Source: Sphingomonas edaphi
Lineage (GTDB): Bacteria; Pseudomonadota; Alphaproteobacteria; Sphingomonadales; Sphingomonadaceae
Length of the DNA stretch: 64,000 nucleotides
Assembly: GCF_003583725.1 (NCBI RefSeq)
Contig: NZ_QXTF01000005.1
Span: 1 to 64,000 of the forward strand
Direction of reading: 5' to 3'
Shown: positions 1 to 64,000 of the stretch, piece after piece
Position numbering within the stretch: the first letter of the stretch is position 1
How the letters are laid out: every line of letters starts with the position of its first letter
Notes under the pieces: model-generated
Database searches by the model: none
What the model saw: only the letters and a program-made list of their open reading frames with translations
What the model was told of the DNA's origin: nothing
Made by a program: the position numbers and the translations under genes

Positions 1-2932
1 ATGCGGCCTGACCTGCGAAGGTACCAGCAGCCACCACGCCAACGATCACGCCGCCAACCAGCTGCAGGTTGATCGCCGAACCGTCAGTCAGGGTCACGCC
101 GGAGACGACATTGGTGATGCTCAGCGCATAGCTGATGCCACCGCCCGCAGCCGGACCGTCAGCACCGAACACCGCATTGGCATCGACAACCGCCACGCCC
201 GAGTTGGCCTGGCCCAGCGCAAGTCCGCCAGCGAGGTCAGGATCGTCACCCTTGACGATCGCACCCGTGTTGATCGCCGGAGCCGTCGACGGGAGACTCT
301 CGTCCACCGTGACCGTCGCCTCCGCGTCCAGAACAGGATCGACCGCCGGGCCGTCATCATTAAAATTAAACAAGCCCGAAACGTCGACGGGATCGCTCGT
401 TACCGTGTCGCCGTCCCCGTCCGTTGCGCTCACGACCACGTCGACCGTGTTCGGACCAAGCTGTAACTGGTCGTTCGGATCCGGGTTCACCGGATGGTCG
501 AGGCTCAAATAGAGCTCGACAGTTGCAATACCAGTCGACGGATCGATCGCGATAGCGAATGCGGCTTCACCGGCATGGGGACCTTCGGACACCATGCCGA
601 CGATGACGCCGTTGACCAATTGAAGTTCGATAGCCGAACCATCGGTCAGAGTCAGTTCCGTGTCAGAGCCGCCCAGCTGCAGGGCATAGGTCAGACCGGC
701 CCCAGAAGGGCCATCTGCACCGAAGAGCGCTGTAGCATCAACGATGGCGGTCGCACCAACAGCTCGGCCTATTGGACCGCTGCCCGGCACATCCTGGTCG
801 TCGCCTTCGGTCCCACCGAAGTTGATCGTGGAAGCCCCCGCCGGACCACTCTCATCGACTGTGACTGCACCTTCTCGATCCAGCTCGACATTAACGACCG
901 GCGTATCGTCGTCGACATTGATCGTGATAGTCGCCGGATCGGTATCGCCGTCGGCATCTTCCACTTCTACGCCTATCGAAAATATCAGGTTGTTCTCAAC
1001 ATCGTCGCCCGCGGCCCCATCCAGTGATGGGTGATCGATGGGGTTGTTCTGGACAACGTTGAACGCGCCCGTTTCATTGTCGAGCGTGATAGTCAGCACA
1101 ACGGTCGCGCCCTGCAAAATCTGCAGAGTCCCGGCGTTCACCAAGTTAGTCGTGAAGCCCGTGGGAAGCGTGTTGAGGCCGGTGAAGTTGTAGTCGAGAT
1201 CACCATCGCCGCCCGTACCAGCGAGCTGGCCCGGCAGACCGGCAGAGTTTACGTCATCCTCGGGACCGCCCGCGTTGCCCTCGCTGCCCACCGCGTCATC
1301 GTCAAGACGAACGAGAGCCGGATCTGCCAAATCGGGAAACGCATCCGGGATGGTGATCGTCAATGTAGAGGAAGACGTGTCTCCATCGCCATCAGTGAGC
1401 GTGTAATTGAATACGTCGGTCACGCCTCCTGGCGCATTCTCATTTCGCGTGTAGGTGTAGTTACCTTCAGCATCGATCGTCAGCACGCCATACTGGCCAT
1501 CGACAACCAACACCCCACCTTCGAAAGTTGCGTCGCTGCCGCCAGCGCCGCTAACCGACGTTAGTGTCGCATCGTCGGCACCAACCGTATCGGCGGCGTT
1601 CGTGTCACTGTCGCCAGCGTCCCCGGGGGCTGCATCCGTCATGACGTTACCCGTTGCAGTTGCCTCGCCGATACCTAGCGCGTCGGTGTCCGGCCGGGCC
1701 GTCGGAACGTCATCCACAATGTTAATTGTCAGAGTGGCGGTTGCGACGTCTCCGTCGCTGTCAGTCAACTCAACAAGGAAATCATCATGCGTCACGTCAC
1801 CCGAGGTATTGTCGGTCAGCGTGTAGCTGTATCCGATCTGACCGGGAGCAATGCTCGTGATGATAAGGTCGCCATAATCACCGGGAATCACTTGGCCGAC
1901 ACTGACAATTGCCACGCCGTTGATCGTGATCGCCGCGACGCCGTCAGGCGAATCGTAAATGATGTTGCCGCCTGTCGCTTCGCTGGTGTCGCCATTGGCG
2001 CCCGCAGCGGCTTCCTCGCCGCTGCCTTCCGGTTCTCCTTCGTTACGGGTCGGCAGGCCCTTTTCATCAACAGAGTCGATAGCGGCGACTGACGCCGGTT
2101 GGCCGTCGGGCTGCACAAAGATTTCCGGCTCGCGATCGATAATGTCGAAAACTTCGCGAACTTCTGGCGGTTGATAACCATATTCGGTCGGCGGGATCAG
2201 GTCGCCCAGCGGCACCCCGGGATCGAGCGGCGCCACGGGGACTTGGAAGTTACCGCCACTCGACTGCGGCGGACCGTCTCCGGCGGCAGGCGCAATTTCC
2301 TGGCCGACAAGCAGGGCGGCAAGGTTGGTCGCCGGCACTTCGACGCCGTCAAGGACGAGTTGCGGGACGAACACCGCGCCGTCGATGATGACCATCTGGC
2401 CACCATCCGGCAGGTTAACCACGAGGTTGCGGCCGACGATCATGATATCGCTGAGTTGCACACCTGCCGGCAGGACGACGACACCGTCGGGCCCCACGAC
2501 GACCTGTTGCGCATTCGACTTGATGACTGCGGGCGTCTTACCGATTTCGATCGTCAGGACAGCCGTATCCGTGCCGCCTTGGCTATCGGCCAGCGTATAG
2601 GTGAAGCGGTCGCGCGAATTTTCCGGCGCATTGGCCTTCGCCTGATAGCTATAGTTGCCTTCAGCATCGATCGTGAGACGGCCATGCTCGCCAGATACTG
2701 CGAGCTTGCCCCCGGCGAAGCTGGCGTCCTTGCCGCCAGCGCCTTCGATCGCGGTAATGTGGGCTCCCGTCGCCATGTCGGAACCCGACGGCCCCGTCTG
2801 AGTGCCCTCGCCCGTGATTACGTTGCCGGTTGCCGGCGCTTTCGAGCCCGCCGGGATCGCGTCGTTGTCGCCACGCGCGTCGGGTCCCGACGCCTGGAAG
2901 CCGCCCATGTGCGAAGTATCTTCGTACCGCAT
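1..2932 (-). CDS. Giant type I-secreted adhesin, N-terminal 977 codons (C-terminus outside window)
   Basis: The minus-strand frame is open from an ATG at 2932 to the window edge with no stop, so only the N-terminal part is seen. The start has a GAGG ribosome binding site five bases upstream. The visible protein is acidic and rich in Asp, Gly, Thr and Val. Around residues 35-130 and 400-530 are VCBS-like domains (TIDAEGNYSY and TIDAEGNYTY). Between them, near residues 130-215, is a segment resembling the N-terminal retention region of LapA/BapA-like proteins (VVVGPDGVVVLPAG). From about residue 690 onward there are two tandem copies, roughly 185 residues apart, of a DUF5801-like repeat that share TVDES, FGADGP, LTDGSAI and DGDGDTV. 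By family knowledge this is a surface or biofilm adhesin exported by a type I system with a C-terminal RTX signal. The function is inferred and the secretion signal is not visible. Confidence 0.85.
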   Translation of the reverse strand, partial: MRYEDTSHMGGFQASGPDARGDNDAIPAGSKAPATGNVITGEGTQTGPSGSDMATGAHITAIEGAGGKDASFAGGKLAVSGEHGRLTIDAEGNYSYQAKANAPENSRDRFTYTLADSQGGTDTAVLTIEIGKTPAVIKSNAQQVVVGPDGVVVLPAGVQLSDIMIVGRNLVVNLPDGGQMVIIDGAVFVPQLVLDGVEVPATNLAALLVGQEIAPAAGDGPPQSSGGNFQVPVAPLDPGVPLGDLIPPTEYGYQPPEVREVFDIIDREPEIFVQPDGQPASVAAIDSVDEKGLPTRNEGEPEGSGEEAAAGANGDTSEATGGNIIYDSPDGVAAITINGVAIVSVGQVIPGDYGDLIITSIAPGQIGYSYTLTDNTSGDVTHDDFLVELTDSDGDVATATLTINIVDDVPTARPDTDALGIGEATATGNVMTDAAPGDAGDSDTNAADTVGADDATLTSVSGAGGSDATFEGGVLVVDGQYGVLTIDAEGNYTYTRNENAPGGVTDVFNYTLTDGDGDTSSSTLTITIPDAFPDLADPALVRLDDDAVGSEGNAGGPEDDVNSAGLPGQLAGTGGDGDLDYNFTGLNTLPTGFTTNLVNAGTLQILQGATVVLTITLDNETGAFNVVQNNPIDHPSLDGAAGDDVENNLIFSIGVEVEDADGDTDPATITINVDDDTPVVNVELDREGAVTVDESGPAGASTINFGGTEGDDQDVPGSGPIGRAVGATAIVDATALFGADGPSGAGLTYALQLGGSDTELTLTDGSAIELQLVNGVIVGMVSEGPHAGEAAFAIAIDPSTGIATVELYLSLDHPVNPDPNDQLQLGPNTVDVVVSATDGDGDTVTSDPVDVSGLFNFNDDGPAVDPVLDAEATVTVDESLPSTAPAINTGAIVKGDDPDLAGGLALGQANSGVAVVDANAVFGADGPAAGGGISYALSITNVVSGVTLTDGSAINLQLVGGVIVGVVAAGTFAGQAA

Positions 2933-2993
2933 AACCACCTCTTGCCCAGTGGCGGCGCGGCAGGGCCGCGACGCGTTCAGTCCTTTGGGCGGG

Positions 2994-3023
2994 GGTTAAG
3001 CCGGTTAACCGGATTCGGTTAAC
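2994..3023. promoter_or_regulatory. Cluster of three GGTTAA words including a 12-base palindrome
   Basis: GGTTAA occurs at 2994-2999, 3003-3008 and 3017-3022. The middle copy is part of the perfect palindrome CCGGTTAACCGG (3001-3012). The cluster ends 62 bases before the adhesin start codon at 2932, where an operator or activator site would be expected. The regulator is unknown. Confidence 0.35.
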
Positions 3024-3163
3024 GCGGTCATGGATTAGTCGAGACCGCCCCCGCGCTCGTGAATGAAAAGAACCATCTGGAGCGATATTTATCAAGCTGA
3101 CGCGACTCCGTTGCAGCTTCCAAGCGCGGAAACTAGCTTCCGTCTACGACTAATTCTTGGTTA

Positions 3164-3190
3164 AGATTTACTGTTATAGGCAGTAAATCT
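3164..3190. repeat. Perfect inverted repeat, 10-base arms, 7-base spacer
   Basis: AGATTTACTG (3164-3173) is followed after the spacer TTATAGG by its exact reverse complement CAGTAAATCT (3181-3190). No T-run follows on either strand, so it does not look like an intrinsic terminator. It lies about 230 bases upstream of the adhesin start and 385 bases upstream of the flavoenzyme start. It may be an operator for a dimeric regulator or an RNA hairpin in a long leader. Confidence 0.5.
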
Positions 3191-3574
3191 GTTACTTGAC
3201 TATCGAATCAGCCAATTAATACCATTGTCGTAATCGCACTAACGTTGAATAGCTTTAGCATTAGGGTGCCTATAGATTCACACTATATTCGGAAAGTTAA
3301 TTTTCGTTAATTTTATAATTATCGTTACCAGAAAGTTAACAGCAGCTATCGTCGGATTCTGACGGATTCAAGCCAAACCCCCGCGCCCTCCCGGGCTGTG
3401 GAAAAAATTGTGGGAATACCGTCCCGCTTTGGGAAAATCCGTCGAGTTTGACGACGACAAGCGCGACTCGCAGCGCCTCCTAATGCGACTCGGCCGCGCC
3501 CGCCCCCGACCATTTGAGTTAGTGCATCCGCTTCGCAGCGCGGCTACACCGCGTCAGGGAGGAGAGAGAAGGCC

Positions 3575-5875
3575 TTGAAGATTGCGTGCATCGGTGGCGG
3601 ACCCGCGGGGCTTTATTTCGCGATCTCGACGAAACTTCGCGACCCACAGCACGACATTCATGTTTTCGAGCGGAACGCGGAAGGCGTCACGTTTGGCTGG
3701 GGCGTCGTCTTTTCGGACCAGACTGTTGAAAACCTGATGGCAAACGATCCGGTTTCGGGCGGGATTATCAGGGAAGAGTTCGCCCATTGGGACGACATCG
3801 ACATCCACATCCATGGCAAGTGCGTCCGATCATCCGGGCATGGCTTCATTGGGATCGGCCGGAAGCGACTGCTGGAAATCTTGTCCAGCCGAGCCCGCGA
3901 GCTCGGCATCCAGCTTCATTATGAGCAAGAGTGCAGCCCCGATCTTGCCGCCTGGCACGATTGGGACCTGATCATTGCCGCAGACGGCATCAACAGCAGA
4001 TTCCGAGAAACCTACGCCGATCGCTTCGGGGTCGATGTCCAGGAACGTGCCAACCGGTTCGTCTGGCTGGGTACGCCAAAGACGTTCGACGCATTTACCT
4101 TCGCGTTCGAGAAAACGGACGCGGGCTGGATCTGGGCGCACGCCTATCGCTTCGCCGACGATTGCTCGACATTCATCGTCGAAAGTTCTGAGCAAACCTG
4201 GCGTGGGCTTGGGTTTGACACGATGGATCAGGGACAAGTGATTGCGGAATGCGAACGCATCTTCACGCGCCACCTGGATGGACAGCCTCTACTAAGTAAT
4301 GCCACGCACCTGCGCGGATCGGCCGCGTGGCTCAAATTTCGGCGCATCATTTGCGAGCGATGGCACCACGACAAAATCATTCTCCTCGGTGATGCGGCGC
4401 ACACGGCCCATTTTTCCATCGGATCCGGGACAAAGCTTGCACTTGAAGACGCGATCAAGCTGGCCGAAGTGCTCAATCGCCCCGGACTCGATCGCGCGGC
4501 AGCGCTGGAGGAGTATCAGGCCGAGCGGAACCTCGAAGTCCTCAAGCTCCAGAACAGCGCTCGAAATTCGACCGAATGGTTCGAAGCGGTCGAACGCTAT
4601 CTCGAATTCGAGCCGTGGCAGTTCGCCTATTCGCTGATGACCCGCTCGCAGCGGATCAGCCACGAGAATTTGCGGCTACGCGATCGGGACTGGCTCGAGG
4701 CTACAGAGGCGCGCTTCTGGGAGCGGGCGACGGGCGAAGCCAAGCACGCCTGGCCCATATTCGCACCGTTCAAACTTCGCGACATGTCGATCGAAAATCG
4801 CATCGTCGTGTCGCCGATGGCGACCTATTCCGCGAATGACGGGACGCCTGGCGACTTCCACCTCGTCCATTATGGCGCTCGCGCCCAAGGTGGCGCGGGA
4901 CTGGTCTTTACGGAGATGACCTGCGTCTCTCCCACCGGCCGAATCACGCCTGGCTGCACGGGTATGTACGATCCGGCGCATATCGATGCGTGGCGGCGGA
5001 TCACCAATTTCGTTCATTCCAACAGCAGGGCTAAGATCTGCCTCCAGCTTGGCCATTCGGGCGCCAAGGGCTCGACCCAACTCGGCTGGGAGGAAGCCGA
5101 CGCGCCGCTGCCTGAAGGAAACTGGCCATTAATCGCGGCGTCGGACGTGGCGTGGAGCAATCGCAACCAGCAGCCGCGATCCATGACGCGGGCCGATATG
5201 GACGAGGTCAGAGACCAGTTCGTGGCTTCAACTAGGATGGCGTTGGCAGCAGGCTTCGACATGATCGAACTGCACGCGGCGCATGGTTATCTGTTATCGA
5301 GCTTTATCACGCCCCTGCAGAACCGGCGCAGCGACGATTATGGCGGCAGCCTCGAAAACCGGCTCCGCTTTCCACTCGAAGTGTTTGAAGCCATGCGGGC
5401 CGCCTGGCCGGGCGGTCGGCCGATGTCCGTCCGGATCTCGGCTAATGACTGGGCTGGCGATGAAGGGATCACGCCCGAAGACGCCATCGCCATCGCCCAG
5501 GCATTCGCACGCTCGGGTGCGGATCTGATCGATGTATCGGCCGGCCAGACTTGGGCGGACGCACGGCCGGTTTACGGCCGGATGTTCCAGACGCCGTTTT
5601 CCGACAAGATTCGCAACGAGGCGCATCTTGCGACGATGGCGGTAGGCAACATCACCGATCCCGACCAAGCCAACGCAATCCTCACCGCCGGGCGCGCCGA
5701 CCTGATCGCGCTGGCGCGGCCACACCTAGCCGATCCGATGTGGACACTACGCGCCGCCGCGGCTGCCGGATATCGTGATCAGTGGTGCCCGCCACCTTAC
5801 CTCAACGGGCTGGCGCAATTGGCGCGTCTGTTCGAGCGGGAAGCCGAAATGAAGGCTGCCGATCTCAAGGCCTAG
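3575..5875 (+). CDS. Bifunctional salicylyl-CoA 5-hydroxylase/oxidoreductase-like flavoprotein
   Basis: This 766-residue fusion has two flavin domains. Residues 1 to about 380 form an FAD-dependent aromatic monooxygenase with a dinucleotide-binding GGGPAGL at residues 7-13 and the second FAD motif [10 protein letters not shown] near 272. Residues from about 394 form an Old Yellow Enzyme-type FMN oxidoreductase ([11 protein letters not shown], then HAAHGYL near 566). This architecture is that of salicylyl-CoA 5-hydroxylase and 2-aminobenzoyl-CoA monooxygenase/reductase, which hydroxylate and reduce aromatic CoA thioesters in the gentisate and aminobenzoate pathways. The exact substrate cannot be read from sequence. 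The start is TTG with a GGGAGGAGAG ribosome binding site upstream. No CoA ligase or ring-cleavage dioxygenase lies beside it, so its pathway partners are elsewhere. Confidence 0.85.
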
Positions 5876-6033
5876 GAAGGCGTCCGGGCTTCATCGGTAA
5901 TCCGTCAGCTCATCGTCATAGGAATACGAGTCGGAATACGTCGATGATGCCGCCGAAGCAGAGGCGGCGGCCATGAGACTATGCGCGAAAGCTCGACTAT
6001 CAACGACGATATGGCTCATGCTGCTCGGTTCCC

Positions 6034-6423
6034 GTGGCGGGAAGCGCAACTTATGACGGATATTTCAGCGGCCAGACCAACCTGCTGCAGCAAGACTACC
6101 TTGTCGGAGGCACGGGGGGGTCCGTAAACCTGCAATTCGATTTTGGTGCCGGGACATTGGGCGGGGCAATCCACCCTTATTTGAATACGTTCGAATCGGT
6201 TTACGACCTCGGCATGCTATCTTTTGTTGATACCGTCTATTCGTCCGGTACGGCGAATTTCTCCGGGCGGTTCAATACGTCGCTCGTGGGGCCGAACAGT
6301 TTCCTGGGCTTGTTCACCGGCCCCAATGCCGAAGAAGTGATTGGTCGCTGGGAATTCCCGTTCGTCTATCCGGCAGATGGGAAGACGTACGACGCCACGG
6401 GGGCATGGATCGCAAAGAAATAG
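6034..6423 (+). CDS. TbpB-like beta-barrel surface protein fragment, probably frameshifted at its 5' end
   Basis: The 129-residue frame opens at GTG 6034 and resembles the C-terminal beta-barrel of transferrin-binding-protein-like (TbpB, Slam-dependent) surface lipoproteins: GSATYDGYFSG, then FSGRF, then FLGLFTGPNAEEVIGRW. Such proteins normally carry a signal peptide, and none is encoded in this frame. Upstream, in the frame offset by one, an ATG at 5973 begins a plausible signal peptide (MRLCAKAR, then TTIWLMLLGS). That frame stops shortly after 6050. A single-base indel near 6020-6045 would join the two parts. The copy is therefore a pseudogene, a sequencing error, or a truncated remnant. 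The ligand is unknown. Confidence 0.5.
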   Translation: MAGSATYDGYFSGQTNLLQQDYLVGGTGGSVNLQFDFGAGTLGGAIHPYLNTFESVYDLGMLSFVDTVYSSGTANFSGRFNTSLVGPNSFLGLFTGPNAEEVIGRWEFPFVYPADGKTYDATGAWIAKK

Positions 6424-6438
6424 GAGCAAAGTGGCGGC

Positions 6439-6528
6439 TGGCGGAGACGGAGGGATTCGAACCCTCGATACAGTTTCCCGTATGACGCTTTAGCAAAGCG
6501 TTGGTTTCAGCCACTCACCCACGTCTCC
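6439..6528 (-). tRNA. tRNA-Ser (anticodon GCT)
   Basis: The minus strand reads as a complete class II tRNA. The acceptor stem GGAGACG pairs with CGTCTCC, the D arm is GGTGAGTGGCTGAAACC, the anticodon loop TTGCTAA carries GCT, and a long variable arm follows. The T loop is GGTTCGAATCC and the CCA end is encoded (at 6439-6441 on the plus strand). The GCT anticodon reads AGC and AGT serine codons. Its 3' end faces the accessory genes at 1-6423. Confidence 0.97.
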
Positions 6529-6678
6529 GGGAACTGCGGCATTGCGGCGGGGCTGTAGCGAACCGCGTCGCGGGGTTCAACCGCCCTTCGCGCGGGAAAT
6601 TGCCGAATCCGTGGGTCTGATGAAACGAAAGCGCAGCCGGATCATTGGAAACCTGTTTTCCGCGCTGGAGATTTCGCG

Positions 6679-7440
6679 ATGTCCCAAGTTCGAGAGGCTG
6701 TGCCGCGCGCGCCTTCGGTCGAGGCCGGTTTCGCTGAAAACCGGTTGCTGTCCACCTTCCCGGACGAGCTTCGCCATCTGCTCGACGGTAAGGCGAGACT
6801 GATCGAGCTTGAGACTGGCGCAACGGTGCTCCGGCGCGGGGTAAACGTCGACAGCTCGATCTTTCCGTTTGGGCCGGCAATGATTTCGCTGGTGGTGGAA
6901 ATGGAAGACGGGCGGTCGGTCGAGGTGGCTTCCATAGGGCGCGAAGGCGCTGTCGGCGGCATCGTCAGTTGTGGCAACATTCCCGCCTTTTCACGGGCCG
7001 AGGTCATGGTCCCCGGCCCCGCGATCCGCATTCCAATGGCAGTCGTCGAGGAGGCCAAGTCGCTGTCGGGGCACCTGCGGAACCTGTTCTGCCGCTACGC
7101 CGATTACCTGCTTGCCCAAATCATGCAGACCGTGGCCTGCAACAGCTTCCATTCGATCGAATCGCGTGCAGCACGGTGGCTGCTGACCGCGCAGGACCGT
7201 GCCGGAAGCCGCCTTGCCCTTACTCAGGAGTCGCTCGCCAGGCTGCTCGGCGTCCAGCGGACGACTGTCAATGCGGTTGCGCGCGAGCTCCAAGATGAAG
7301 GCCTCATTACCACCCGCCGCGGAATCATCGAGGTCCACGACCGCGAAGGCCTCGAGCAGCGATCATGCGAATGTTACGACCGGGTCGAGAAATTCTTTGG
7401 CTCAATGGTTGGCCCTAAAGGAACCGGAAGCTCCGCTTAG
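6679..7440 (+). CDS. Crp/Fnr family transcriptional regulator
   Basis: The 253-residue protein has an N-terminal cyclic-nucleotide-binding-like sensor barrel (about residues 25-145) and a C-terminal winged helix (about 165-235) with the recognition segment [21 protein letters not shown] see no N-terminal cysteine cluster like that of oxygen-sensing Fnr, so the effector is unknown. The ATG at 6679 has GGAG about ten bases upstream. It follows tRNA-Ser on the other strand and converges on pyrC, the two stop codons overlapping by a few bases. It may regulate distant genes; nothing nearby is an obvious target. Confidence 0.88.
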
Positions 7441-8468
7441 GCCATTCGCCAGCCGAACCGGCCACCGGCGCCATAAGGCACTACGGAACCTTCGCCCTCA
7501 CCGATCCGGTCCGGCACATCCACGTCGGCCCGCTCCAACGTTACGGTGCCTGGGTTCAAGGGCAATCCATAGAAGGCTGGGCCGTTGAGGCTGGCGAAAC
7601 CTTCCAGTCGGTCCAGCGCGCCTTCTTCGTCGAACACCTGCGCATAGGCCTCCAGGGCATAGGGCGCGTTGAATAGACCAGCGCAGCCGCAACTGCTTTC
7701 CTTGGCGCCGCGGACGTGGGGCGCACTGTCGGTCCCAAGAAAGAATTTGGAGCTGCCGCTAACTGCCGCAGCACGCACGGCGAGACGGTGCTCCTCCCGC
7801 TTCACTACCGGCAGACAATAGGCATGCGGCCTGAGCCCGCCCTGGAACAGGGCGTTGCGGTTGAGCATCAGGTGCTGCGGCGTGATGGTCGCGCCGACGG
7901 CCGACGACGCTTCGGCCACGAACTGGGCCGCCTGACGCGTCGTGATATGTTCGAAGACGATCTTGAGGGCAGGAAAGTCACGAACCAGCGGGTCAAGCAC
8001 GCGGTCGATGAACACTGCTTCGCGGTCAAACACATCGATGTCGGGGCTCGTGACTTCACCATGCACGAGCAGGGGCATACCGATCGCCTGCATCCGCTCC
8101 AGTGCGGGATGGATGTTGCGGATGTCGGTGACGCCGCTGTCGCTATTGGTCGTCGCGCCTGCGGGATAAAGCTTCGCCGCGACCCAAGCGCCCTCCACAT
8201 GCCCGCGCCCGATCTCGTCTGGATCAGCGAGGTCCGTCAGATAGCAGGTCATTAGCGGCGTGAAGCTATCGCCTGCCGCGGCGACAATGCGGTCGCGGTA
8301 GGATGCTGCCTGTGCGACTGTCGTAACCGGCGGGATGAGGTTGGGCATGACGATCGCTCGGGCGAACTGGCGTGCCGTGTAAGGCGCCACCAGCTTGAGC
8401 ATGTCGCCGTCGCGCAAATGGACGTGCCAATCGTCGGGCCGGCGGATAGTGATCGATTGCAAAGTCAC
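7437..8468 (-). CDS. pyrC: Dihydroorotase, class II
   Basis: This enzyme cyclises N-carbamoyl-L-aspartate to dihydroorotate in pyrimidine synthesis. The 343-residue length matches the E. coli PyrC type. Zinc ligands H15 and H17 lie in DWHVHLRDG. The carbamylated lysine lies in [16 protein letters not shown]. Further ligands are in LVHGEV, FEHITT and GTDSAPH. The gene runs away from ygfZ with only 22 bases between the two start codons, so its promoter must overlap the ygfZ start region. No other pyr gene is nearby. Confidence 0.97.
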
Positions 8469-8490
8469 GCGCGCTCCTTAGCTAAGGGGC

Positions 8491-9204
8491 ATGCCAACCA
8501 CCACCCCAGTGCCGACCATGTTGGCGGACCGCGCCATCCTGCGACTTTCGGGCGATGGCGTCCGCGACTTCATCCAAAGCTTGGTGACGCAGGATGTGAC
8601 TGGGGACCTGCCGGTTTGGGCGGGGCTTCTCACGCCCCAAGGAAAATGCCTGTTCGATTTCATTGTGTGGCCCGACGGAGAGGACTTGTTGATCGACTGC
8701 GAAGCCGCCGCGGCCGACGATCTTGCAAGGCGGCTGTCCATCTATCGCCTGCGGCGCCCGATCTCGATCGAGCGGGACACGGGCCTCTTTGTTCATTGGC
8801 AAGCGGACGGACGAATGGGCGCGCCGGACCCAAGACTGGAACAACTGGGCCGCCGCTGGCTGGGTCCGGCGGACGAGCCCGCGAAAGGCTGGCTCGAACA
8901 CCGCCTGCGGCTCGGCGTTTGCGAGGGCCGGATCGAGCTCGGCGATCTCCTCTGGCTGGAATGCAACGCCGCGGAGCTCAACGGGGTCAGCTTCACCAAA
9001 GGCTGCTTCGTGGGGCAGGAGAATACAGCGCGCATGAACTGGCGCCATAAAGTCAATCGCCGGCTGCTGGTCGTGGAGGACTGCGACGCGGGCCAGGCAC
9101 GGGCACTCTATCCTGAGCACGGCCTAGCCGTCGTTCACGCCCGGGTCGACGACGTGCCGGAGCACGCCGTCCTCCCGAAATGGCTTAGGGCTGCACTCGC
9201 CTAG
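8491..9204 (+). CDS. ygfZ: YgfZ/CAF17-like iron-sulfur cluster maturation protein
   Basis: The 237-residue protein is a short member of the folate-binding GcvT/YgfZ family, which supports assembly or repair of certain 4Fe-4S enzymes. The diagnostic motif KGCFVGQE is present at about residues 170-177 with the conserved cysteine. The N-terminus begins [16 protein letters not shown], typical of the family. ATG 8491 has AAGGGG close upstream; an internal ATG at 8518 is an alternative. It converges with aconitase, itself a 4Fe-4S enzyme, with a 4-base overlap of the ends. That proximity is suggestive but not evidence of a functional link. Confidence 0.9.
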
Positions 9205-11879
9205 GCAGCGAGGTTGCGCAGAACAAACTGCAGAATGCCGCCCGACCGGTAATATTCCAGCTCGTTGAACGTATCGATGCGGCAGCGGGCGACGATGTCG
9301 AATGTTTCGCCATTCGCGCGGGTGACCTTCACCGTGATATTCTGTCGTGGTTCGATTGAGACAACGCCGTCGATCGAGAAGGTTTCGCCGCCGTCGAGAT
9401 TGTAGGTCGCGGCATTTTCACCCTCCGCGAACTGCAGGGGAAGGACGCCCATACCGACAAGGTTCGAACGGTGGATGCGCTCAAAGCTTTCGGCCAACAC
9501 TGCGCGGACGCCCAGCAGAATAGTACCTTTCGCTGCCCAGTCGCGCGACGAGCCGGTGCCATATTCCTTGCCGGCAACCACGATCAGGGGCGTCCCCTGT
9601 TGCGCATACTCCATGGCCGCGTCGTAGATGGCCTGCGTGTTACCGGACGGCCCCTTTGTGAAGCCGCCTTCGACGCCGTCTAGCATCCGGTTCCGGATGC
9701 GGATGTTGGCGAAGGTACCGCGCATCATCACTTCATGGTTACCGCGGCGCGCGCCGTAGCTATTGAAGTCAGCGCGGGCGACCTCGTGGTCGTTCAGATA
9801 CTTACCCGCCGGGCTGTCGGCCTTGATCGAGCCGGCCGGTGAAATGTGATCGGTTGTAATTGAATCTCCGAACAGCGCCAGGGCGCGTGCACCCTCAATG
9901 TCGGTGAGCGGCTTCGGCGTCATTGTCATGCCCTTAAAGTAGGGCGGATTCTGAATGTATGTGGAGTTGGCCGGCCATGCATATGTATCGCCGCCCGTTA
10001 CCGCGATGGAGCGCCAGCGCTCGTCGCCGCGGAAGACGTCGGCATAGCGGTCTTGGAACATATCACGCGAGACATGCGCGTCGATAAGTTCGCGAATTTC
10101 CTCGTTCGACGGCCAAATGTCCTTCAGGAAGACGTCCTTGCCGTTCTGGTCCTGGCCAATCGGGGTCTTGGTAATGTCCTTCGTTACTGTGCCGAAGAGC
10201 GCATAGGCGACGACCAGCGGCGGCGACGCCAGATAGTTGGCGCGGCAGTCGGGCGAGACCCGCCCTTCGAAGTTGCGGTTACCCGACAGAACCGAGGCAG
10301 CAACCAGGTCGTTTTCATTGATCGCCTTCGAAATCGCCGGCGCGAGTGGGCCAGAATTACCGATGCAAGTGGTACAGCCATAACCGACAAGGTTGAAACC
10401 GATCGCGTCTAGGTCTTCGCTCAATCCCGCCGCGTTGAGATATTCGGTGACGACTTGGCTTCCCGGTGCCAGCGACGTCTTGACCCATGGCTTGCGGGTC
10501 AGGCCGAGAGCCCGCGCCTTGCGAGCAACGAGGCCGGCGGCGATGAGCACACTAGGGTTGGAGGTGTTCGTGCAGCTGGTGATGGCGGCGATCATGACGT
10601 CGCCGTTTGCAACGCCATAGTCCTCCCCGTCGACCGGGCAGCGGATGGATTCGAGCGACTTTTTGTAAGTGCCTTCCAGCTCCGCATTGAACAGTTCGTC
10701 GACTTCGCTGAGGCGAACGCGGTCCTGCGGCCGCTTCGGGCCTGCCAGCGACGGCTCGACCGTCGACATGTCGAGGTCCAGCGTGTCCGTGAACAGCGGG
10801 TCAGGCGTCGTGCTGTCACGCCACATTCCCTGCGCCTTGGCATATTCGCGAACGAGAGCAATGCGATTCTCGTCACGGCCGGTTAGGCGGAGGTAGTCGA
10901 TCGTCCGCTCATCAATCGGGAAGAAGCCACAGGTCGCACCATATTCGGGCGCCATGTTGGCAATTGTCGCGCGGTCGGCGAGGCTGAGCGCATCGAGGCC
11001 CGGTCCGAAGAATTCGACGAAGCGGCCGACGACGCCCTTGGCGCGAAGCATCTGGGTGACGGTCAGCACCAGGTCAGTGGCGGTAATGCCTTCCTTCAGT
11101 TCGCCCGACAGGCGGAAGCCGACGACTTCGGGGATGAGCATCGACACCGGCTGGCCGAGCATCGCTGCCTCCGCCTCGATGCCGCCCACGCCCCATCCGA
11201 GCACGCCAAGACCGTTGACCATCGTCGTGTGGCTGTCCGTGCCGACCAGCGTATCGGGGTAGGCGATTTCGGTGCCAGCCTGGTCCACGCTCGTCCAGAC
11301 GGTCTGCGCGATATGCTCAAGGTTCACCTGGTGGCAGATGCCGGTGCCCGGCGGAACCACCTTGAAGTTGTCAAAGCTCTGGCTGCCCCATTTCAGGAAC
11401 TCGTATCGCTCGGCATTCCGCTGGTATTCGAGCGCGACATTGTCCTCGAACGCCTTGGGAGTGCCGAATTCGTCAACCATAACGCTATGGTCGATGACGA
11501 GGTGCACGGGGACGAGCGGGTTGATCTTCTGGGGGTCGCCGCCAAGATTCTTCATGGCGTCGCGCATCGCAGCGAGGTCAACGACGGCCGGAACCCCGGT
11601 GAAGTCCTGCATCAGCACGCGCGCTGGACGATACTGGATCTCGCGGTTGATCCGGCGATCCTTCAGCCAGTCGGCCATCGCCTGCAGGTCGTCCTTGGTA
11701 ACCGTCGTTCCGTCTTCGAACCGAAGCAGGTTTTCGAGCAGGACCTTCATCGAAAAAGGCAAGCGGCTAACGTCGCCCAGCTGCGCGCCGGCCTTCTCCA
11801 GCGAATAATAAGTGTAGCTCTTGCCTCCGGCTTCCAGCGCGGAACGGGTTTTCAGGCTGTCCTGGCCGGTCGGGATCAT
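9201..11879 (-). CDS. acnA: Aconitate hydratase A
   Basis: This 892-residue enzyme of the IRP/AcnA type interconverts citrate and isocitrate in the TCA cycle. Cluster cysteines are seen in SCTNTSNPS and [12 protein letters not shown]. The segment [21 protein letters not shown] is split across conserved positions in the first third, and SSRDWAAKG marks the swivelling C-terminal domain. The length and domain order are normal. It is monocistronic here; a gap of 99 bases separates it from corA upstream on the same strand. Aconitase is a cytoplasmic 4Fe-4S enzyme and a possible client of the adjacent YgfZ. Confidence 0.98.
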
Positions 11880-11978
11880 GGCTTTCCTCTACATGTTCGA
11901 ATGGGGCCGCGCGGGGTCCGGCGGCGGTTGGCCGCGCCCCTAGCAAGAATGGCCTGTCATGACAAAGGGTGGCTGGCC

Positions 11979-12956
11979 TTAGAGCCAGCCTTTTCGCCTC
12001 GCCCACCAATAGGGAAGGATCGCGCTGGCCAGGATCAGCGCCAGCGACATGGGATAGCCGAACACCCATTTCAGTTCCGGCATATGTTCGAAGTTCATCC
12101 CGTAAATACCGGCAATCAGGGTCGGCGGCATCAGGACGACCGCTACCACCGAGAATATCTTCATGACGAAATTCTGTTCGAGGTTGATCATGCCCAGTGA
12201 GGCGTCGAGCAGGAAGTTCAGGTTCTCGGCCAAAAAGTCGCTGTGGTCGTCAAGCGCTCTTGTGTCCCCAAGCAGGCTTTTGACGTGCCGCCGAGCACTG
12301 TCGCGGTCTCCCATGATGTCCAGCGACCCAAGGTAGCCAAGAGTCCGGCTAGTGCTGACCGAGCTTTCACGAAGCCGTGCCAGCAACCGCTGCATCTCAC
12401 CGATACGGATCATCAGTGCCTCATAGCGCAGCTCGGGATTGCGGCGCCTCTTGTTCGAATGCCGCTCGAACACCTGACGCGAAATCGTGGCGATGTCCCT
12501 TCCTGCCTCCTCCAATTCATCGGCTATCCGGTCGACGATCGCATCAAGGAGGCGGACCAGCACGCCGAGTGCGTCGGTTATGTCCTCGGCTTCTGCGTAT
12601 GCATGTTCGGCGAATACGACGAACGGTGTCGGGTCGATATAGCGAACGGTGACGAGGTGGGATTTGGTCAACATGAAGGTGACTGGATCAGTCGCCGGTT
12701 CGCCATCCTTGATGCCGAACACCACGGACATCGTCATGAAAAAGACGCCGTCCTTCTCGTAGAGACGCGACGACGGCTCAATCTCCAGCATTTCCTCGCG
12801 AGTAGGAATGTTGGTGCCGATAATCTTTTCGGCGACCGCTTCTTCTGCCTTGGTCGGCTCGAGGAGATCGACCCAAACCGCGTGCTGAAGCCCCGAGGCC
12901 ACATCGCCGGCATCGATGGGCTTTGGAGAGCATCCGGGACCAAACAGGCGCAACAT
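11979..12956 (-). CDS. corA: CorA-type magnesium/cobalt transporter
   Basis: The protein is about 325 residues, with a long soluble N-terminal funnel and two C-terminal transmembrane helices. The signature GMN is present in GIYGMNFEHMPEL between the helices, and the C-terminal tail is basic (ARRKGWL). CorA pentamers import Mg2+ and sometimes Co2+ or Ni2+. I prefer ATG 12956 (MLRLFGPG) over an upstream TTG at 12992, because the family starts near this point; neither start has a strong ribosome binding site. It shares a short divergent region with the DUF2585 gene. Confidence 0.92.
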   Translation of the reverse strand: MLRLFGPGCSPKPIDAGDVASGLQHAVWVDLLEPTKAEEAVAEKIIGTNIPTREEMLEIEPSSRLYEKDGVFFMTMSVVFGIKDGEPATDPVTFMLTKSHLVTVRYIDPTPFVVFAEHAYAEAEDITDALGVLVRLLDAIVDRIADELEEAGRDIATISRQVFERHSNKRRRNPELRYEALMIRIGEMQRLLARLRESSVSTSRTLGYLGSLDIMGDRDSARRHVKSLLGDTRALDDHSDFLAENLNFLLDASLGMINLEQNFVMKIFSVVAVVLMPPTLIAGIYGMNFEHMPELKWVFGYPMSLALILASAILPYWWARRKGWL

Positions 12957-13020
12957 GGCGCGATTCGTGCGCCACGGTGGGCGGCTTGGCAAGCACTGCG
13001 ACGCACCCTACTCCGTCGCC

Positions 13021-13581
13021 ATGCCTTCCGCATTCGAGCGCCCAAAGCCGCTCCTCTCGTCCTTGTTCGTCATTGCGCTATCCATAGCCATCCTGATGGC
13101 AATGGGGCGACCACCGATCTGCACGTGCGGTTCGGTGGAAGTGTGGGGCCGCGTCGGCCCGACTCAAAGCCAGATGCTGGCCGACTGGTACAGCCCAAGC
13201 CATATCGTGCACGGCTTCCTCTTCTACGCTGCATTGCACCTCTTGTGGCGGCGGTCGACGGTCGAGCAGCGCTTCGCGGTCGCGCTGCTGATCGAAGCGG
13301 CATGGGAGATCGCGGAAAACACGCCGATGGTCATCGACCGGTACCGCGAAACGACTATCGCGCTCGGCTATTCCGGCGATTCCATCCTAAACTCCGCCAG
13401 CGATATCGTCATGATGGTGATCGGGTTTGTGGTCGCCCGACAGCTGCCGGTCTGGGCGAGCATTGCCATCGTTATTTCACTGGAACTGGCGCCGCTCGTC
13501 GTCATCCGCGACAATCTGACGCTCAATGTCTGGATGCTGCTCGCACCCAGCGACGCTTTGCGGGCCTGGCAGGCAGACTAG
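13021..13581 (+). CDS. DUF2585 (UPF0314) integral membrane protein
   Basis: The 186-residue protein is hydrophobic with several predicted membrane segments (starting LLSSLFVIALSIAILMAM). It carries features of the DUF2585 family found mainly in Alphaproteobacteria: ICTCG after the first helix, SPSHIVHGFLFY, EAAWEIAENTP and YSGDSILNSASD. The last three contain conserved His, Glu and Asp residues in or near the membrane. Its function is unknown. ATG 13021 is chosen because upstream codons in this frame overlap the corA start region and do not resemble the family. It is followed by a PagL-like gene on the same strand after 37 bases. Confidence 0.85.
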   Translation: MPSAFERPKPLLSSLFVIALSIAILMAMGRPPICTCGSVEVWGRVGPTQSQMLADWYSPSHIVHGFLFYAALHLLWRRSTVEQRFAVALLIEAAWEIAENTPMVIDRYRETTIALGYSGDSILNSASDIVMMVIGFVVARQLPVWASIAIVISLELAPLVVIRDNLTLNVWMLLAPSDALRAWQAD

Positions 13582-13618
13582 ACTTGTCGCCGGGCCGCCG
13601 GCGTTATAGCCAATCGCG

Positions 13619-14128
13619 ATGAAAAAACTCTTTATCTCCGCGACTTGCGGGTTGCTCCTCGCCGCGCCGGCAAATGCAGGCGAGGTTTTCGGCGGCTTAT
13701 ATATCCATGACGTCGACACCGTATCGACGAAGAGCGGGATCGAGGACGGGGTCGATATCCAGCTCGGCTACCGCGGTGGCCACATCGGCTCGACACCGTT
13801 GCAGCCCTATGCGTTCGGCGCGCTCAACACCAATGGCGAAACGAGCTACGCAGCCATCGGAATGTCGGCGCATTTCGGCAGACGTTTGTTCGTCCGTCCC
13901 GGTCTCGGCCTCGCCATCCACAATGGGTCCGACAGCAACTTCAACCGCGCCGACAAGATCGCATTCGGTAGTCGCATCCTATTTGAGCCGGAACTGGGAA
14001 TTGGCTACCATATCTCGGACCGAGCCAGTGTCGAGGCAAGCTGGGTTCATTTGAGCCACGCCCAGCTGTTCGGCGGCCAGAACCCCGGCATCGACAATAT
14101 TGGCGTTCGTTTCGGCTGGAAGCTTTAG
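13619..14128 (+). CDS. PagL-like lipid A 3-O-deacylase (acyloxyacyl hydrolase)
   Basis: The 169-residue protein has a signal peptide (MKKLFISATCGLLLAAPANA) and alternating beta strands of an eight-stranded outer-membrane barrel. It ends in a C-terminal aromatic-rich strand (GVRFGWKL). The PagL signature is seen near the C-terminus: H144 and S146 in VHLSHAQLFG, followed by NPGIDNIG. PagL uses a Ser-His-Glu triad to remove a 3-O-linked acyl chain from lipid A. The expected acidic residue appears to be Asp159 here instead of Glu. Many sphingomonads make glycosphingolipids rather than, or besides, LPS, so the substrate deserves caution. The end overlaps the convergent DUF4142 gene by 4 bases. Confidence 0.82.
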   Translation: MKKLFISATCGLLLAAPANAGEVFGGLYIHDVDTVSTKSGIEDGVDIQLGYRGGHIGSTPLQPYAFGALNTNGETSYAAIGMSAHFGRRLFVRPGLGLAIHNGSDSNFNRADKIAFGSRILFEPELGIGYHISDRASVEASWVHLSHAQLFGGQNPGIDNIGVRFGWKL

Positions 14129-14667
14129 CGTCGGCGCAATTGCTGAAGATTTCGGCGCGTGGCCGGCGCCGCCATTTGGGCAGCCGGACGAAGCGTGGGA
14201 CTCGATCCGCGAACTGCGAAGGCCGCGTGCAATTGGGCGGCGCGGGTCAGGACGGGATCCATTACCTGGCGATATAGCTTGTCGACGTCGCCCACGCTTT
14301 CCAACCGGCTGAGGTCTGCCGCTTGCTCGCTGGTCAGCGCGGCGCTTGGCAACAGGTCGAGCCTGCGGCCGGCGAAATTCAGCTGCGAGCCGATGCCGCG
14401 CTGGTCCTGAGCGATAGCGCGCGCCACTTCGCGAAGCCTTGCATCGCCCGTCCGCTGCGCGACCAAGTCCGACGCACGGACTGCAAATAGCGCGCTTGAC
14501 GCCGCCAGTTGCATATAAGCCGCCGGCGCGAGAGCCGCAGCGGCGGGCGCCATGCCCGTTGCTCCGGGAATTGCCACCGGAGCGGGCGCCGGCCGCGATG
14601 CGCAGCCCGCCACCACCAGCAAGGACGCTACGATCAGGGCAATGCGAACTGGCATACTGGCGAACAT
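14125..14667 (-). CDS. DUF4142-type lipoprotein
   Basis: The protein is about 180 residues with a lipoprotein signal ending in VVAGC, followed by an Ala/Pro-rich linker. A helical domain follows (ASSALFAVRASDLVAQRT, REVARAIAQDQRG, LYRQVMDPVLTRAAQLHAAF), as in the DUF4142 four-helix ferritin-like family. The function is unknown. Two starts are possible. ATG 14682 lies directly after the fumC stop, and ATG 14667 has a GGGAG ribosome binding site six bases upstream. I chose 14667, which gives a normal signal peptide. It is the distal gene of a likely sspB-fumC-DUF4142 transcription unit. Confidence 0.72.
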   Translation of the reverse strand: MFASMPVRIALIVASLLVVAGCASRPAPAPVAIPGATGMAPAAAALAPAAYMQLAASSALFAVRASDLVAQRTGDARLREVARAIAQDQRGIGSQLNFAGRRLDLLPSAALTSEQAADLSRLESVGDVDKLYRQVMDPVLTRAAQLHAAFAVRGSSPTLRPAAQMAAPATRRNLQQLRRR

Positions 14668-14682
14668 GGGCAGCTCCCTCAT

Positions 14683-16077
14683 TTACCGACCGAGCATTTC
14701 CCCCGGCTTGACGACACGGTCAAAGGTTTCTTCGTCGACGAGGCCGAGGTCCAAACCGGCTTCCTTTAACGTCTGACCCTTCTTGTGCGCATGCTTGGCG
14801 ATCGTCGCAGCGTTGTCGTAGCCGATTTCCGGCGCGAGCGCCGTGACGAGCATCAACGACTTGTTCATCAACTCGGCAATGCGGGTCTCATCTGGCTCAA
14901 GCCCGTCCAGCGTCCGCTCGGTAAAGCTTTCCATGCCGATGCTCAGCAGGTTGATCGACCGGATGACGTTCGCGCCGATGAGCGGCTTGAACACATTAAG
15001 TTCCATATGCCCCTGCAGGCCGCCCACGGTCACCGCGACATGGTTGCCCATAACTTGGGCTGCGACCATGGTTAGCATTTCGCACTGCGTCGGGTTGACC
15101 TTGCCCGGCATGATCGAGCTGCCTGGCTCATTCTCCGGGAGCTTAAGTTCGCCCAGACCGCAGCGCGGGCCGGAGCCCAGCAGGCGAATGTCGTTGGCGA
15201 CCTTGCTTAGCGAAACGGCGATGGTGTTGAGCACGCCCGACAGCTCGACCATGGTGTCGTGGGCCGCCAGTTCGGCGAACTTGTTTGGCGCCGAAGTGAA
15301 AGGAAGCTGCGTGAGGTTGGCGACTTCTTTTGCGAACGCTTCCGCAAATCCCTTCGGCGCATTCAGGCCCGTGCCAACCGCCGTGCCGCCTTGGGCGAGG
15401 CGAAGGACCCGGGGAAGAACGGCTTCGACCCGGGCAATATTATCCTCGATCATCGCGGCGTAACCGGAGAATTCCTGACCCAGCGTCAGCGGGGTCGCAT
15501 CCTGCAGGTGCGTGCGGCCGATCTTCACGATCCGGTCCCACCGCTCGGCTTGGTCGGCCAAACGGGTGCGGATCGTGTTCAGCGCCGGCAGCAGCTTTCG
15601 GACCACCGCGATGCCCGCCGCAATGTGCATGGCGGTCGGGAAGCTGTCGTTCGACGACTGCCCCTTGTTCACATGATCGTTGGGATGGACCGGCTCCTTG
15701 CCGCCACGGTTGCCGGTCAGCTTCTCATTGGCCCGGCCGGCGATTACTTCATTGGCATTCATGTTGGATTGGGTACCCGAACCCGTCTGCCAGATGACCA
15801 GGGGGAATTGGCTATCCAGATCGCCGCGCGCGACCTCCTCCGCCGCCTGCTGGATCGCTTCCGCCAGGTTAGCGTCGAGGCCGCCGATGCGCGCATTCAC
15901 CCGCGCCGCTGCCTGTTTCACGTAGCCCAAAGCATGAACGATCTCGGCCGGCATCCGCTCGCGTTCACCGAACGGGAAATTGCCGATCGACCGTTCGGTC
16001 TGTGCGCCCCAATAGCTGTCGGCCGGGACATCGATCGGGCCAAAGCTGTCGGTTTCTGTGCGGGTGTTGGTGGGCAT
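14683..16077 (-). CDS. fumC: Fumarate hydratase, class II
   Basis: This 464-residue oxygen-stable enzyme hydrates fumarate to L-malate in the TCA cycle. The fumarase/aspartase signature [11 protein letters not shown] is present, along with [14 protein letters not shown] and [16 protein letters not shown], which hold active-site residues. The N-terminus contains [18 protein letters not shown], normal for FumC. The gene ends exactly one codon boundary before the first possible ATG of the DUF4142 gene. It sits 78 bases downstream of sspB on the same strand. Confidence 0.98.
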
Positions 16078-16155
16078 GGACGCAGCATTCCTCGAGTGGG
16101 ACTGGATTGCGTTGCCCGTTAGCCAGCAGCAGCCCCGGAGTCGAGAAAAGCCAGG

Positions 16156-16635
16156 CTACTTTTTGCGGGTGAAGTCGACGCTGACGACGTTGGAACCATC
16201 TTCGGTCTCGATCACCGGCGCGTCATTTTCCGGCTCGTCGTGTTCTTCGTGACCTTCCGGCGCGCCATTGGCCTGGAACTTCAAGCTGAAGTCCACGGCC
16301 GGGTCGACGAAATCGGTCACGGCTGCGAACGGCACGACCAGCGTCGATGGCACGCCACCAAAGCTCAGCCCAACCGAAAACCGATCGTCCTCGACCTTTA
16401 GGTCCCAGAAACGATGCTGGATGACGATCGTCATCTCGTCCGGGAAGCGCTCGGCGAGATGCTTGGGGATGGAAACTCCCGGCATCGTAGTCTTGAAGGT
16501 AATGTAGAAATGATGGCCGCCGGGAAGCCCTCCTGCAGCCGAAACCTCGTGAAGCACGCGTCCGACGACCTCGCGCAGCGCCTCCTGGACGATCTCGTCA
16601 TAGGGAATCAGGGACTCAGGGGTTTCCTCACTCAT
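16156..16635 (-). CDS. sspB: SspB-like ClpXP adaptor protein
   Basis: The 159-residue protein matches the alphaproteobacterial SspB family, with a central fold containing GHHFYITFKTTMPGV and ERFPDEMTIVIQHRFWDL. By family knowledge SspB delivers ssrA-tagged and other substrates to ClpXP. The C-terminal tail is acidic and flexible (EEHDEPENDAPVIETEDG) and then basic (DFTRKK); such tails carry the ClpX-binding element. ATG 16635 (MSEETPESLI) is chosen because the frame upstream of it reads as unrelated basic sequence. It is probably co-transcribed with fumC. Confidence 0.88.
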   Translation of the reverse strand: MSEETPESLIPYDEIVQEALREVVGRVLHEVSAAGGLPGGHHFYITFKTTMPGVSIPKHLAERFPDEMTIVIQHRFWDLKVEDDRFSVGLSFGGVPSTLVVPFAAVTDFVDPAVDFSLKFQANGAPEGHEEHDEPENDAPVIETEDGSNVVSVDFTRKK

Positions 16636-16690
16636 CGCTTTTCGTGGTAGCGAGCGACGCCAAACGGTCAAGCGGAGTTAACCCTAACCC

Positions 16691-17068
16691 ATGCCAATCG
16701 ACGCCAAAGCGCCCTATGACCCCGCCAATATCTTCGCTCGGATTATTCGCGGGGAGCTTCCGAACCGCACGGTGCTGGAGACCGAGCACAGCTTGGCGTT
16801 TCACGACATCAATCCGCTCGCCCCGATCCACGTCCTTGTCATTCCAAAGGGCAACTATGTCAGCTGGGACGATTTTACGGAAAAGGCCTCGGAAGCGGAG
16901 ATCACCGATTTTGTCCGCGCGGTCGGGCAGGTCGCCCGGATGACGGGCGCCGACGCGCAGGGTTATCGCCTTCTTTCAAATGTCGGGAAGCGTGGCGGAC
17001 AGGAAGTGCCGCATCTCCATGTCCATGTGTTCGGCGGGCAACCTCTGGGCCCCATGCTCGCCCGCTAG
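16691..17068 (+). CDS. HIT-family nucleotide-binding hydrolase (HinT-like)
   Basis: The 125-residue protein carries the histidine triad HLHVHVFGG near its C-terminus and the N-terminal segment NIFARIIRGELP of the HinT branch. HinT enzymes hydrolyse purine nucleoside phosphoramidates and aminoacyl-adenylates. The length is normal. It is transcribed away from sspB, with 55 bases between the start codons, and lies about 107 bases before the amino acid permease. Confidence 0.93.
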   Translation: MPIDAKAPYDPANIFARIIRGELPNRTVLETEHSLAFHDINPLAPIHVLVIPKGNYVSWDDFTEKASEAEITDFVRAVGQVARMTGADAQGYRLLSNVGKRGGQEVPHLHVHVFGGQPLGPMLAR

Positions 17069-17175
17069 AGGCAAAGGCACGATAATCGGCGCTTGCGCAG
17101 GCGATTCGAAGCGCTAGGCTCCCCGGCACAAAAGGCGGGTCCGCACGAACGGCACCCGCATTCAAGGGGAAGACC

Positions 17176-18774
17176 ATGATTCTCGACCGCGTCAAACCGC
17201 TCGACGCCATCCTTGCGACGGCGCAGAAGAAGGCGCTGCACCGTACGCTCGGCGCATTCCAGCTTACATTGTTCGGTATCGGCTGCATCATCGGCACCGG
17301 TATTTTCGTTCTAACCGCCGCCGGCGCTCAGAAAGCCGGCCCTGGCCTGATGCTGGCGTTCATCATCGCCGGCTTGGTCTGCATAGTCGCCGCGCTCTGC
17401 TATGCGGAGATCGCCGCGATGGTTCCGGTGGCAGGGTCCGCCTACACCTACAGCTACGCTACGATGGGCGAATTTCTTGCCTGGACCGTCGGCTGGGCCC
17501 TCGTTCTAGAATATGCCATCGCCGCGTCGGCCGTGTCCGTTGGCTGGTCAGGATATTTTACGGGAACCATCCTCAATGAGTTCTTGGGGATACAGCTACC
17601 GGCCTACCTCAGTGCCGGTCCGCTGGCACTGGGCGGCGCCGCCGGCGGTTTCATCAACCTGCCCGCGTTCGTCATCGCCCTGCTGATCACCTGGCTGCTG
17701 ATGATCGGCACTACGGAGAGCGCCCGAGTCAATGCGGTGCTCGTGGCGATCAAGGTGACAGCGTTGACTGTGTTCATCGCATTGACGCTGACCAGCGCCT
17801 ATTTCGATCCGGACAAGTTCAACCCGTTCCTGCCCGCGGGCATCTTCGGTGGCTTTGGCACGGGTGTAGGCGCGGTCGGCGCAGCGGCGACGATCTTCTT
17901 CGCCTATGTCGGCTTTGACGCGGTCTCTACCGCGGCAGAGGAAACCAAGGACCCGCAGCGCAACGTCCCTATCGGCCTGATCGGCTCGCTGCTGTTCTGC
18001 ACCGTCTTCTACATCCTCGTCGCGGCCGGCGCGATTGGCACCATCGGCGGCCAGCCGATCATGGGGCCGAACGGCATTCCCTTCCCGGCAGGTTCAGAAG
18101 AGCTGGCTCGTCAGTGCGCGATGCCGGAACATTCCGCTGCGCTGGTTTGCTCTAATGAAGCCCTTGCCCACGTCCTTCGCCAGATCGGCTTCTCGGGCGT
18201 CGGCAATATGCTGGGCATCGCCGCCTTCTTGGCGCTGCCGTCGGTTATTCTGATCTTGCTGTTCGGCCAGACCCGCATCTTCTTCGTGATGGCCCGCGAC
18301 GGCCTGCTACCGGAGAAGCTGTCGGAAGTGCACCCAAAGTGGAAGACGCCGTACGTCGTGACCGCGATGACGGGCGTCGTCGTAGCTATCGCAGCGGCCT
18401 TCCTACCGGTCGGCCAGCTAGCGGACATCGCCAACGCCGGAACGCTCTATGCCTTCCTGATGGTAGCGATTGCCGTGATGCTGCTTCGCAAGCAGGCGCC
18501 AGGCGTGACCCGTCCGTTCCGCGTCCCGGGTCTCGCGATCATCGGGCCACTGACGATCCTCGGCACCGTGTTCCTGTTCCTGAACCTGCCGACGGCGGCG
18601 ATGATGGTCCTGCCGATCTGGACCATCGTCGGCTTCGCTGTCTACTTCGGCTACAGTCGCAGCCACAGCCACCTCGGCCGCGGGATCATCGAAGTTCCGG
18701 AGCTTGATCCCAACGCTCCGCCAATCGATGCGGCGCCGATGCCGGGGGCACCGGTCCCGGGCAGCCGCGACTGA
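17176..18774 (+). CDS. APC-superfamily amino acid permease
   Basis: The 532-residue protein has about twelve membrane segments. The first contains the substrate-binding unwound stretch GIGCIIGTGIFVLTA typical of APC transporters, followed by GSAYTYSYATMGEF. The closest style is the cationic amino acid transporter (CAT/YfnA-like) group; the substrate cannot be stated. The C-terminal tail is Pro- and Ala-rich and probably cytoplasmic. The start ATG has AAGGGGAAG upstream. A strong bidirectional terminator follows at 18801-18828. Confidence 0.9.
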   Translation: MILDRVKPLDAILATAQKKALHRTLGAFQLTLFGIGCIIGTGIFVLTAAGAQKAGPGLMLAFIIAGLVCIVAALCYAEIAAMVPVAGSAYTYSYATMGEFLAWTVGWALVLEYAIAASAVSVGWSGYFTGTILNEFLGIQLPAYLSAGPLALGGAAGGFINLPAFVIALLITWLLMIGTTESARVNAVLVAIKVTALTVFIALTLTSAYFDPDKFNPFLPAGIFGGFGTGVGAVGAAATIFFAYVGFDAVSTAAEETKDPQRNVPIGLIGSLLFCTVFYILVAAGAIGTIGGQPIMGPNGIPFPAGSEELARQCAMPEHSAALVCSNEALAHVLRQIGFSGVGNMLGIAAFLALPSVILILLFGQTRIFFVMARDGLLPEKLSEVHPKWKTPYVVTAMTGVVVAIAAAFLPVGQLADIANAGTLYAFLMVAIAVMLLRKQAPGVTRPFRVPGLAIIGPLTILGTVFLFLNLPTAAMMVLPIWTIVGFAVYFGYSRSHSHLGRGIIEVPELDPNAPPIDAAPMPGAPVPGSRD

Positions 18775-18800
18775 GCGGACGGGCATCTGCCTAAAAAGAA

Positions 18801-18828
18801 GGGGAGGCGTCACCGCCTCCCCTTTTTT
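18801..18828. terminator. Bidirectional intrinsic terminator
   Basis: GGGGAGGCG (18801-18809) and CGCCTCCCC (18814-18822) form a 9-base-pair GC stem with a TCAC loop. The stem is followed by TTTTTT on the plus strand and preceded by AAAAAGAA, which gives a T-run on the minus strand. It serves both the permease (plus) and the adenosine kinase (minus), which converge here. Confidence 0.92.
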
Positions 18829-18849
18829 GTTGCCTGCTGCGGGAATAGC

Positions 18850-19845
18850 TTAGGCGAGGAGATCGCCCGTCAGTTCCCTCAAGTTCTTTTCGGGTCGAGC
18901 GCCATAATGCTGGATAACTTCGGCCGCGGCTACCGCACCCAGCTTCAGTGACGCCTCTAATCCGAGGCCGCGCGCCTGCCCGGCAAGGAAGCCGGATGCG
19001 AATAGGTCGCCCGCGCCGGTCGTGTCGACCAGTCGCTCGATCGGCTCAGCTGTCACTTCAGCGCGTTCGCCGCCGGCAATGGCAATGGCGCCCTTTTCGC
19101 TGCGCGTCACGGCCAGCGTCGGGGCGAATTCGGCCAGCGCACGGACCGCGTCGTCGATATCATCGACTTCCGCCATCGCCTTGGCCTCTGCCTCGTTGGC
19201 AAACAAAATATCGATCTTCCCCGCACGGAGAAGCTGCCAAAAGCCGTCGCGATGACGGTCGACGCAGAAGGTGTCTGACAGGGTAAAGGCCACCTTGCGC
19301 CCGGCCGCATGGGCGGCATCCATCGCCGCTTCCATCGCGGCACGTGGCTGCGACGGGTCCCACAAATAGCCCTCAAGATAGAGAATGCCGCTATCCGCCA
19401 CGGCGTCCATGTTGACGGAATGGGCCTCCAGTCGCTGCGCGGCGCCGAGGAAGGTGTTCATCGTCCGCTGCGCGTCGGGCGTCACGAGGATGAGACAGCG
19501 GGCCGTCGCGCCGACATCGTTCCGGGCTGGCACCAGGAAGTCGATGCCCTGCGCTTGGATGTCGTGCTGGTAGATTTTGCCTAGCTGGTCGTCGGCGACC
19601 TGGCCGATAAAGCCGGTCTTGATACCGAGCGCCGCGAGGCCCGCCGCCGTGTTCCCGGCCGATCCGCCGCTAATCTCGCGTCCAGGCCCCATCTCGCCAT
19701 ACAGCCGGACCGCTTCATCTTCGTCGATCAGACGCATCGATCCCTTGTCGAGACCCTGTTCTGTCAGGAAGCCCTCTTCGGCGTCGGCAATTACGTCGAC
19801 GATGGCGTTGCCGATGCAAAGCACGTCGAAGCGGGTGTCGGTCAT
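18850..19845 (-). CDS. Adenosine kinase (PfkB/ribokinase family)
   Basis: The protein is about 331 residues. The N-terminus contains FDVLCIGNAIVDVIA, then GGSAGNTAAGLAALG (sugar-binding segment). The ATP-side signature DTTGAGDLFASGFLAG carries the catalytic Asp. The alphaproteobacterial proteins of this form are annotated as adenosine kinases, which make AMP from adenosine; another PfkB sugar or nucleoside substrate is possible. ATG 19845 (MTDTRF) is chosen with AGGAA upstream; the longer frame has an unrelated basic extension. It ends at the shared terminator. Confidence 0.88.
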   Translation of the reverse strand: MTDTRFDVLCIGNAIVDVIADAEEGFLTEQGLDKGSMRLIDEDEAVRLYGEMGPGREISGGSAGNTAAGLAALGIKTGFIGQVADDQLGKIYQHDIQAQGIDFLVPARNDVGATARCLILVTPDAQRTMNTFLGAAQRLEAHSVNMDAVADSGILYLEGYLWDPSQPRAAMEAAMDAAHAAGRKVAFTLSDTFCVDRHRDGFWQLLRAGKIDILFANEAEAKAMAEVDDIDDAVRALAEFAPTLAVTRSEKGAIAIAGGERAEVTAEPIERLVDTTGAGDLFASGFLAGQARGLGLEASLKLGAVAAAEVIQHYGARPEKNLRELTGDLLA

Positions 19846-19947
19846 GGACGAAGTTCCTGCTGATGGGGAGAAGTCGCGCCGCCTAGCGGCACGGGTCGCC
19901 GGACACAAGCTTGCCAGTTCGCGGACGGCTCGTCACAACAGCGCGAG

Positions 19948-20310
19948 ATGCGCCGCCTTGCCCCCATTGCCGCCCTGCTCGCCGCTGCCTGCGCTTCCAC
20001 GCCCGCGCCCCAACCGACGTCGCCGGCCGGTCATGCGGTCACGACCAACGATCACGAACATCGAAACCTAAACGGCATGACGGCCCACGAACTGACAGAA
20101 CATTTTGGCAGGCCGCGAATCCAGATTCGCGAGGGTGTCGGCACGAAACTGCAATTTGCCGGACCGGCCTGCGTCCTTGACGCCTATCTCTATCCGGAAG
20201 GCAACGGCACGCCGCGCGTTGGCTATGTCGAGGCTCGCAATTTCCAAGGCGCCGATGTCAGCGCTCAAAGCTGCGTCTATGCGATCGAGGCGCGGCTCGG
20301 CAGGCGCTGA
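19948..20310 (+). CDS. Small lipoprotein with SmpA/OmlA-like fold features
   Basis: The 120-residue protein has a short lipoprotein signal (LAPIAALLAAACAS) and then a Pro-rich linker. A compact domain follows, beginning LNGMTAHELTEHFGRP and continuing with LQFAGPACVLDAYLYP, which resembles BamE/SmpA-type small outer-membrane lipoproteins. Two cysteines beyond the lipobox could pair. Its function is unknown. The last 34 bases overlap the convergent end of queG. That is unusual but both frames look real, since queG is full length and this protein has normal codon use. Confidence 0.72.
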   Translation: MRRLAPIAALLAAACASTPAPQPTSPAGHAVTTNDHEHRNLNGMTAHELTEHFGRPRIQIREGVGTKLQFAGPACVLDAYLYPEGNGTPRVGYVEARNFQGADVSAQSCVYAIEARLGRR

Positions 20311-21335
20311 AGCCGTTCTAGCGCCCAGCGGGCAGCGTCCGCCACCACCGGATCATCGCTACCTAAATGCCGTTCGATCGAGGGCCGGAGCGACAGTTCG
20401 CCGCTGTTCCCAGCAGCGATCAAGCAATTTCGCGTCATCCTGGCGACGCCGATCCGCTTGATCGGCGACCCTGAGAAAAGCTCGCGGAACGAAGCGTCGT
20501 CGAGCGAGAGGAGATCAGCGAGCGCGGGCGCTGCCAGTTCGGCGCGCGGCGCAAAAGCCTTGTTGGCCTGAGCCGCGCTGGCGAACCGGTTCCACGGGCA
20601 GACGGCAAGGCAATCGTCGCAGCCGTAAATCCGGTTGCCGATCGCTTCCCGGAATTCGTTTGGGATGGGTCCGGCCAGTTCGATGGTGAGATATGAAATG
20701 CACCGTCGTGCATCAACCAGTTGCGGTGCGACGATGGCGCGTGTCGGGCAAGCATCGATGCAGCGGGTGCAGCTGCCGCAATGCTCGGCGGCCGGATCGT
20801 CCGGCTCGAGATCCAGAGTGGTGTAGATGATGCCGAGGAACAGCCAGCTGCCATGCTCGCGGTTGAGCAAGTTGCTATGCTTCCCCTGCCAGCCAACGCC
20901 GGCTGCTGCTGATAGCGGCTTTTCCATGACGGGCGCAGTATCGACGAAGACCTTAAGCTGGCATCCACACTCGTCCGCGAGCCAGCGGCCCATCGCCTTC
21001 AGCGCCTTTTTCACGACCTTGTGATAGTCTGCGCCTTGCGCATAGACCGAAATTCGGCCGCGATCCCCGGCATCGGCAAGCGCTAGCGGGTCCACCGCCG
21101 GCGCATAGCTCATACCCAGCGCAATTACCGACTTTGCGTCGGGCCACAATCCGTTCGGGCTGGAACGTTGGCCGGCCCTTTCTTCCATCCAACCCATCTC
21201 GCCGTGGTTTCCGGCGGCCAACCAGTCCATTAGCCTTTCGCCAGCTTCCGGCGCCGCGTTCGCGCGCGCAATGCCCCAGGCGCTGAATCCCAGTTCCGCC
21301 GCCTTGTCGAAAATCCGCTGCTTCAGGCTTGTCAT
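20277..21335 (-). CDS. queG: tRNA epoxyqueuosine reductase
   Basis: QueG reduces epoxyqueuosine to queuosine in the wobble position of tRNAs for Tyr, His, Asn and Asp, using cobalamin and two 4Fe-4S clusters. The 352-residue length is normal. The two ferredoxin-type motifs CGSCTRCIDACP and CDDCLAVCPWN are present. The cobalamin-side region (AAAGVGWQGKHSNLLNREHGSW) is seen in parts typical of the family. The ATG at 21335 lies only 20 bases from the start of the divergent ABC transporter gene. Confidence 0.96.
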   Translation of the reverse strand: MTSLKQRIFDKAAELGFSAWGIARANAAPEAGERLMDWLAAGNHGEMGWMEERAGQRSSPNGLWPDAKSVIALGMSYAPAVDPLALADAGDRGRISVYAQGADYHKVVKKALKAMGRWLADECGCQLKVFVDTAPVMEKPLSAAAGVGWQGKHSNLLNREHGSWLFLGIIYTTLDLEPDDPAAEHCGSCTRCIDACPTRAIVAPQLVDARRCISYLTIELAGPIPNEFREAIGNRIYGCDDCLAVCPWNRFASAAQANKAFAPRAELAAPALADLLSLDDASFRELFSGSPIKRIGVARMTRNCLIAAGNSGELSLRPSIERHLGSDDPVVADAARWALERLQRLPSRASIA

Positions 21336-21355
21336 GGCCCTGCCAGCCTTTACCC

Positions 21356-22312
21356 ATGTTCGCCATGGGGGAAAGAGCGATTGCCGCCGAGGCGCGGGAC
21401 CTCGTCAAGGATTTCGACGGCAAGCGCGCTGTCGACGGCGTCAGCCTGACCGTCCCAGAGGGCAGCATCACCGGCATCCTAGGCCCCAACGGCGCAGGCA
21501 AAACAACAACGCTGCGCATGATGCTGGGGATCATCGATCCCACATCGGGCACGCGCACGCTGCTTGGTCACGACCGGCCGCTCGAGGTGGCGCGCGAGGT
21601 GGGCTACCTGCCCGAAGAGCGCGGCCTTTACCCGACGATGCCCGCCTCGGAGGCGATCGCCTTCATGGGCGCGTTACGCGGGCTGCCGATTGCGGAGGGC
21701 CGCCGAAGGGCGCTCCAACTTCTGTCGGACCGCGGCCATGAGGATTGGGCCAAGCGCCCGATCCGCACCCTCTCGAAGGGCATGGCGCAAACCGTCCAGC
21801 TCCTCGGGACCATCGTCCATCGGCCCAGGCTCATCGTCCTAGACGAGCCATTTTCCGGCCTCGACGCGCTGAACCAGGAAAAGTTGGAGCAACTGATCCG
21901 CGATCAGGCGGCGGCGGGGGTGACCGTTATTTTCTCTACTCACGTCATCGCCCATGCCGAGCGCTTGTGCGAACGCGTGGCGATCATTGCAGAGGGCCGC
22001 GCGGCGTTCGAAGGCGCGGTGGACGAAGCGCGAAGCCGGCTTCGGCCAATCGTTCATCTCCGCACTCGGATGGCGGACGGTCCCTGGCGCAGCGCGCTGC
22101 CCACTTCAGCAAAAAATGTTGCCGGTGAATGGCGCTTCGAATTGCCCGAGGGCGGACCGGAGCCCTTGCTGAAGGCGTTGCTCGACAGCGCGGCCGGCAT
22201 TGAGACACTCAGCATCGAACGGCCCGGGCTGCACGACGCCTTCATTGCCATCGCCGGGGAAGCGGCGGCAAGGGAAATGGGCCATTCGCCAGCGGAGGCG
22301 GGATCCGAATGA
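21356..22312 (+). CDS. ABC transporter ATP-binding protein (NatA-like)
   Basis: The ATPase is about 318 residues. The Walker A motif is GPNGAGKTT, the signature LSKGMAQ, and Walker B LIVLDEPFSGLD followed by the switch STHVIAHAERL. A C-terminal extension of about 90 residues resembles the DUF4162 region of Na+ or drug exporters of the NatA/CcmA type. Starts are possible at ATG 21356 and ATG 21365. The stop overlaps the permease start by 4 bases (ATGA), so the two are translationally coupled. Confidence 0.9.
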   Translation: MFAMGERAIAAEARDLVKDFDGKRAVDGVSLTVPEGSITGILGPNGAGKTTTLRMMLGIIDPTSGTRTLLGHDRPLEVAREVGYLPEERGLYPTMPASEAIAFMGALRGLPIAEGRRRALQLLSDRGHEDWAKRPIRTLSKGMAQTVQLLGTIVHRPRLIVLDEPFSGLDALNQEKLEQLIRDQAAAGVTVIFSTHVIAHAERLCERVAIIAEGRAAFEGAVDEARSRLRPIVHLRTRMADGPWRSALPTSAKNVAGEWRFELPEGGPEPLLKALLDSAAGIETLSIERPGLHDAFIAIAGEAAAREMGHSPAEAGSE

Positions 22313-23529
22313 AATTGCCGGAAACGATACGCGCTGCTTTCGTCATCGCCCGCCGCGATTTTTCGGCGACGGTGCTGAGCAAGACGTTCCTCTTCTTCCT
22401 GCTGGGCCCGCTCTTTCCCATCGGACTCGGCTTCATCTTCGGTGGCATCGGTGCGCAAGTCGAAGAGACAGCCGCGCCCGCGACGGTAGCGGTCGTGTCG
22501 TCGCCAGCCGACTTCGCCTTGCTCCAAAAGGCGCGACACCGATTCGAGCCGCTCGGCACTGACCGGCCGCTGGTCAGGCTGCAGCGGGTCGACCCAGAAC
22601 CCGATGCGGCCGCACAACGGCAGCGGCTACTGACCTCTGCCGACAATCCTATCCTGGGGGTGCTGGAGGGCGGCCTGTTCGCGCCCAAGTTCACCGGTGC
22701 AGTCACCGCCGACGGGCGCACCGTCCAGCAGATCAACCTTTTCGTCGAGGAAGCGGTCAGGATGCGCTCGTCTCTCCAGGTGCCTTCATTGCCGGTCGAG
22801 GTGACACTGACGCGGACGTCCTCGGGCTCGGTCGCTTTCGCGCGAAACCTCACGGCCCGCGCGGGCCAGACGATCCTGTTCGTGCTGACCATCCTGCTCG
22901 CGGGCATGCTGCTGTCACAGCTGATCGAGGAAAAATCGAACAAGGTGATCGAGGTTCTTGCCGCTGCAGTCCCAGTCGACGCCATTTTCCTTGGAAAGCT
23001 GTTCGCGATGCTCGCCATGTCGCTTGTCGGCATTACCGTTTGGACCAGCGCGGGTGCGGCAGCGATCGCCATCTATGCCAAGGGCGGGCTTGAATCCCTG
23101 CCCCCTCCGGCCGTCGGTTGGCCGGCCTTCCTCTTCTTCATCCTTCTCTATTTCTCGATGAGCTACCTGCTGATCGGTGCCACCTTCCTCGGCATCGGCG
23201 CCCAGGCCTCGACAGTTCGGGAAGTCCAGACCCTGTCGATGCCCGTAACCATGTCGCAGGTGCTGCTGTTCGGCTTTGCATCGCTCGGCGTCGGCCGGCC
23301 GGATAGCGCCGCGGCAATTGGGGCGGCGGTGTTCCCGCTTTCCTCCCCATTTGCCATGGTCGCGCGCGCTGCGGAGGAGGAAGCGCTGTGGCCGCACGTT
23401 ATCGCGCTGGTTTGGCAGGTATTATGGGTCGCCCTGATCCTTAAGCTGGCCTCGGCCATCTTCCGCCGGAGCGTTTTGAAGTCTGGCCCGTCGCGCCGCT
23501 GGCCGTGGCAGCGGCGGCAGACCGCCTAG
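22309..23529 (+). CDS. ABC-2 type permease (NatB-like)
   Basis: The 406-residue protein has one N-terminal membrane segment, a large extracytoplasmic domain (about residues 45-185), and then five or six C-terminal segments. EEKSNKVIEVLAAAVPVDAIFLGKLF, in its conserved parts, lies between the first of these, as in ABC-2 exporters of the NatB type. It pairs with the ATPase just upstream. The exported substrate is unknown; sodium, drug or lipid export are all seen in relatives. It converges on the PEP-mutase-like gene with a 4-base overlap. Confidence 0.9.
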   Translation: MKLPETIRAAFVIARRDFSATVLSKTFLFFLLGPLFPIGLGFIFGGIGAQVEETAAPATVAVVSSPADFALLQKARHRFEPLGTDRPLVRLQRVDPEPDAAAQRQRLLTSADNPILGVLEGGLFAPKFTGAVTADGRTVQQINLFVEEAVRMRSSLQVPSLPVEVTLTRTSSGSVAFARNLTARAGQTILFVLTILLAGMLLSQLIEEKSNKVIEVLAAAVPVDAIFLGKLFAMLAMSLVGITVWTSAGAAAIAIYAKGGLESLPPPAVGWPAFLFFILLYFSMSYLLIGATFLGIGAQASTVREVQTLSMPVTMSQVLLFGFASLGVGRPDSAAAIGAAVFPLSSPFAMVARAAEEEALWPHVIALVWQVLWVALILKLASAIFRRSVLKSGPSRRWPWQRRQTA

Positions 23530-24269
23530 CCGATCGCCGCCTTCGCCGCTACCGTCAGTTGCTCCATCAACGCGCGGTGCGGGAATGGCCCGTGGCTGAT
23601 ACGCGCGACGCCCGCTGACGCCCAATCGGATTTCAGCGGCGCGCCAGGAAAGGCGATTAGGTTGAGCGGCAGCGGGACTTCACGTACGACGCGCTCAACC
23701 TGCTTGGGATCAGCGAGGCGGGGCACGAAGAATCCATTCGCGCCGGCGTCAGCAAATGCCTTTCCGCGTTCGATTACATGTTCGACCAAGCTGTCGTCCT
23801 GCTCTTTGACTTTTAAGTACAGGTCGGTCCGGGCATTGATGAAGAAGTCTTCGCCGACGGCGCGCCGCATCGCTTGGATCCGCCGAACCTGCACATCCAG
23901 TGGATGCACTCCCTCCCCGCCGATCCTTTGATCCTCGAAATTGCAGCCAACTGCGCCGGTTCCCTTTAAACGCGCCGCGTTCCTGCCGCCCTCCTCCTGG
24001 TCGGTGGAATAAGCGCCTTCGAAATCAACTGTGACCGGCAGGTCGACGGCGTCCACGATCCGGCGGGCATTGGCGAGGGCGAAATCGATGGGCACCTGCT
24101 CGCCATCTGGCCAGCCGTTGGCATCGGCCACTGGGTGGCTGCCCGTCGCCAGCGCCTTCGCGCCCGCCTTCACAACGGCGAGCGCGCTACCGACGTCCCA
24201 GATGTTGTAGAAAATGACCGGGTCGCCGGGCGCGTGGAGCGCGGCGAAGGTTTCATACTTGCTGCTCAT
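23526..24269 (-). CDS. Isocitrate lyase/PEP phosphonomutase family protein
   Basis: The 247-residue protein has the family's alpha/beta barrel. FYNIWDVGSALAVVKAGAKALATGS is the N-terminal strand region, VDFEGAYS holds the metal-binding acidic residues, and GTGAVGCNFEDQ and FFINARTDLYL follow. The group includes phosphoenolpyruvate mutase, methylisocitrate lyase and oxaloacetate decarboxylase. This short form, common in proteobacteria, has no assigned reaction. Its start overlaps the end of the VOC gene by 17 bases, so the two are probably coupled. Confidence 0.85.
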   Translation of the reverse strand: MSSKYETFAALHAPGDPVIFYNIWDVGSALAVVKAGAKALATGSHPVADANGWPDGEQVPIDFALANARRIVDAVDLPVTVDFEGAYSTDQEEGGRNAARLKGTGAVGCNFEDQRIGGEGVHPLDVQVRRIQAMRRAVGEDFFINARTDLYLKVKEQDDSLVEHVIERGKAFADAGANGFFVPRLADPKQVERVVREVPLPLNLIAFPGAPLKSDWASAGVARISHGPFPHRALMEQLTVAAKAAIG

Positions 24270-24639
24270 TTGGGGCCGGTCCTTTCTGTTGCCATAGTTC
24301 GACCTTCAGCCCGTCGGGATCGAGTATCCAAGCGAAGCGGCCATAATCCTCGTCCTGCCGCCCCAAAATCTCAATGCCCTTGGCGCTGAGGTCGGCGACC
24401 ATGCCATCGAGATCGTCAACACGCAGGTTAATCATGAATGGCAGCGTGCTTGGGTCGAAATAGTCGCTACCCGCCTTGAACGGCGACAGGAGCGCGAAGC
24501 CGTCCGCATCGTCGCTCTTGAACGGAAACATCGCGCCCCATTCGCCACCGATGCTGAAGTGCTCCTCGTACCAGGCTCGCGTCTTTTCGGGATCGGCCAC
24601 TTTGTAGAAGACGCCGCCCAGACCCGTCACTCGTGCCAT
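24253..24639 (-). CDS. VOC-family (glyoxalase-like) protein
   Basis: The 128-residue protein is a single VOC domain, with GLGGVFYKVADPEKTRAWYEEHF in conserved positions at the start and the end motif FAWILDPDGLKVELWQ, whose Glu is a typical metal ligand. VOC proteins include glyoxalases, dioxygenases and resistance proteins, and the substrate here is unknown. It lies between the M49 lipoprotein (25 bases upstream) and the PEP-mutase-like gene (overlapping), all on the minus strand. Confidence 0.87.
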   Translation of the reverse strand: MARVTGLGGVFYKVADPEKTRAWYEEHFSIGGEWGAMFPFKSDDADGFALLSPFKAGSDYFDPSTLPFMINLRVDDLDGMVADLSAKGIEILGRQDEDYGRFAWILDPDGLKVELWQQKGPAPNEQQV

Positions 24640-24664
24640 TGCGCCCCTCCTTGCGGTGCGGCCG

Positions 24665-26332
24665 TCAGATCCGGTCCGGGTAGACCGGCCGGATATCCAC
24701 GGGAATGTCCTTCATCGTATCGATGACTTGCTGCGCTTCGGGGTCGAGAACCGCCCACTTGTCGAGAAACGCCTTGGTTCCAGCATAATCGCCATTGCCC
24801 TGCAGCCGAACGATCGCTCCGACCAGGTCGCGAATTGCGGAATCGATCTTGGCTTCGTCGATCCGGAACCGCTTCGCCTGTGCGTCCCACACGATGCCGC
24901 CGCGGTCGCGAAGGAAACGATACTGCATCGCCGCGCCCTTGCCGTGCGCCTCGCCGGTACCGAACCGCATCGCACGGAAAAGCCCGGCCACATAAGTCGC
25001 GCGAATCTGCTTCTTCTCCGCAGCCGGAAGCACGCCCTTGTCCATCATATAGAGGATGTTCCAAGCGCCCATGACATCAGCTTTCGCCTCTTCGAAGCCC
25101 GAACTGATTTCCTTCAGCTCCTTGTCGACCGTTGTCGTGCGCCCGTTAACGACGATCGATCCCGGCCCCAAGCTGTGGGACAGTTCGTGGAACAGCGTTT
25201 CAAGGAACATATATTTCTTGGTCACGTCGCCGGACTGTTCCGTTACCAGCGTCAGGCTCGCCATCGGGGCCAAGATGCGCTCATATTTCGCGCCTAGCAC
25301 ATTACGAAGGATAACCTTCTTCGCACCCTTGGCCTCGCGAACCCGCTCGTCGTTGGGCAGGTTGAACGCGACGGTCTGGATGCCCGGGACATTATCGCCA
25401 CCCCCCTTAATCTGATCCGCGACCGCAATTGGCGATTCGAAGCCGCGCTGGAAGTTCTTGTAGCTTTCCTCAACCGGAAGGTTGGCCTCCATGTCGCGCA
25501 AATGGCCCTTGTAGACGTCCAGCGCCGACGATTCCTTCGGGTCCTTCAAGGTCAAAAAGCTCTCGAACGCAGTCTTCCGGCCATAAAGCTCGTCGGTGTA
25601 GACCTCATACGGGCCGATCGCGATTTCGATCGGCGTGTCCTTCAGGTCCATCCAGGCGAGTTCCGACTGGAAATAGTCGTCGGTGCGGAAGGCCTGTGCG
25701 CGAAGGGACAGGAATTTCTGAAGCGAGGGATTCCTCGTCTTCGCCGCGGCCTGCTCGAGCAGCTTCGCTGCGGGCTCCAGCCACTGCTTATACTCGACCG
25801 AATAGGGCACCGCGACTAGCTTGTCCCCCTGCCGCTTCACGACGGTATAAGGGTCGGTCAGCTTCGCTACTTCTTCCGGATGCGCTGCCAGATATTTGTC
25901 AAACTCGGCCTTGGTTAGATCCGCCGGATAAAAGCCCGCGCCCGCCGGCTTTGGCTTTCCGCCGAAGAACGCCTCTCCGTCATTGACCGGATCCCACGGG
26001 CCGAAAAACGCGTCGAACCGCTCGAACAGCGCTAGATCATTCTTCGCCACCACCTCGGCACGAAGCTTGTCGTAATCGGGCGTCGACTGCCTTTTATAGA
26101 TTTCGCTCATCAAGTTCGATGCCTGGATAAGCAAGTTGACGACTTCTTTCTCCTCCGCGCTGAGGTAGCCGGTGTCGGTCGTCATCTCGATCCGCGCTAG
26201 CTTGGACAGCCCGTCCGCGCCGGGCGCTTCGGCGGACACGGCGTTGCCCTCCGCCTGTTTCGATACTTCGCAGCCCGAAAGCGCGATCATGGACAGGGCG
26301 GAGGCGGCGGCGAGCCAGGAAAACTTCGTCAT
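24665..26332 (-). CDS. M49 (dipeptidyl-peptidase III-like) lipoprotein peptidase
   Basis: The 555-residue protein has a lipoprotein signal (AAASALSMIALSGC), so it is probably anchored at the cell envelope. The zinc motif is HELSH (in LFHELSHSLG) and the second metal motif is EEAKADVMG. Together they match family M49, whose members remove N-terminal dipeptides. Classical DPP III has the six-residue HEXXXH, whereas this has the five-residue HEXXH seen in some bacterial members. It begins a minus-strand run with the VOC and PEP-mutase-like genes. The LytTR regulator lies 58 bases upstream on the same strand. Confidence 0.85.
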   Translation of the reverse strand: MTKFSWLAAASALSMIALSGCEVSKQAEGNAVSAEAPGADGLSKLARIEMTTDTGYLSAEEKEVVNLLIQASNLMSEIYKRQSTPDYDKLRAEVVAKNDLALFERFDAFFGPWDPVNDGEAFFGGKPKPAGAGFYPADLTKAEFDKYLAAHPEEVAKLTDPYTVVKRQGDKLVAVPYSVEYKQWLEPAAKLLEQAAAKTRNPSLQKFLSLRAQAFRTDDYFQSELAWMDLKDTPIEIAIGPYEVYTDELYGRKTAFESFLTLKDPKESSALDVYKGHLRDMEANLPVEESYKNFQRGFESPIAVADQIKGGGDNVPGIQTVAFNLPNDERVREAKGAKKVILRNVLGAKYERILAPMASLTLVTEQSGDVTKKYMFLETLFHELSHSLGPGSIVVNGRTTTVDKELKEISSGFEEAKADVMGAWNILYMMDKGVLPAAEKKQIRATYVAGLFRAMRFGTGEAHGKGAAMQYRFLRDRGGIVWDAQAKRFRIDEAKIDSAIRDLVGAIVRLQGNGDYAGTKAFLDKWAVLDPEAQQVIDTMKDIPVDIRPVYPDRI

Positions 26333-26390
26333 CGGCAGTCCTTAATCGAGGAGTCGCGGCGGACTCCAGCGCGCTTCGACGAGCAGCGGA

Positions 26391-27194
26391 TCAGTGGACG
26401 AAGCGCGCCACCACGTCGCGATAGCTGCGCGACACCTTCACCTGGGCGCCGCTGTCCAGCACTAAGAAACACTCGCCGTTGGTGTGCGGCTTCACCTGCC
26501 GCACGAGGTCGAGGTTGACGATCGTCGAGCGGTGCACGCGCTGGAAGCGGCGTGGGTCGAGCCGCTTTTCCAAGTCCTTCATCGTCTCGCGAAGGATCAG
26601 CGTGTTGTCGCCGGTCTGGATGCACATGTAATCGCCGGCAGCATCGATCCGTTCGATCGTGTCCACGTCGACGCGGAAAATCTGCCCCTGATCACGGATG
26701 TTGATCATCTTCTCGAAGCGGTTGGACGCCGGGCCTTCGGAAGACGCATCGGCCAGTTCTTCGGCCGCCTCCGGCGCATGTTCGGCCAGCGCTTCCTTCA
26801 GCCGCTCGGCTTCCTCGGCGCCGCGCTTCTCCGTCAGGCGCTGCCGGACACGGTCGAGCGTTGCCGCCAGCCGGTCCTCTTCGACCGGCTTCATGAGGTA
26901 ATCGACCGCCTGCGCCTCGAATGCGCGCAGCGCATGCTCGTTATACGCGGTAACGAACACGAACAGCGGCGGTTCGACCTCCATCATCCCCGAAATCACC
27001 GAAAAACCGTCGAACCCCGGCATTTGGATGTCGAGGAAGACTAGGTCGGGCTTGTGCGTCTTAATCGCGCGGATCGCCTCTCGGCCGTTGGCGGCGGTTG
27101 CGACCACTTCTACGTCGTCGTGCGCCTCCAGACGGAGGCGCAGGCCCTGCGTAGCCAGCGGCTCGTCGTCGACGAGGATTGTTCGGATGGTCAT
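26391..27194 (-). CDS. LytTR-family response regulator
   Basis: The 267-residue protein has an N-terminal receiver (phosphorylation site D55 in LVFLDIQMPG, acidic DD at 9-10, conserved Lys in YLMKPVEEDR). An Ala/Glu-rich linker leads to a C-terminal LytTR DNA-binding domain (INIRDQGQIFRV, then ERIDAAGDYMCI and FQRVHRSTIVNL). The frame runs open far upstream into the kinase gene, but the true start is ATG 27194. It overlaps the kinase stop by 4 bases. LytTR regulators bind direct repeats near promoters; their targets here are unknown. Confidence 0.95.
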   Translation of the reverse strand: MTIRTILVDDEPLATQGLRLRLEAHDDVEVVATAANGREAIRAIKTHKPDLVFLDIQMPGFDGFSVISGMMEVEPPLFVFVTAYNEHALRAFEAQAVDYLMKPVEEDRLAATLDRVRQRLTEKRGAEEAERLKEALAEHAPEAAEELADASSEGPASNRFEKMINIRDQGQIFRVDVDTIERIDAAGDYMCIQTGDNTLILRETMKDLEKRLDPRRFQRVHRSTIVNLDLVRQVKPHTNGECFLVLDSGAQVKVSRSYRDVVARFVH

Positions 27195-28369
27195 TGCTCG
27201 TCCTTCTGGTCGGTATCTAGCGGAATTTCGATGATAACGCTGAACCCCCCATGTTCGTTCGTTCGGGTCGCAAATCCATGGGCCGGTCCATAGGCCTGCG
27301 CCAGACGGTCCTGAATGTTCGCCAGTCCGACTCCGGTCGACTGAGCATCGATCGGTGCGGCCCCCGGCCCCGGCCCACTGTCGGCTACCTCGATCCGCAC
27401 GGCCCGTCCCTCGCGCCGCGCGGTGACCCATATATCGGCCCCGTTCTCTGCCGGGGTTACGGCATATTTGATCGCATTCTCGATTAGTGGCTGGAGCAGA
27501 AGCGAGGGCAGTCGCGCCCCGATCGTGTCCCCCTCGATCTTGAAATGCGGGCGGAGCCGGTCTTCGAACCGCATCTTCTCGATCTCGAGATAGAGCTTCA
27601 GGGTCTCCACCTCCTGTACCAGCGTCACCTTGGCAGTCGGCTCGTTGACCAGCGTGTAGCGAAGGAAGGAGGACAGCCGGGACAACATAGCATTGGCCCG
27701 CTCCGTCTGCTTCAGTAGCACCAGGGTCGAAATGCTGTTGAGCGTATTGAACAGAAAGTGCGGGTTCAGCTGATAGCGCAGCATGGCCAGCTGCGCCGAG
27801 CTTGCTTGGCTTTCCAGCTGCGAGCGCTGGTCGATTTCCTCCTCCAGCAGCAGATAATAGTTGATGCCGTAATAGAGCGCAGACCACGCCGCGAGGATCG
27901 AGAAATCGAGGATGATCGCGCCGAAGAACTGCATCCCCGCCGGCTTGAATTCTGGGTTGATGAAGGTCGCCAGACTCCACGTTTCGATGAAGGAAAATGC
28001 GGCAGCGGCGATGACGACGGTGAACAGGCTGATTGCCACAGTCCACAACGCGCGCATGACGATTAACCGCCGGTACAGAGACGCCATTAGCAGCGTCAGC
28101 GAATAGCCTGTGGCCGTCAGCAGAAGCGTGTGGACGACGAACATCGCGCCCAGCGAGTTCGCGAGACCGGAAATGGTTCTCAGGAAGAAGAAACCGGTCC
28201 AGCCGATCGACTGCAGGACCCAGAAGGCGCGATTCTTGTCGTCGAAGAACGGCCGGTCGAGCCCGACCCCCGCGAGGAAGGGACGCGCCGGCCCCTTGTT
28301 GTTGCGGGCGGCGGGCACGTGACCCTGCGCAGCAGCCTCCGCCAGAGCGCGGACGCTATCGCTCGCCAT
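27191..28369 (-). CDS. LytS-type membrane sensor histidine kinase
   Basis: The 392-residue protein begins with a soluble segment, then about four to six membrane helices (roughly residues 60-180). A His_kinase module follows, with the phospho-acceptor in LNPHFLFNTLNSI near residue 203. The ATPase N box is LLQPLIENAIKYAV and the glycine box GVGLANIQDRL. It forms an ATGA-coupled pair with the LytTR regulator. The membrane part has no recognisable ligand-binding domain, so the signal is unknown. Confidence 0.94.
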   Translation of the reverse strand: MASDSVRALAEAAAQGHVPAARNNKGPARPFLAGVGLDRPFFDDKNRAFWVLQSIGWTGFFFLRTISGLANSLGAMFVVHTLLLTATGYSLTLLMASLYRRLIVMRALWTVAISLFTVVIAAAAFSFIETWSLATFINPEFKPAGMQFFGAIILDFSILAAWSALYYGINYYLLLEEEIDQRSQLESQASSAQLAMLRYQLNPHFLFNTLNSISTLVLLKQTERANAMLSRLSSFLRYTLVNEPTAKVTLVQEVETLKLYLEIEKMRFEDRLRPHFKIEGDTIGARLPSLLLQPLIENAIKYAVTPAENGADIWVTARREGRAVRIEVADSGPGPGAAPIDAQSTGVGLANIQDRLAQAYGPAHGFATRTNEHGGFSVIIEIPLDTDQKDEQ

Positions 28370-28493
28370 TATCGCCCTTCACTGCTGTGAGTGGTTGCAT
28401 TGGCGCGATATAGGCCGCCAGCCCGCATCCGCCTAGGCTTGGCGTCCGCCGTCCGACGGGTCTAAGGTGCAACCGAGCCAAGGAGTGCCGAGG

Positions 28494-29084
28494 ATGAACA
28501 GCGACGCGCCGCGCGCCACCTTCCGATCGATGGAGGAGTCGACCGCGCAGGATTGGGCCGCCATTGGCCAGCAGTTCGCGCCGTTCGCCGCCAACCTGCC
28601 TGACCGAGTGCTCGCCCACCTGAAACTGCTCGACGGCGACTATGGCGGTTTCCCGATCGACCGGCTGCAGCACAGCCTGCAAACCGCGACCCGCGCCCAT
28701 CGCGCCGGGGAGGGCGAAACCTATGTCGTCGCTGCGTTGCTGCACGACATCGGGGACACGCTAGGCAGCTACAACCACCCCGATATTGCCGCCGCCATCC
28801 TCAAGCCGTTCGTCGATGAAAAGACCCATTGGATCGTCGAGCATCACGGCATCTTTCAGGGATATTATTTCTTTCACTATCTCGGCATGAACCGCGACAT
28901 GCGCGAGGCGTTTCGCGGGCATAAGCATTTCGAGGATACGACGCGCTTCTGCGAGCTCTATGACCAAGCGGCATTTGATGCATCCTACGACAGCGCGCCG
29001 CTCGAATTTTTCGAACCGATGGTCCGCCGCGTCCTCTCGCGGCCGATTAACACAGTCTATAAGGCGGTCGGCGAAGCAGCCTGA
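28494..29084 (+). CDS. HD-domain protein resembling diiron oxygenases (PhnZ/MIOX-like)
   Basis: The 196-residue protein has an HD fold with possible metal ligands in DRLQHSLQTA, LLHDIGD, VEHHGIFQGYYFFHY and CELYDQAAFD. The extra His residues after the HD pair and the late Asp resemble the mixed-valent diiron oxygenases PhnZ and myo-inositol oxygenase more than a plain phosphohydrolase. The substrate is unknown. ATG 28494 is supported by AAGGAG eight bases upstream. It is divergent from the LytS kinase and 24 bases before the M1 peptidase. Confidence 0.75.
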   Translation: MNSDAPRATFRSMEESTAQDWAAIGQQFAPFAANLPDRVLAHLKLLDGDYGGFPIDRLQHSLQTATRAHRAGEGETYVVAALLHDIGDTLGSYNHPDIAAAILKPFVDEKTHWIVEHHGIFQGYYFFHYLGMNRDMREAFRGHKHFEDTTRFCELYDQAAFDASYDSAPLEFFEPMVRRVLSRPINTVYKAVGEAA

Positions 29085-29108
29085 GCGCATTCAATCCCGG
29101 AGAGTGAT

Positions 29109-31010
29109 TTGACCATTCGTCCCCTGGTTGCCGCCGCAGCGGCCATCCTGCTAATGTCTTGCGAGTCTGGTACCGCCCCTGCTCCGGCGGCACGGGATGC
29201 CGCCGTGGCGCCAATCCTAGATACGCCCGACGCGATGGACATCCACAGCTACGCCAAGCCCTTGGAAGCGCGGGTCACGAATATCGATCTCGACCTCGCG
29301 GTCGATTTCAACGCCAAGCAGGTCGGTGGAACAGCTACGCTGGATATCCAGGCCAAGCCGGGCGCGAAGGAAATCATCCTCGACGACAAGGGGCTGGAGA
29401 TCGAGGCTATCACCGACGAAGCGGGCCAGCCGTTGCCCTACAAGGTGGGCGCGAACGACGAGAATCTCGGTGCGCCGCTGGCGATCCAGATGGGCGACAA
29501 ACGCAAGGTCGTCATCCGCTACAAGTCGGCGCCGGATGCCGGCGCGCTTCAGTGGCTGACACCCGAGCAGACTGCGGGCAAGAAGCATCCCTTCCTGCTC
29601 AGCCAGGGCCAGTCGATCGAAAATCGCAGTTGGATTCCGACCCAAGATTCACCGGGCATCCGCCAGAGCTGGAAGGCTAAGATCAAGGTTCCGGCGCCGC
29701 TAACCGCCGTGATGAGCGCGCCGCGCATCGGGGAACCGGTGTCCGAAGGCGACACGCGCACCTTCACTTTCGCGATGGAGCATCCGGTGGCGCCTTACCT
29801 GATCGCAATCGCCGTTGGCGACCTTGCCTTCCGCGACCTCGGCCCGCGCACCGGCGTCTGGGCGGAACCGGTCACGGTTGAAAAGGCGGCTGCCGAGCTG
29901 GCCGACACCGAGAAGATGGTTGACGCGGCCGAGGATCTCTATGGTCCCTACAAGTGGGGCCGTTACGACATGCTCGTCCTGCCTCCGTCCTTCCCGTTCG
30001 GCGGCATGGAAAACCCGACGCTGACCTTCCTAACTCCGACCTTCATCGCCGGCGACAAGAGCCTTGTCAGCCTTGTCGCCCATGAGCTCGCGCACAGCTG
30101 GTCGGGTAACCTTGCGACCAACGCGACTTGGGCCGATTTCTGGCTCAACGAGGGGATGACGACCTACGCCGAGCGCCGGATCATTGAGAAGGTCTATGGG
30201 CCGAAGGTCGCGGCGCAGCAGGTCGCACTCGGCCTAGACGCGATGAACAAGGCAATTGAAGACAATGGCGGAATCACGGGCGCGGACACGCGCTTGCACA
30301 TTGACCTGAAGGGCCGCCATCCCGACTCGGGTTTGACCGATATTGCCTATGAAAAAGGCGCGGCATTCCTGCGCACGATCGAGACAATCGTGGGCCGCGA
30401 GAAGTTCGACGAGTGGCTCAAGGGCTGGTTCAGCCGCCACGAGTTCCAGCCGGTAACGACGAGCATCTTCCTGGCCGACATTCGCGAAAATCTGATCAAG
30501 GGCGACCAGTCGCTGGAACAACGGCTGATGCTCGATCAGTGGGTCAACCAGTCGGGCATCCCGTCGAACATCGCCAAGGCCGATCCGCAGGCGTTCGCCG
30601 AGGTAGACGCGGCCGTCGAATCGTTCGAGAGCGGCACGCTGCCCAGCGCAAACTGGGCCAAGTGGACGACCGACGAACGGCTCCGCTTCCTCAACAAGAT
30701 CGACCCCGACCAGCCTGCCGAGCGGCTCGCTGCGCTCGACAATGCCTTCAATCTTTCTCGAGCGGGAAACAACGAGTTGCGCTTTGCCTTCCTGACACTG
30801 GCGGTTGCGAATCGGTTCGCTCCCGCGGTGCCGGCACTCGAGGAGTTTCTGACCATGCAGGGGCGCCGTAAATTCGTCCGGCCGCTGATCACTGCGCTCG
30901 CCGAAGATGCGCAATGGGGTCGCCCAATTGCGGTCCGGGTCTATGCCAAGGCACGGCCCGGCTATCATCCTGTCACGACCCGCGACCTGGATAAGCTGGA
31001 CCTGCTTTAA
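29109..31010 (+). CDS. M1-family aminopeptidase lipoprotein (LTA4 hydrolase-like)
   Basis: The 633-residue protein has a lipoprotein-like signal (LVAAAAAILLMSC). The M1 catalytic features are present: the substrate-binding GGMEN in PFGGMENPTLTF and the zinc site HELAHSWSGNL near residue 324, with a second Glu in FWLNEGMTTYAER. The C-terminal helical domain places it with the leukotriene A4 hydrolase/aminopeptidase B branch. It would trim N-terminal residues from peptides in the periplasm. The second envelope peptidase nearby is the M49 gene at 24665-26332. Confidence 0.95.
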   Translation: MTIRPLVAAAAAILLMSCESGTAPAPAARDAAVAPILDTPDAMDIHSYAKPLEARVTNIDLDLAVDFNAKQVGGTATLDIQAKPGAKEIILDDKGLEIEAITDEAGQPLPYKVGANDENLGAPLAIQMGDKRKVVIRYKSAPDAGALQWLTPEQTAGKKHPFLLSQGQSIENRSWIPTQDSPGIRQSWKAKIKVPAPLTAVMSAPRIGEPVSEGDTRTFTFAMEHPVAPYLIAIAVGDLAFRDLGPRTGVWAEPVTVEKAAAELADTEKMVDAAEDLYGPYKWGRYDMLVLPPSFPFGGMENPTLTFLTPTFIAGDKSLVSLVAHELAHSWSGNLATNATWADFWLNEGMTTYAERRIIEKVYGPKVAAQQVALGLDAMNKAIEDNGGITGADTRLHIDLKGRHPDSGLTDIAYEKGAAFLRTIETIVGREKFDEWLKGWFSRHEFQPVTTSIFLADIRENLIKGDQSLEQRLMLDQWVNQSGIPSNIAKADPQAFAEVDAAVESFESGTLPSANWAKWTTDERLRFLNKIDPDQPAERLAALDNAFNLSRAGNNELRFAFLTLAVANRFAPAVPALEEFLTMQGRRKFVRPLITALAEDAQWGRPIAVRVYAKARPGYHPVTTRDLDKLDLL

Positions 31011-31091
31011 GAATAAAAGTGACCCGCTTTTTAACCGCGAAGTAACGGTCGTCCGGTTATTTGCTGGCCTTCAAGCCAGACGGATGACCGG

Positions 31092-33425
31092 ATGTACGAG
31101 GCTCCAGACCGTTACAAGCGTATGATTTCAGCGCGCCTGCCCGACGGCGAATCGCTGGGCGTGACGTCGCAAGAAGCGGACGGCAGTAGCCCGCTGCGCG
31201 ATGCGCAGTTGATCGCACGCGGCCAGTTCGCGCCCTTCTTCGCTGCCGCGAACAGCGTTGCCGCCATTCTGATGGCAATGATTCTGTTCGGCCATGTGCC
31301 AGCGCACTATCTGCTCGGATGGACCGCCGCGGTCGTCGCAACCAATCTTGGTGCGATGCAGGTCGCCCGCACACAGGCCGTTACCCATGTCGGCCGTTCG
31401 GGCCGCAAGCTGCCGAAATGGCTGATGGTCGGCGACATCATTGCCCGCGCCGTGGTTTGGCTGTCGCTCCCCATCCTCGCCTTCCCTGCCCTCGCTCCGG
31501 AAAGCCAGACGGTGGCCGCGACCCTGATCGCTGGCCTCGGCATCGCCGCGCTTGGGCTCGTCGTGGTCCCGGCCTGCGTGACGGCGTGGATGGCGCTCTT
31601 TACGGCGGGACTCAGCTATACGTTGCTGGTCGGCCGAAACGGCGTCCTTTTCGATAATATGCTGGCCATTCTCTTCACGCTCGGCGTGGCGATAGTGGGA
31701 GTGCTGACCGTTGCCCGCTGGGCCTTCGGCCAGCTCAAGACCAATGCCGACTATGGATCGCAATCGGAAAGCGCGAGCCTGTTGCTGCAGGAGTATGAGC
31801 AGCGCGGTGTGGGCTGGCTGTGGCAGGTCGATAGCGAAAACCGCGTTACCTATATCTCCAGCCGCATGAGCGCGCTCCTCGGCCGCCCGGCCGGCCAGCT
31901 GCTAGGTCATTCACTGCCTGCTCTATTGGGTGGCCATGCTGAACTTGGCCGCGTCCTGCTTGCCAAGCAGCCCTTCAATGCACTCGAGATGGAACTGAAA
32001 ACCGCGCGCGGCGAGCGCTGGATTTCGATCGCCGGCGACCCTATCGTCGACACGGCCGGACGCTTCGAAGGTTTCCGCGGCGTCGGCAGCGACATCACCG
32101 AAATCCGCCACACGCAGGAACGCCTGACGCATCTTGCCAACGTCGACGTCCTTTCCGGTCTCCCCAACCGTGGCCGCGTACGTCAGCTATTGGGCGAAGC
32201 ATTGCGCGGCGCGACGAGCAGTAATGTCCCCTGCGCGATTATGTTTCTCGACCTTGATGGCTTCAAGCCGGTCAACGACACATTTGGCCACCCGAAGGGC
32301 GACGCCGTTCTGCAGGCCGTGGCGAAGCGGCTGTGCGACCAAGTTGGGCCCGACGGGCACGTCGGCCGCATGGGCGGCGACGAATTCGCCATCGTGCTGA
32401 CGGACGCCCAGTCGCGCCACAAGGTGGAGCAGCTGGCCGAAGGAATCATCCGCTCGATCGCCGAGCCTTATCTCATCGACCAGACCGAAATCCGAATCGG
32501 CGTGTCCATCGGCTGCGCGTTCGGCCCAATCGACGGGGCGACCGTGGACGACCTGATCCTCAAGGCCGACCTTGCGCTCTACGAAGCGAAGGGTGCCGGC
32601 CGCGGCGTGGTTAAATATTTCTCCTCGGAACTGCAGACTGAGCAGGACGACCGGGTACGACTGGAAACCGACCTGCGCGGCGCCATCGCCGCCAAGCAGT
32701 TTCACCTCGTCTACCAGCCGCTGGTCAACGCCAAGACGCAGAAGCTCGTTGGATTCGAAGCGCTCATTCGCTGGAACCATCCGCAGCGCGGCTTTGTGCC
32801 GCCGAACGTGTTCATTCCGGTCGCTGAAGAAAGCGGCCTGATGCCGATCATTGGCGAATGGGTCATCGAAGAGGCTTGCCGAACCGCCGCCACCTGGCCC
32901 GAGCCGATCACCGTCGCGCTGAACATCAGCCCGAAGCAGATTATCCTGCCGGCCCTGCCCAACGTTGTAAGCCAAGCGCTGGCCCGCTTCAAACTGCCCG
33001 CGAATCGGCTGGAGTTGGAAGTCACCGAAGGCGTGTTCCTCGGCGACAATGGCGCCACGCTAGACGTGCTTCGCCGCCTCCGCGCACTCGGCGTCGGCAT
33101 CGCGCTCGACGATTTTGGCACCGGCTATTCGTCGATCGGCTATCTAAACAAGGCCGTCTTCCACAAGCTCAAGATCGACGGAAGCTTTGTTCGCGAAGCT
33201 GGATCGCGGCCCGAGAACGTCGCGATCATCCAGTCGATCGTCCAGCTAGCCAAGTCGTTCCGCATGTCGATTACTGCCGAAGGTGTGGAAACGGCGGAAG
33301 ATTTCGAGCGGATGCGCGACCTCGGTTGCGACACGATCCAGGGCTATTTGTTCGGCCGCCCCCTGTCGTACGACCGCGCTAACCAGATGGTGATGGGCCT
33401 CGGCGCGAAGCGGATGGCAGGCTGA
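31092..33425 (+). CDS. Membrane PAS-GGDEF-EAL protein (c-di-GMP metabolism)
   Basis: The 777-residue protein has about six N-terminal membrane helices (residues 40-205), a PAS domain (about 235-345), a GGDEF domain and an EAL domain. The cyclase motif MGGDEFAIVL near 427 is canonical. The phosphodiesterase motif (GFEALIRW near 555) and the loop DDFGTGYSS are also intact, so both making and degrading c-di-GMP are possible. Which dominates cannot be read from sequence. It converges on a small EF-hand gene with a 3-base gap. C-di-GMP controls adhesin retention in LapA-type systems, which may matter for the adhesin at 1-2932; that link is inference. Confidence 0.95.
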   Translation: MYEAPDRYKRMISARLPDGESLGVTSQEADGSSPLRDAQLIARGQFAPFFAAANSVAAILMAMILFGHVPAHYLLGWTAAVVATNLGAMQVARTQAVTHVGRSGRKLPKWLMVGDIIARAVVWLSLPILAFPALAPESQTVAATLIAGLGIAALGLVVVPACVTAWMALFTAGLSYTLLVGRNGVLFDNMLAILFTLGVAIVGVLTVARWAFGQLKTNADYGSQSESASLLLQEYEQRGVGWLWQVDSENRVTYISSRMSALLGRPAGQLLGHSLPALLGGHAELGRVLLAKQPFNALEMELKTARGERWISIAGDPIVDTAGRFEGFRGVGSDITEIRHTQERLTHLANVDVLSGLPNRGRVRQLLGEALRGATSSNVPCAIMFLDLDGFKPVNDTFGHPKGDAVLQAVAKRLCDQVGPDGHVGRMGGDEFAIVLTDAQSRHKVEQLAEGIIRSIAEPYLIDQTEIRIGVSIGCAFGPIDGATVDDLILKADLALYEAKGAGRGVVKYFSSELQTEQDDRVRLETDLRGAIAAKQFHLVYQPLVNAKTQKLVGFEALIRWNHPQRGFVPPNVFIPVAEESGLMPIIGEWVIEEACRTAATWPEPITVALNISPKQIILPALPNVVSQALARFKLPANRLELEVTEGVFLGDNGATLDVLRRLRALGVGIALDDFGTGYSSIGYLNKAVFHKLKIDGSFVREAGSRPENVAIIQSIVQLAKSFRMSITAEGVETAEDFERMRDLGCDTIQGYLFGRPLSYDRANQMVMGLGAKRMAG

Positions 33426-33428
33426 CGA

Positions 33429-33728
33429 TCAGTATCGAGCGCGGATAAATTCCAGCGCGGCGCCATATTCGCGCAGGCTGACCCGTCCGTCCCGATCCGC
33501 ATCTGCCACGTCGCGAAAACTCTCCGCGGCCGCAGCCGCCTCGAAGGAGGTAAGCCAGCCGTCATGGTTGCGGTCGTGAATGCGTAGCGCCCAGCTTTTG
33601 AGCAGCGGCTCGCGGTCGAACAGTTCGTTGGCCCGCGGATTGACGCTTGCGTGCTGAACCGGCGCGGTCTGCGCCGCAGCACCGAGGCTCACCATGAGCA
33701 ACCCCGCGAGCAGAACCGATTTCAGCAT
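33429..33728 (-). CDS. Secreted EF-hand protein
   Basis: The 99-residue protein has a signal peptide (MLKSVLLAGLLMVSLGAAAQ). It carries two EF-hand calcium loops, DRNHDGWLTSFE and DADRDGRVSLRE, each with Asp at positions 1, 3 (or Asn), 5 and a Glu at position 12. It probably binds calcium in the periplasm. ATG 33728 has a strong GGAGGTGA ribosome binding site, which decides against the longer frame from 33770. It sits 44 bases downstream of the hybrid kinase on the same strand, so the two may share a transcript. Confidence 0.85.
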   Translation of the reverse strand: MLKSVLLAGLLMVSLGAAAQTAPVQHASVNPRANELFDREPLLKSWALRIHDRNHDGWLTSFEAAAAAESFRDVADADRDGRVSLREYGAALEFIRARY

Positions 33729-33772
33729 CACGTCACCTCCCTGACTGAACACCGCTGAAACGTCCGGCATCG

Positions 33773-36172
33773 TCAGGAAGTTGCGAGCGCGTCCCTTACC
33801 GCTTCGTCCAGCACGGTCGCCCTGAACGGCTTCGGCAGGATTTCCGCGTCCGGCGCCACCTTCCGGATCGCGTCGGTCTCGCTATAGCCGGAAACGAACA
33901 GGATGCGCTGGCCCGGCTTGGTCGCCCTAATGTGCGCGGCCACTTCTGCCCCCGACAGGCCCGGCATGACGAAGTCCAAGATGACAAGGTCAGGCGCGAC
34001 CTCCGCGAAACGGTCGATCCCCTCGCGCCCATCGGCGGCTTCGACCACCTCATGACCGTATTCTTCCAGGCTGGCGGCGATGAACTGGCGGACATCGTCG
34101 TCGTCGTCGATCACCAGGATCGTCGCCTTGCCCTGCTGACGGCGGAGCATGTCGCCGGTCTCGCCATTGCTCAGCGGCACTTCGGCGTCCCGCGTCGCCC
34201 GGCGGAAATAGAGCTTCACCGTCGTGCCGACGCCCGGCTCGCTTTCGATCCGCGCCGTGCCGCCCGATTGGCGCGTCATGCCATAGACCATCGACAGACC
34301 AAGCCCGGTGCCCTTGCCCACCTCCTTGGTTGTGAAAAAGGGCTCGATCGCACGCGCCAGCACCTCCGGCGTCATCCCTTCCCCCGTGTCCGAGATGGAA
34401 AGCTCGACATAATGGCCGGGCTCCAGCTCCGGATCGTCGCTGATCCGCCGCCGCCGACTGCTGATGGTCAACGTGCCGCCCTCGGGCATTGCGTCGCGAG
34501 CGTTGATCGCGAGGTTCAGCACCGCGACTTCCAACTGCGTCGGGTCGGCCATGACCGGCATCAGGTGCGGGTCTAGGTCGAACACCTTTTCAATGCCGGG
34601 TCCCAGCACATTACGCAGCAACGGCCGCATCTCTTCAATCAGTGGCGCGACATAGGTTGGCTTGACCTCCAGTCGCTGGACCCGGCTGAACGCCAGCAGC
34701 TGGGCGGTCAGCCTCGCCCCCCGTTCCGCCGCGGACAGCGCATTCGTCGCGTAGCGCAGCAGCTTTTCGTCCTCGACCCGCTTGGTGATGAGGTCGAGGC
34801 CGCCAACGACCACCGTTAGCAAATTGTTGAAGTCGTGCGCGATTCCGCCGGTGAGCTGGCCGAGCGCTTCCATCTTCTGCGCCTGCCGGAGCTGGTCCTG
34901 CGTCGATTTCAGCTCGGTGATGTCGCGGCCTTCGCCCAGCAGGAACATCGGCTTCCCGTCGTCGCCCATCACCGGCTTCATCGAAACGATCAGGCTGGCC
35001 TGACCGCCGACAGTGTCGATCTGCATCTCGGCGGTGGCGGTTGCGCCGCCAGCCGCCTGTCCGACAAGTTGCCGAAGTTTTTCCTGGCTTTCCGGATGAC
35101 CGCTGAACGGCCCGATCTCCCACGGATGCTTGCCGACGACCTGTTCAGGAGTGAGCCCAAGCGAATCCAGCGCCGATCGGTTGACCTCGACGTAACGGCC
35201 ATCGAGGTCGAGCAGCCCGATCATCTCCAGCGCGGAATCGAACAGCGCCCGCACCCGCGCTTCGCTTTCGCCAAGCGCCGCAGTCCGCGCTGCGACCTGC
35301 GCCTTCAACTCGCTCTCCGCATCCTTTTCCGCGGTCACGTCGGAACCCACGCCGATAAATCCAACCAGCTCACCGTCAGGTCCGAAGCGAGGCTGCGACA
35401 CGGATCTCAGCCAGCGATATTCGCCGTCCGCCCGCCGATAGCGCGCTTCCAGCGTGAATCGCTTCAGGCTTGCTTCGCCGGCGATGCTTTCGGCCACGAC
35501 GCGCTCGGCGTCATCCGGGTGGATAGCGGCGCGCCAATCGAACTGGCAGGCGTCCTTGACGTCCAAGCCCACGAACTCGGCATAGGCTTCGTTGACAAAG
35601 TCGCGTGACCGGTCGAGCCGGCTGACCCACATCAGCGCCGGGGCGCTGTCGGCGATGCGGCGGAACCTTGCCTCGCTTTCCCGAAGCGACCGCTCCGCCG
35701 CACGCTGCTCGGTCACGTCCTGGATCAGCAGCACGACGCCCTCGACGGAACCGTCGGCCCCGCGCTGCGGCACATATTCGGACTGCACGGCTAGAGGACC
35801 ACGCGTCGGGTGATCAAAATTCGCCGCGAACCATTGCCGCTCCCCGGCAAGCGCCGCCCGGATCATCGGTTCACGAGATTTGTACGCTTCCTCGCCCAGC
35901 ACGTCGCGCATCGACCGTCCAAGTACCTGGCGGCGCGGCATGCCAAGCCAATCGGCCAGCGCGCGATTGACGAACAAATAACGTTGCCCGGAATCGAGAT
36001 AGGCGATCAGGACCGGCAGCGCGTCGGCGATCGCCAACATGCGCCGGAAATCCAGCACCCCGACCAGGTTGCCGGTCTGGTCCCCGATTGCCCCACCCGG
36101 CGACTGCCGCCCCGCGGCTTTACTGCCGCGAGCCCTGCCCCCTGGCGACTCGATTTTCCCCCGGTCAGCCAT
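33773..36172 (-). CDS. Hybrid PAS-sensor histidine kinase with C-terminal receiver
   Basis: The 799-residue protein has three PAS domains (about residues 40-160, 165-290, 305-430), each ending in a PAC-like segment such as VGSDVT or GEGRDIT. A HisKA domain follows, with the phospho-acceptor His in LTGGIAHDFNNLL near 448, and an ATPase with GEGMTPEVLARAIEPFFTTK in its conserved part. The receiver is at about 680-795 with Asp in LVILDFVMPG near 732. No membrane helix is seen, so it should be cytoplasmic. The receiver may be a phosphate sink or pass phosphate to an unlinked histidine phosphotransferase. Confidence 0.95.
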   Translation of the reverse strand: MADRGKIESPGGRARGSKAAGRQSPGGAIGDQTGNLVGVLDFRRMLAIADALPVLIAYLDSGQRYLFVNRALADWLGMPRRQVLGRSMRDVLGEEAYKSREPMIRAALAGERQWFAANFDHPTRGPLAVQSEYVPQRGADGSVEGVVLLIQDVTEQRAAERSLRESEARFRRIADSAPALMWVSRLDRSRDFVNEAYAEFVGLDVKDACQFDWRAAIHPDDAERVVAESIAGEASLKRFTLEARYRRADGEYRWLRSVSQPRFGPDGELVGFIGVGSDVTAEKDAESELKAQVAARTAALGESEARVRALFDSALEMIGLLDLDGRYVEVNRSALDSLGLTPEQVVGKHPWEIGPFSGHPESQEKLRQLVGQAAGGATATAEMQIDTVGGQASLIVSMKPVMGDDGKPMFLLGEGRDITELKSTQDQLRQAQKMEALGQLTGGIAHDFNNLLTVVVGGLDLITKRVEDEKLLRYATNALSAAERGARLTAQLLAFSRVQRLEVKPTYVAPLIEEMRPLLRNVLGPGIEKVFDLDPHLMPVMADPTQLEVAVLNLAINARDAMPEGGTLTISSRRRRISDDPELEPGHYVELSISDTGEGMTPEVLARAIEPFFTTKEVGKGTGLGLSMVYGMTRQSGGTARIESEPGVGTTVKLYFRRATRDAEVPLSNGETGDMLRRQQGKATILVIDDDDDVRQFIAASLEEYGHEVVEAADGREGIDRFAEVAPDLVILDFVMPGLSGAEVAAHIRATKPGQRILFVSGYSETDAIRKVAPDAEILPKPFRATVLDEAVRDALATS

Positions 36173-36241
36173 GCGCGAACGCTGCCGTTTTTTTCACGTT
36201 AAGTCACGCACCTGTAGATCGGTCAGCGCGGCGATACTCAG

Positions 36242-36769
36242 CTAATCGAAGTGCAGACGGCGGTAGCTGCCCCGGAAATAGAGCAGCGGATCGAGGCCGG
36301 GTTCGAACGTCGCCTTCACAACTTCACCGACCAATATGAAATGGTCGCCGCCCTCGTGGATCGCATGCCGCCGGCATTCGAATACCGACAGCGAATCCAT
36401 TAGTACGGGCGCGCCATGCTCGCCTTCGCTCCACTCGGTGCAGCCGAACCTGTCCTCGACGCGCGTTGAAAAAGTGATTGACGCGGGCCGTTGGCCGGTC
36501 TGCAGGACATTGACCGCGAAATGCTCGGCTGCGCTCAGAGGTCCAGCGCTTGCCGCCGACTTGGCGACGCAAACCAGCAACAGCGGCGGGTCGAGGCTCA
36601 GCGATGTGAAGCTGTTGGCGGTCAGCCCGACCGGGCTCCCGTCCTCGTCAATGCAGGTAACGACGGTGACACCTGTCGCGAAGCAGCCCAGCGCATCGCG
36701 CAGCGTGCGCGGATCAGAGCCGGTTCGATATTCGCGTGCTACCGGGGTTTCATTCATGCCAGCGCGCAT
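36242..36769 (-). CDS. Flavin reductase-like domain protein
   Basis: The 175-residue protein matches the DIM6/NTAB flavin reductase family: ALGCFATGVTVVT, LTANSFTSLSLDPP, FAVNVL and a terminal FRGSYRRL. Relatives supply reduced FMN or FAD to two-component monooxygenases, or are themselves NAD(P)H:FMN oxidoreductases. ATG 36769 and ATG 36757 are both possible; the first has AGGGG about ten bases upstream. It may serve a flavin monooxygenase encoded elsewhere; no oxygenase component lies beside it. Confidence 0.88.
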   Translation of the reverse strand: MRAGMNETPVAREYRTGSDPRTLRDALGCFATGVTVVTCIDEDGSPVGLTANSFTSLSLDPPLLLVCVAKSAASAGPLSAAEHFAVNVLQTGQRPASITFSTRVEDRFGCTEWSEGEHGAPVLMDSLSVFECRRHAIHEGGDHFILVGEVVKATFEPGLDPLLYFRGSYRRLHFD

Positions 36770-36906
36770 AGCGGTCGCACCCCTGCCCTGTCACCCCGCG
36801 AGGATCGATGCAGGTACCGAAGGCGATCGTCACCGCTCCGTTCATTAACCAGGACTATCGACGAACGGGCAGCGACCGTCGTTGAGCCGTGGCACCCGAT
36901 CGGCTC

Positions 36907-36935
36907 CCCGATAGTTTTTCATAAAAATCATCGGG
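36907..36935. repeat. Imperfect 29-base palindrome just upstream of a small gene
   Basis: CCCGAT (36907-36912) pairs with ATCGGG (36930-36935). Inside, TTTTT (36915-36919) pairs with AAAAA (36923-36927) around the loop CAT, with one A-C mismatch and one possible G-U pair. It ends seven bases before the ATG of the small gene at 36943. It may hide that gene's translation start or be an operator between the divergent genes. Confidence 0.5.
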
Positions 36936-36942
36936 TTGCCTC

Positions 36943-37101
36943 ATGGAAGACGATTTCACCACCGACCCTCATGCAGAGGTCGAAGAGCTGAGTGCGGAAT
37001 TGAAGATCGGGCTGCGCAACTGCCAGGCGCTGGTTGACGATTATCGTGCCATGCTGTCCGGCGTTGGTGAACCTTCGCCGGACGATCTCGCGTCCCGCTA
37101 A
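36943..37101 (+). CDS. Small acidic protein, 52 residues, unknown function
   Basis: The frame from ATG 36943 to TAA 37101 encodes an acidic, helix-prone small protein beginning MEDDFTTDPHAEVEEL and continuing ELKIGLRNCQALVDDY. It has no signal peptide or membrane segment. Codon choice looks like that of neighbouring genes, and its stop overlaps the convergent phhA stop by 4 bases, the same tight packing seen for real genes here. There is no clear Shine-Dalgarno sequence, and a long palindrome ends just before the start. I recognise no family. Confidence 0.55.
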   Translation: MEDDFTTDPHAEVEELSAELKIGLRNCQALVDDYRAMLSGVGEPSPDDLASR

Positions 37102-37901
37102 AGCCCGCGGCGACCTAGCGAGGCCTGGTTGCTCAAGGCCATCAACGCGTCAAGGTCGACCGATTCCAGCTCCGTTGCGACGCCCTCAAGAGAGTCGGAC
37201 ACGAAGTAAAGCGGCTGGAAACAGTCGTTCCGGTATGGCGTGCCTGCGGCATCGGGCAACGTGAAGCGGGGTCGCGGGACGTCTGCTTCCAATGCGAAAT
37301 GCGCCTCGCCGAAGCTGGACGCCAAACCTGCGCCAAGGATTTTGACCTCGCCGCTCTCGCGGGCAAGACCGAACTCCACCGAGTGCCAGTAAAGGCGGCT
37401 CACCTGCTCGCCATGCCCCGCAGCAATGGCGGACCCGCCAAGTCGTCCCATCGCTTCCATTAGCCGGGCGACATGCCGGTTCGTGAGCATCGGCACATGA
37501 CCGAAAATGTCGTGGAAGCAGTCTGGCTCCTCCAGATAATCGAGGCTGTCGGTGGACCGGATAAAGTTGCCGATCGGGAAGTGGCGATCCGCCAGCATGT
37601 CAAAGAAGGCGTGGTCCGGCACGATGCCCGCTACCGATACCAGCCGCCAGCCCGTCATCGCTTCCAGCCGGTCACTGAGCGCTTCAAGCTCGGGGATTCC
37701 CCCGTCGCCCAGTCCCAGCCCTTCCAGTCCATCAAGGAATGGCCGGACGATCCGGTCACCCAGATAAGGCAGCTGCCGTTTGTACAACCTGTCCCATACG
37801 CGATGGTCGTCGGCCGTGAACCGGGCCCACTCCTGTGGCACTAGCTGCTGGTGCCACGAGGCAGGGGCGCTTCCGGCAATGGGTGGCTGGGGATTGAACA
37901 T
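37098..37901 (-). CDS. phhA: Phenylalanine 4-monooxygenase
   Basis: This enzyme hydroxylates phenylalanine to tyrosine using tetrahydropterin, O2 and a mononuclear iron. The 267-residue length is normal for the bacterial enzyme. The iron ligands are visible: H130 and H135 in FHDIFGHVPM and E176 in YWHSVEFGLA. The ATG at 37901 has AAAGGA seven bases upstream. That ribosome binding site lies directly after an intrinsic terminator, and a Tyr-codon leader ORF precedes the terminator. phhB, the pterin recycling enzyme, lies upstream on the same strand and hppD is divergent. The terminator and leader imply that phhA, but not phhB, is attenuated. Confidence 0.97.
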   Translation of the reverse strand: MFNPQPPIAGSAPASWHQQLVPQEWARFTADDHRVWDRLYKRQLPYLGDRIVRPFLDGLEGLGLGDGGIPELEALSDRLEAMTGWRLVSVAGIVPDHAFFDMLADRHFPIGNFIRSTDSLDYLEEPDCFHDIFGHVPMLTNRHVARLMEAMGRLGGSAIAAGHGEQVSRLYWHSVEFGLARESGEVKILGAGLASSFGEAHFALEADVPRPRFTLPDAAGTPYRNDCFQPLYFVSDSLEGVATELESVDLDALMALSNQASLGRRGL

Positions 37902-37923
37902 CGAACGATCCTTTCGGACAAAG

Positions 37924-37954
37924 AAAAACCCCGCCGAAGCGAGGCTTGGCGGGG
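37924..37954 (-). terminator. Intrinsic terminator in the phhA leader (attenuator 3:4 hairpin)
   Basis: On the minus strand CCCCGCCAAGC pairs with GCTTCGGCGGGG around a short CTC loop, with one bulged base. The stem is followed directly by TTTTTC. The T-run ends 22 bases before the phhA ATG and just before its ribosome binding site. A terminator inside the 5' leader, after a short ORF, is the mark of attenuation rather than of operon end. Confidence 0.88.
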
Positions 37955-37986
37955 CAGTGGTTCCCTAAAGCTGGACGTAACTGGCC

Positions 37987-38076
37987 TCAGCAGGTCCCCA
38001 CCGCGTATCGATAATAGGGGGCCGCAGCCGAACGTAGCGTCGGCGAAACACGAGAAAGGGCGGTTGGGGCAATCAT
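37987..38076 (-). CDS. phhA leader peptide with Tyr-Tyr-Arg-Tyr regulatory codons
   Basis: The ORF starts at ATG 38076, sharing one base with the phhB stop (TAATG), and ends at TGA 37987, giving 29 residues. AGGGGA sits six bases before the ATG, a good ribosome binding site formed by the last phhB codons. The peptide reads MIAPTALSRVSP, then TLRSAAAP, then YYRYAVGTC. The codons TAT TAT CGA TAC put three tyrosines within four codons, just before a segment that can pair with the terminator arm. By analogy with leaders of other amino acid operons, ribosomes stalling here would report scarce tyrosyl-tRNA. It is too short for routine gene calling. Confidence 0.82.
   Translation of the reverse strand: MIAPTALSRVSPTLRSAAAPYYRYAVGTC
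37996..38023 (-). promoter_or_regulatory. Attenuator pairing segments 1 and 2 within the phhA leader
   Basis: Segment 1, GGCCCCC (38017-38023), lies just before the Tyr codons. Segment 2, GGTGGGG (37996-38002), lies just after them. Segment 2 can pair with segment 1, with a bulge, or with CCCCGCC, the 5' arm of the terminator (GGTGGGG to CCCCGCC, one G-U pair). A ribosome stalled on the Tyr codons covers segment 1 and frees segment 2 to break the terminator. A ribosome at the leader stop covers segment 2 and lets the terminator form. The pairings are read by eye, not computed. Confidence 0.7.
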
Positions 38077-38366
38077 TACGCTTCCCCTATTCCACCCGCC
38101 GCCTGAACGCCAGATGGCCGCGCCAGCCGGTCGATGACCTCGGCTAGCGCCGTATCGCGACCGGTGACCCCGTCAGCGTCATGCGTGGTCAGCCGGAAAT
38201 GGAGGCGATTCCAGGCGCTGGTGAATTCCGGGTGATGGTCGGCTTTCTCAGCATGGAGCGCGACGCGCGTGAGAAAGGCGAACGCTTCGGAAAAATCCTT
38301 GAAACGGAACGATTTTTCGATCGCCTTGCCGTCGTCGCTGGTCGTCCAGCCGTCGGGAATGTCCAT
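38076..38366 (-). CDS. phhB: 4a-hydroxytetrahydrobiopterin dehydratase (pterin-4a-carbinolamine dehydratase)
   Basis: The 96-residue protein dehydrates the carbinolamine formed by PhhA so that the pterin cofactor can be reduced again. The conserved core HAEKADHHPEF and the later TTHDADGVTGRD are present, and the length is normal. The stop codon TAA overlaps the leader ATG by one base, and its last codons provide the leader's ribosome binding site. phhB is thus upstream of the attenuator and escapes that control. It is divergent from hppD, with 68 bases between the starts. Confidence 0.95.
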   Translation of the reverse strand: MDIPDGWTTSDDGKAIEKSFRFKDFSEAFAFLTRVALHAEKADHHPEFTSAWNRLHFRLTTHDADGVTGRDTALAEVIDRLARPSGVQAAGGIGEA

Positions 38367-38434
38367 CCCGGCGTCCTACGCCTTGCAATGGCGAGGCGGC
38401 AAGCGCAGATGGGCGGCGCAAAGGAGACATAACC

Positions 38435-39529
38435 ATGGCCACCGCCGCCCCTTCCATCGAGCTCGGCCCGTTGGGCCTCGAGAATCCGATGGGCACCGAC
38501 GGTTTCGAATTCGTCGAATATGCCGCGCCCGATCCAGAGCTTCTGCGCTCGCTTTTCGCCAAGATGGGCTTCCCGGCCGTCGCGAAGCACAAGCGGAAGG
38601 ACGTCACCCTTCATCGCCAAGGCGACATCAACTTCATCATCAACGCGGAAAAAGACAGCTTTGCCGAGCAGTTCGCCAAGGATCATGGTCCGTGCGCCTG
38701 CGCGATGGCCTTCCGGGTGAAGGACGCCAGGGCCGCCCATGCCCGCGCGCTCGAACTCGGCGCAACCGACGTGAAAGGAGATGTCGCGGAAGGCGAGCTC
38801 GACATTCCGGCGATCGAGGGCATCGGCGGCTCCCGCCTCTATTTCGTAGACCGCTACGGTCACAAGGGCACCATCTACGATGTCGATTTCGACTTTCTGC
38901 CCGATGCGAATGAACAGGAGGCAAGCCACGCCAGCCACCTCACCTATCTCGATCACCTGACCCACAACGTGAATCGCGGGCGGATGAGCTTCTGGGCCGA
39001 GTTTTATGAGCGTCTCTTCAACTTCAAGGAAATCCGCTACTTCGACATCGAAGGAAAGGTCACCGGCCTCTTCTCCAAGGCAATGACGTCGCCCTGCGGC
39101 AAGATCCGGATTCCCTTAAACGAGAGTCAAGACGACAAAAGTCAGATCGAGGAATTCCTGCGCGAATATAAGGGCGAAGGCATCCAGCACATCGCGCTCG
39201 GCAGTGACGACATCTACAAGACGGTCGATATCCTGCGTGATCGTGGCATTCCGTTCCAGGACACGCCCGACACTTATTACGAACTGGTCGACGAGCGGGT
39301 GAAGGGCCATGGCGAGCCGACCGCCGAACTCGAAAAGCGCCGCATCCTGATCGACGGTGCGCCTACCGAGGGTCAAGGCCTGCTGCTGCAGATTTTCACC
39401 CAGAACGTGATCGGCCCGATCTTCTTCGAAATCATCCAGCGCAAGGGCAACGAAGGATTCGGCGAAGGCAATTTCAAGGCGCTGTTCGAAAGCATCGAGC
39501 TCGACCAGATGCGTCGAGGGGTCATTTGA
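38435..39529 (+). CDS. hppD: 4-hydroxyphenylpyruvate dioxygenase
   Basis: This non-heme iron enzyme converts 4-hydroxyphenylpyruvate to homogentisate, the committed step of tyrosine breakdown. The 364-residue length is normal with two VOC-type halves. The iron ligands are H174 (YLDHLTHNV), H252 (GIQHIALGSDD) and E332 (FFEIIQRKG). AAAGGAGA precedes the ATG. It is divergent from phhB; homogentisate dioxygenase is not in the window. Confidence 0.97.
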   Translation: MATAAPSIELGPLGLENPMGTDGFEFVEYAAPDPELLRSLFAKMGFPAVAKHKRKDVTLHRQGDINFIINAEKDSFAEQFAKDHGPCACAMAFRVKDARAAHARALELGATDVKGDVAEGELDIPAIEGIGGSRLYFVDRYGHKGTIYDVDFDFLPDANEQEASHASHLTYLDHLTHNVNRGRMSFWAEFYERLFNFKEIRYFDIEGKVTGLFSKAMTSPCGKIRIPLNESQDDKSQIEEFLREYKGEGIQHIALGSDDIYKTVDILRDRGIPFQDTPDTYYELVDERVKGHGEPTAELEKRRILIDGAPTEGQGLLLQIFTQNVIGPIFFEIIQRKGNEGFGEGNFKALFESIELDQMRRGVI

Positions 39530-39665
39530 GCATCGCCGAGTGCAAGCGGAACGGAGCAAAGCGAGTGCAGCTTGTTCGAGAGAGGACGCACCGCGAACGG
39601 CCTGCGCGCGTCGCGAGACAGGACCGACGGCGCGACTTCTCTTCGGGCCGGAGTAGGGTTGCCGA

Positions 39666-40868
39666 ATGACCGACGCCTTCATCTGCGACGCTATCCGGAC
39701 GCCCATCGGCCGCTACGCCGGGGCGCTGAAAGACGTCCGGCCGGACGATCTCGCTGCCATCCCGCTGCGCGCCCTGAAAGAGCGCAATCCTGGCGTGGAC
39801 TGGGCGGCGCTCGACGATGTCATCCTCGGTTGTGCCAACCAGGCGGGAGAGGATAATCGCAACGTGGCCCGTATGGCGGCGCTGCTCGCGGGCCTCGGCG
39901 ACACCGCGCCTGGAACCACAGTCAATCGCCTGTGCGGATCGGGTCTCGACGCGGTCGCAATGGCTGCACGCGCGATCAAGGCAGGCGAAGCCAATTTGAT
40001 GATCGCCGGGGGCGTCGAAAGCATGACCCGCGCGCCGTTCGTTATGCCCAAGGCGGAAAGTGCCTTTGGCCGCGCCAATGCCATCTATGACACGACCATC
40101 GGCTGGCGCTTCGTCAACAAGCAGCTCAAGGCCGAGTTCGGCATCGATTCCATGCCCGAAACGGCCGAAAACGTTGCCGACGAGTTCCAAATCAGCCGCG
40201 ACGACCAGGACCGCTTCGCCGCCGAGAGCCAGCGCCGCGCCGCCGCTGCCCAAGCCAATGGCCGCCTTGCTGCCGAAATCGTCCCGGTGATGATTCCGCA
40301 ACGCAAGGGCGATCCGGTGGTCGTCGACCGTGACGAGCATCCGCGCGAAACCAGCGTCGACAAGCTCGCAGCGCTGAAGCCCATCGTCCGCGAGGGCGGG
40401 TCGATCACCGCTGGCAACGCCAGCGGCGTCAACGACGGCGCTGCCGCGCTGATCATCGCGTCGCGCAAAGCCATCGAACGCTATGGCCTCACGCCTCGCG
40501 CTAAAGTCCTCGGAGCCGCGGTAGCGGGTGTCCCGCCGCGCATCATGGGCATTGGCCCGGCCCCGGCCAGCCTCAAGCTGCTGGAGCGGCTCGGACTCAC
40601 TATCGGTGACATCGACATCGTCGAACTGAATGAAGCCTTTGCCGCGCAGGGTCTGGCCGTCATGCGCCAGCTCGGACTTGCCGACGACGCCAGCCATGTA
40701 AATCCGAACGGGGGCGCGATCGCCCTCGGCCATCCGCTCGGGATGTCTGGCGCACGCCTCGCCCTGACCGCGACCGAGGAACTGCAGCGCAGCGGATCGA
40801 ACCGAGCGATCGCCACCATGTGCATTGGGGTCGGCCAGGGGATCGCGCTGGCGCTGGAGCGGGTGTAA
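39666..40868 (+). CDS. paaJ: 3-oxoadipyl-CoA thiolase (PaaJ/PcaF type)
   Basis: The 400-residue thiolase has the nucleophile C90 in NRLCGSGLDAV, His in ALGHPLGMSG and the second Cys in TMCIGVGQG. The N-terminus (FICDAIRTPIGRYAGAL) and the 400-residue length fit beta-ketoadipyl-CoA thiolases, which release acetyl-CoA and succinyl-CoA. They act in the phenylacetate and protocatechuate pathways. The stop overlaps the paaD ATG by one base (TAATG), which favours the phenylacetate role (PaaJ) over PcaF. Confidence 0.9.
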   Translation: MTDAFICDAIRTPIGRYAGALKDVRPDDLAAIPLRALKERNPGVDWAALDDVILGCANQAGEDNRNVARMAALLAGLGDTAPGTTVNRLCGSGLDAVAMAARAIKAGEANLMIAGGVESMTRAPFVMPKAESAFGRANAIYDTTIGWRFVNKQLKAEFGIDSMPETAENVADEFQISRDDQDRFAAESQRRAAAAQANGRLAAEIVPVMIPQRKGDPVVVDRDEHPRETSVDKLAALKPIVREGGSITAGNASGVNDGAAALIIASRKAIERYGLTPRAKVLGAAVAGVPPRIMGIGPAPASLKLLERLGLTIGDIDIVELNEAFAAQGLAVMRQLGLADDASHVNPNGGAIALGHPLGMSGARLALTATEELQRSGSNRAIATMCIGVGQGIALALERV

Positions 40869-41305
40869 TGGATCCGGCCGCCATCTGGTCCGTGCTGGAA
40901 GGCGTTCCCGATCCCGAAATCCCGGCACTATCGATCGTCGACCTTGGCATCGTCCGCGCCGTCCACGACGGCAAGGTCGTGATTACCCCAACCTACTCCG
41001 GCTGCCCCGCGACGCAGGTGATCGAACAATCGATCCGCGAAGCGCTTAACGCGTCGGGCTTTAGCACGGTCGCTATCGAAACGGTCTTGTCGCCGCCCTG
41101 GACGACCGACTGGATCAGCCAGGTCGGCCGCGAGAAGCTTGCCGCCTACGGTATCGCGCCGCCCGACCCGGCAAAGACCGCCACCTGTCCTCGCTGCGGA
41201 TCAGCCAATACAGAAGAAATTAGCCGCTTCGGTTCCACGCCGTGCAAAGCCCAGTGGCGTTGCCGCGACTGCTTGGAACCCTTTGACCGCTTCAAGTGCC
41301 ACTAG
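40868..41305 (+). CDS. paaD: Phenylacetyl-CoA epoxidase-associated protein PaaD
   Basis: The 145-residue protein has an N-terminal DUF59/MIP18 domain ([18 protein letters not shown], then [10 protein letters not shown]) and a C-terminal zinc-ribbon. The ribbon cysteines are in [18 protein letters not shown] and FKCH. PaaD is needed for activity of the PaaABCE epoxidase, probably in iron or cluster maturation. The ATG at 40868 overlaps the thiolase stop. The epoxidase genes paaABC and paaE are not in the window, so this pair is separated from its usual operon. It converges on aroC with a 4-base overlap. Confidence 0.9.
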
Positions 41306-42216
41306 CCGCACTGGCCACGGTGCAGCAGCTTTTGGTCGGCCAGGACCAGCGCCACCATCGCCTCGACCACCGGCGCCCCGCGAATTCCTACACAGGGGTC
41401 ATGCCGACCGCCGATTCCAATGCTCGAGGTTGGTTTGAAGGCCAGACGGATCACGATCGGCTGTCCGGTCGAAATCCCCCCATCGATGCCACTTGTGCGC
41501 GTAGCATCCAGGCTTTCTTTCCCCCTTGCGCGGCCCGCCGCAAAGCCCTCGCCGATCTCCACGCCCTTGACCGCGTTGATCCCCATGCATGCCCCGGCCA
41601 GCTCGGCGTCTAGCTTGGCATAGACCGGGGCTCCCCATCCGGCGGGCACACCCGTCGCCACGCATTCGATGACCGCGCCAAGGCTGTCGCTATGGGCCCG
41701 CGCCTGATCGAGCATCGCCGCCCAGCGCGCTTCGTCGGCCTCTCCACCGATTTCTACGACGCGCGCCGTAATTTCGACTTCAGGGATCACCAGCCGCGCA
41801 ACCGACCCGCCTGCGACCCGCATTGCCGTCTCCCGCGCCGATGCACGGCCACCGCCTCGCGGATCGCGAAAGCCATATTTTGTATCGTAAGTAAAATCGG
41901 CATGCCCCAGCCGATGCGGCGCATCCTTCGGGTAATCTGCGCTGCGAGCATCGACATTGTCGATCATCATCGCGATCGGCGTACCGGTTGTCCGGCCATC
42001 ATACACGCCCGACAGGATTCGAACGCGGTCTGGCTCTTGCCGAGGCGAGACCATCGTCGAAGTGCCCGGCCGCCGAAGGTCCAGCAACCGCTGCACCTGG
42101 GCATCATCCAGCGTCAGACCCGGAGGACAACCATCGACCACGCAGCCGATTGCCGGCCCATGGCTTTCGCCCCAAGTCGTCAGCCGAAAAAGGTGTCCGA
42201 AGCTGTTGATGCTCAT
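41302..42216 (-). CDS. aroC: Chorismate synthase, compact form
   Basis: The enzyme converts EPSP to chorismate with reduced FMN. Family motifs are clear: WGESHG at the N-terminus, [18 protein letters not shown] with [33 protein letters not shown] and [10 protein letters not shown]. At 304 residues it is about 50 shorter than the usual 350-365. Compared with E. coli AroC, the SNHAGGILGGISSG loop is reduced to [11 protein letters not shown], the loop before RHDPC is missing, and a middle insertion is absent. The frame is intact, so this is a compact enzyme rather than a broken gene. ATG 42216 overlaps the aroA stop by 4 bases. Confidence 0.9.
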
Positions 42217-43508
42217 TCGATATCAGCCCCGATGCCGCGCATCGTATCAGTGAAGTCCGGAAAACTGGTGGCGATCATCGCCGCCTCGTCAACCTCCACC
42301 GGATTGCTCGCACCAAGCCCGAGCATGAGGAAGGCCATCGCAATCCGGTGATCGCCGTGCGTCGTAATGCGCGCGCCGCCCCGCGCGCGGCCGCGACCGA
42401 AAATGCGTAGAGCGTCCCCATCGGCAAGAGCCACCACGCCGCAGGCAGTCAGCCCGGCCACAATCCTACCAAGCCGATCGCTTTCTTTCACTCGAAGTTC
42501 CGACAGGCCCTCGATGACGCTTTCCCCGTCCGCGAAGGCGCAGGCAACCGACAGCGCAGGGATCTCGTCGATCATGGCCGAGATGCGGTCGGCGCGGACG
42601 TGGCACGCGCGAAGCGGCGCGTAGCGCAGCCGGATGTCTGCGACGATCTCGCCCGACTGGATCCGCTCGTTGGACAATTCGATATCCGCACCCATGGACT
42701 CCAGCGTTTCGTACAGCCCGGTCCGCAGCGGATTGACGAGCATCCCCCTCACCAACACGTCCGACCCAGGAGCAATGGCCGCCGCGACGAGCGGGAAGGC
42801 GGCGGATGAGGGATCGGCGCCTATGGTCAGATCGCAACCGAGAAGACGCCTTTGATTACCAAGGGTAATGACCCAGCCGCCGGGCGTGTCGTCGACGCTG
42901 ACCGGGCAACCGAAGGCCGCCAGCATGATTTCGGTATGGTCCCGGCTCGGCACCGGCTCGACGATGCGAACCGGAGCATTGGTCGACAGTCCGGCGATCA
43001 AGACCGCTGACTTCACCTGCGCCGATGGCGGGACGTTGCGATGCTCGATACCGCCCAGCCGCCCGCCATGAACGCTTAGCGGCAGCCGGTCGCCGCCATC
43101 GATGCGCGCCCCCATTTGCACCAGCGGTCCGGTCAAGCGGGCCATCGGCCGCGACGACAAGGAAGAATCGCCGGTGACGGTCGCGGAGACACCCGGCATG
43201 CTGGAAAGTGCACCGATTAGCAGACGTGCCGACGTGCCGCTATTGCCGCAGTCAACAGCATCGGCTGGCGTCGACCATTGACCACCGTTCACGACCCATT
43301 CGCCTTTCCCGCACTTTTCAATCTGTACGCCCAAGGCCCGCAGGGCGGCTATTGTGGATAGGACGTCGCTGCTTTCCAGGAGGCCGCGAATCCGGGTTTT
43401 CCCGTCTGCAATCGCACCCAGGATTAGAGCGCGATGGGAACAACTTTTGTCGCCGGGGATCGATACCTCGCCGGTCAGGGCACGACACGGTCTCGCAACA
43501 AGGTTCAA
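42213..43508 (-). CDS. aroA: 3-phosphoshikimate 1-carboxyvinyltransferase (EPSP synthase)
   Basis: The 431-residue enzyme joins shikimate-3-phosphate and PEP. Motifs include [44 protein letters not shown] and [10 protein letters not shown]. The [10 protein letters not shown] form resembles class II enzymes. The start is most likely TTG at 43508, which overlaps the DAHP synthase stop as TTGA; the open frame upstream of it lies within that gene and reads as unrelated basic sequence. aroC follows with an ATGA overlap, so three shikimate genes are translated in a chain. Confidence 0.94.
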
Positions 43509-44698
43509 GCAAGCAGTTCCGCGACATGGGCGGCCAAGTCGACGGCCTGCCGTGCATTGAGTCTTGGATCGCAGGCAGTCAGCCAGTTTTTTTCCAGCTC
43601 GTCGATCGACGCCGGTCCCCGCCCGCCGATGCACTCGGTTACGTCAAGTGCGCTCATTTCCAAGTGGATGCCGGCGCCGTGGATGCACTCTGCGCGGGTA
43701 ATTGCGAAAAAGGCGTCAATCTCGGCCAGGATGTCAGGTAGTCGCCGGACCTTACGCTTGCCGCTTATCGACGTGTTCCCGTGCATCGGATCGATGGTCC
43801 AGACAACCGACCGGCCCTCGCGCTGCAAGGCCCGCAGCAAAGGCGGCAGCGCATCCGCAATTTGCCGTGCGCCGAACCGCCCAATCATCACCAGCTTACC
43901 GGGTCGGTTGCGCGGGTCGAGGCGATCGACCAACCGCACTAGCTCGTCGCCGCCGAGATCCGGACCACATTTCACGCCAACTACATTCTCGATACCGCGA
44001 AGATGTTCGACATGGGCGCCGTCAACCTGCCGCGTCCGGTCGCCAAGCCACAGCATATGACCTGACGTCGCCCACCAGCGCCCCGATGGATCGCGCCGTG
44101 TCAGCGCCTCTTCATACGGGAGCAGCAGCGCTTCGTGGCTCGTATAAATTGGCGAGGCTGCATCCCGCATAGCCGCTAGGCTGGCCGCCGTTCCGACCGA
44201 CTGCATGTGCGCCCTGATCATCCGGCCCGGGTCGGCGCGGCGTGCAGTGGCATCGAAGGTAATCCCGTTGACGATGTCGCCGCGATAGGCAGGGAGCACC
44301 ACGCCGTCATGCTCTTCGGTAGACGCGCTGCGCGGCTTCGCAAACTGGCCGGCGATCCTCGCCACCTCAATTAGCGGCCCGCCGATCGCGGGCGACAAGA
44401 CCTCAGCCATGGCGTCGAAAAGTCCAGTGATCCCGGCAACCTGCTCGGCAACCGGATCATCAAAGCTCTCCGCACAATCTCCGCCTTGCAGCAAGAAGCC
44501 GCTGCCCCCGGCCAGACCGGCCATCCGGTCGCGCAGACGCCCGCAATCCTCGCTGGAGACGACTGGCGCCGCGCCCGACAGTCGCGCTTCGACACTTCGA
44601 ACTACGAACTCATCGGCATAGGGCGGCATCTGGCGCACCGGCCGGGTTCGCCAGCTCGCAGGAAACCAGCCATCGTTGGAGACCAAGGTCGCGCTCAT
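43505..44698 (-). CDS. DAHP synthase, class II, short form
   Basis: The enzyme condenses PEP and erythrose-4-phosphate, the first step of the shikimate pathway. Class II motifs are present: LQGGDCAESF, GQFAKPRS, YRGDIVNG, TIDPMHGNT and VTECIGG. At about 397 residues it is close to PhzC-type short enzymes and lacks the longer N-terminal and internal regulatory parts of plant and mycobacterial forms (about 460). It may therefore be weakly feedback-regulated; that is inference. ATG 44698 (MSATLVSNDGWFPASW) is chosen because family similarity begins there. It heads the operon with aroA and aroC. Confidence 0.92.
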   Translation of the reverse strand: MSATLVSNDGWFPASWRTRPVRQMPPYADEFVVRSVEARLSGAAPVVSSEDCGRLRDRMAGLAGGSGFLLQGGDCAESFDDPVAEQVAGITGLFDAMAEVLSPAIGGPLIEVARIAGQFAKPRSASTEEHDGVVLPAYRGDIVNGITFDATARRADPGRMIRAHMQSVGTAASLAAMRDAASPIYTSHEALLLPYEEALTRRDPSGRWWATSGHMLWLGDRTRQVDGAHVEHLRGIENVVGVKCGPDLGGDELVRLVDRLDPRNRPGKLVMIGRFGARQIADALPPLLRALQREGRSVVWTIDPMHGNTSISGKRKVRRLPDILAEIDAFFAITRAECIHGAGIHLEMSALDVTECIGGRGPASIDELEKNWLTACDPRLNARQAVDLAAHVAELLA

Positions 44699-44768
44699 CG
44701 GTTGGCGCTCTAGCGTAACCTGCCAAGCTTGGGGAGAGCGCGTGGGCGTTAACGCAGCGCTTGACCGG

Positions 44769-45968
44769 ATGCCGCGCGCCGTATCTTGCAGCGCCGTGCA
44801 ACGATTCGATGTCATCATACTAGGCGCCGGGGCCGCCGGCATGATGGCCGCGCGCGTGGCGGGAAAGCGAGGCCGACGCGTGCTGTTGGTCGATCATGCG
44901 GACGAGCCGGGCAAGAAAATCCTGATCTCCGGCGGTGGACGGTGCAACTTCACCAATCTTTACGCTGCACCGGACCGTTATATCTCGGCCAACCCGCATT
45001 TCATGAAGTCCGCACTGGCCCGCTATACGCAGTACGACTTCCTCGACCTGGTCGAACGACACGGGATCGCTTGGCACGAGAAAACGCTCGGCCAGCTCTT
45101 TTGCGACGGGTCCGCGCGGCAAATCGTCGACCTTTTGTGGAAGGAGTGCAGCGAAGCCGCCGTAGAGCTGTGGCTGGGCCACCCGGCGACTGTCGAACGA
45201 AATGGGGCTGCCTTTAGCATCCGCTGTAACGACCGCTCCGCGGAGGCCCCTGCTCTGATTCTCGCTACTGGTGGCCCGTCTATCCCGAAAATGGGCGCAA
45301 CCGGTTTTGTCTATGCACTGGCCAAGTCGATGGGGCTGAAACTGGTCGAGCCGCGCCCGGCGCTCGTGCCCCTAACCCTGTCTGGCGACGAAGCGCTGTT
45401 CCGGACACTGTCGGGCGTCGCGACTGAGGTCGTCGCTCATGCCGGACAGAGTCCCTCCTTCCGGGAGGCTGCCCTGTTCACGCATCGCGGCCTGTCGGGT
45501 CCGGCTATTCTGCAGGTTTCCAGCTACTGGCGGAACGGTGAGCCGGTCTTCATTGATTTCCTGCCAGACTCCCGGAGCGGCTGGCTGGCGGCGACGAAAC
45601 GCGATGACCCCCGCCAGTCGATCTTGCGACTGCTGGAGCAATCGCTGCCGTCACGCTTGGCCGCGGCCCTGGCAGAGCGGCTCAATATCTCTGGGGCGGT
45701 GGGAGGGATCACCGACCGCACGTTGGCGTTGGCCGAGGAGACACTTCACCGCTGGGCATTCCGGCCGAACGGCAGCGAAGGCTATGCCAAGGCGGAAGTC
45801 ACCGTCGGCGGTATCTCAAGCGACGAGTTGTCCTCCCGCACAATGGAGTGCAAAAAGATCCCGGGTCTATTTATTATCGGCGAGGCTGTGGACGTCACCG
45901 GCTGGCTCGGCGGCTATAATTTCCAATGGGCCTGGTCGAGCGCGGTTGCGGCGGGAGAGGTCGCCTAG
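44769..45968 (+). CDS. BaiN/HI0933-family FAD-dependent oxidoreductase
   Basis: The protein is about 399 residues with an N-terminal FAD motif (VIILGAGAAGMMAA) and the family signature GKKILISGGGRCNFTN. Mid-protein it has ILATGGPSIPKMGATG and at the C-terminus GEAVDVTGWLGGYNFQWAWSS in conserved parts. The HI0933/YhiN family is widespread and its substrate is uncertain. The start could be ATG 44769 or GTG 44796; neither has a clear ribosome binding site. It is divergent from the DAHP synthase and not obviously part of that pathway. Confidence 0.88.
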   Translation: MPRAVSCSAVQRFDVIILGAGAAGMMAARVAGKRGRRVLLVDHADEPGKKILISGGGRCNFTNLYAAPDRYISANPHFMKSALARYTQYDFLDLVERHGIAWHEKTLGQLFCDGSARQIVDLLWKECSEAAVELWLGHPATVERNGAAFSIRCNDRSAEAPALILATGGPSIPKMGATGFVYALAKSMGLKLVEPRPALVPLTLSGDEALFRTLSGVATEVVAHAGQSPSFREAALFTHRGLSGPAILQVSSYWRNGEPVFIDFLPDSRSGWLAATKRDDPRQSILRLLEQSLPSRLAAALAERLNISGAVGGITDRTLALAEETLHRWAFRPNGSEGYAKAEVTVGGISSDELSSRTMECKKIPGLFIIGEAVDVTGWLGGYNFQWAWSSAVAAGEVA

Positions 45969-46050
45969 GCAAACGCGGCGACCCGATTTCGCATCGCGGC
46001 GAATTTTTTTGTGCAGATGCGAAACGGTGTGCAACCCATGGTATGATGGG
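45959..46050 (+). promoter_or_regulatory. Nested inverted repeats upstream of the glycan operon
   Basis: Three inverted repeats follow one another. GGTCGCC/GGCGACC (45959-45965, 45977-45983) spans the stop of the flavoprotein gene. TTTCGCATC/GATGCGAAA (45987-45995, 46016-46024) is a perfect 9-base pair with a 20-base spacer that contains a T7 run. CCCAT/ATGGG (46035-46039, 46046-46050) follows. TGGTATGAT at 46039-46047 looks like an extended -10 element. The first hairpin may end the upstream transcript; the second may be an operator. Confidence 0.45.
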
Positions 46051-46116
46051 AGCGTTGAGGAAACGGGGTGAGTCCCGATCTGGCGGACACCCCCCTGTTC
46101 CCATGGAGGCCGAGGC

Positions 46117-48414
46117 GTGACGCTCGACATCGACATCTTGCAGCCCATTGCGGACGATCCACCATCGCCCGGCAGGCAGTCTTGCCCTATCAGGCATCTG
46201 GCACTCATCGGCAACGCCTTGCCTCGCAAATGCGGCCTGGCAACGTTTACTACCCACGTCGCCGATGCGCTTCGCGACCGATACCCGGCCTTGGTCCTCG
46301 ACCATTACGCCATGGACGACGGGTCAGGCGTCACGTACGCCTGTGATATCCGGACTATCGCCGCAACCGATGCTGCCGCGCACCGATCAAGCGCTGCGAA
46401 AATCGACGCCAGCGGAGCAGAGGCTATTTGGCTTCAGCATGAGTTTGGCATTTTTGGCGGTCCTGCCGGTTCACATATCCTCGAATTGCTGGAGGCGTCG
46501 CGGCTGCCGCTGATCATTACCTTGCACACGGTGACCGACACTCCCTCTGACGAGGAAGACGTCGTTTTGCGTCGGCTCCTGGCTCGCGCCGAAGCGGTGA
46601 TCGTGATGGCCAGCCGAGGCGCCGAGATATTGCGGCGGCGATATAGCGTCGATCCCCGCCGCATGCACATCATCCCGCATGGGGTGCCCGATCGTCCGCT
46701 CTGCCGGCCGGACGATATGAAGGAACGCTTTGGCTGGGCCGGCAGCAAGGTGCTGATGACCTTTGGCTTGCTCGCTCCGGACAAGGGCATTCGGCACATG
46801 ATCGAGGCAATGCCGGCGATCCTCGCCAAACACCCGGACGCAACTTATGCCGTCGTCGGCGCGACCCATCCCAACCTCGTCCGGCACGAGGGCGAAGCCC
46901 ATCGGCGATCTTTGGAGGATCGGGCCGTTGAGCTGGGCATCGCCGACCGGCTGATCTTCGTCGATGCCTTTGTTGAGCAGGAACAGCTGCTCGACATGCT
47001 GCAGGCGAGCGACGTCTACATCACGCCCTATCTCAACATGAACCAAGTGACATCCGGCACGCTCAGCTACGCCGTGGCGGTCGGGAAGCCGGTCGTATCG
47101 ACTCCCTATGTCCATGCCCGCGAAATCTTGGCTGACGATCATGGCGTGCTGGTGCCGCCGGCCGATCCGAAAGCACTGGCCACTGCCGTGACAGCCCTAC
47201 TCGATGACGATGAGCGCCGCGCGGCGCTTTCCCGTGCTGCCTATGGGCGCGGTAGGACGATGCTATGGCCAAAGGTCGTCGAGCGAGCACTCGCACCATT
47301 GGCGGTTCGCCGCCGGCCAGAAGGCGTTAAAGCACCGGCCTCACCCTCCCCATCCCTACTTCCGCTCAATGCGATCACGCGAATGACCGATCCGGTCGGC
47401 ATGGCGCAGCACGCGCGGCTTGCGGTACCGGACCGCGATCACGGCTATTGCATCGATGACAACGCGCGGGCGCTAATGGTGATGGTGGGCCGGAACGACG
47501 ACGAGGCGCGTTCGCTTGCCTTCACCTATGCGGCGTTCGTCCAGCATGGCTGGAACAGGGATATTGGCCGATTTCGCAACTTCATGTCCTACGATCGCCG
47601 ATGGCTCGAGCCAGAGGGGTCTGAGGACAGCAACGGGCGGACGCTGTGGGCACTCGGCTTTGCTACAAAGGCTGATGACCCCGGAATCCGAAGCTGGGCC
47701 CGTCATTTGTTCGAGGAAAGCGCGCCGCATCTGGCTGCGCTTCATTCACCGCGAGCGGCAGCAATCTCTGCCCTTGGTGCTGCGGAGTTCAGCGAGCATC
47801 CGCTAGCGGCGCCGCTTATGCGCCATTCCGCAGAGCAACTGACGAAGCTTCATGGCCAGGCTTCGCGCGCGGGCTGGGACTGGTTCGAACCCGTGCTCGC
47901 CTATGATAACGCCCGACTTCCTGAAGCGCTGATCCGGTCCGGGCAAGCGCTCGGCGATTCACGACCGGTTGAACTTGGGCTGCGCACGCTCGAATGGCTC
48001 ATCGGCAGGCAGACCGGCCCGCGCAGCAAGTTCCGGCCGATTGGGTCGAACGGTTTTGGGCGGCCTTACCAGCCGCCGCTGGCCTTCGACCAGCAACCGC
48101 TGGAAGCGGCCGCAACGATCGCGGCCGCATCAGCTGCCTTCGAGGCAACGGGCGAAAGGCGCTGGCATGACGTCGCGCGACAGGTCTTCGGTTGGTTCTT
48201 TGGCGACAATGACGCAGGCGTGCCGATTGCCGACCCGTCCGACGGAAGCTGTTGCGACGGACTGATGGCAACCGGCATCAATCGCAATCAGGGGGCGGAA
48301 TCGATCCTTTCGCTTCATCTGGCGGCACAGTCGATGCAGCGCTTTGGAAAGCCCGTCCGGGGTGGACAGGACGACGCCATGGACGCAGAAGCGAGGCCAC
48401 TCGCGCTCCATTAA
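46117..48414 (+). CDS. GT4 glycosyltransferase fused to a C-terminal alpha/alpha-barrel domain
   Basis: The 765-residue protein has an N-terminal GT-B glycosyltransferase of family 4 (about residues 25-395). It shows IPHGVPDRPL, GLLAPDKGIRHMIEAMP and QVTSGTLSYAVAVGKP. Residues from about 410 to 755 form a separate all-helical region (CIDDNARALMVMVG, GWDWFEPVLAYDNARLPEAL) like six-hairpin glycosidases. The GTG start has GGAGG upstream. With GH130 and mannose-6-phosphate isomerase following directly, a mannose-containing glycan is the likely subject. The donor, acceptor and the role of the second domain are not known. Confidence 0.85.
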   Translation: MTLDIDILQPIADDPPSPGRQSCPIRHLALIGNALPRKCGLATFTTHVADALRDRYPALVLDHYAMDDGSGVTYACDIRTIAATDAAAHRSSAAKIDASGAEAIWLQHEFGIFGGPAGSHILELLEASRLPLIITLHTVTDTPSDEEDVVLRRLLARAEAVIVMASRGAEILRRRYSVDPRRMHIIPHGVPDRPLCRPDDMKERFGWAGSKVLMTFGLLAPDKGIRHMIEAMPAILAKHPDATYAVVGATHPNLVRHEGEAHRRSLEDRAVELGIADRLIFVDAFVEQEQLLDMLQASDVYITPYLNMNQVTSGTLSYAVAVGKPVVSTPYVHAREILADDHGVLVPPADPKALATAVTALLDDDERRAALSRAAYGRGRTMLWPKVVERALAPLAVRRRPEGVKAPASPSPSLLPLNAITRMTDPVGMAQHARLAVPDRDHGYCIDDNARALMVMVGRNDDEARSLAFTYAAFVQHGWNRDIGRFRNFMSYDRRWLEPEGSEDSNGRTLWALGFATKADDPGIRSWARHLFEESAPHLAALHSPRAAAISALGAAEFSEHPLAAPLMRHSAEQLTKLHGQASRAGWDWFEPVLAYDNARLPEALIRSGQALGDSRPVELGLRTLEWLIGRQTGPRSKFRPIGSNGFGRPYQPPLAFDQQPLEAAATIAAASAAFEATGERRWHDVARQVFGWFFGDNDAGVPIADPSDGSCCDGLMATGINRNQGAESILSLHLAAQSMQRFGKPVRGGQDDAMDAEARPLALH

Positions 48415-48420
48415 AGGCCC

Positions 48421-49704
48421 ATGATCCAGTCCAAGCTTCATCCGCTCCGGCTCAAAGCGGACCCTTCGCGTGTCGTCGTTCGCCCCTTTCACTTGGCTTG
48501 GCAGGGTACCAAGTCCGAGCCGGGACGTGCCCAGCGGCTGGTGACGGCGGTTCTTTCGCTCAACGATCGTGAGGTTGGTCAGCAGCTGGGCACCGTCATG
48601 CGGGATTTCGAGCGACGCCATTGGCAGACCCGCAAAGTGTTCCTTCGCCGCTTCGACCAAATTTGCGAGATGCTCGACCTTTCCCTCGAAGGGATCGGGG
48701 ATAAGCGCAAGCAGCTCATCGGCGCCTATTTCTGTCACGAATATAGCTACGCTGCCGCGGCGCTGATGAACCCCAGCGTTGTGCCGCATCCCGACCAGAG
48801 CGGACTGGATCCGACTACAGTGCGGATCATCATGTCGCTTCGCGCCGTGGGCGAAGGGCACATCAGTTCAATCGCTTTTCGCGAGGGGCTGGTCGGTGCC
48901 AACGGTGCGTTCGAGCTCCAGCCAGAACCCCCCTTCGCGACGGCGGTCGATGCACCGCACCTCGACTGCGCCCAATGCGATGGACCCATCACCGTTTATC
49001 GGCAAGAAGACACCAATCCTTCGGGAATGGTGATCTTTCCCGTGACGCCCGCGCAAGCAAACGGGCTTGAAGATCTGCGGCTAACTCATTTCACTCACGA
49101 TGACGGACGGCAGGAATATATCGGCACTTACACTGCCTATTCCGGCCGGGACATCCGCTCGGAACTGATGCGGACCGCAAACTTCCGCGAAATCGACCTC
49201 ATCCCAATGGCCGGCGATGCGGCCCGCAACAAGGGCATGGCCCTTTTCCCGCGGAAGATCGGCGGCCAATACATGATGGTCGGCCGGCAGGACGGACAGA
49301 ACCTCTTCCTCCTCCGCTCCGACGACCTTGCGCGTTGGGACGGCGGCGAGCTGCTGATGACGCCCAAATATGCGTGGGAGTTCATCCAGATCGGCAATTG
49401 CGGCGCTCCGATCGAAATCGACGAGGGTTGGCTGGTCCTGACGCACGGCGTCGGAGCAATGAGGCAATATTCGATCGGTGCAATCCTGCTCGACCATGAC
49501 GATCCGTCCAAGATCATCGGGCGTACCCGGCATCCGGTACTTCAAGCGGAGGACGATGACCGCAACGGTTATGTGCCAAATGTCGTATACACCTGCGGTG
49601 CGATGCGGGTCGGCGCCCAATTGTTCATGCCCTATGGCATTTCGGACAGCTCGATCGGATTTGCCTTCCTTCCCCTAAAGGAACTCGTCGCCGCGATGGA
49701 GTAA
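48421..49704 (+). CDS. GH130-family mannoside phosphorylase-like protein
   Basis: The 427-residue protein resembles family GH130, a five-bladed propeller group that phosphorolyses beta-mannosides to mannose-1-phosphate (some members are hydrolases). The segments NPSVVPHPDQSG, IISSIAFREG-like HISSIAFREGLVG, YIGTYTAYSGRDI, KGMALFPRKIGGQY and GNCGAPIEIDEGWLVLTHG fit the family. About 90 N-terminal residues of extra helical sequence precede the propeller. It starts seven bases after the GT4 gene and ends eight bases before the isomerase gene. Confidence 0.88.
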   Translation: MIQSKLHPLRLKADPSRVVVRPFHLAWQGTKSEPGRAQRLVTAVLSLNDREVGQQLGTVMRDFERRHWQTRKVFLRRFDQICEMLDLSLEGIGDKRKQLIGAYFCHEYSYAAAALMNPSVVPHPDQSGLDPTTVRIIMSLRAVGEGHISSIAFREGLVGANGAFELQPEPPFATAVDAPHLDCAQCDGPITVYRQEDTNPSGMVIFPVTPAQANGLEDLRLTHFTHDDGRQEYIGTYTAYSGRDIRSELMRTANFREIDLIPMAGDAARNKGMALFPRKIGGQYMMVGRQDGQNLFLLRSDDLARWDGGELLMTPKYAWEFIQIGNCGAPIEIDEGWLVLTHGVGAMRQYSIGAILLDHDDPSKIIGRTRHPVLQAEDDDRNGYVPNVVYTCGAMRVGAQLFMPYGISDSSIGFAFLPLKELVAAME

Positions 49705-49711
49705 AGATAGC

Positions 49712-50500
49712 GTGCTGAAGCTGACGACCCGAATTGTCGACAAGCCTTGGGGGCGGTGTGGAATCGATCCGCGCTTCGCGGTCGATCCAGATCGTCAGGT
49801 TGGCGAAATCTGGTTCGAGCCGCCCGTCGGAATGATGCTCGATGTCATGGCGAAGTATCTGTTTACTACCGAGCGCCTGTCGATCCAGGTGCACCCTGAT
49901 GACAAACTCGCCCGCGAGCGCGGCTATCCGCGTGGCAAGGACGAGTGCTGGATCGTCTTGGACGTAGCCGCCGACGCGGAACTGGGGATCGGCACGGTTC
50001 GTGACGTCCCGGCAAAAGAGTTGATGGCAGCTGCTCGAGATGGCTCGATCGTCGATCTCATGGACTGGCGCCAGCCGAAGCGCGGCGACTTCATCTATAA
50101 TCCGGCCGGGACGGTGCACGCATTGGGACCCGGCCTGACCGTGCTTGAAATCCAGCAGGCGGTCGATCTGACCTATCGGCTTTACGACTATGGCCGCCCG
50201 CGCGAGCTTCATCTGGAAGAGGCTGCCCATGCCGTCCACGCCCGGCCTCACAGCCACCCGCTCGACCACCACCTGGCCGACGAAAGCGTGGTGCTGGTCG
50301 ACGGTCCTCATTTCGGAGTGGCCTGGTGCGTCAACGCACCGCCTCCGCTTCCCCAAGGCGTTCGCGACGCGCAAGTGTTGCCCATCGACCTACCCGTAAA
50401 TGATCTCGCGGCGGGCGAATGCGGGCTGGTCGAGGATCCTTCAAACCTTGCCAGCGACGGTCGATTTGTCCTCGCCTGGTCCATCCCCCACGGAGACTGA
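49712..50500 (+). CDS. manA: Class I mannose-6-phosphate isomerase, short form
   Basis: The 262-residue protein has the zinc-site motifs of type I phosphomannose isomerase: QVHPDD, the Glu in KDECWIVL, and the His in NPAGTVHALG. It interconverts mannose-6-phosphate and fructose-6-phosphate, feeding or draining GDP-mannose synthesis. It starts with GTG. The family's short form (about 260 residues rather than 390) lacks a large helical insert. As third gene of the operon it links the glycan's mannose to central metabolism. Confidence 0.9.
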   Translation: MLKLTTRIVDKPWGRCGIDPRFAVDPDRQVGEIWFEPPVGMMLDVMAKYLFTTERLSIQVHPDDKLARERGYPRGKDECWIVLDVAADAELGIGTVRDVPAKELMAAARDGSIVDLMDWRQPKRGDFIYNPAGTVHALGPGLTVLEIQQAVDLTYRLYDYGRPRELHLEEAAHAVHARPHSHPLDHHLADESVVLVDGPHFGVAWCVNAPPPLPQGVRDAQVLPIDLPVNDLAAGECGLVEDPSNLASDGRFVLAWSIPHGD

Positions 50501-50502
50501 GC

Positions 50503-51678
50503 ATGGCCGAGGCCTACATAGTGGAAGCTTTGCGGACGGCGGGCGGTCGTCGTGGCGGCGCATTACGCGATTGGCATCCCGCCGACCTTGGCGCGGCAGT
50601 GCTCAACGCCTTGGTCGAGAACAGCGGCATCGACCCGGCAGCCATCGAGGATGTGATCGTCGGCTGCGTCAGCCAGGTCGGCGAACAAAGCTTCCACATC
50701 GGCCGGAACATGGTGATGGCCTCTAAACTGCCCGATACCGTCCCTGCCGTAAGCATTGACCGCCAATGCGGGAGCTCTCAGCAAGCGCTGCACTTCGCGG
50801 CTCAGGCCGTGATGAGTGGGACCCAGGACGTGGTGATCGCCGCGGGCGTCGAAAGCATGACGCGCGTGCCGATGGGAACGCCGGTTATTCTGCCAATGCA
50901 GGCGGGCATCGGCATCGGGCCTTGGCCCACGTCGATCAAGGAACGCTACGGCGTCAACGAGTTCAGCCAGTTCACCGGCGCCGAGATGGTGGCGCGTAAG
51001 TATGGGTTTGACCGCGAAGAGTTGGACCGCTTCGCCCTGTCCAGCCATCGCAAGGCTGCCGCGGCCGCAGATGGCGGCGCCTTCGATCGCGAAGTCGTCA
51101 TCATCGAGGGTGTCGACAAGGAAGGCAATGCGCGCCGCCACGACCGCGACGAAGGCATTCGCGCGGATGCCAGCCTGGAGGCGCTTGGCGGCCTCAAAAG
51201 CATATCCGCCGATGGTGTCATTACCGCTGGCAATGCCAGTCAGGTGTGCGACGGCGCATCTGGCGTGCTGGTTGTGTCGGAGCGCGCTCTGAAAGAGCAT
51301 GGCCTGACTCCGCTGGCGAGGATCGACAATCTCACCGTTACGGCGGGCGATCCGGTGATCATGCTGGACGAGCCGATCAGGGCGACGCGGCGCGCGCTCG
51401 AGCGGTCGGGCCGCAAGCTCGACGATATTGATCTGTACGAGGTGAACGAGGCGTTCGCCCCGGTCCCGCTTGCGTGGCTGAAGGAAGTGGGCGGCAACCC
51501 TGAGCGCCTTAACGTCAACGGTGGAGCGATCGCGCTCGGCCATCCGCTTGGCGCTAGCGGCACGAAGCTGATGGCGACGCTTGTTCACGCAATCCGCGCG
51601 CGGGGTAAGCGCTATGGCCTGCAAACGATGTGCGAGGGCGGCGGCATCGCCAATGTGACGGTTATCGAGGCGCTTTAA
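50503..51678 (+). CDS. Acetyl-CoA acetyltransferase (thiolase)
   Basis: The 391-residue thiolase has the nucleophile C89 in IDRQCGSSQQAL, His in ALGHPLGASG and the second Cys in TMCEGGG. The ATG at 50503 has GGAG upstream; the longer frame overlaps manA. It may act on acetoacetyl-CoA or in beta-oxidation. QAVMSGTQDVVIAAGVESM is typical of acyl-CoA thiolases. It lies two bases after manA but has no clear pathway link with it. It converges on dnaE2. Confidence 0.9.
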   Translation: MAEAYIVEALRTAGGRRGGALRDWHPADLGAAVLNALVENSGIDPAAIEDVIVGCVSQVGEQSFHIGRNMVMASKLPDTVPAVSIDRQCGSSQQALHFAAQAVMSGTQDVVIAAGVESMTRVPMGTPVILPMQAGIGIGPWPTSIKERYGVNEFSQFTGAEMVARKYGFDREELDRFALSSHRKAAAAADGGAFDREVVIIEGVDKEGNARRHDRDEGIRADASLEALGGLKSISADGVITAGNASQVCDGASGVLVVSERALKEHGLTPLARIDNLTVTAGDPVIMLDEPIRATRRALERSGRKLDDIDLYEVNEAFAPVPLAWLKEVGGNPERLNVNGGAIALGHPLGASGTKLMATLVHAIRARGKRYGLQTMCEGGGIANVTVIEAL

Positions 51679-51680
51679 GC

Positions 51681-54600
51681 CTAATGGAAATCACGCGACT
51701 TAGGCAGGATCCGCACATTGCGCGGGTGCGGATGATGCTGCCCCTGGTGGCTGTGGCCGCGAGGATGCTGCGGCCGCCAGAATTCGTCGGCGCGTGATAG
51801 CGGGATCGTCGGCTTGTCGGCCTGCGAAAGGCGGTCGAGTTCAGTCGTCCGGTCGATGATCCGGCTGGCCATCAGGTGAACAATCCCCTCCTTACTACGC
51901 TGGACTACTCCCTCGATCATCATCAGGCGCGATCCCATCACTGCCCGTCGCTGCTTTTCGAAATCGCTTGCCCAAAGGAGGATGTTGGTGACCCCCGTCT
52001 CATCCTCGATGGTCATAAAGACGGCATTGCCCTTGCCCGGCCGTTGGCGCACCAGCACCACGCCCGCAGTCCGGACACGTTTCCCGTTTTTTGCTGCCGA
52101 CGTTTCCGCGCAGCTTAACACCCCTTCCGACCGAAACAGGTCGCGCAGGAAGCACATGGGATGCCCTTTCAAGGAAAGGCGAAGCGTCTGGTAATCGGCT
52201 ACCACCTGCTCGTTGAGCGGCATCGCAGGGAGCATTGCATCAGGCTCAGCGGCCAGTTCCTCCGCATCGGCTGCCGCGAACAAGGGAAGTTGCTCGCCCG
52301 GCATCCGCCGCGCTTCCCACAACGCCTCGCGCCGTCCTAAGCCGACCGATCGGCAGGCATCGGCTGACGCCAGCAACCGAAGCGCCGGCCGGGACAGAGA
52401 TGCCCGCCGCGCTAAATCTTCCAGGTCGCGGAACGGCCCCTCCTGCCGCGCCGCGCATAACGCTTCCGCCCAAGCCGAACGAAACCCGTCCATCTGACGG
52501 AAACCCAGCCGCACCGCGTGGCTGCCATCCTCGCATTTTTCCAGCGTGCAGTCCCAGTCGCTGGTATTGATGTCCACGTGGCGCACCTCGACGCCGTGCT
52601 CGATCGCGTCGCGCACCAGTTGCGCCGGGGCGTAAAAACCCATCGGCTGCGAATTGAGGATACCGGCTGCAAACACCGCCGGATGATGGCATTTAATCCA
52701 CGACGACACGTAGACCAGCCGGGCGAAGGACAGGGCATGGCTTTCGGGAAATCCGTAGCTGCCAAACCCCTCGATCTGCTTGTAGCATCGCTCGGCGAAG
52801 TCGCGCTCGTAACCGCGCCCGATCATCCCCTCGACCAGCTTTTCCTTGAACGCATCCATGCCGCCGACATGGCGGAAGGTTGCCATCGCACGGCGCAACC
52901 GGTTCGCTTCATTAGGTGTGAAATCGGCGGCGACGATGGCCAGTCTCATTGCCTGTTCCTGGAATAGGGGAACGCCAAAGGTCTTACCCAGCAGCTTTCT
53001 CAATTCGTTCGGATCATGGGGCGGCTTGGGCGATGGAAATTCGACCGGATCAACGCCCGCTCGCCGGCGCAAATAGGGATGGACCATGTCCCCCTCGATC
53101 GGGCCTGGCCGGACGATCGCCACCTGCACCGTTAGGTCATAAAGCGTCCGGGGCTTGAGCCTCGGCAGCATGTTGATCTGCGCCCGGCTTTCGACCTGGA
53201 ACACGCCAATGCTGTCGCCCTTGCACAGCATGTCGAACACTGCCTCATCGGCGGCGTCGATATCCACTTCCAGCGTGTGATCGCCGAGATCATGCTTACG
53301 CATCAGGTCGAAGCATTTCTGGATGCAGGTCAGCATCCCCAGCGCCAGCACGTCGACCTTCATCAGGCCCAAGGCATCGATGTCGTCCTTGTCCCATTCG
53401 ATGAACGTGCGGTTCTCCATCGCCGCATGATGAAGAGGCACCGTTTCGTCGAGCCGATCCTCGGTCAGCACATAGCCGCCCACATGTTGCGACAGGTGAC
53501 GAGGGAAAGGCGATCCCAGCAGTTGGCGGCAAAGAGCCCGCATCCGCACGATCTGCGGATTGGCGAGGTCGAACCCGGCCTCGGAAATCCGCTCGTCGCC
53601 CAAGTCTCCCGACCAGCTTCCCCAAACGGTTGAGGCAATGCGCGCGGACACGTCTTCACTCAGGCCCAGCGCCTTGGCCACTTCCCTGACCGTGCTTCGT
53701 GACCGGTAATGGATGACGGTTGCCGCGATCCCTGCCCGGTGCCGCCCATAGCGGCTATAGATATACTGCATCACCTCTTCGCGCCGCTCATGCTCGAAAT
53801 CGACATCGATGTCGGGCGGCTCGTCGCGTTCCTCGGAGATGAAGCGCGAGAAAAGCAGGTCATGCTTCATCGGGTCGATCGAGGTGACGCCGAGCAGGAA
53901 GCAAACCGCCGAATTGGCCGCGGAGCCACGGCCTTGGCAGAGGATCGGTGGCGTGCACTCTTCCCGTGCAAACCTGACCAGGTCGTGCACGGTCAGGAAA
54001 TAATATGCGTAGCGTCGCTCGCGGATCAGTTCGAGTTCCTCCTCGATCAGCTTGACCAGCTGTTCGGGAAGGACCGGTCCATGACGCTTGTGCGCCGCCT
54101 CCCAAGCCAGGTGCGCTAACCAGCCATCGGCGTCCCAGCCCTCCGGCACAGGCTCGTGCGGATATTCGTAGCGCAGCTGGTCGAGCGTGAAGTCGATCAT
54201 GTCGAGCAGCCGCTGAGTCTGGGCGATCGCATCGGGATGGGCCGAGAACAGCTTGGCCATTTCCAGCGGGGACTTCAGGTGTCGCTCGCCGTTCGCCTCC
54301 AGCTTCCGGCCCGCGGCATGGATCGTCGTTCCCTCACGGATACAGGTGAGGATATCGTGCAGGGGCCGCTGCGCGCTTTCCGCATAGAGCGCATCGTTGG
54401 TAGCCAGCAATGGTACGCCTGCCTCCTGCGCCGTCCCGGCCAGCCGGGCCGCGCGCCGCGCATCGGCGCCCTGTCGGGGCATGGAAAGGCCTAGCCACAC
54501 TCGGCCGGGCGCGATCCGCGTCAACCTGTCCAGGGTATCGAACAAGGTACGCGGGCTGACCTCGACCAGACGGGGTCCGGTCCCCGGATCGGACCGGTCG

Positions 54601-55124
54601 AACTCAACCGGACTTCGATGCGTCTCCTGCTCCACCGCGCTGGAGGTCGGCATGACGATCAGCGCCAGTTCCTGGTGAAAGGCGGCAAGGTCATCGAACC
54701 GTAGGATGCAGTTTCCCTTGATCGCCCGCAAATTGCCAACGGTCAGCAGCCGCGTCAGTCGGCCCCAGCCGCGCCGGCTTGTCGGATAGGCGACGATGTC
54801 CGGGGTGCCGTCGATGAACACCAGTCGCGCACCCACAACCAACTTTAGGTCGGTCTGGAACAGCGCCTGTTCCTCGGACTTCAACTTGGCGGGGCGGCTA
54901 CTCCTCGTTCGCTCCTCGCTGATCTTCTCTTGGGCGCGAACCGGTCCTTCGCGCAGCGCCACCCAGGCGCGGACCACGCCAGCAACCGTGTTGCGGTCGG
55001 CGATGCCGATGCCAGTCAAGCCCAGCTGGATCGCGCGTGCTATCATGTCGGCCGGATGCGAAGCGCCGCGAAGGAAGCTGTAATTGGTCGCCGCGACCAG
55101 TTCTGCGAAGGCTGGCGCGCTCAC
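51681..55124 (-). CDS. dnaE2: Error-prone DNA polymerase DnaE2
   Basis: The 1147-residue C-family polymerase begins with a PHP domain (FAELVAATNYSFLRGASHP) and has the palm acidic residues in DIDVDFEHERREEV. It also has an OB-fold near the C-terminus (VRTAGVVLVRQRPGKGNAVF). DnaE2 works with ImuA and ImuB in SOS mutagenesis and tolerance of DNA damage. Its ATG overlaps the imuB stop by 4 bases. The C-terminal tail is His-rich (HPRGHSHQGQHHPHPRN). Confidence 0.97.
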   Translation of the reverse strand: MSAPAFAELVAATNYSFLRGASHPADMIARAIQLGLTGIGIADRNTVAGVVRAWVALREGPVRAQEKISEERTRSSRPAKLKSEEQALFQTDLKLVVGARLVFIDGTPDIVAYPTSRRGWGRLTRLLTVGNLRAIKGNCILRFDDLAAFHQELALIVMPTSSAVEQETHRSPVEFDRSDPGTGPRLVEVSPRTLFDTLDRLTRIAPGRVWLGLSMPRQGADARRAARLAGTAQEAGVPLLATNDALYAESAQRPLHDILTCIREGTTIHAAGRKLEANGERHLKSPLEMAKLFSAHPDAIAQTQRLLDMIDFTLDQLRYEYPHEPVPEGWDADGWLAHLAWEAAHKRHGPVLPEQLVKLIEEELELIRERRYAYYFLTVHDLVRFAREECTPPILCQGRGSAANSAVCFLLGVTSIDPMKHDLLFSRFISEERDEPPDIDVDFEHERREEVMQYIYSRYGRHRAGIAATVIHYRSRSTVREVAKALGLSEDVSARIASTVWGSWSGDLGDERISEAGFDLANPQIVRMRALCRQLLGSPFPRHLSQHVGGYVLTEDRLDETVPLHHAAMENRTFIEWDKDDIDALGLMKVDVLALGMLTCIQKCFDLMRKHDLGDHTLEVDIDAADEAVFDMLCKGDSIGVFQVESRAQINMLPRLKPRTLYDLTVQVAIVRPGPIEGDMVHPYLRRRAGVDPVEFPSPKPPHDPNELRKLLGKTFGVPLFQEQAMRLAIVAADFTPNEANRLRRAMATFRHVGGMDAFKEKLVEGMIGRGYERDFAERCYKQIEGFGSYGFPESHALSFARLVYVSSWIKCHHPAVFAAGILNSQPMGFYAPAQLVRDAIEHGVEVRHVDINTSDWDCTLEKCEDGSHAVRLGFRQMDGFRSAWAEALCAARQEGPFRDLEDLARRASLSRPALRLLASADACRSVGLGRREALWEARRMPGEQLPLFAAADAEELAAEPDAMLPAMPLNEQVVADYQTLRLSLKGHPMCFLRDLFRSEGVLSCAETSAAKNGKRVRTAGVVLVRQRPGKGNAVFMTIEDETGVTNILLWASDFEKQRRAVMGSRLMMIEGVVQRSKEGIVHLMASRIIDRTTELDRLSQADKPTIPLSRADEFWRPQHPRGHSHQGQHHPHPRNVRILPKSRDFH

Positions 55125-56674
55125 GCAAACAGACCATGCAGGTACCAGCCGGGCTTGTTTTTCTCCTCATAGAGACCGTGACGGAATATCCAGAAGCGCC
55201 GCCCGCGCGCATCTTCTACCCGATAATAATCTCGGGTCAGGCCTGGCCGGTCGACGGCGCCGTCCTTGCGCCGCCACCATTCGCTAGCGATTCGCTCAGG
55301 GCCTTCGAAAAGGCGGATATAGTGGAAGCCTTGCCGCCACTTGAATCGGTGCGGCGGGCCGTCCGGGACTTCGGCCATTACTTCGATTGGCTGAGGCGGA
55401 TCGAACAGATGCAAGGGGCGCGACGGCGGTTCACCGGCCTCCGACACTTGCCACGCGGCGGGCTTCATGTCTTCCACCGCGGGCAGGGCAATCTGCGCCT
55501 GTTCGGGAATATGGGTATCGACCGGTGCCAAGCGACGCACGCGGTCGCGGCCAAGACGGGTGGTAAGACGGTCAATTAGTGCCGCCATCTGCATCTCGCT
55601 GATCGATCCGCCTTCCAGTTTCAACTGGGCCGCGGCCAGCGGTTCGATGACCGGTACGTCGATCCGGATGACGTCGAAGCCAAAGCCGGGATCGATTGGA
55701 TCGCTCAACCCTTCGACCCGCTCGCGAATTAGGCGGACGACGCTGTTCGCGTCGCGAACCGGTCGGCCGGTCTCGACCGACAGGGTTCGCGTCATCCCGT
55801 CACTACGGAAAAATGTCGCATCGAATCGGCGCCCACCGATATCCCGGCGTCCCATCTCCTCGCCCACTTCGGCGACCAGTTCGGACAGGACGGACAAGGC
55901 GTATTCTGTGTGCGCGACTGGTTCGGCAAATCGGCGCTCGGCCGTCACCGGCGCGGGTGGCCTGATCGGAACAATCGGCCGTTCGACCTCGCCCAGCAGG
56001 TGCCGCAACCGCTCGACCCCCTCGCCGCTGAACCGCGCGGCAAGCCCCGACATTGGCCGCACCGCCATGTCGCCGACCGTTTTCAAACCTGCGCGGAGCA
56101 AGGCTTGTGTCGCTTCCTCGCCCAGTTCCAGCGCGGTGATGCCAAGGGAGCGGATGGCCTTGCATTCGTCGCCTCCCTGCCATGGGTTGCGGGCCAGGGC
56201 ACGCGCCGCCGCCGATGTGTTACCTGCCGCGATCCGGACCGTCATTCCAGTTGCCCGCAGTCGCCGCCCGGTATCCTCCGCCAGACCCTCCTCGCCGCCG
56301 AACAAATGGGAACAGCCGCTGATGTCCATGACCAGCCCGTCCGGCGGATCGAGCGCAACCATCGGCGTGTAGCGCAGGCAGGCTTCCGCCAACCGCTCCA
56401 GCCAGCGCCGGTCGGCCGCAGGATCATGATCAAACACCGCAAGTTCGGGCACGCGCGCCCGTGCATCAGCCAGGGAAAGCCCGCTCGACAATCCTAGCCG
56501 TCCTGCGCTGGGGTCGAGCGCAACCAGCCGCATTGAGCCCTTAATTTTGCCGGTGAGCGCGAACGGTTGTTTGGGCGCAAAATCAGGCGGCGGCTGACGT
56601 CGCAGCCGATCCGCGGGAAGAACGGGAAACCAGATCGCCAGATAGCGCCGGGTCCCGGAAGATGGATTGGTCAC
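55121..56674 (-). CDS. imuB: Y-family polymerase-like protein ImuB
   Basis: The protein is about 517 residues and resembles Y-family polymerases (RYLAIWFPVLPADRL, LVMDISGCSHLFGGE, IAAGNTSAAARALAR). By family knowledge ImuB lacks catalytic activity and acts as a hub binding the sliding clamp and DnaE2. A stretch QIALPAV near the C-terminal third could be a clamp-binding motif. The start is taken as GTG 56674, which has GGAG upstream and begins four to ten residues before the conserved sequence. This makes imuB overlap imuA by 92 bases. Confidence 0.9.
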   Translation of the reverse strand: MTNPSSGTRRYLAIWFPVLPADRLRRQPPPDFAPKQPFALTGKIKGSMRLVALDPSAGRLGLSSGLSLADARARVPELAVFDHDPAADRRWLERLAEACLRYTPMVALDPPDGLVMDISGCSHLFGGEEGLAEDTGRRLRATGMTVRIAAGNTSAAARALARNPWQGGDECKAIRSLGITALELGEEATQALLRAGLKTVGDMAVRPMSGLAARFSGEGVERLRHLLGEVERPIVPIRPPAPVTAERRFAEPVAHTEYALSVLSELVAEVGEEMGRRDIGGRRFDATFFRSDGMTRTLSVETGRPVRDANSVVRLIRERVEGLSDPIDPGFGFDVIRIDVPVIEPLAAAQLKLEGGSISEMQMAALIDRLTTRLGRDRVRRLAPVDTHIPEQAQIALPAVEDMKPAAWQVSEAGEPPSRPLHLFDPPQPIEVMAEVPDGPPHRFKWRQGFHYIRLFEGPERIASEWWRRKDGAVDRPGLTRDYYRVEDARGRRFWIFRHGLYEEKNKPGWYLHGLFA

Positions 56675-57347
56675 GGTTCCACTCCAAATGCCAGCGCATT
56701 CCGGCGGGACCGGAGCGGCGGCGCAGCAATTCGATTTCGAAGGCCGGAAGCCCCGCCTCACCAGCCGATCTGGCAGCACGGACCGCCCAGCGGGTTTCCG
56801 CCGCGCTCGGCGAAGGTTTGGCATCGGCGCGAAGCATGATCACCGTCGTTCCCGACCGTTCCGCTGCCAGCGCCAGGCGGCGGCTGGCAGTCAGGTCTAG
56901 CGCTGGGCATTTGCCCCAGCATTCGACCACCAGCACCGGTAATCCCGAGCATCGCGCCGCATCCGCTGCCCCTCGCAACAGCGCAACCGCATCGGGTGCC
57001 ATCGCAAGAATCAGCCGGTTCGGATCGCTGCCCAGTTCAGCTACGCCCGGCGCGTAAATATCACCCGACCGCCGCCGGGCATCATCGCAGCGAAGCCAGA
57101 GCAGGGGTGCCTCTGTTTCAGTTGCCCGGATCGCCAGCATCGTCGCAAACCCGGCCGCGCTCGCGCAATCTCCTACGTCCAGCGCGAAGAATTCATGAAG
57201 CCGCGCACGGGCGAATCCACCCTCTAACATCGCATCCAGCTCTTCGTGCCCAGTCGAAAAGCGGCCATCCGGACGGTTGCGGTCTTCCCTCGCGATTCCC
57301 GCGATACGCCGCCTTACCCGGGCAAGATGATCCACCGACTCGCGCAT
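56583..57347 (-). CDS. imuA: ImuA, RecA/SulA-like protein of the SOS mutagenesis cassette
   Basis: The 254-residue protein has the RecA-like fold of ImuA (RFSTGHEELDAMLEGGFARARLHE in conserved parts, PLLWLRCD, LPVLVVECWGK), without a clear Walker A motif. It is first in imuA-imuB-dnaE2. The ATG at 57347 lies only four bases from the SOS box and has no Shine-Dalgarno sequence. The transcript may therefore have a very short leader. GTG 57335 is a weaker alternative start. Confidence 0.9.
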   Translation of the reverse strand: MRESVDHLARVRRRIAGIAREDRNRPDGRFSTGHEELDAMLEGGFARARLHEFFALDVGDCASAAGFATMLAIRATETEAPLLWLRCDDARRRSGDIYAPGVAELGSDPNRLILAMAPDAVALLRGAADAARCSGLPVLVVECWGKCPALDLTASRRLALAAERSGTTVIMLRADAKPSPSAAETRWAVRAARSAGEAGLPAFEIELLRRRSGPAGMRWHLEWNRDQSIFRDPALSGDLVSRSSRGSAATSAAA

Positions 57348-57351
57348 ATCT

Positions 57352-57396
57352 GTTCTTGTTATGTTCTAATTGCGGCCAGCAGGCAGCGCGAGTCAA
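57352..57396 (-). promoter_or_regulatory. LexA-regulated promoter of imuA-imuB-dnaE2
   Basis: GTTC-N7-GTTC at 57352-57366 (GAAC-N7-GAAC on the gene strand) is the alphaproteobacterial SOS box. A -35-like TTGACT lies at 57391-57396 on the minus strand, and AT-rich bases about 18 further on could serve as -10. The box would then cover the start of transcription, so LexA bound there should block the polymerase. Confidence 0.88.
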
Positions 57397-57426
57397 GCGA
57401 TGGGAAACAGAGGAGATCATGAAAAA

Positions 57427-57517
57427 TGGCGGAGCGGGAGGGATTCGAACCCTCGATACGGTTTTGCCGTATACTCACTTTCCAGGCGAGCGCCTTCGAC
57501 CACTCGGCCACCGCTCC
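57427..57517 (-). tRNA. tRNA-Ser (anticodon GGA)
   Basis: The minus strand reads as a class II tRNA. The acceptor GGAGCGG pairs with CCGCTCC, the D arm is GCCGAGTGGTCGAAGGC, and the anticodon loop CTGGAAA carries GGA. A long variable arm, the T loop GGTTCGAATCC and an encoded CCA follow. It decodes TCC and TCT serine codons. Confidence 0.97.
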
Positions 57518-57607
57518 GCATATCGCTGGAAGGCCGGACCTCTAGGCAAGCTGGAGCGATTGGGCAAGCTTGCCGCTTGGGGCCTTCGGCCCCTATGCCG
57601 TTCCCGC

Positions 57608-58006
57608 ATGACGCGGCGCTTCGACCATCCCCCTTCCGCAGAGGAAATCGAGGCAATCGCTCGCGCCGCGCTGACGGCCTTGCCCGAGCCTTTCGCCAAC
57701 CACCTGCGAGCCGTCGTGCTGCAAATCGACGAATATGCCGATGACGCCCTGCTCGCCGAAATGGGCATCGACCATCCGCTCGACCTGACCGGTGTCTATG
57801 AGGGCATCCCCATCGGCGAGCGGAGCGTGGAGACCAGCGGCACGCTGCCCGACCGCATCCGCCTTTTCCGACAACCGATTCTCGCCGAATGGGCCGAGGA
57901 AGGCGAGGCGTTCGAGCATCTCGTCCGGCACATCTTGATCCATGAAGTCGGCCATCATTTCGGGCTGAGCGACGAGGACATGCATGCCCTGGAGGAGCAG
58001 GAATGA
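57608..58006 (+). CDS. Metallopeptidase family protein (DUF1025, minimal zincin)
   Basis: The 132-residue protein has the zincin motif HEVGHHFGLSDEDM, with a third ligand probably in the following Asp or His. FDHPPSAEEIEAIARAAL and YEGIPIGERS are typical of this small family. Its substrate is unknown. The frame is open far upstream, through the tRNA gene, but ATG 57608 is the family start. The stop overlaps ccmA by 4 bases, so it is coupled to the heme exporter genes. Confidence 0.87.
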   Translation: MTRRFDHPPSAEEIEAIARAALTALPEPFANHLRAVVLQIDEYADDALLAEMGIDHPLDLTGVYEGIPIGERSVETSGTLPDRIRLFRQPILAEWAEEGEAFEHLVRHILIHEVGHHFGLSDEDMHALEEQE

Positions 58007-58554
58007 CCCTCCTCGAGGGACGCGGGCTTGCGCTAATCCGTGGCGGTCGACTGCTGTTCGAAGGCCTCGATCTCTCACTCCACCGGGGAGGTGCGCTACA
58101 CCTTGCGGGACCGAACGGTTGCGGCAAGACGAGCCTGATCCGGCTGGTCGCAGGCCTGCTCAAGCCGGCGGCAGGGAAGCTGGAACGGAGCGAAGCAGCA
58201 CTGGCCGACGAGGGGCTGGCACTCGACCTCGACTTAAAGCTCGGCAAGGCGCTCGCCTTTTGGAACGGGCCAAAGCTGGCCGACGCGATGACCGCCTTCG
58301 GTCTTGACCCGCTCGCCGACGTTCCGGTGCGGCTGCTGTCAACCGGACAGGCCAAGCGCGCGCGCCTTGCGCGGGTCATGGCCAGCGGTTCACCTCTGTG
58401 GCTGCTCGACGAGCCGGTCAACGGGCTCGACGGCGACGGCGTGCGGCGGCTGTCCGCCGCGATCGCGGCGCACCAGTTGGCCGGCGGCGCGGTCGTCGCG
58501 GCCAGCCACGTCGCACTGGAAGGTGACTGGCAGCGGCTGGAGCTTGGCCGATGA
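58003..58554 (+). CDS. ccmA: Heme exporter ATP-binding protein CcmA
   Basis: The 183-residue ATPase has Walker A GPNGCGKTSL, signature LSTGQAKRARLARV and Walker B LWLLDEPVNGLD. The short length and sequence fit CcmA, which works with CcmB in c-type cytochrome maturation by releasing heme-loaded CcmE. It overlaps both neighbours by 4 bases. ccmC, ccmD and later genes are not adjacent. Confidence 0.93.
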   Translation: MTLLEGRGLALIRGGRLLFEGLDLSLHRGGALHLAGPNGCGKTSLIRLVAGLLKPAAGKLERSEAALADEGLALDLDLKLGKALAFWNGPKLADAMTAFGLDPLADVPVRLLSTGQAKRARLARVMASGSPLWLLDEPVNGLDGDGVRRLSAAIAAHQLAGGAVVAASHVALEGDWQRLELGR

Positions 58555-59189
58555 TCGGACGCCTTATCGCGCGCGATGTGCGCCGCAGCCTGTCCGGAGG
58601 GGCATGGCTTCCGGTTGCGTTCTTCCTGTTGGTGGCCACGATCGTTCCCTTTGCCGTGGGGCCGGACGCACGACTTCTCGCCCGCATCGGGGGCGGCGCT
58701 CTCTGGATTGCTGCTTTGACCGCAGCCCTCCTGCCGATCGAGCGACTGGTCGAACCGGACCGGGCAGATGGAACCCTGGACCAGCTCACGATCATGGGCG
58801 TCTCCGAGGAAGCGGTCGCAGCGGCAAAGATCATCGGGCATTGGCTAACGTTCGGTCCGCTGCTGCTAATCGCGGCAGTGCCCGGCAGTTTCCTGGTCGG
58901 CCTGGACGGACCGGCCCTGACGCGCTGCCTTATCGCTTTGGCCATCGGCACGCCGGCGCTGGCTGCGCTTGCCGTCGGGGTCGCCGCCTTGACGGCCGGG
59001 CTAGCGCGCGCCGGGGCCCTCGCAGGACTGCTGCTGATGCCGCTTGCTGTGCCGCTGGTCATCTTCGGTGCAGCCGCAACCGGCGACGGCGAGAGTGCCG
59101 CGTTGAAGCTCGAAGCCGCAGTTGCCTTGTTGACGGTCGCTGGCGCGCCCTTCGTCGGCGGCGCGGCGATCAGGGCGTCGCGGAGCTAG
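58551..59189 (+). CDS. ccmB: Heme exporter protein CcmB
   Basis: The 212-residue protein has six membrane segments and the CcmB pattern RDVRRSLSGGAWLPVAFFL in conserved parts, ERLVEPDRADGTLDQL and later IIGHWLTFGPLL. It forms the membrane part of the CcmAB transporter. It converges on the methyltransferase gene with a 4-base overlap. Confidence 0.93.
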   Translation: MIGRLIARDVRRSLSGGAWLPVAFFLLVATIVPFAVGPDARLLARIGGGALWIAALTAALLPIERLVEPDRADGTLDQLTIMGVSEEAVAAAKIIGHWLTFGPLLLIAAVPGSFLVGLDGPALTRCLIALAIGTPALAALAVGVAALTAGLARAGALAGLLLMPLAVPLVIFGAAATGDGESAALKLEAAVALLTVAGAPFVGGAAIRASRS

Positions 59190-60055
59190 TCGCGGCTCCA
59201 GCGCGCGAAGATGGCCGTCGGAAGCAGTAGGCCGCGCGCTTCCTCGCGCACAGCCATTTCGCCGCACTCGACGCGACCGCCAAGATGGGTCGTCAGCTGT
59301 GACAACAGCTCGCCGATGCTGAGTGCCGACATCCGCACCGCATAGACGGTAAGGACAAGGAAGCGGCTGTCCTGGTCGAGCAGCTTGACGCAGTTCGCAA
59401 GCAGCGGCGCAAGATGTTCCTCCAGTCGCCAGACTTCACCTTCCGGGCCACGGCCGAACTTGGGCGGGTCGAGCAGAATCCCATCGTAGCGGCGGCCTCG
59501 CCGGACCTCCCGGGCGGTGAACTTCGCGGCGTCGTCGACGATCCAGCGAATGGGCCGCTCGGCAAGACCTGACAGAGCCGCGTTGGCCCGCCCGCCCTCA
59601 ACCGACTTCTTCGACGCATCGACATGGACCAGACGCGCGCCGATGTCGGACAACAGCAGTGTGCCGACGCCGGTGTAGCCGAAGAGATTCATGATATCGG
59701 CGTCGTTGGCCCGTTCCACCATCCAGTCCCACTGTGGCGCCATGTCGGGGAAGAAGCCAAGGTGGCGGAAGGGCGTCAGGCTAGCGTGGAAACGAACGTT
59801 GCCCCGGACCAGCGGCCAGCTCTGCGGGACGGCCCGGTGCTGGACCCAGCGGCCGCCGCCTTCTTCGTCGGAACCGGGGACGAAGGTCGCATCGGGAGCC
59901 CAAACGCTATGTTCGGGCTGCCACATCGCCTGCGGTTCCGGGCGAACGACCGTAACGGGTCCGTAACGCTCCCATTTCTGACCATTGCCGCTGTCAAGCA
60001 GCCCCCAGTCGTCCCAAGGCTCGGCGACGATGGTTTCGAGATTCCCGATGGTCAT
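59186..60055 (-). CDS. Class I SAM-dependent methyltransferase (RlmI-like)
   Basis: The 289-residue protein has a Rossmann methyltransferase domain: NLFGYTGVGTLLLSDIGA (SAM binding), VHVDASKKSVEGGRAN, and the catalytic-loop-like LLDPPKFGRGPEGE. The last resembles 23S rRNA cytosine methyltransferases of the RlmI group. Unlike RlmI it lacks the N-terminal PUA domain. The target is unknown. Its start overlaps the M16 peptidase stop by 4 bases, at the distal end of the oxidase operon. Confidence 0.86.
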   Translation of the reverse strand: MTIGNLETIVAEPWDDWGLLDSGNGQKWERYGPVTVVRPEPQAMWQPEHSVWAPDATFVPGSDEEGGGRWVQHRAVPQSWPLVRGNVRFHASLTPFRHLGFFPDMAPQWDWMVERANDADIMNLFGYTGVGTLLLSDIGARLVHVDASKKSVEGGRANAALSGLAERPIRWIVDDAAKFTAREVRRGRRYDGILLDPPKFGRGPEGEVWRLEEHLAPLLANCVKLLDQDSRFLVLTVYAVRMSALSIGELLSQLTTHLGGRVECGEMAVREEARGLLLPTAIFARWSRD

Positions 60056-61278
60056 GCGGCCAGCGCGAGCTTTCCACCGATCGAGGCCATCGCGCGCGGC
60101 CCGGACAGCATCGTGGCCCCGGCGGCACGGGCGCGTCCCGCATCGACGCTGCGGAGCTCCTCCAGCATTTCGTCGACGCTCATGATCCGGCCGAAGATCT
60201 CCAGCGAGCGCGCCATCGCATCGGCTCGACCCTGCGGGGTTTCAAGCGCCATCAATATGCCCGCCTCGACCTGCGCCCGGGCGCGCTTCACCTCGGCCTC
60301 AGTAAGATCCTGCGCGGCGCGCTCGACTGTTTCACGCGCAAGATTCAGCGCCTCGGCGGCCCGCGCCTTGTCGGTCGATAGGTTAACCGCGAACATGCCG
60401 GTGTCGGCAAAGCCCTGCGTCCAGGCGTAAATGGAATAGGCAAGGCCGCGATCCTCGCGAAGCTCCTGGAAAAGGCGCGACGACATACCGCCGCCCACGG
60501 CCTGCGCGAACAGTGACAGGGAAGGCGCCTCGGGATCAGAAGCGGGCAACCCTGGCATCGCCAAGGCGAGGTGGGCTTGTTCCGCGCTGCGCCGGTCCGA
60601 CCGAGTCCCACCGAGGAATCGAGCATCAGCGATGGCGGGCGCCTCGCCGGTGGGAAGGTCGCCGAACAGCGCCTCTGCAAGCATCAGGACATGGCCAGGA
60701 TCGACCTTGCCTGCTGCGGCGATGACCAGTCTGTCCGGCCGATATTGCTCTTCAAGCCAGCCGGTGCAGTCGGCGCGAGTGAAACCTCGGATGCTGGCGT
60801 CAGTGCCCAGAACCGGCCGGGCGATAGGCTGCGTGCCGAACGCTGCTTCGAACAAATGATCGTGAATCAGGTCGTCAGGCGTATCGAGGCATTCGCCAAG
60901 TTCCGACAGGATGACGAGCTTTTCCCGCTCCAGCTCCGCCTCGTCCAGCTTCGGTGCGCGAACCAGGTCGGCGATCAGTTCGAGCGCGAGGCCGACATCG
61001 GGCGCCAACGTGCGGGCATGGAAAACGGTCTGGTCGCGCGCGGTCCAGGCGTTGAGCGAGCCGCCGACATCCTCGATCGCCTCAGCGATCGCGCGAGCGT
61101 CCCGGCCGCGCGCGCCCTTGAACACCATATGCTCGACAAGATGGGCGAGCCCGCCCTTGCCGTCCGCTTCCGACCGCGAGCCGACCCCGGCATAAAGGCC
61201 GATCGCCGCCGACTGTGCACCCGGCATTGGATCGATAGCGACGGTTACGCCATTAGCGAGGCGAGTTAGCTCAGCCAT
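60052..61278 (-). CDS. M16-family zinc peptidase
   Basis: The 408-residue protein has the inverted zinc motif HLVEH (H46, E49, H50) and the M16 pattern of mitochondrial processing peptidase beta-like proteins (NGVTVAIDPMPG, GSRSEADGKGGLAH, GGSLNAWTARDQTVF). No signal peptide is seen. ATG 61278 overlaps the SURF1 stop by 8 bases; the longer frame has an unrelated extension. The substrate is unknown. Confidence 0.93.
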   Translation of the reverse strand: MAELTRLANGVTVAIDPMPGAQSAAIGLYAGVGSRSEADGKGGLAHLVEHMVFKGARGRDARAIAEAIEDVGGSLNAWTARDQTVFHARTLAPDVGLALELIADLVRAPKLDEAELEREKLVILSELGECLDTPDDLIHDHLFEAAFGTQPIARPVLGTDASIRGFTRADCTGWLEEQYRPDRLVIAAAGKVDPGHVLMLAEALFGDLPTGEAPAIADARFLGGTRSDRRSAEQAHLALAMPGLPASDPEAPSLSLFAQAVGGGMSSRLFQELREDRGLAYSIYAWTQGFADTGMFAVNLSTDKARAAEALNLARETVERAAQDLTEAEVKRARAQVEAGILMALETPQGRADAMARSLEIFGRIMSVDEMLEELRSVDAGRARAAGATMLSGPRAMASIGGKLALAA

Positions 61279-61867
61279 TGGCCGCCGCCTCCATTCGCCA
61301 ACGGCCGCGCAGGGCAAGCAGGTAGATCACCACTGCGATAGTTGCGAACAGGAACCACTGGATAGCGTAGCTGAAATGGTTGTTGGGAATGTTGGCAGGC
61401 GAGGGCGGCGCGCTTGCCACGAGTCCGGGTCCCGGCGTCGCAGCGACGAGCCGCATCCGGCTTTTCGAATCTGGCGCAATCAGGCCGCTGACGAGGCCGC
61501 CCTTGTAATCGCGGCCTGCATTCGGATTCTTCGACCAGCCCAGCTCGACCGCCAAGCCGGGACCTTCGGCCCCTGTCCGACAGTCGGCAATAACCAAGTA
61601 GCCAGGCTCGCCACGAACGTTCTGACCCGCAGCGGTGCGGAAGCCGACCACCTGCAGGCAATTGCCGGTCGCGTTGCGGAAAAGCGGCGGCTCCTTCGGG
61701 GGAACGACTGGCCAGCCCATTGGCGGCTGTCCGGCGGCGGCGGCATAGCTAGCCAGCAGCGCGTCCTTCTCCGCCTTGCGCTGCAGCTGCCAGATGCCGA
61801 GCCCAATCATCGTAGCGACGGCGAGCGCGACCAGGATGGTCGGGATGATGGGAAGCTTGCGTCTCAT
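61271..61867 (-). CDS. SURF1-family cytochrome oxidase assembly protein
   Basis: The protein is about 198 residues with a membrane helix at each end (PTILVALAVATMIGLGIWQLQRK in parts and FATIAVVIYLLAL). The SURF1 features GIWQLQRKAEKD, VELGWSKN and NNHFSYAIQWF are present. SURF1 assists heme a insertion into subunit I. ATG 61867 overlaps the DUF983 stop by 4 bases. Confidence 0.93.
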   Translation of the reverse strand: MRRKLPIIPTILVALAVATMIGLGIWQLQRKAEKDALLASYAAAAGQPPMGWPVVPPKEPPLFRNATGNCLQVVGFRTAAGQNVRGEPGYLVIADCRTGAEGPGLAVELGWSKNPNAGRDYKGGLVSGLIAPDSKSRMRLVAATPGPGLVASAPPSPANIPNNHFSYAIQWFLFATIAVVIYLLALRGRWRMEAAANG

Positions 61868-62241
61868 CTGACGATCCGTCCTTCCCGCGCATGGTGGACA
61901 TATTCCTGGTAGATGAGTGCGGCCTTGCCCAGCCGGAGACCGTAGAGCGTGAGGCCGAGGCCGATCGGCATCCATACGAGGTGAACCCACCACGGTGGGC
62001 TTACACCCTGGTCCAGGACAATGGCGCCGACTGCGACGATCGCGCCGACGATCAGGATCAGGAACGCCGCCGGCCCGTCACCGACGTTGAACCTATCGAA
62101 ATCGAGGTCGCATGCGCGGCAGCGGGATGCGAAGCGGGCGAGGCCCGCGAACAGCGTCCTCGCCCCGCATCGGGGGCACAGGCCCCCGGAAGTCGCCGCC
62201 GCCAGTGACGGCGCGGCGCCGGTCACCGGCGCCCCGCCCAT
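61864..62241 (-). CDS. DUF983 membrane protein
   Basis: The 125-residue protein has a zinc-ribbon-like N-terminus (LCPRCGARTLF, then RCRACDLDF) and two membrane helices. DUF983 proteins are common in alphaproteobacterial cytochrome oxidase operons and have no known function. The ATG shares one base with the ctaE stop. Confidence 0.9.
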   Translation of the reverse strand: MGGAPVTGAAPSLAAATSGGLCPRCGARTLFAGLARFASRCRACDLDFDRFNVGDGPAAFLILIVGAIVAVGAIVLDQGVSPPWWVHLVWMPIGLGLTLYGLRLGKAALIYQEYVHHAREGRIVR

Positions 62242-63095
62242 CAGCCGTGCATCGGCGCGCCCCAGCCGCCCCAGATGTAGATGGAGACGAACAGGAACAG
62301 CCACACCACGTCGACGAAGTGCCAGTACCAGGCCGCCGCTTCAAAGCCGAAATGCTGCTTCGGCGTGAAGTCGCCCTTGTAGGTGCGAACGAGGCAGACG
62401 GCGAGGAAGATGGTTCCGACGATCACATGGAAGCCGTGGAAACCGGTCGCCATGAAGAAGGTCGCACCGTAAATATTGCCTTTGAAGGCGAACGGGGCGT
62501 GGATGTATTCATAAGCCTGAATCGCGGTGAACAGCAGGCCGAGCAGGATGGTGCACCATAGGCCCTTCTTAAGGCCGTCGCGATCGCCGTGAATCAGCGC
62601 ATGATGCGCCCAGGTCACCGTGGTGCCGGAGCAGAGCAGGATGAGGGTGTTGAGAAGCGGGAAGCCGAACGGATCAAGCACTTCGATGCCGTGCATCGGC
62701 CAGGTCGCCGCCGTCGCAGCATCAGCGATCGGCTGCGCAGCTCCATCGACCCATTCGACCGGAGCCGGGAACAAAGCAGCGGCGAAAAAGGCCCAGAACC
62801 ACGCAACGAAGAACATGACTTCGGACGCAATGAAGAGGATCATCCCGTAGCGTAGGTGCAGCGACACGACCGGCGTGTGATGTCCTTCGTTCGCTTCCTT
62901 GACAGTGTTCGACCACCAGCTGAACATCGTGACCAGGACCATCGCCAAGCCGGCGAAGCCCACAAACTTGCCGTAGGGATTGTCGTGCATCCACATGACC
63001 AGCCCGCCGAATAACGCGAAGGCGGAGAAAGAGCCGATGATCGGCCAAGGGTCGGGCGGAAGGATGTGATAGTCGTGATTCTTCGTCGCGGCCAT
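62241..63095 (-). CDS. ctaE: Cytochrome c oxidase subunit III
   Basis: The 284-residue protein has seven membrane helices and subunit III motifs (YHILPPDPWPIIGSFSAF in parts, SEVMFFVAWFWAFF, FFMATGFHGFHV, WYWHFVDVVWLFLF). It belongs to the aa3-type oxidase. Thirty bases separate it from ctaG upstream. Confidence 0.97.
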   Translation of the reverse strand: MAATKNHDYHILPPDPWPIIGSFSAFALFGGLVMWMHDNPYGKFVGFAGLAMVLVTMFSWWSNTVKEANEGHHTPVVSLHLRYGMILFIASEVMFFVAWFWAFFAAALFPAPVEWVDGAAQPIADAATAATWPMHGIEVLDPFGFPLLNTLILLCSGTTVTWAHHALIHGDRDGLKKGLWCTILLGLLFTAIQAYEYIHAPFAFKGNIYGATFFMATGFHGFHVIVGTIFLAVCLVRTYKGDFTPKQHFGFEAAAWYWHFVDVVWLFLFVSIYIWGGWGAPMHG

Positions 63096-63125
63096 GGATG
63101 CGTTCCTGTTTGACTGATTGCGGCT

Positions 63126-63671
63126 CTAGCGGCCACTTTCCGGATTTTCCACCGGATAAAATGTGTAGCTCAACGTGATCTCGTCGATGCCCTTGGTGTC
63201 GGGATCTTCGCGCAACTTGGGATCAACGAAGAACGTGACGGGCATCCGCACGCTTTCGCCCGGTTTCAGCGTCTGTTCTGTGAAGCAGAAACATTCAATC
63301 TTGCTGAAATACGGTCCGGCTTGCGTCGGAGTGACGTTAAAGGTCGCGCTCCCCACCGTTGTTCGCGCCGTATAGTTGGTCGCGCGGTAATAAATGACCG
63401 TGCGCGCACCGGGATGGATGCGGACAGTTTCCTGTTCGGGTTCAAACTTCCACGGTAGGCGCGGGTCAATATTGGCGTCGAACCGCACGCCGATCTGGCC
63501 CGCCACAGCGCCCGGCGCGGCGTCGGCCTTCTGCGTTGTGCCGCCAAAGCCGGTCACCTGGCAGAAAACGCGATAGAGCGGCACCGAGGCGAAGGCGAGG
63601 CCGAGCATCGCCAACCCGAACAAGGCCGCTCGGATGCCGACGGTGCGGTTCTTCTCCGCAATGCTGGTCAT
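63126..63671 (-). CDS. ctaG: Cytochrome c oxidase assembly protein CtaG (Cox11)
   Basis: The 181-residue protein has one N-terminal membrane helix and a periplasmic copper-binding domain with the CFCF motif (ECFCFTEQTL). It delivers copper to the CuB site of subunit I. It overlaps the small upstream gene by 4 bases. Confidence 0.97.
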   Translation of the reverse strand: MTSIAEKNRTVGIRAALFGLAMLGLAFASVPLYRVFCQVTGFGGTTQKADAAPGAVAGQIGVRFDANIDPRLPWKFEPEQETVRIHPGARTVIYYRATNYTARTTVGSATFNVTPTQAGPYFSKIECFCFTEQTLKPGESVRMPVTFFVDPKLREDPDTKGIDEITLSYTFYPVENPESGR

Positions 63672-63799
63672 TGGTTCACTGTCATCTTGGCGATGGTGAT
63701 GGCGAACATCAGCACCACGAACAGGCCGAGCAGAATGGCCATAACGCGCGCCCGGTCGCGCTGCCGCCTGCGGATCAGCTCATCTTCTTCGCGCATCAT
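63668..63799 (-). CDS. Small single-helix membrane protein of the cytochrome oxidase operon
   Basis: The frame from ATG 63799 (or 63796) to TGA 63668 encodes 43 residues: a charged start (MMREEDELIRRRQRDRAR) and then one membrane helix (VMAILLGLFVVLMFAITIA). It sits between ctaB and ctaG and overlaps each by 4 bases, so it is certainly co-translated with them. Short ORFs at this position occur in many alphaproteobacteria; a role in oxidase assembly is inferred. Confidence 0.82.
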   Translation of the reverse strand: MMREEDELIRRRQRDRARVMAILLGLFVVLMFAITIAKMTVNQ

Positions 63800-64000
63800 A
63801 CCAACACCTTGGCGTCGATTACCAGCGCGCCGAAGATGGCGAACAGGTAGAGAATGGAAAAACCGAACAGCCGCTTTTCTGGCTTCATCTCCTTGGGCTC
63901 TCTCGCCTTGTTCGCCAGCACCGCGAGCGATAGCGCGAGGAAGATGACATTGAGCACGACCGATGCGATGCCGTAGATCCAGCCGGTCAGGCCCATCACC
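63796..64000 (-). CDS. ctaB: Protoheme IX farnesyltransferase (heme O synthase), C-terminal part
   Basis: Only the last 67 or so codons are in the window. They encode two membrane helices (GLTGWIYGIASVVLNVIFL, then FGFSILYLFAIFGALVID) with KPEKRLFGFSILYLF typical of the CtaB/CyoE C-terminus. The enzyme farnesylates heme b to heme o. The gene continues beyond the window; oxidase subunits I and II are expected further upstream. Confidence 0.85.
   Translation of the reverse strand, partial: VMGLTGWIYGIASVVLNVIFLALSLAVLANKAREPKEMKPEKRLFGFSILYLFAIFGALVIDAKVLV

Follow-up and report, generated by a model that had tools for sequence, protein, structure and literature searches.

A predicted tyrosine-sensing attenuator in front of the phenylalanine hydroxylase gene of Sphingomonas edaphi and of relatives that mostly lack TyrA

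Analysis of a 64-kb stretch of the Sphingomonas edaphi genome (positions 1–64,000 of contig NZ_QXTF01000005.1, hereafter the window) indicates that the phenylalanine 4-hydroxylase gene phhA is very likely controlled by a ribosome-mediated transcription attenuator, which would adjust its expression to how much charged tyrosyl-tRNA is available. Ribosome-mediated attenuation is a classical mechanism, and here a cluster of Tyr codons lies before the gene for a tyrosine-making enzyme in about 90 predicted leader ORFs. A preliminary description of the locus had already read it as an attenuator; this turned out to be largely right, with control codons, stop position, terminator, and the pairing of segments 2 and 3 conserved or covarying in about 90 loci.

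In the proposed mechanism, the transcript would begin at the leader ATG or slightly upstream of it, with the ribosome trailing RNA polymerase. When Tyr-tRNA is scarce, the ribosome is expected to stall when its A site holds the first or the second Tyr codon, with its front edge just before segment 2. This segment could then pair with segment 3, located on the 5′ side of the terminator foot, and hinder terminator formation, so that phhA would be transcribed. With ample Tyr-tRNA, the ribosome would reach the stop codon and cover segment 2, the terminator would form, and transcription would end before phhA. The direction of this response, with scarce tyrosine switching phhA on, is deduced from sequence. 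Lacking prephenate/arogenate dehydrogenase, the cell would use phhA to obtain its tyrosine from phenylalanine.

A leader ORF with Tyr codons and a terminator lie between phhB and phhA

On the minus strand of the window, phhB, encoding pterin-4a-carbinolamine dehydratase (38366–38076; PF01329, E 6.4e-27), is followed by the leader ORF (38076–37987), the terminator (37954–37924), and the putatively regulated phhA (37901–37098; PF00351, E 1.6e-39). The HPPD gene hppD (PF14696) is located divergently to phhB-phhA at 38435. The leader ORF comprises 29 codons, translates to MIAPTALSRVSPTLRSAAAPYYRYAVGTC with the C-terminal end AAAPYYRYAVGTC before the stop, and begins with an ATG that overlaps the phhB stop codon (TAATG). 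Its control codons TAT TAT CGA TAC (Tyr Tyr Arg Tyr; 38005–38016) are preceded by segment 1, GGCCCCC (38023–38017), and followed by segment 2, GCGGTGG (37998–38004), the putative 5′ arm of the antiterminator, which extends to GGTGGGG (38002–37996). The putative 3′ arm, segment 3 (CCACTGC; 37954–37960), abuts and overlaps the foot of the terminator. The latter, CCCCGCCAAGCCTCGCTTCGGCGGGGTTTTT, consists of a CCCCGCC...GGCGGGG stem and a U tract, folds with −20.8 kcal/mol (z −4.25), and ends 22 nt before the phhA start, which is preceded by a likely ribosome binding site, AAAGGA (37909–37914). The ORF, its Tyr codons, GGCCCCC before and GGTGGGG after them, and the distance of the terminator to phhA are all as given in the preliminary description. 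In an Rfam scan of the window, only two tRNAs reached the gathering score, and no T-box, riboswitch, or other family was found.

The leader is conserved in three related genera

Genes for phhA were sought in 71 genomes of the window's genus (g1), 26 of g68, 2 of g59, and 250 of the family, and leaders were identified by reading the DNA upstream of phhA. A leader with a terminator precedes phhA in 87 of the 89 phhA-bearing genomes of these three related genera, which are Sphingomicrobium- and Sphingosinicella-like (64/65 in g1, 21/22 in g68, where the remaining one is masked by N, and 2/2 in g59), and named Sphingosinicella-type loci also carry it. The typical layout is YYY, 5–8 codons, stop codon, ∼31 nt, terminator, and phhA. 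A covariance model built from the leaders gave matches in 3 of the 94 genera of the family, with E up to 1e-6, and detected no phhA leader in the remaining ones. In the phhA tree, a supported clade unites the 37 genes from other genera, none of which has a leader; outside this clade, a leader is truly absent only from L121 (in G007) and L030 (a second copy in G010). The simplest reading is one gain followed by two losses, with the root of the tree not fixed.

Together, 87 leaders encode 247 Tyr residues compared to 38 Phe and 15 Trp. In g1, Tyr is specified by codons −10 to −8 relative to the stop in 66–84% of 62 leaders, and in g68 by codons −12 to −9 in 56–84% of the leaders, compared to a Tyr share of 1.9% in the genes of the window. 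TAT is the dominant codon and TAC is also used, the leader of one relative contains five consecutive TAT, and Tyr is retained at shifting positions among the leaders. The spacing is also constrained: 83 of 87 leaders have 27–36 nt between the first Tyr codon and the stop, and 75 of 87 have 29–34 nt between the stop and the terminator. If the ribosome is taken to reach 12 nt beyond its A site, its front edge falls just short of segment 2 when it stands on the first Tyr codon, and segment 2 is covered when it stands at the stop codon.

An antiterminator helix covaries within subgroups

RNAalifold applied to a mixed alignment returned the terminator alone, because the register of the antiterminator differs between subgroups, and the helix was therefore analyzed on subgroup alignments. 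In the window's subgroup (alignment A5), GCGGTGG pairs with CCACCGC, CCATCGC, or CCACTGC in 95.7% of cells, and both sides change in GC/GU/AU and UA/UG/CG series. In g68 (alignment A2), the partner of segment 2 (CCGGACGGG or CCGGGCGGG) is the 5′ arm of the terminator itself (CCCGTCCGG or CCCGCCCGG), with 90.3% of cells paired and GC/GU/AU changes, and group b shows pairings of GAGGTTGG with CCAACCTC and of GGAGGCTGG with CCAGCCTCC. The native pairing of segments 2 and 3 is stronger than the species-swapped one, and in both groups none of 5000 permutations was as good. The terminator stem and its U tract are conserved across the relatives.

An alignment of relatives, as suggested in the preliminary description, thus bore out the Tyr codons, the terminator, and the 2:3 pairing. 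The conserved form of the latter is the helix GCGGTGG:CCACTGC at the terminator foot, and not only the GGTGGGG:CCCCGCC pairing initially proposed. The postulated 1:2 pairing GGCCCCC:GGTGGGG did not hold up, as no conserved pairing of segments 1 and 2 was found in the alignment of the window's subgroup. Many g68 leaders contain a small hairpin, CCGCCCGGGCGG, which is a candidate for a protective 1:2 pairing.

The antiterminator overlaps the terminator arm fully in g68; in much of g1, and also in the window, it abuts the terminator or shares 1–2 nt with it. In ∼23 group b sequences the helix merely abuts the terminator, so that mutual exclusion is not evident in these. Block by an abutting helix in much of g1 would perhaps be steric, in the RNA exit channel, and is the weakest step that we infer.

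In most leaders outside the window's subgroup, a segment around and after the leader stop, CTGACGCGCG (columns 48–58 of alignment A1), is strongly conserved; no pairing partner was found for it. Because termination is slow in a UGAC context, the ribosome might be kept on segment 2.

The position of the ribosome changes the predicted fold

Folding was compared for a ribosome at the first Tyr codon and at the stop codon, with E. coli trpL as control. The segment-3 region was paired upstream with 0.69 at the first Tyr codon versus 0.04 at the stop. Invasion of the terminator 5′ arm amounted to 0.74 versus 0.18 in g68 and 0.44 versus 0.19 in g1; the g68 leaders thus behave similarly to trpL, for which values of 0.71 (stalled) and 0.01 (stop) were obtained. 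For the window itself, arm invasion differed weakly and ambiguously between ribosome positions (first Tyr codon, 0.36; second Tyr codon, 0.73; stop, 0.38), and a clear contrast was obtained only for the flanking segment 3 (0.66 versus 0.00). In every ribosome state, the terminator is the favored structure at equilibrium, as it also is in the trpL control. Folding, also suggested at the outset, shows a segment 3 that switches with ribosome position, but gives little contrast for arm invasion in the window.

TnaC senses tryptophan in the ribosome tunnel, and the leader peptide might similarly act by nascent-peptide arrest, with a conserved C-terminal end sensing free tyrosine or phenylalanine in the tunnel and the codons being incidental. 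C-terminal residues indeed look conserved within subgroups (PDEVGIG, RAVETG, RARAGPI). However, the peptide ends vary between subgroups, and the RNA pairing they encode is kept by compensatory changes; the shifting Tyr positions, the use of both Tyr codons, and the run of five TAT in one relative also argue against arrest. Because the RNA pairing rather than the peptide is retained, we judge such a sensor very unlikely.

The leader accompanies the loss of TyrA

TyrA (PF02153) is missing in 45 of the 48 leader genomes tested, including that of the window, and present in 24 of the 27 other phhA-bearing genomes (Fisher p 3e-13, with genomes counted as independent despite their kinship); three leader genomes do have TyrA. 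The TyrA model was positive in 14 of 14 control genomes. A sub-threshold match in the window's genome (20 bits) was rejected, as it corresponds to ketol-acid reductoisomerase and not to TyrA. Since most leader genomes, like that of the window, are without TyrA, PhhA is probably their sole route to tyrosine. In this they resemble Dyella japonica and Legionella pneumophila, bacteria without TyrA for which the accessible text of PMC7311316 gives genetic support for phenylalanine hydroxylase as a tyrosine biosynthesis route; that text does not mention attenuation as its regulation. PheA is also absent from the window's genome, as in most tested genomes of the genus, and the organism therefore probably imports phenylalanine.

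Three relatives, two of which also have aroE at this place, carry phhA behind aroA-pheA-aroC-aroB, and the leader directly precedes phhA. In G007, which has TyrA, phhA abuts aroE without a leader. The loci with phhA at the end of an aroA-pheA-aroC-aroB(-aroE) cluster are L254 (G263), L255 (G351), L256 (G004), and L257 (G007), and their gene order runs from shikimate to tyrosine, with phenylalanine hydroxylase as the last step.

The presence of hppD beside phhA suggests a catabolic role as well. The sense of the switch could be reversed, with phhA as a catabolic gene whose expression rises with tyrosine and the helix favoring termination upon stalling. Such a reversal would suit the position of phhA beside phhB and the divergent hppD, as well as the ability of the group b helix to coexist with the terminator. 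However, the g68 helix takes up the 5′ arm of the terminator (90.3% paired), and therefore stalling must open the gene; moreover, TyrA is absent from nearly all leader genomes and phhA occurs in a shikimate cluster. We thus give this alternative only a slim chance. That a strong but ordinary phhB/phhA terminator happens to follow a small ORF has a negligible probability and is ruled out by conservation, as the leader precedes phhA with or without an adjacent phhB, and a scan for a Tyr-rich ORF followed by a terminator gave exactly one match in the 64-kb window, the phhA leader, and none in 200 Markov-1 sequences of 64 kb.

The tyrosine-sensing attenuator proposed here would tie a regulatory RNA to a metabolic change, the loss of TyrA, and would mark phhA as biosynthetic in leader-bearing bacteria, which helps to predict auxotrophies. 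In G023, G301, G309, G093, and G168, searches detected no phhA and no TyrA, and these are predicted to be tyrosine auxotrophs.

Promoter motifs point to a leaderless transcript

A candidate −35 element, CTGGCG (38108–38113, minus strand, within CTGGCGTTCAG), is a consensus-type match in the 3′ end of phhB, and a candidate −10 element, AATAGG (38086–38091, minus strand), lies 9 nt 5′ of the leader ATG, so that the promoter of the window would sit inside the end of phhB. Related motifs support this placement: GTTCA is found 29–33 nt before the leader ATG in 38 of 62 g1 relatives and TTGAC 35–38 nt before it in 25 of 25 g68 leaders, and the distance from the −10 element to the ATG is mostly 6–9 nt in both genera. 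As a group, the leaders show no Shine-Dalgarno signal (mean −2.92, shuffled −2.72), while such a signal is present at the phhA starts (−5.70). The sequence AGGGGA, previously regarded as a good ribosome binding site of the leader ORF, does exist, with a duplex energy of −6.4, but it is not a conserved part of the leaders and overlaps the likely −10 element. The −35 and −10 motifs at leaderless distance and the lack of a group Shine-Dalgarno signal point to a transcript that is probably leaderless, or nearly so, with its 5′ end at the start of the ORF. Given the overlap of the leader ATG with the phhB stop, the leader ORF could also be translated from transcripts that read through from phhB.

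Relation to known attenuators and further leaders

Like the E. coli trpL and pheA leaders, the phhA leader has a short ORF with control codons, and its predicted 2:3 antiterminator would likewise oppose a 3:4 terminator; unlike these, it has Tyr codons and phenylalanine hydroxylase as target, is probably leaderless, and in the window's subgroup has an antiterminator that mostly abuts the terminator. A leaderless attenuator is known from another alphaproteobacterium, Sinorhizobium meliloti, where the trpL RNA starts at the leader ATG and yields the sRNA rnTrpL and the peptide peTrpL (PMC7298713). The RNA start of the phhA leader at the ATG is so far a candidate from sequence, and S. meliloti trpL differs in its Trp codons, its target trpE(G), and its known action in trans. 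The aroR leader before aroF of Corynebacterium glutamicum also contains a Tyr codon, in a Phe-Tyr-Phe motif, but is reported to respond to Phe and not to Tyr (Neshat et al. 2014, reviewed in PMC11802643); it precedes another gene in another phylum, and the phhA leaders are dominated by Tyr. Attenuators have also been predicted before tyrA operons, listed without codon analysis in the accessible part of PMC1173090.

In the open papers searched, no phhA attenuator and no tyrosine-controlled leader was found, in agreement with the statement in the preliminary description that none was known for phenylalanine hydroxylase. By this literature, with priority uncertain, no earlier attenuator seems to have been described for this enzyme, and none that has tyrosine itself as the signal. 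A more comprehensive scenario is conceivable but doubtful as a whole: a TyrA-less lineage would have turned a catabolic phenylalanine hydroxylase into a tyrosine-making enzyme under a purely tyrosine-sensing leaderless attenuator, part of the lineage having an antiterminator that acts by abutting the terminator foot instead of pairing with its arm, and the transcript released by termination, or its peptide, might function in trans in the manner of the sRNA rnTrpL and of peTrpL.

The covariance model of the phhA leaders also finds classical Thr/Ile and Trp leaders. Thr/Ile-rich leaders (e.g., MMTTIITITTRFRGASG) with terminators occur at L143 (G007), L144 (G338), L148 (G298), L158 (G330), L159 (G335), and L160 (G263), in front of a gene that starts with an amino-acid-kinase domain and probably encodes aspartokinase-homoserine dehydrogenase; these are apparent Thr/Ile attenuators in the same bacteria. 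Trp leaders (e.g., WWRALNLAARWRD) with terminators precede an anthranilate phosphoribosyltransferase (trpD-like) gene at L145 (G023), L149 (G004), L151 (G330), L152 (G015), L156 (G022), and L157 (G020). At L150 (G017), a leader, MLRPAALTVLAATWWFSVHGGVPVER, and a terminator lie before a DAHP synthase gene and represent a probable Trp attenuator of the entry into the shikimate pathway.
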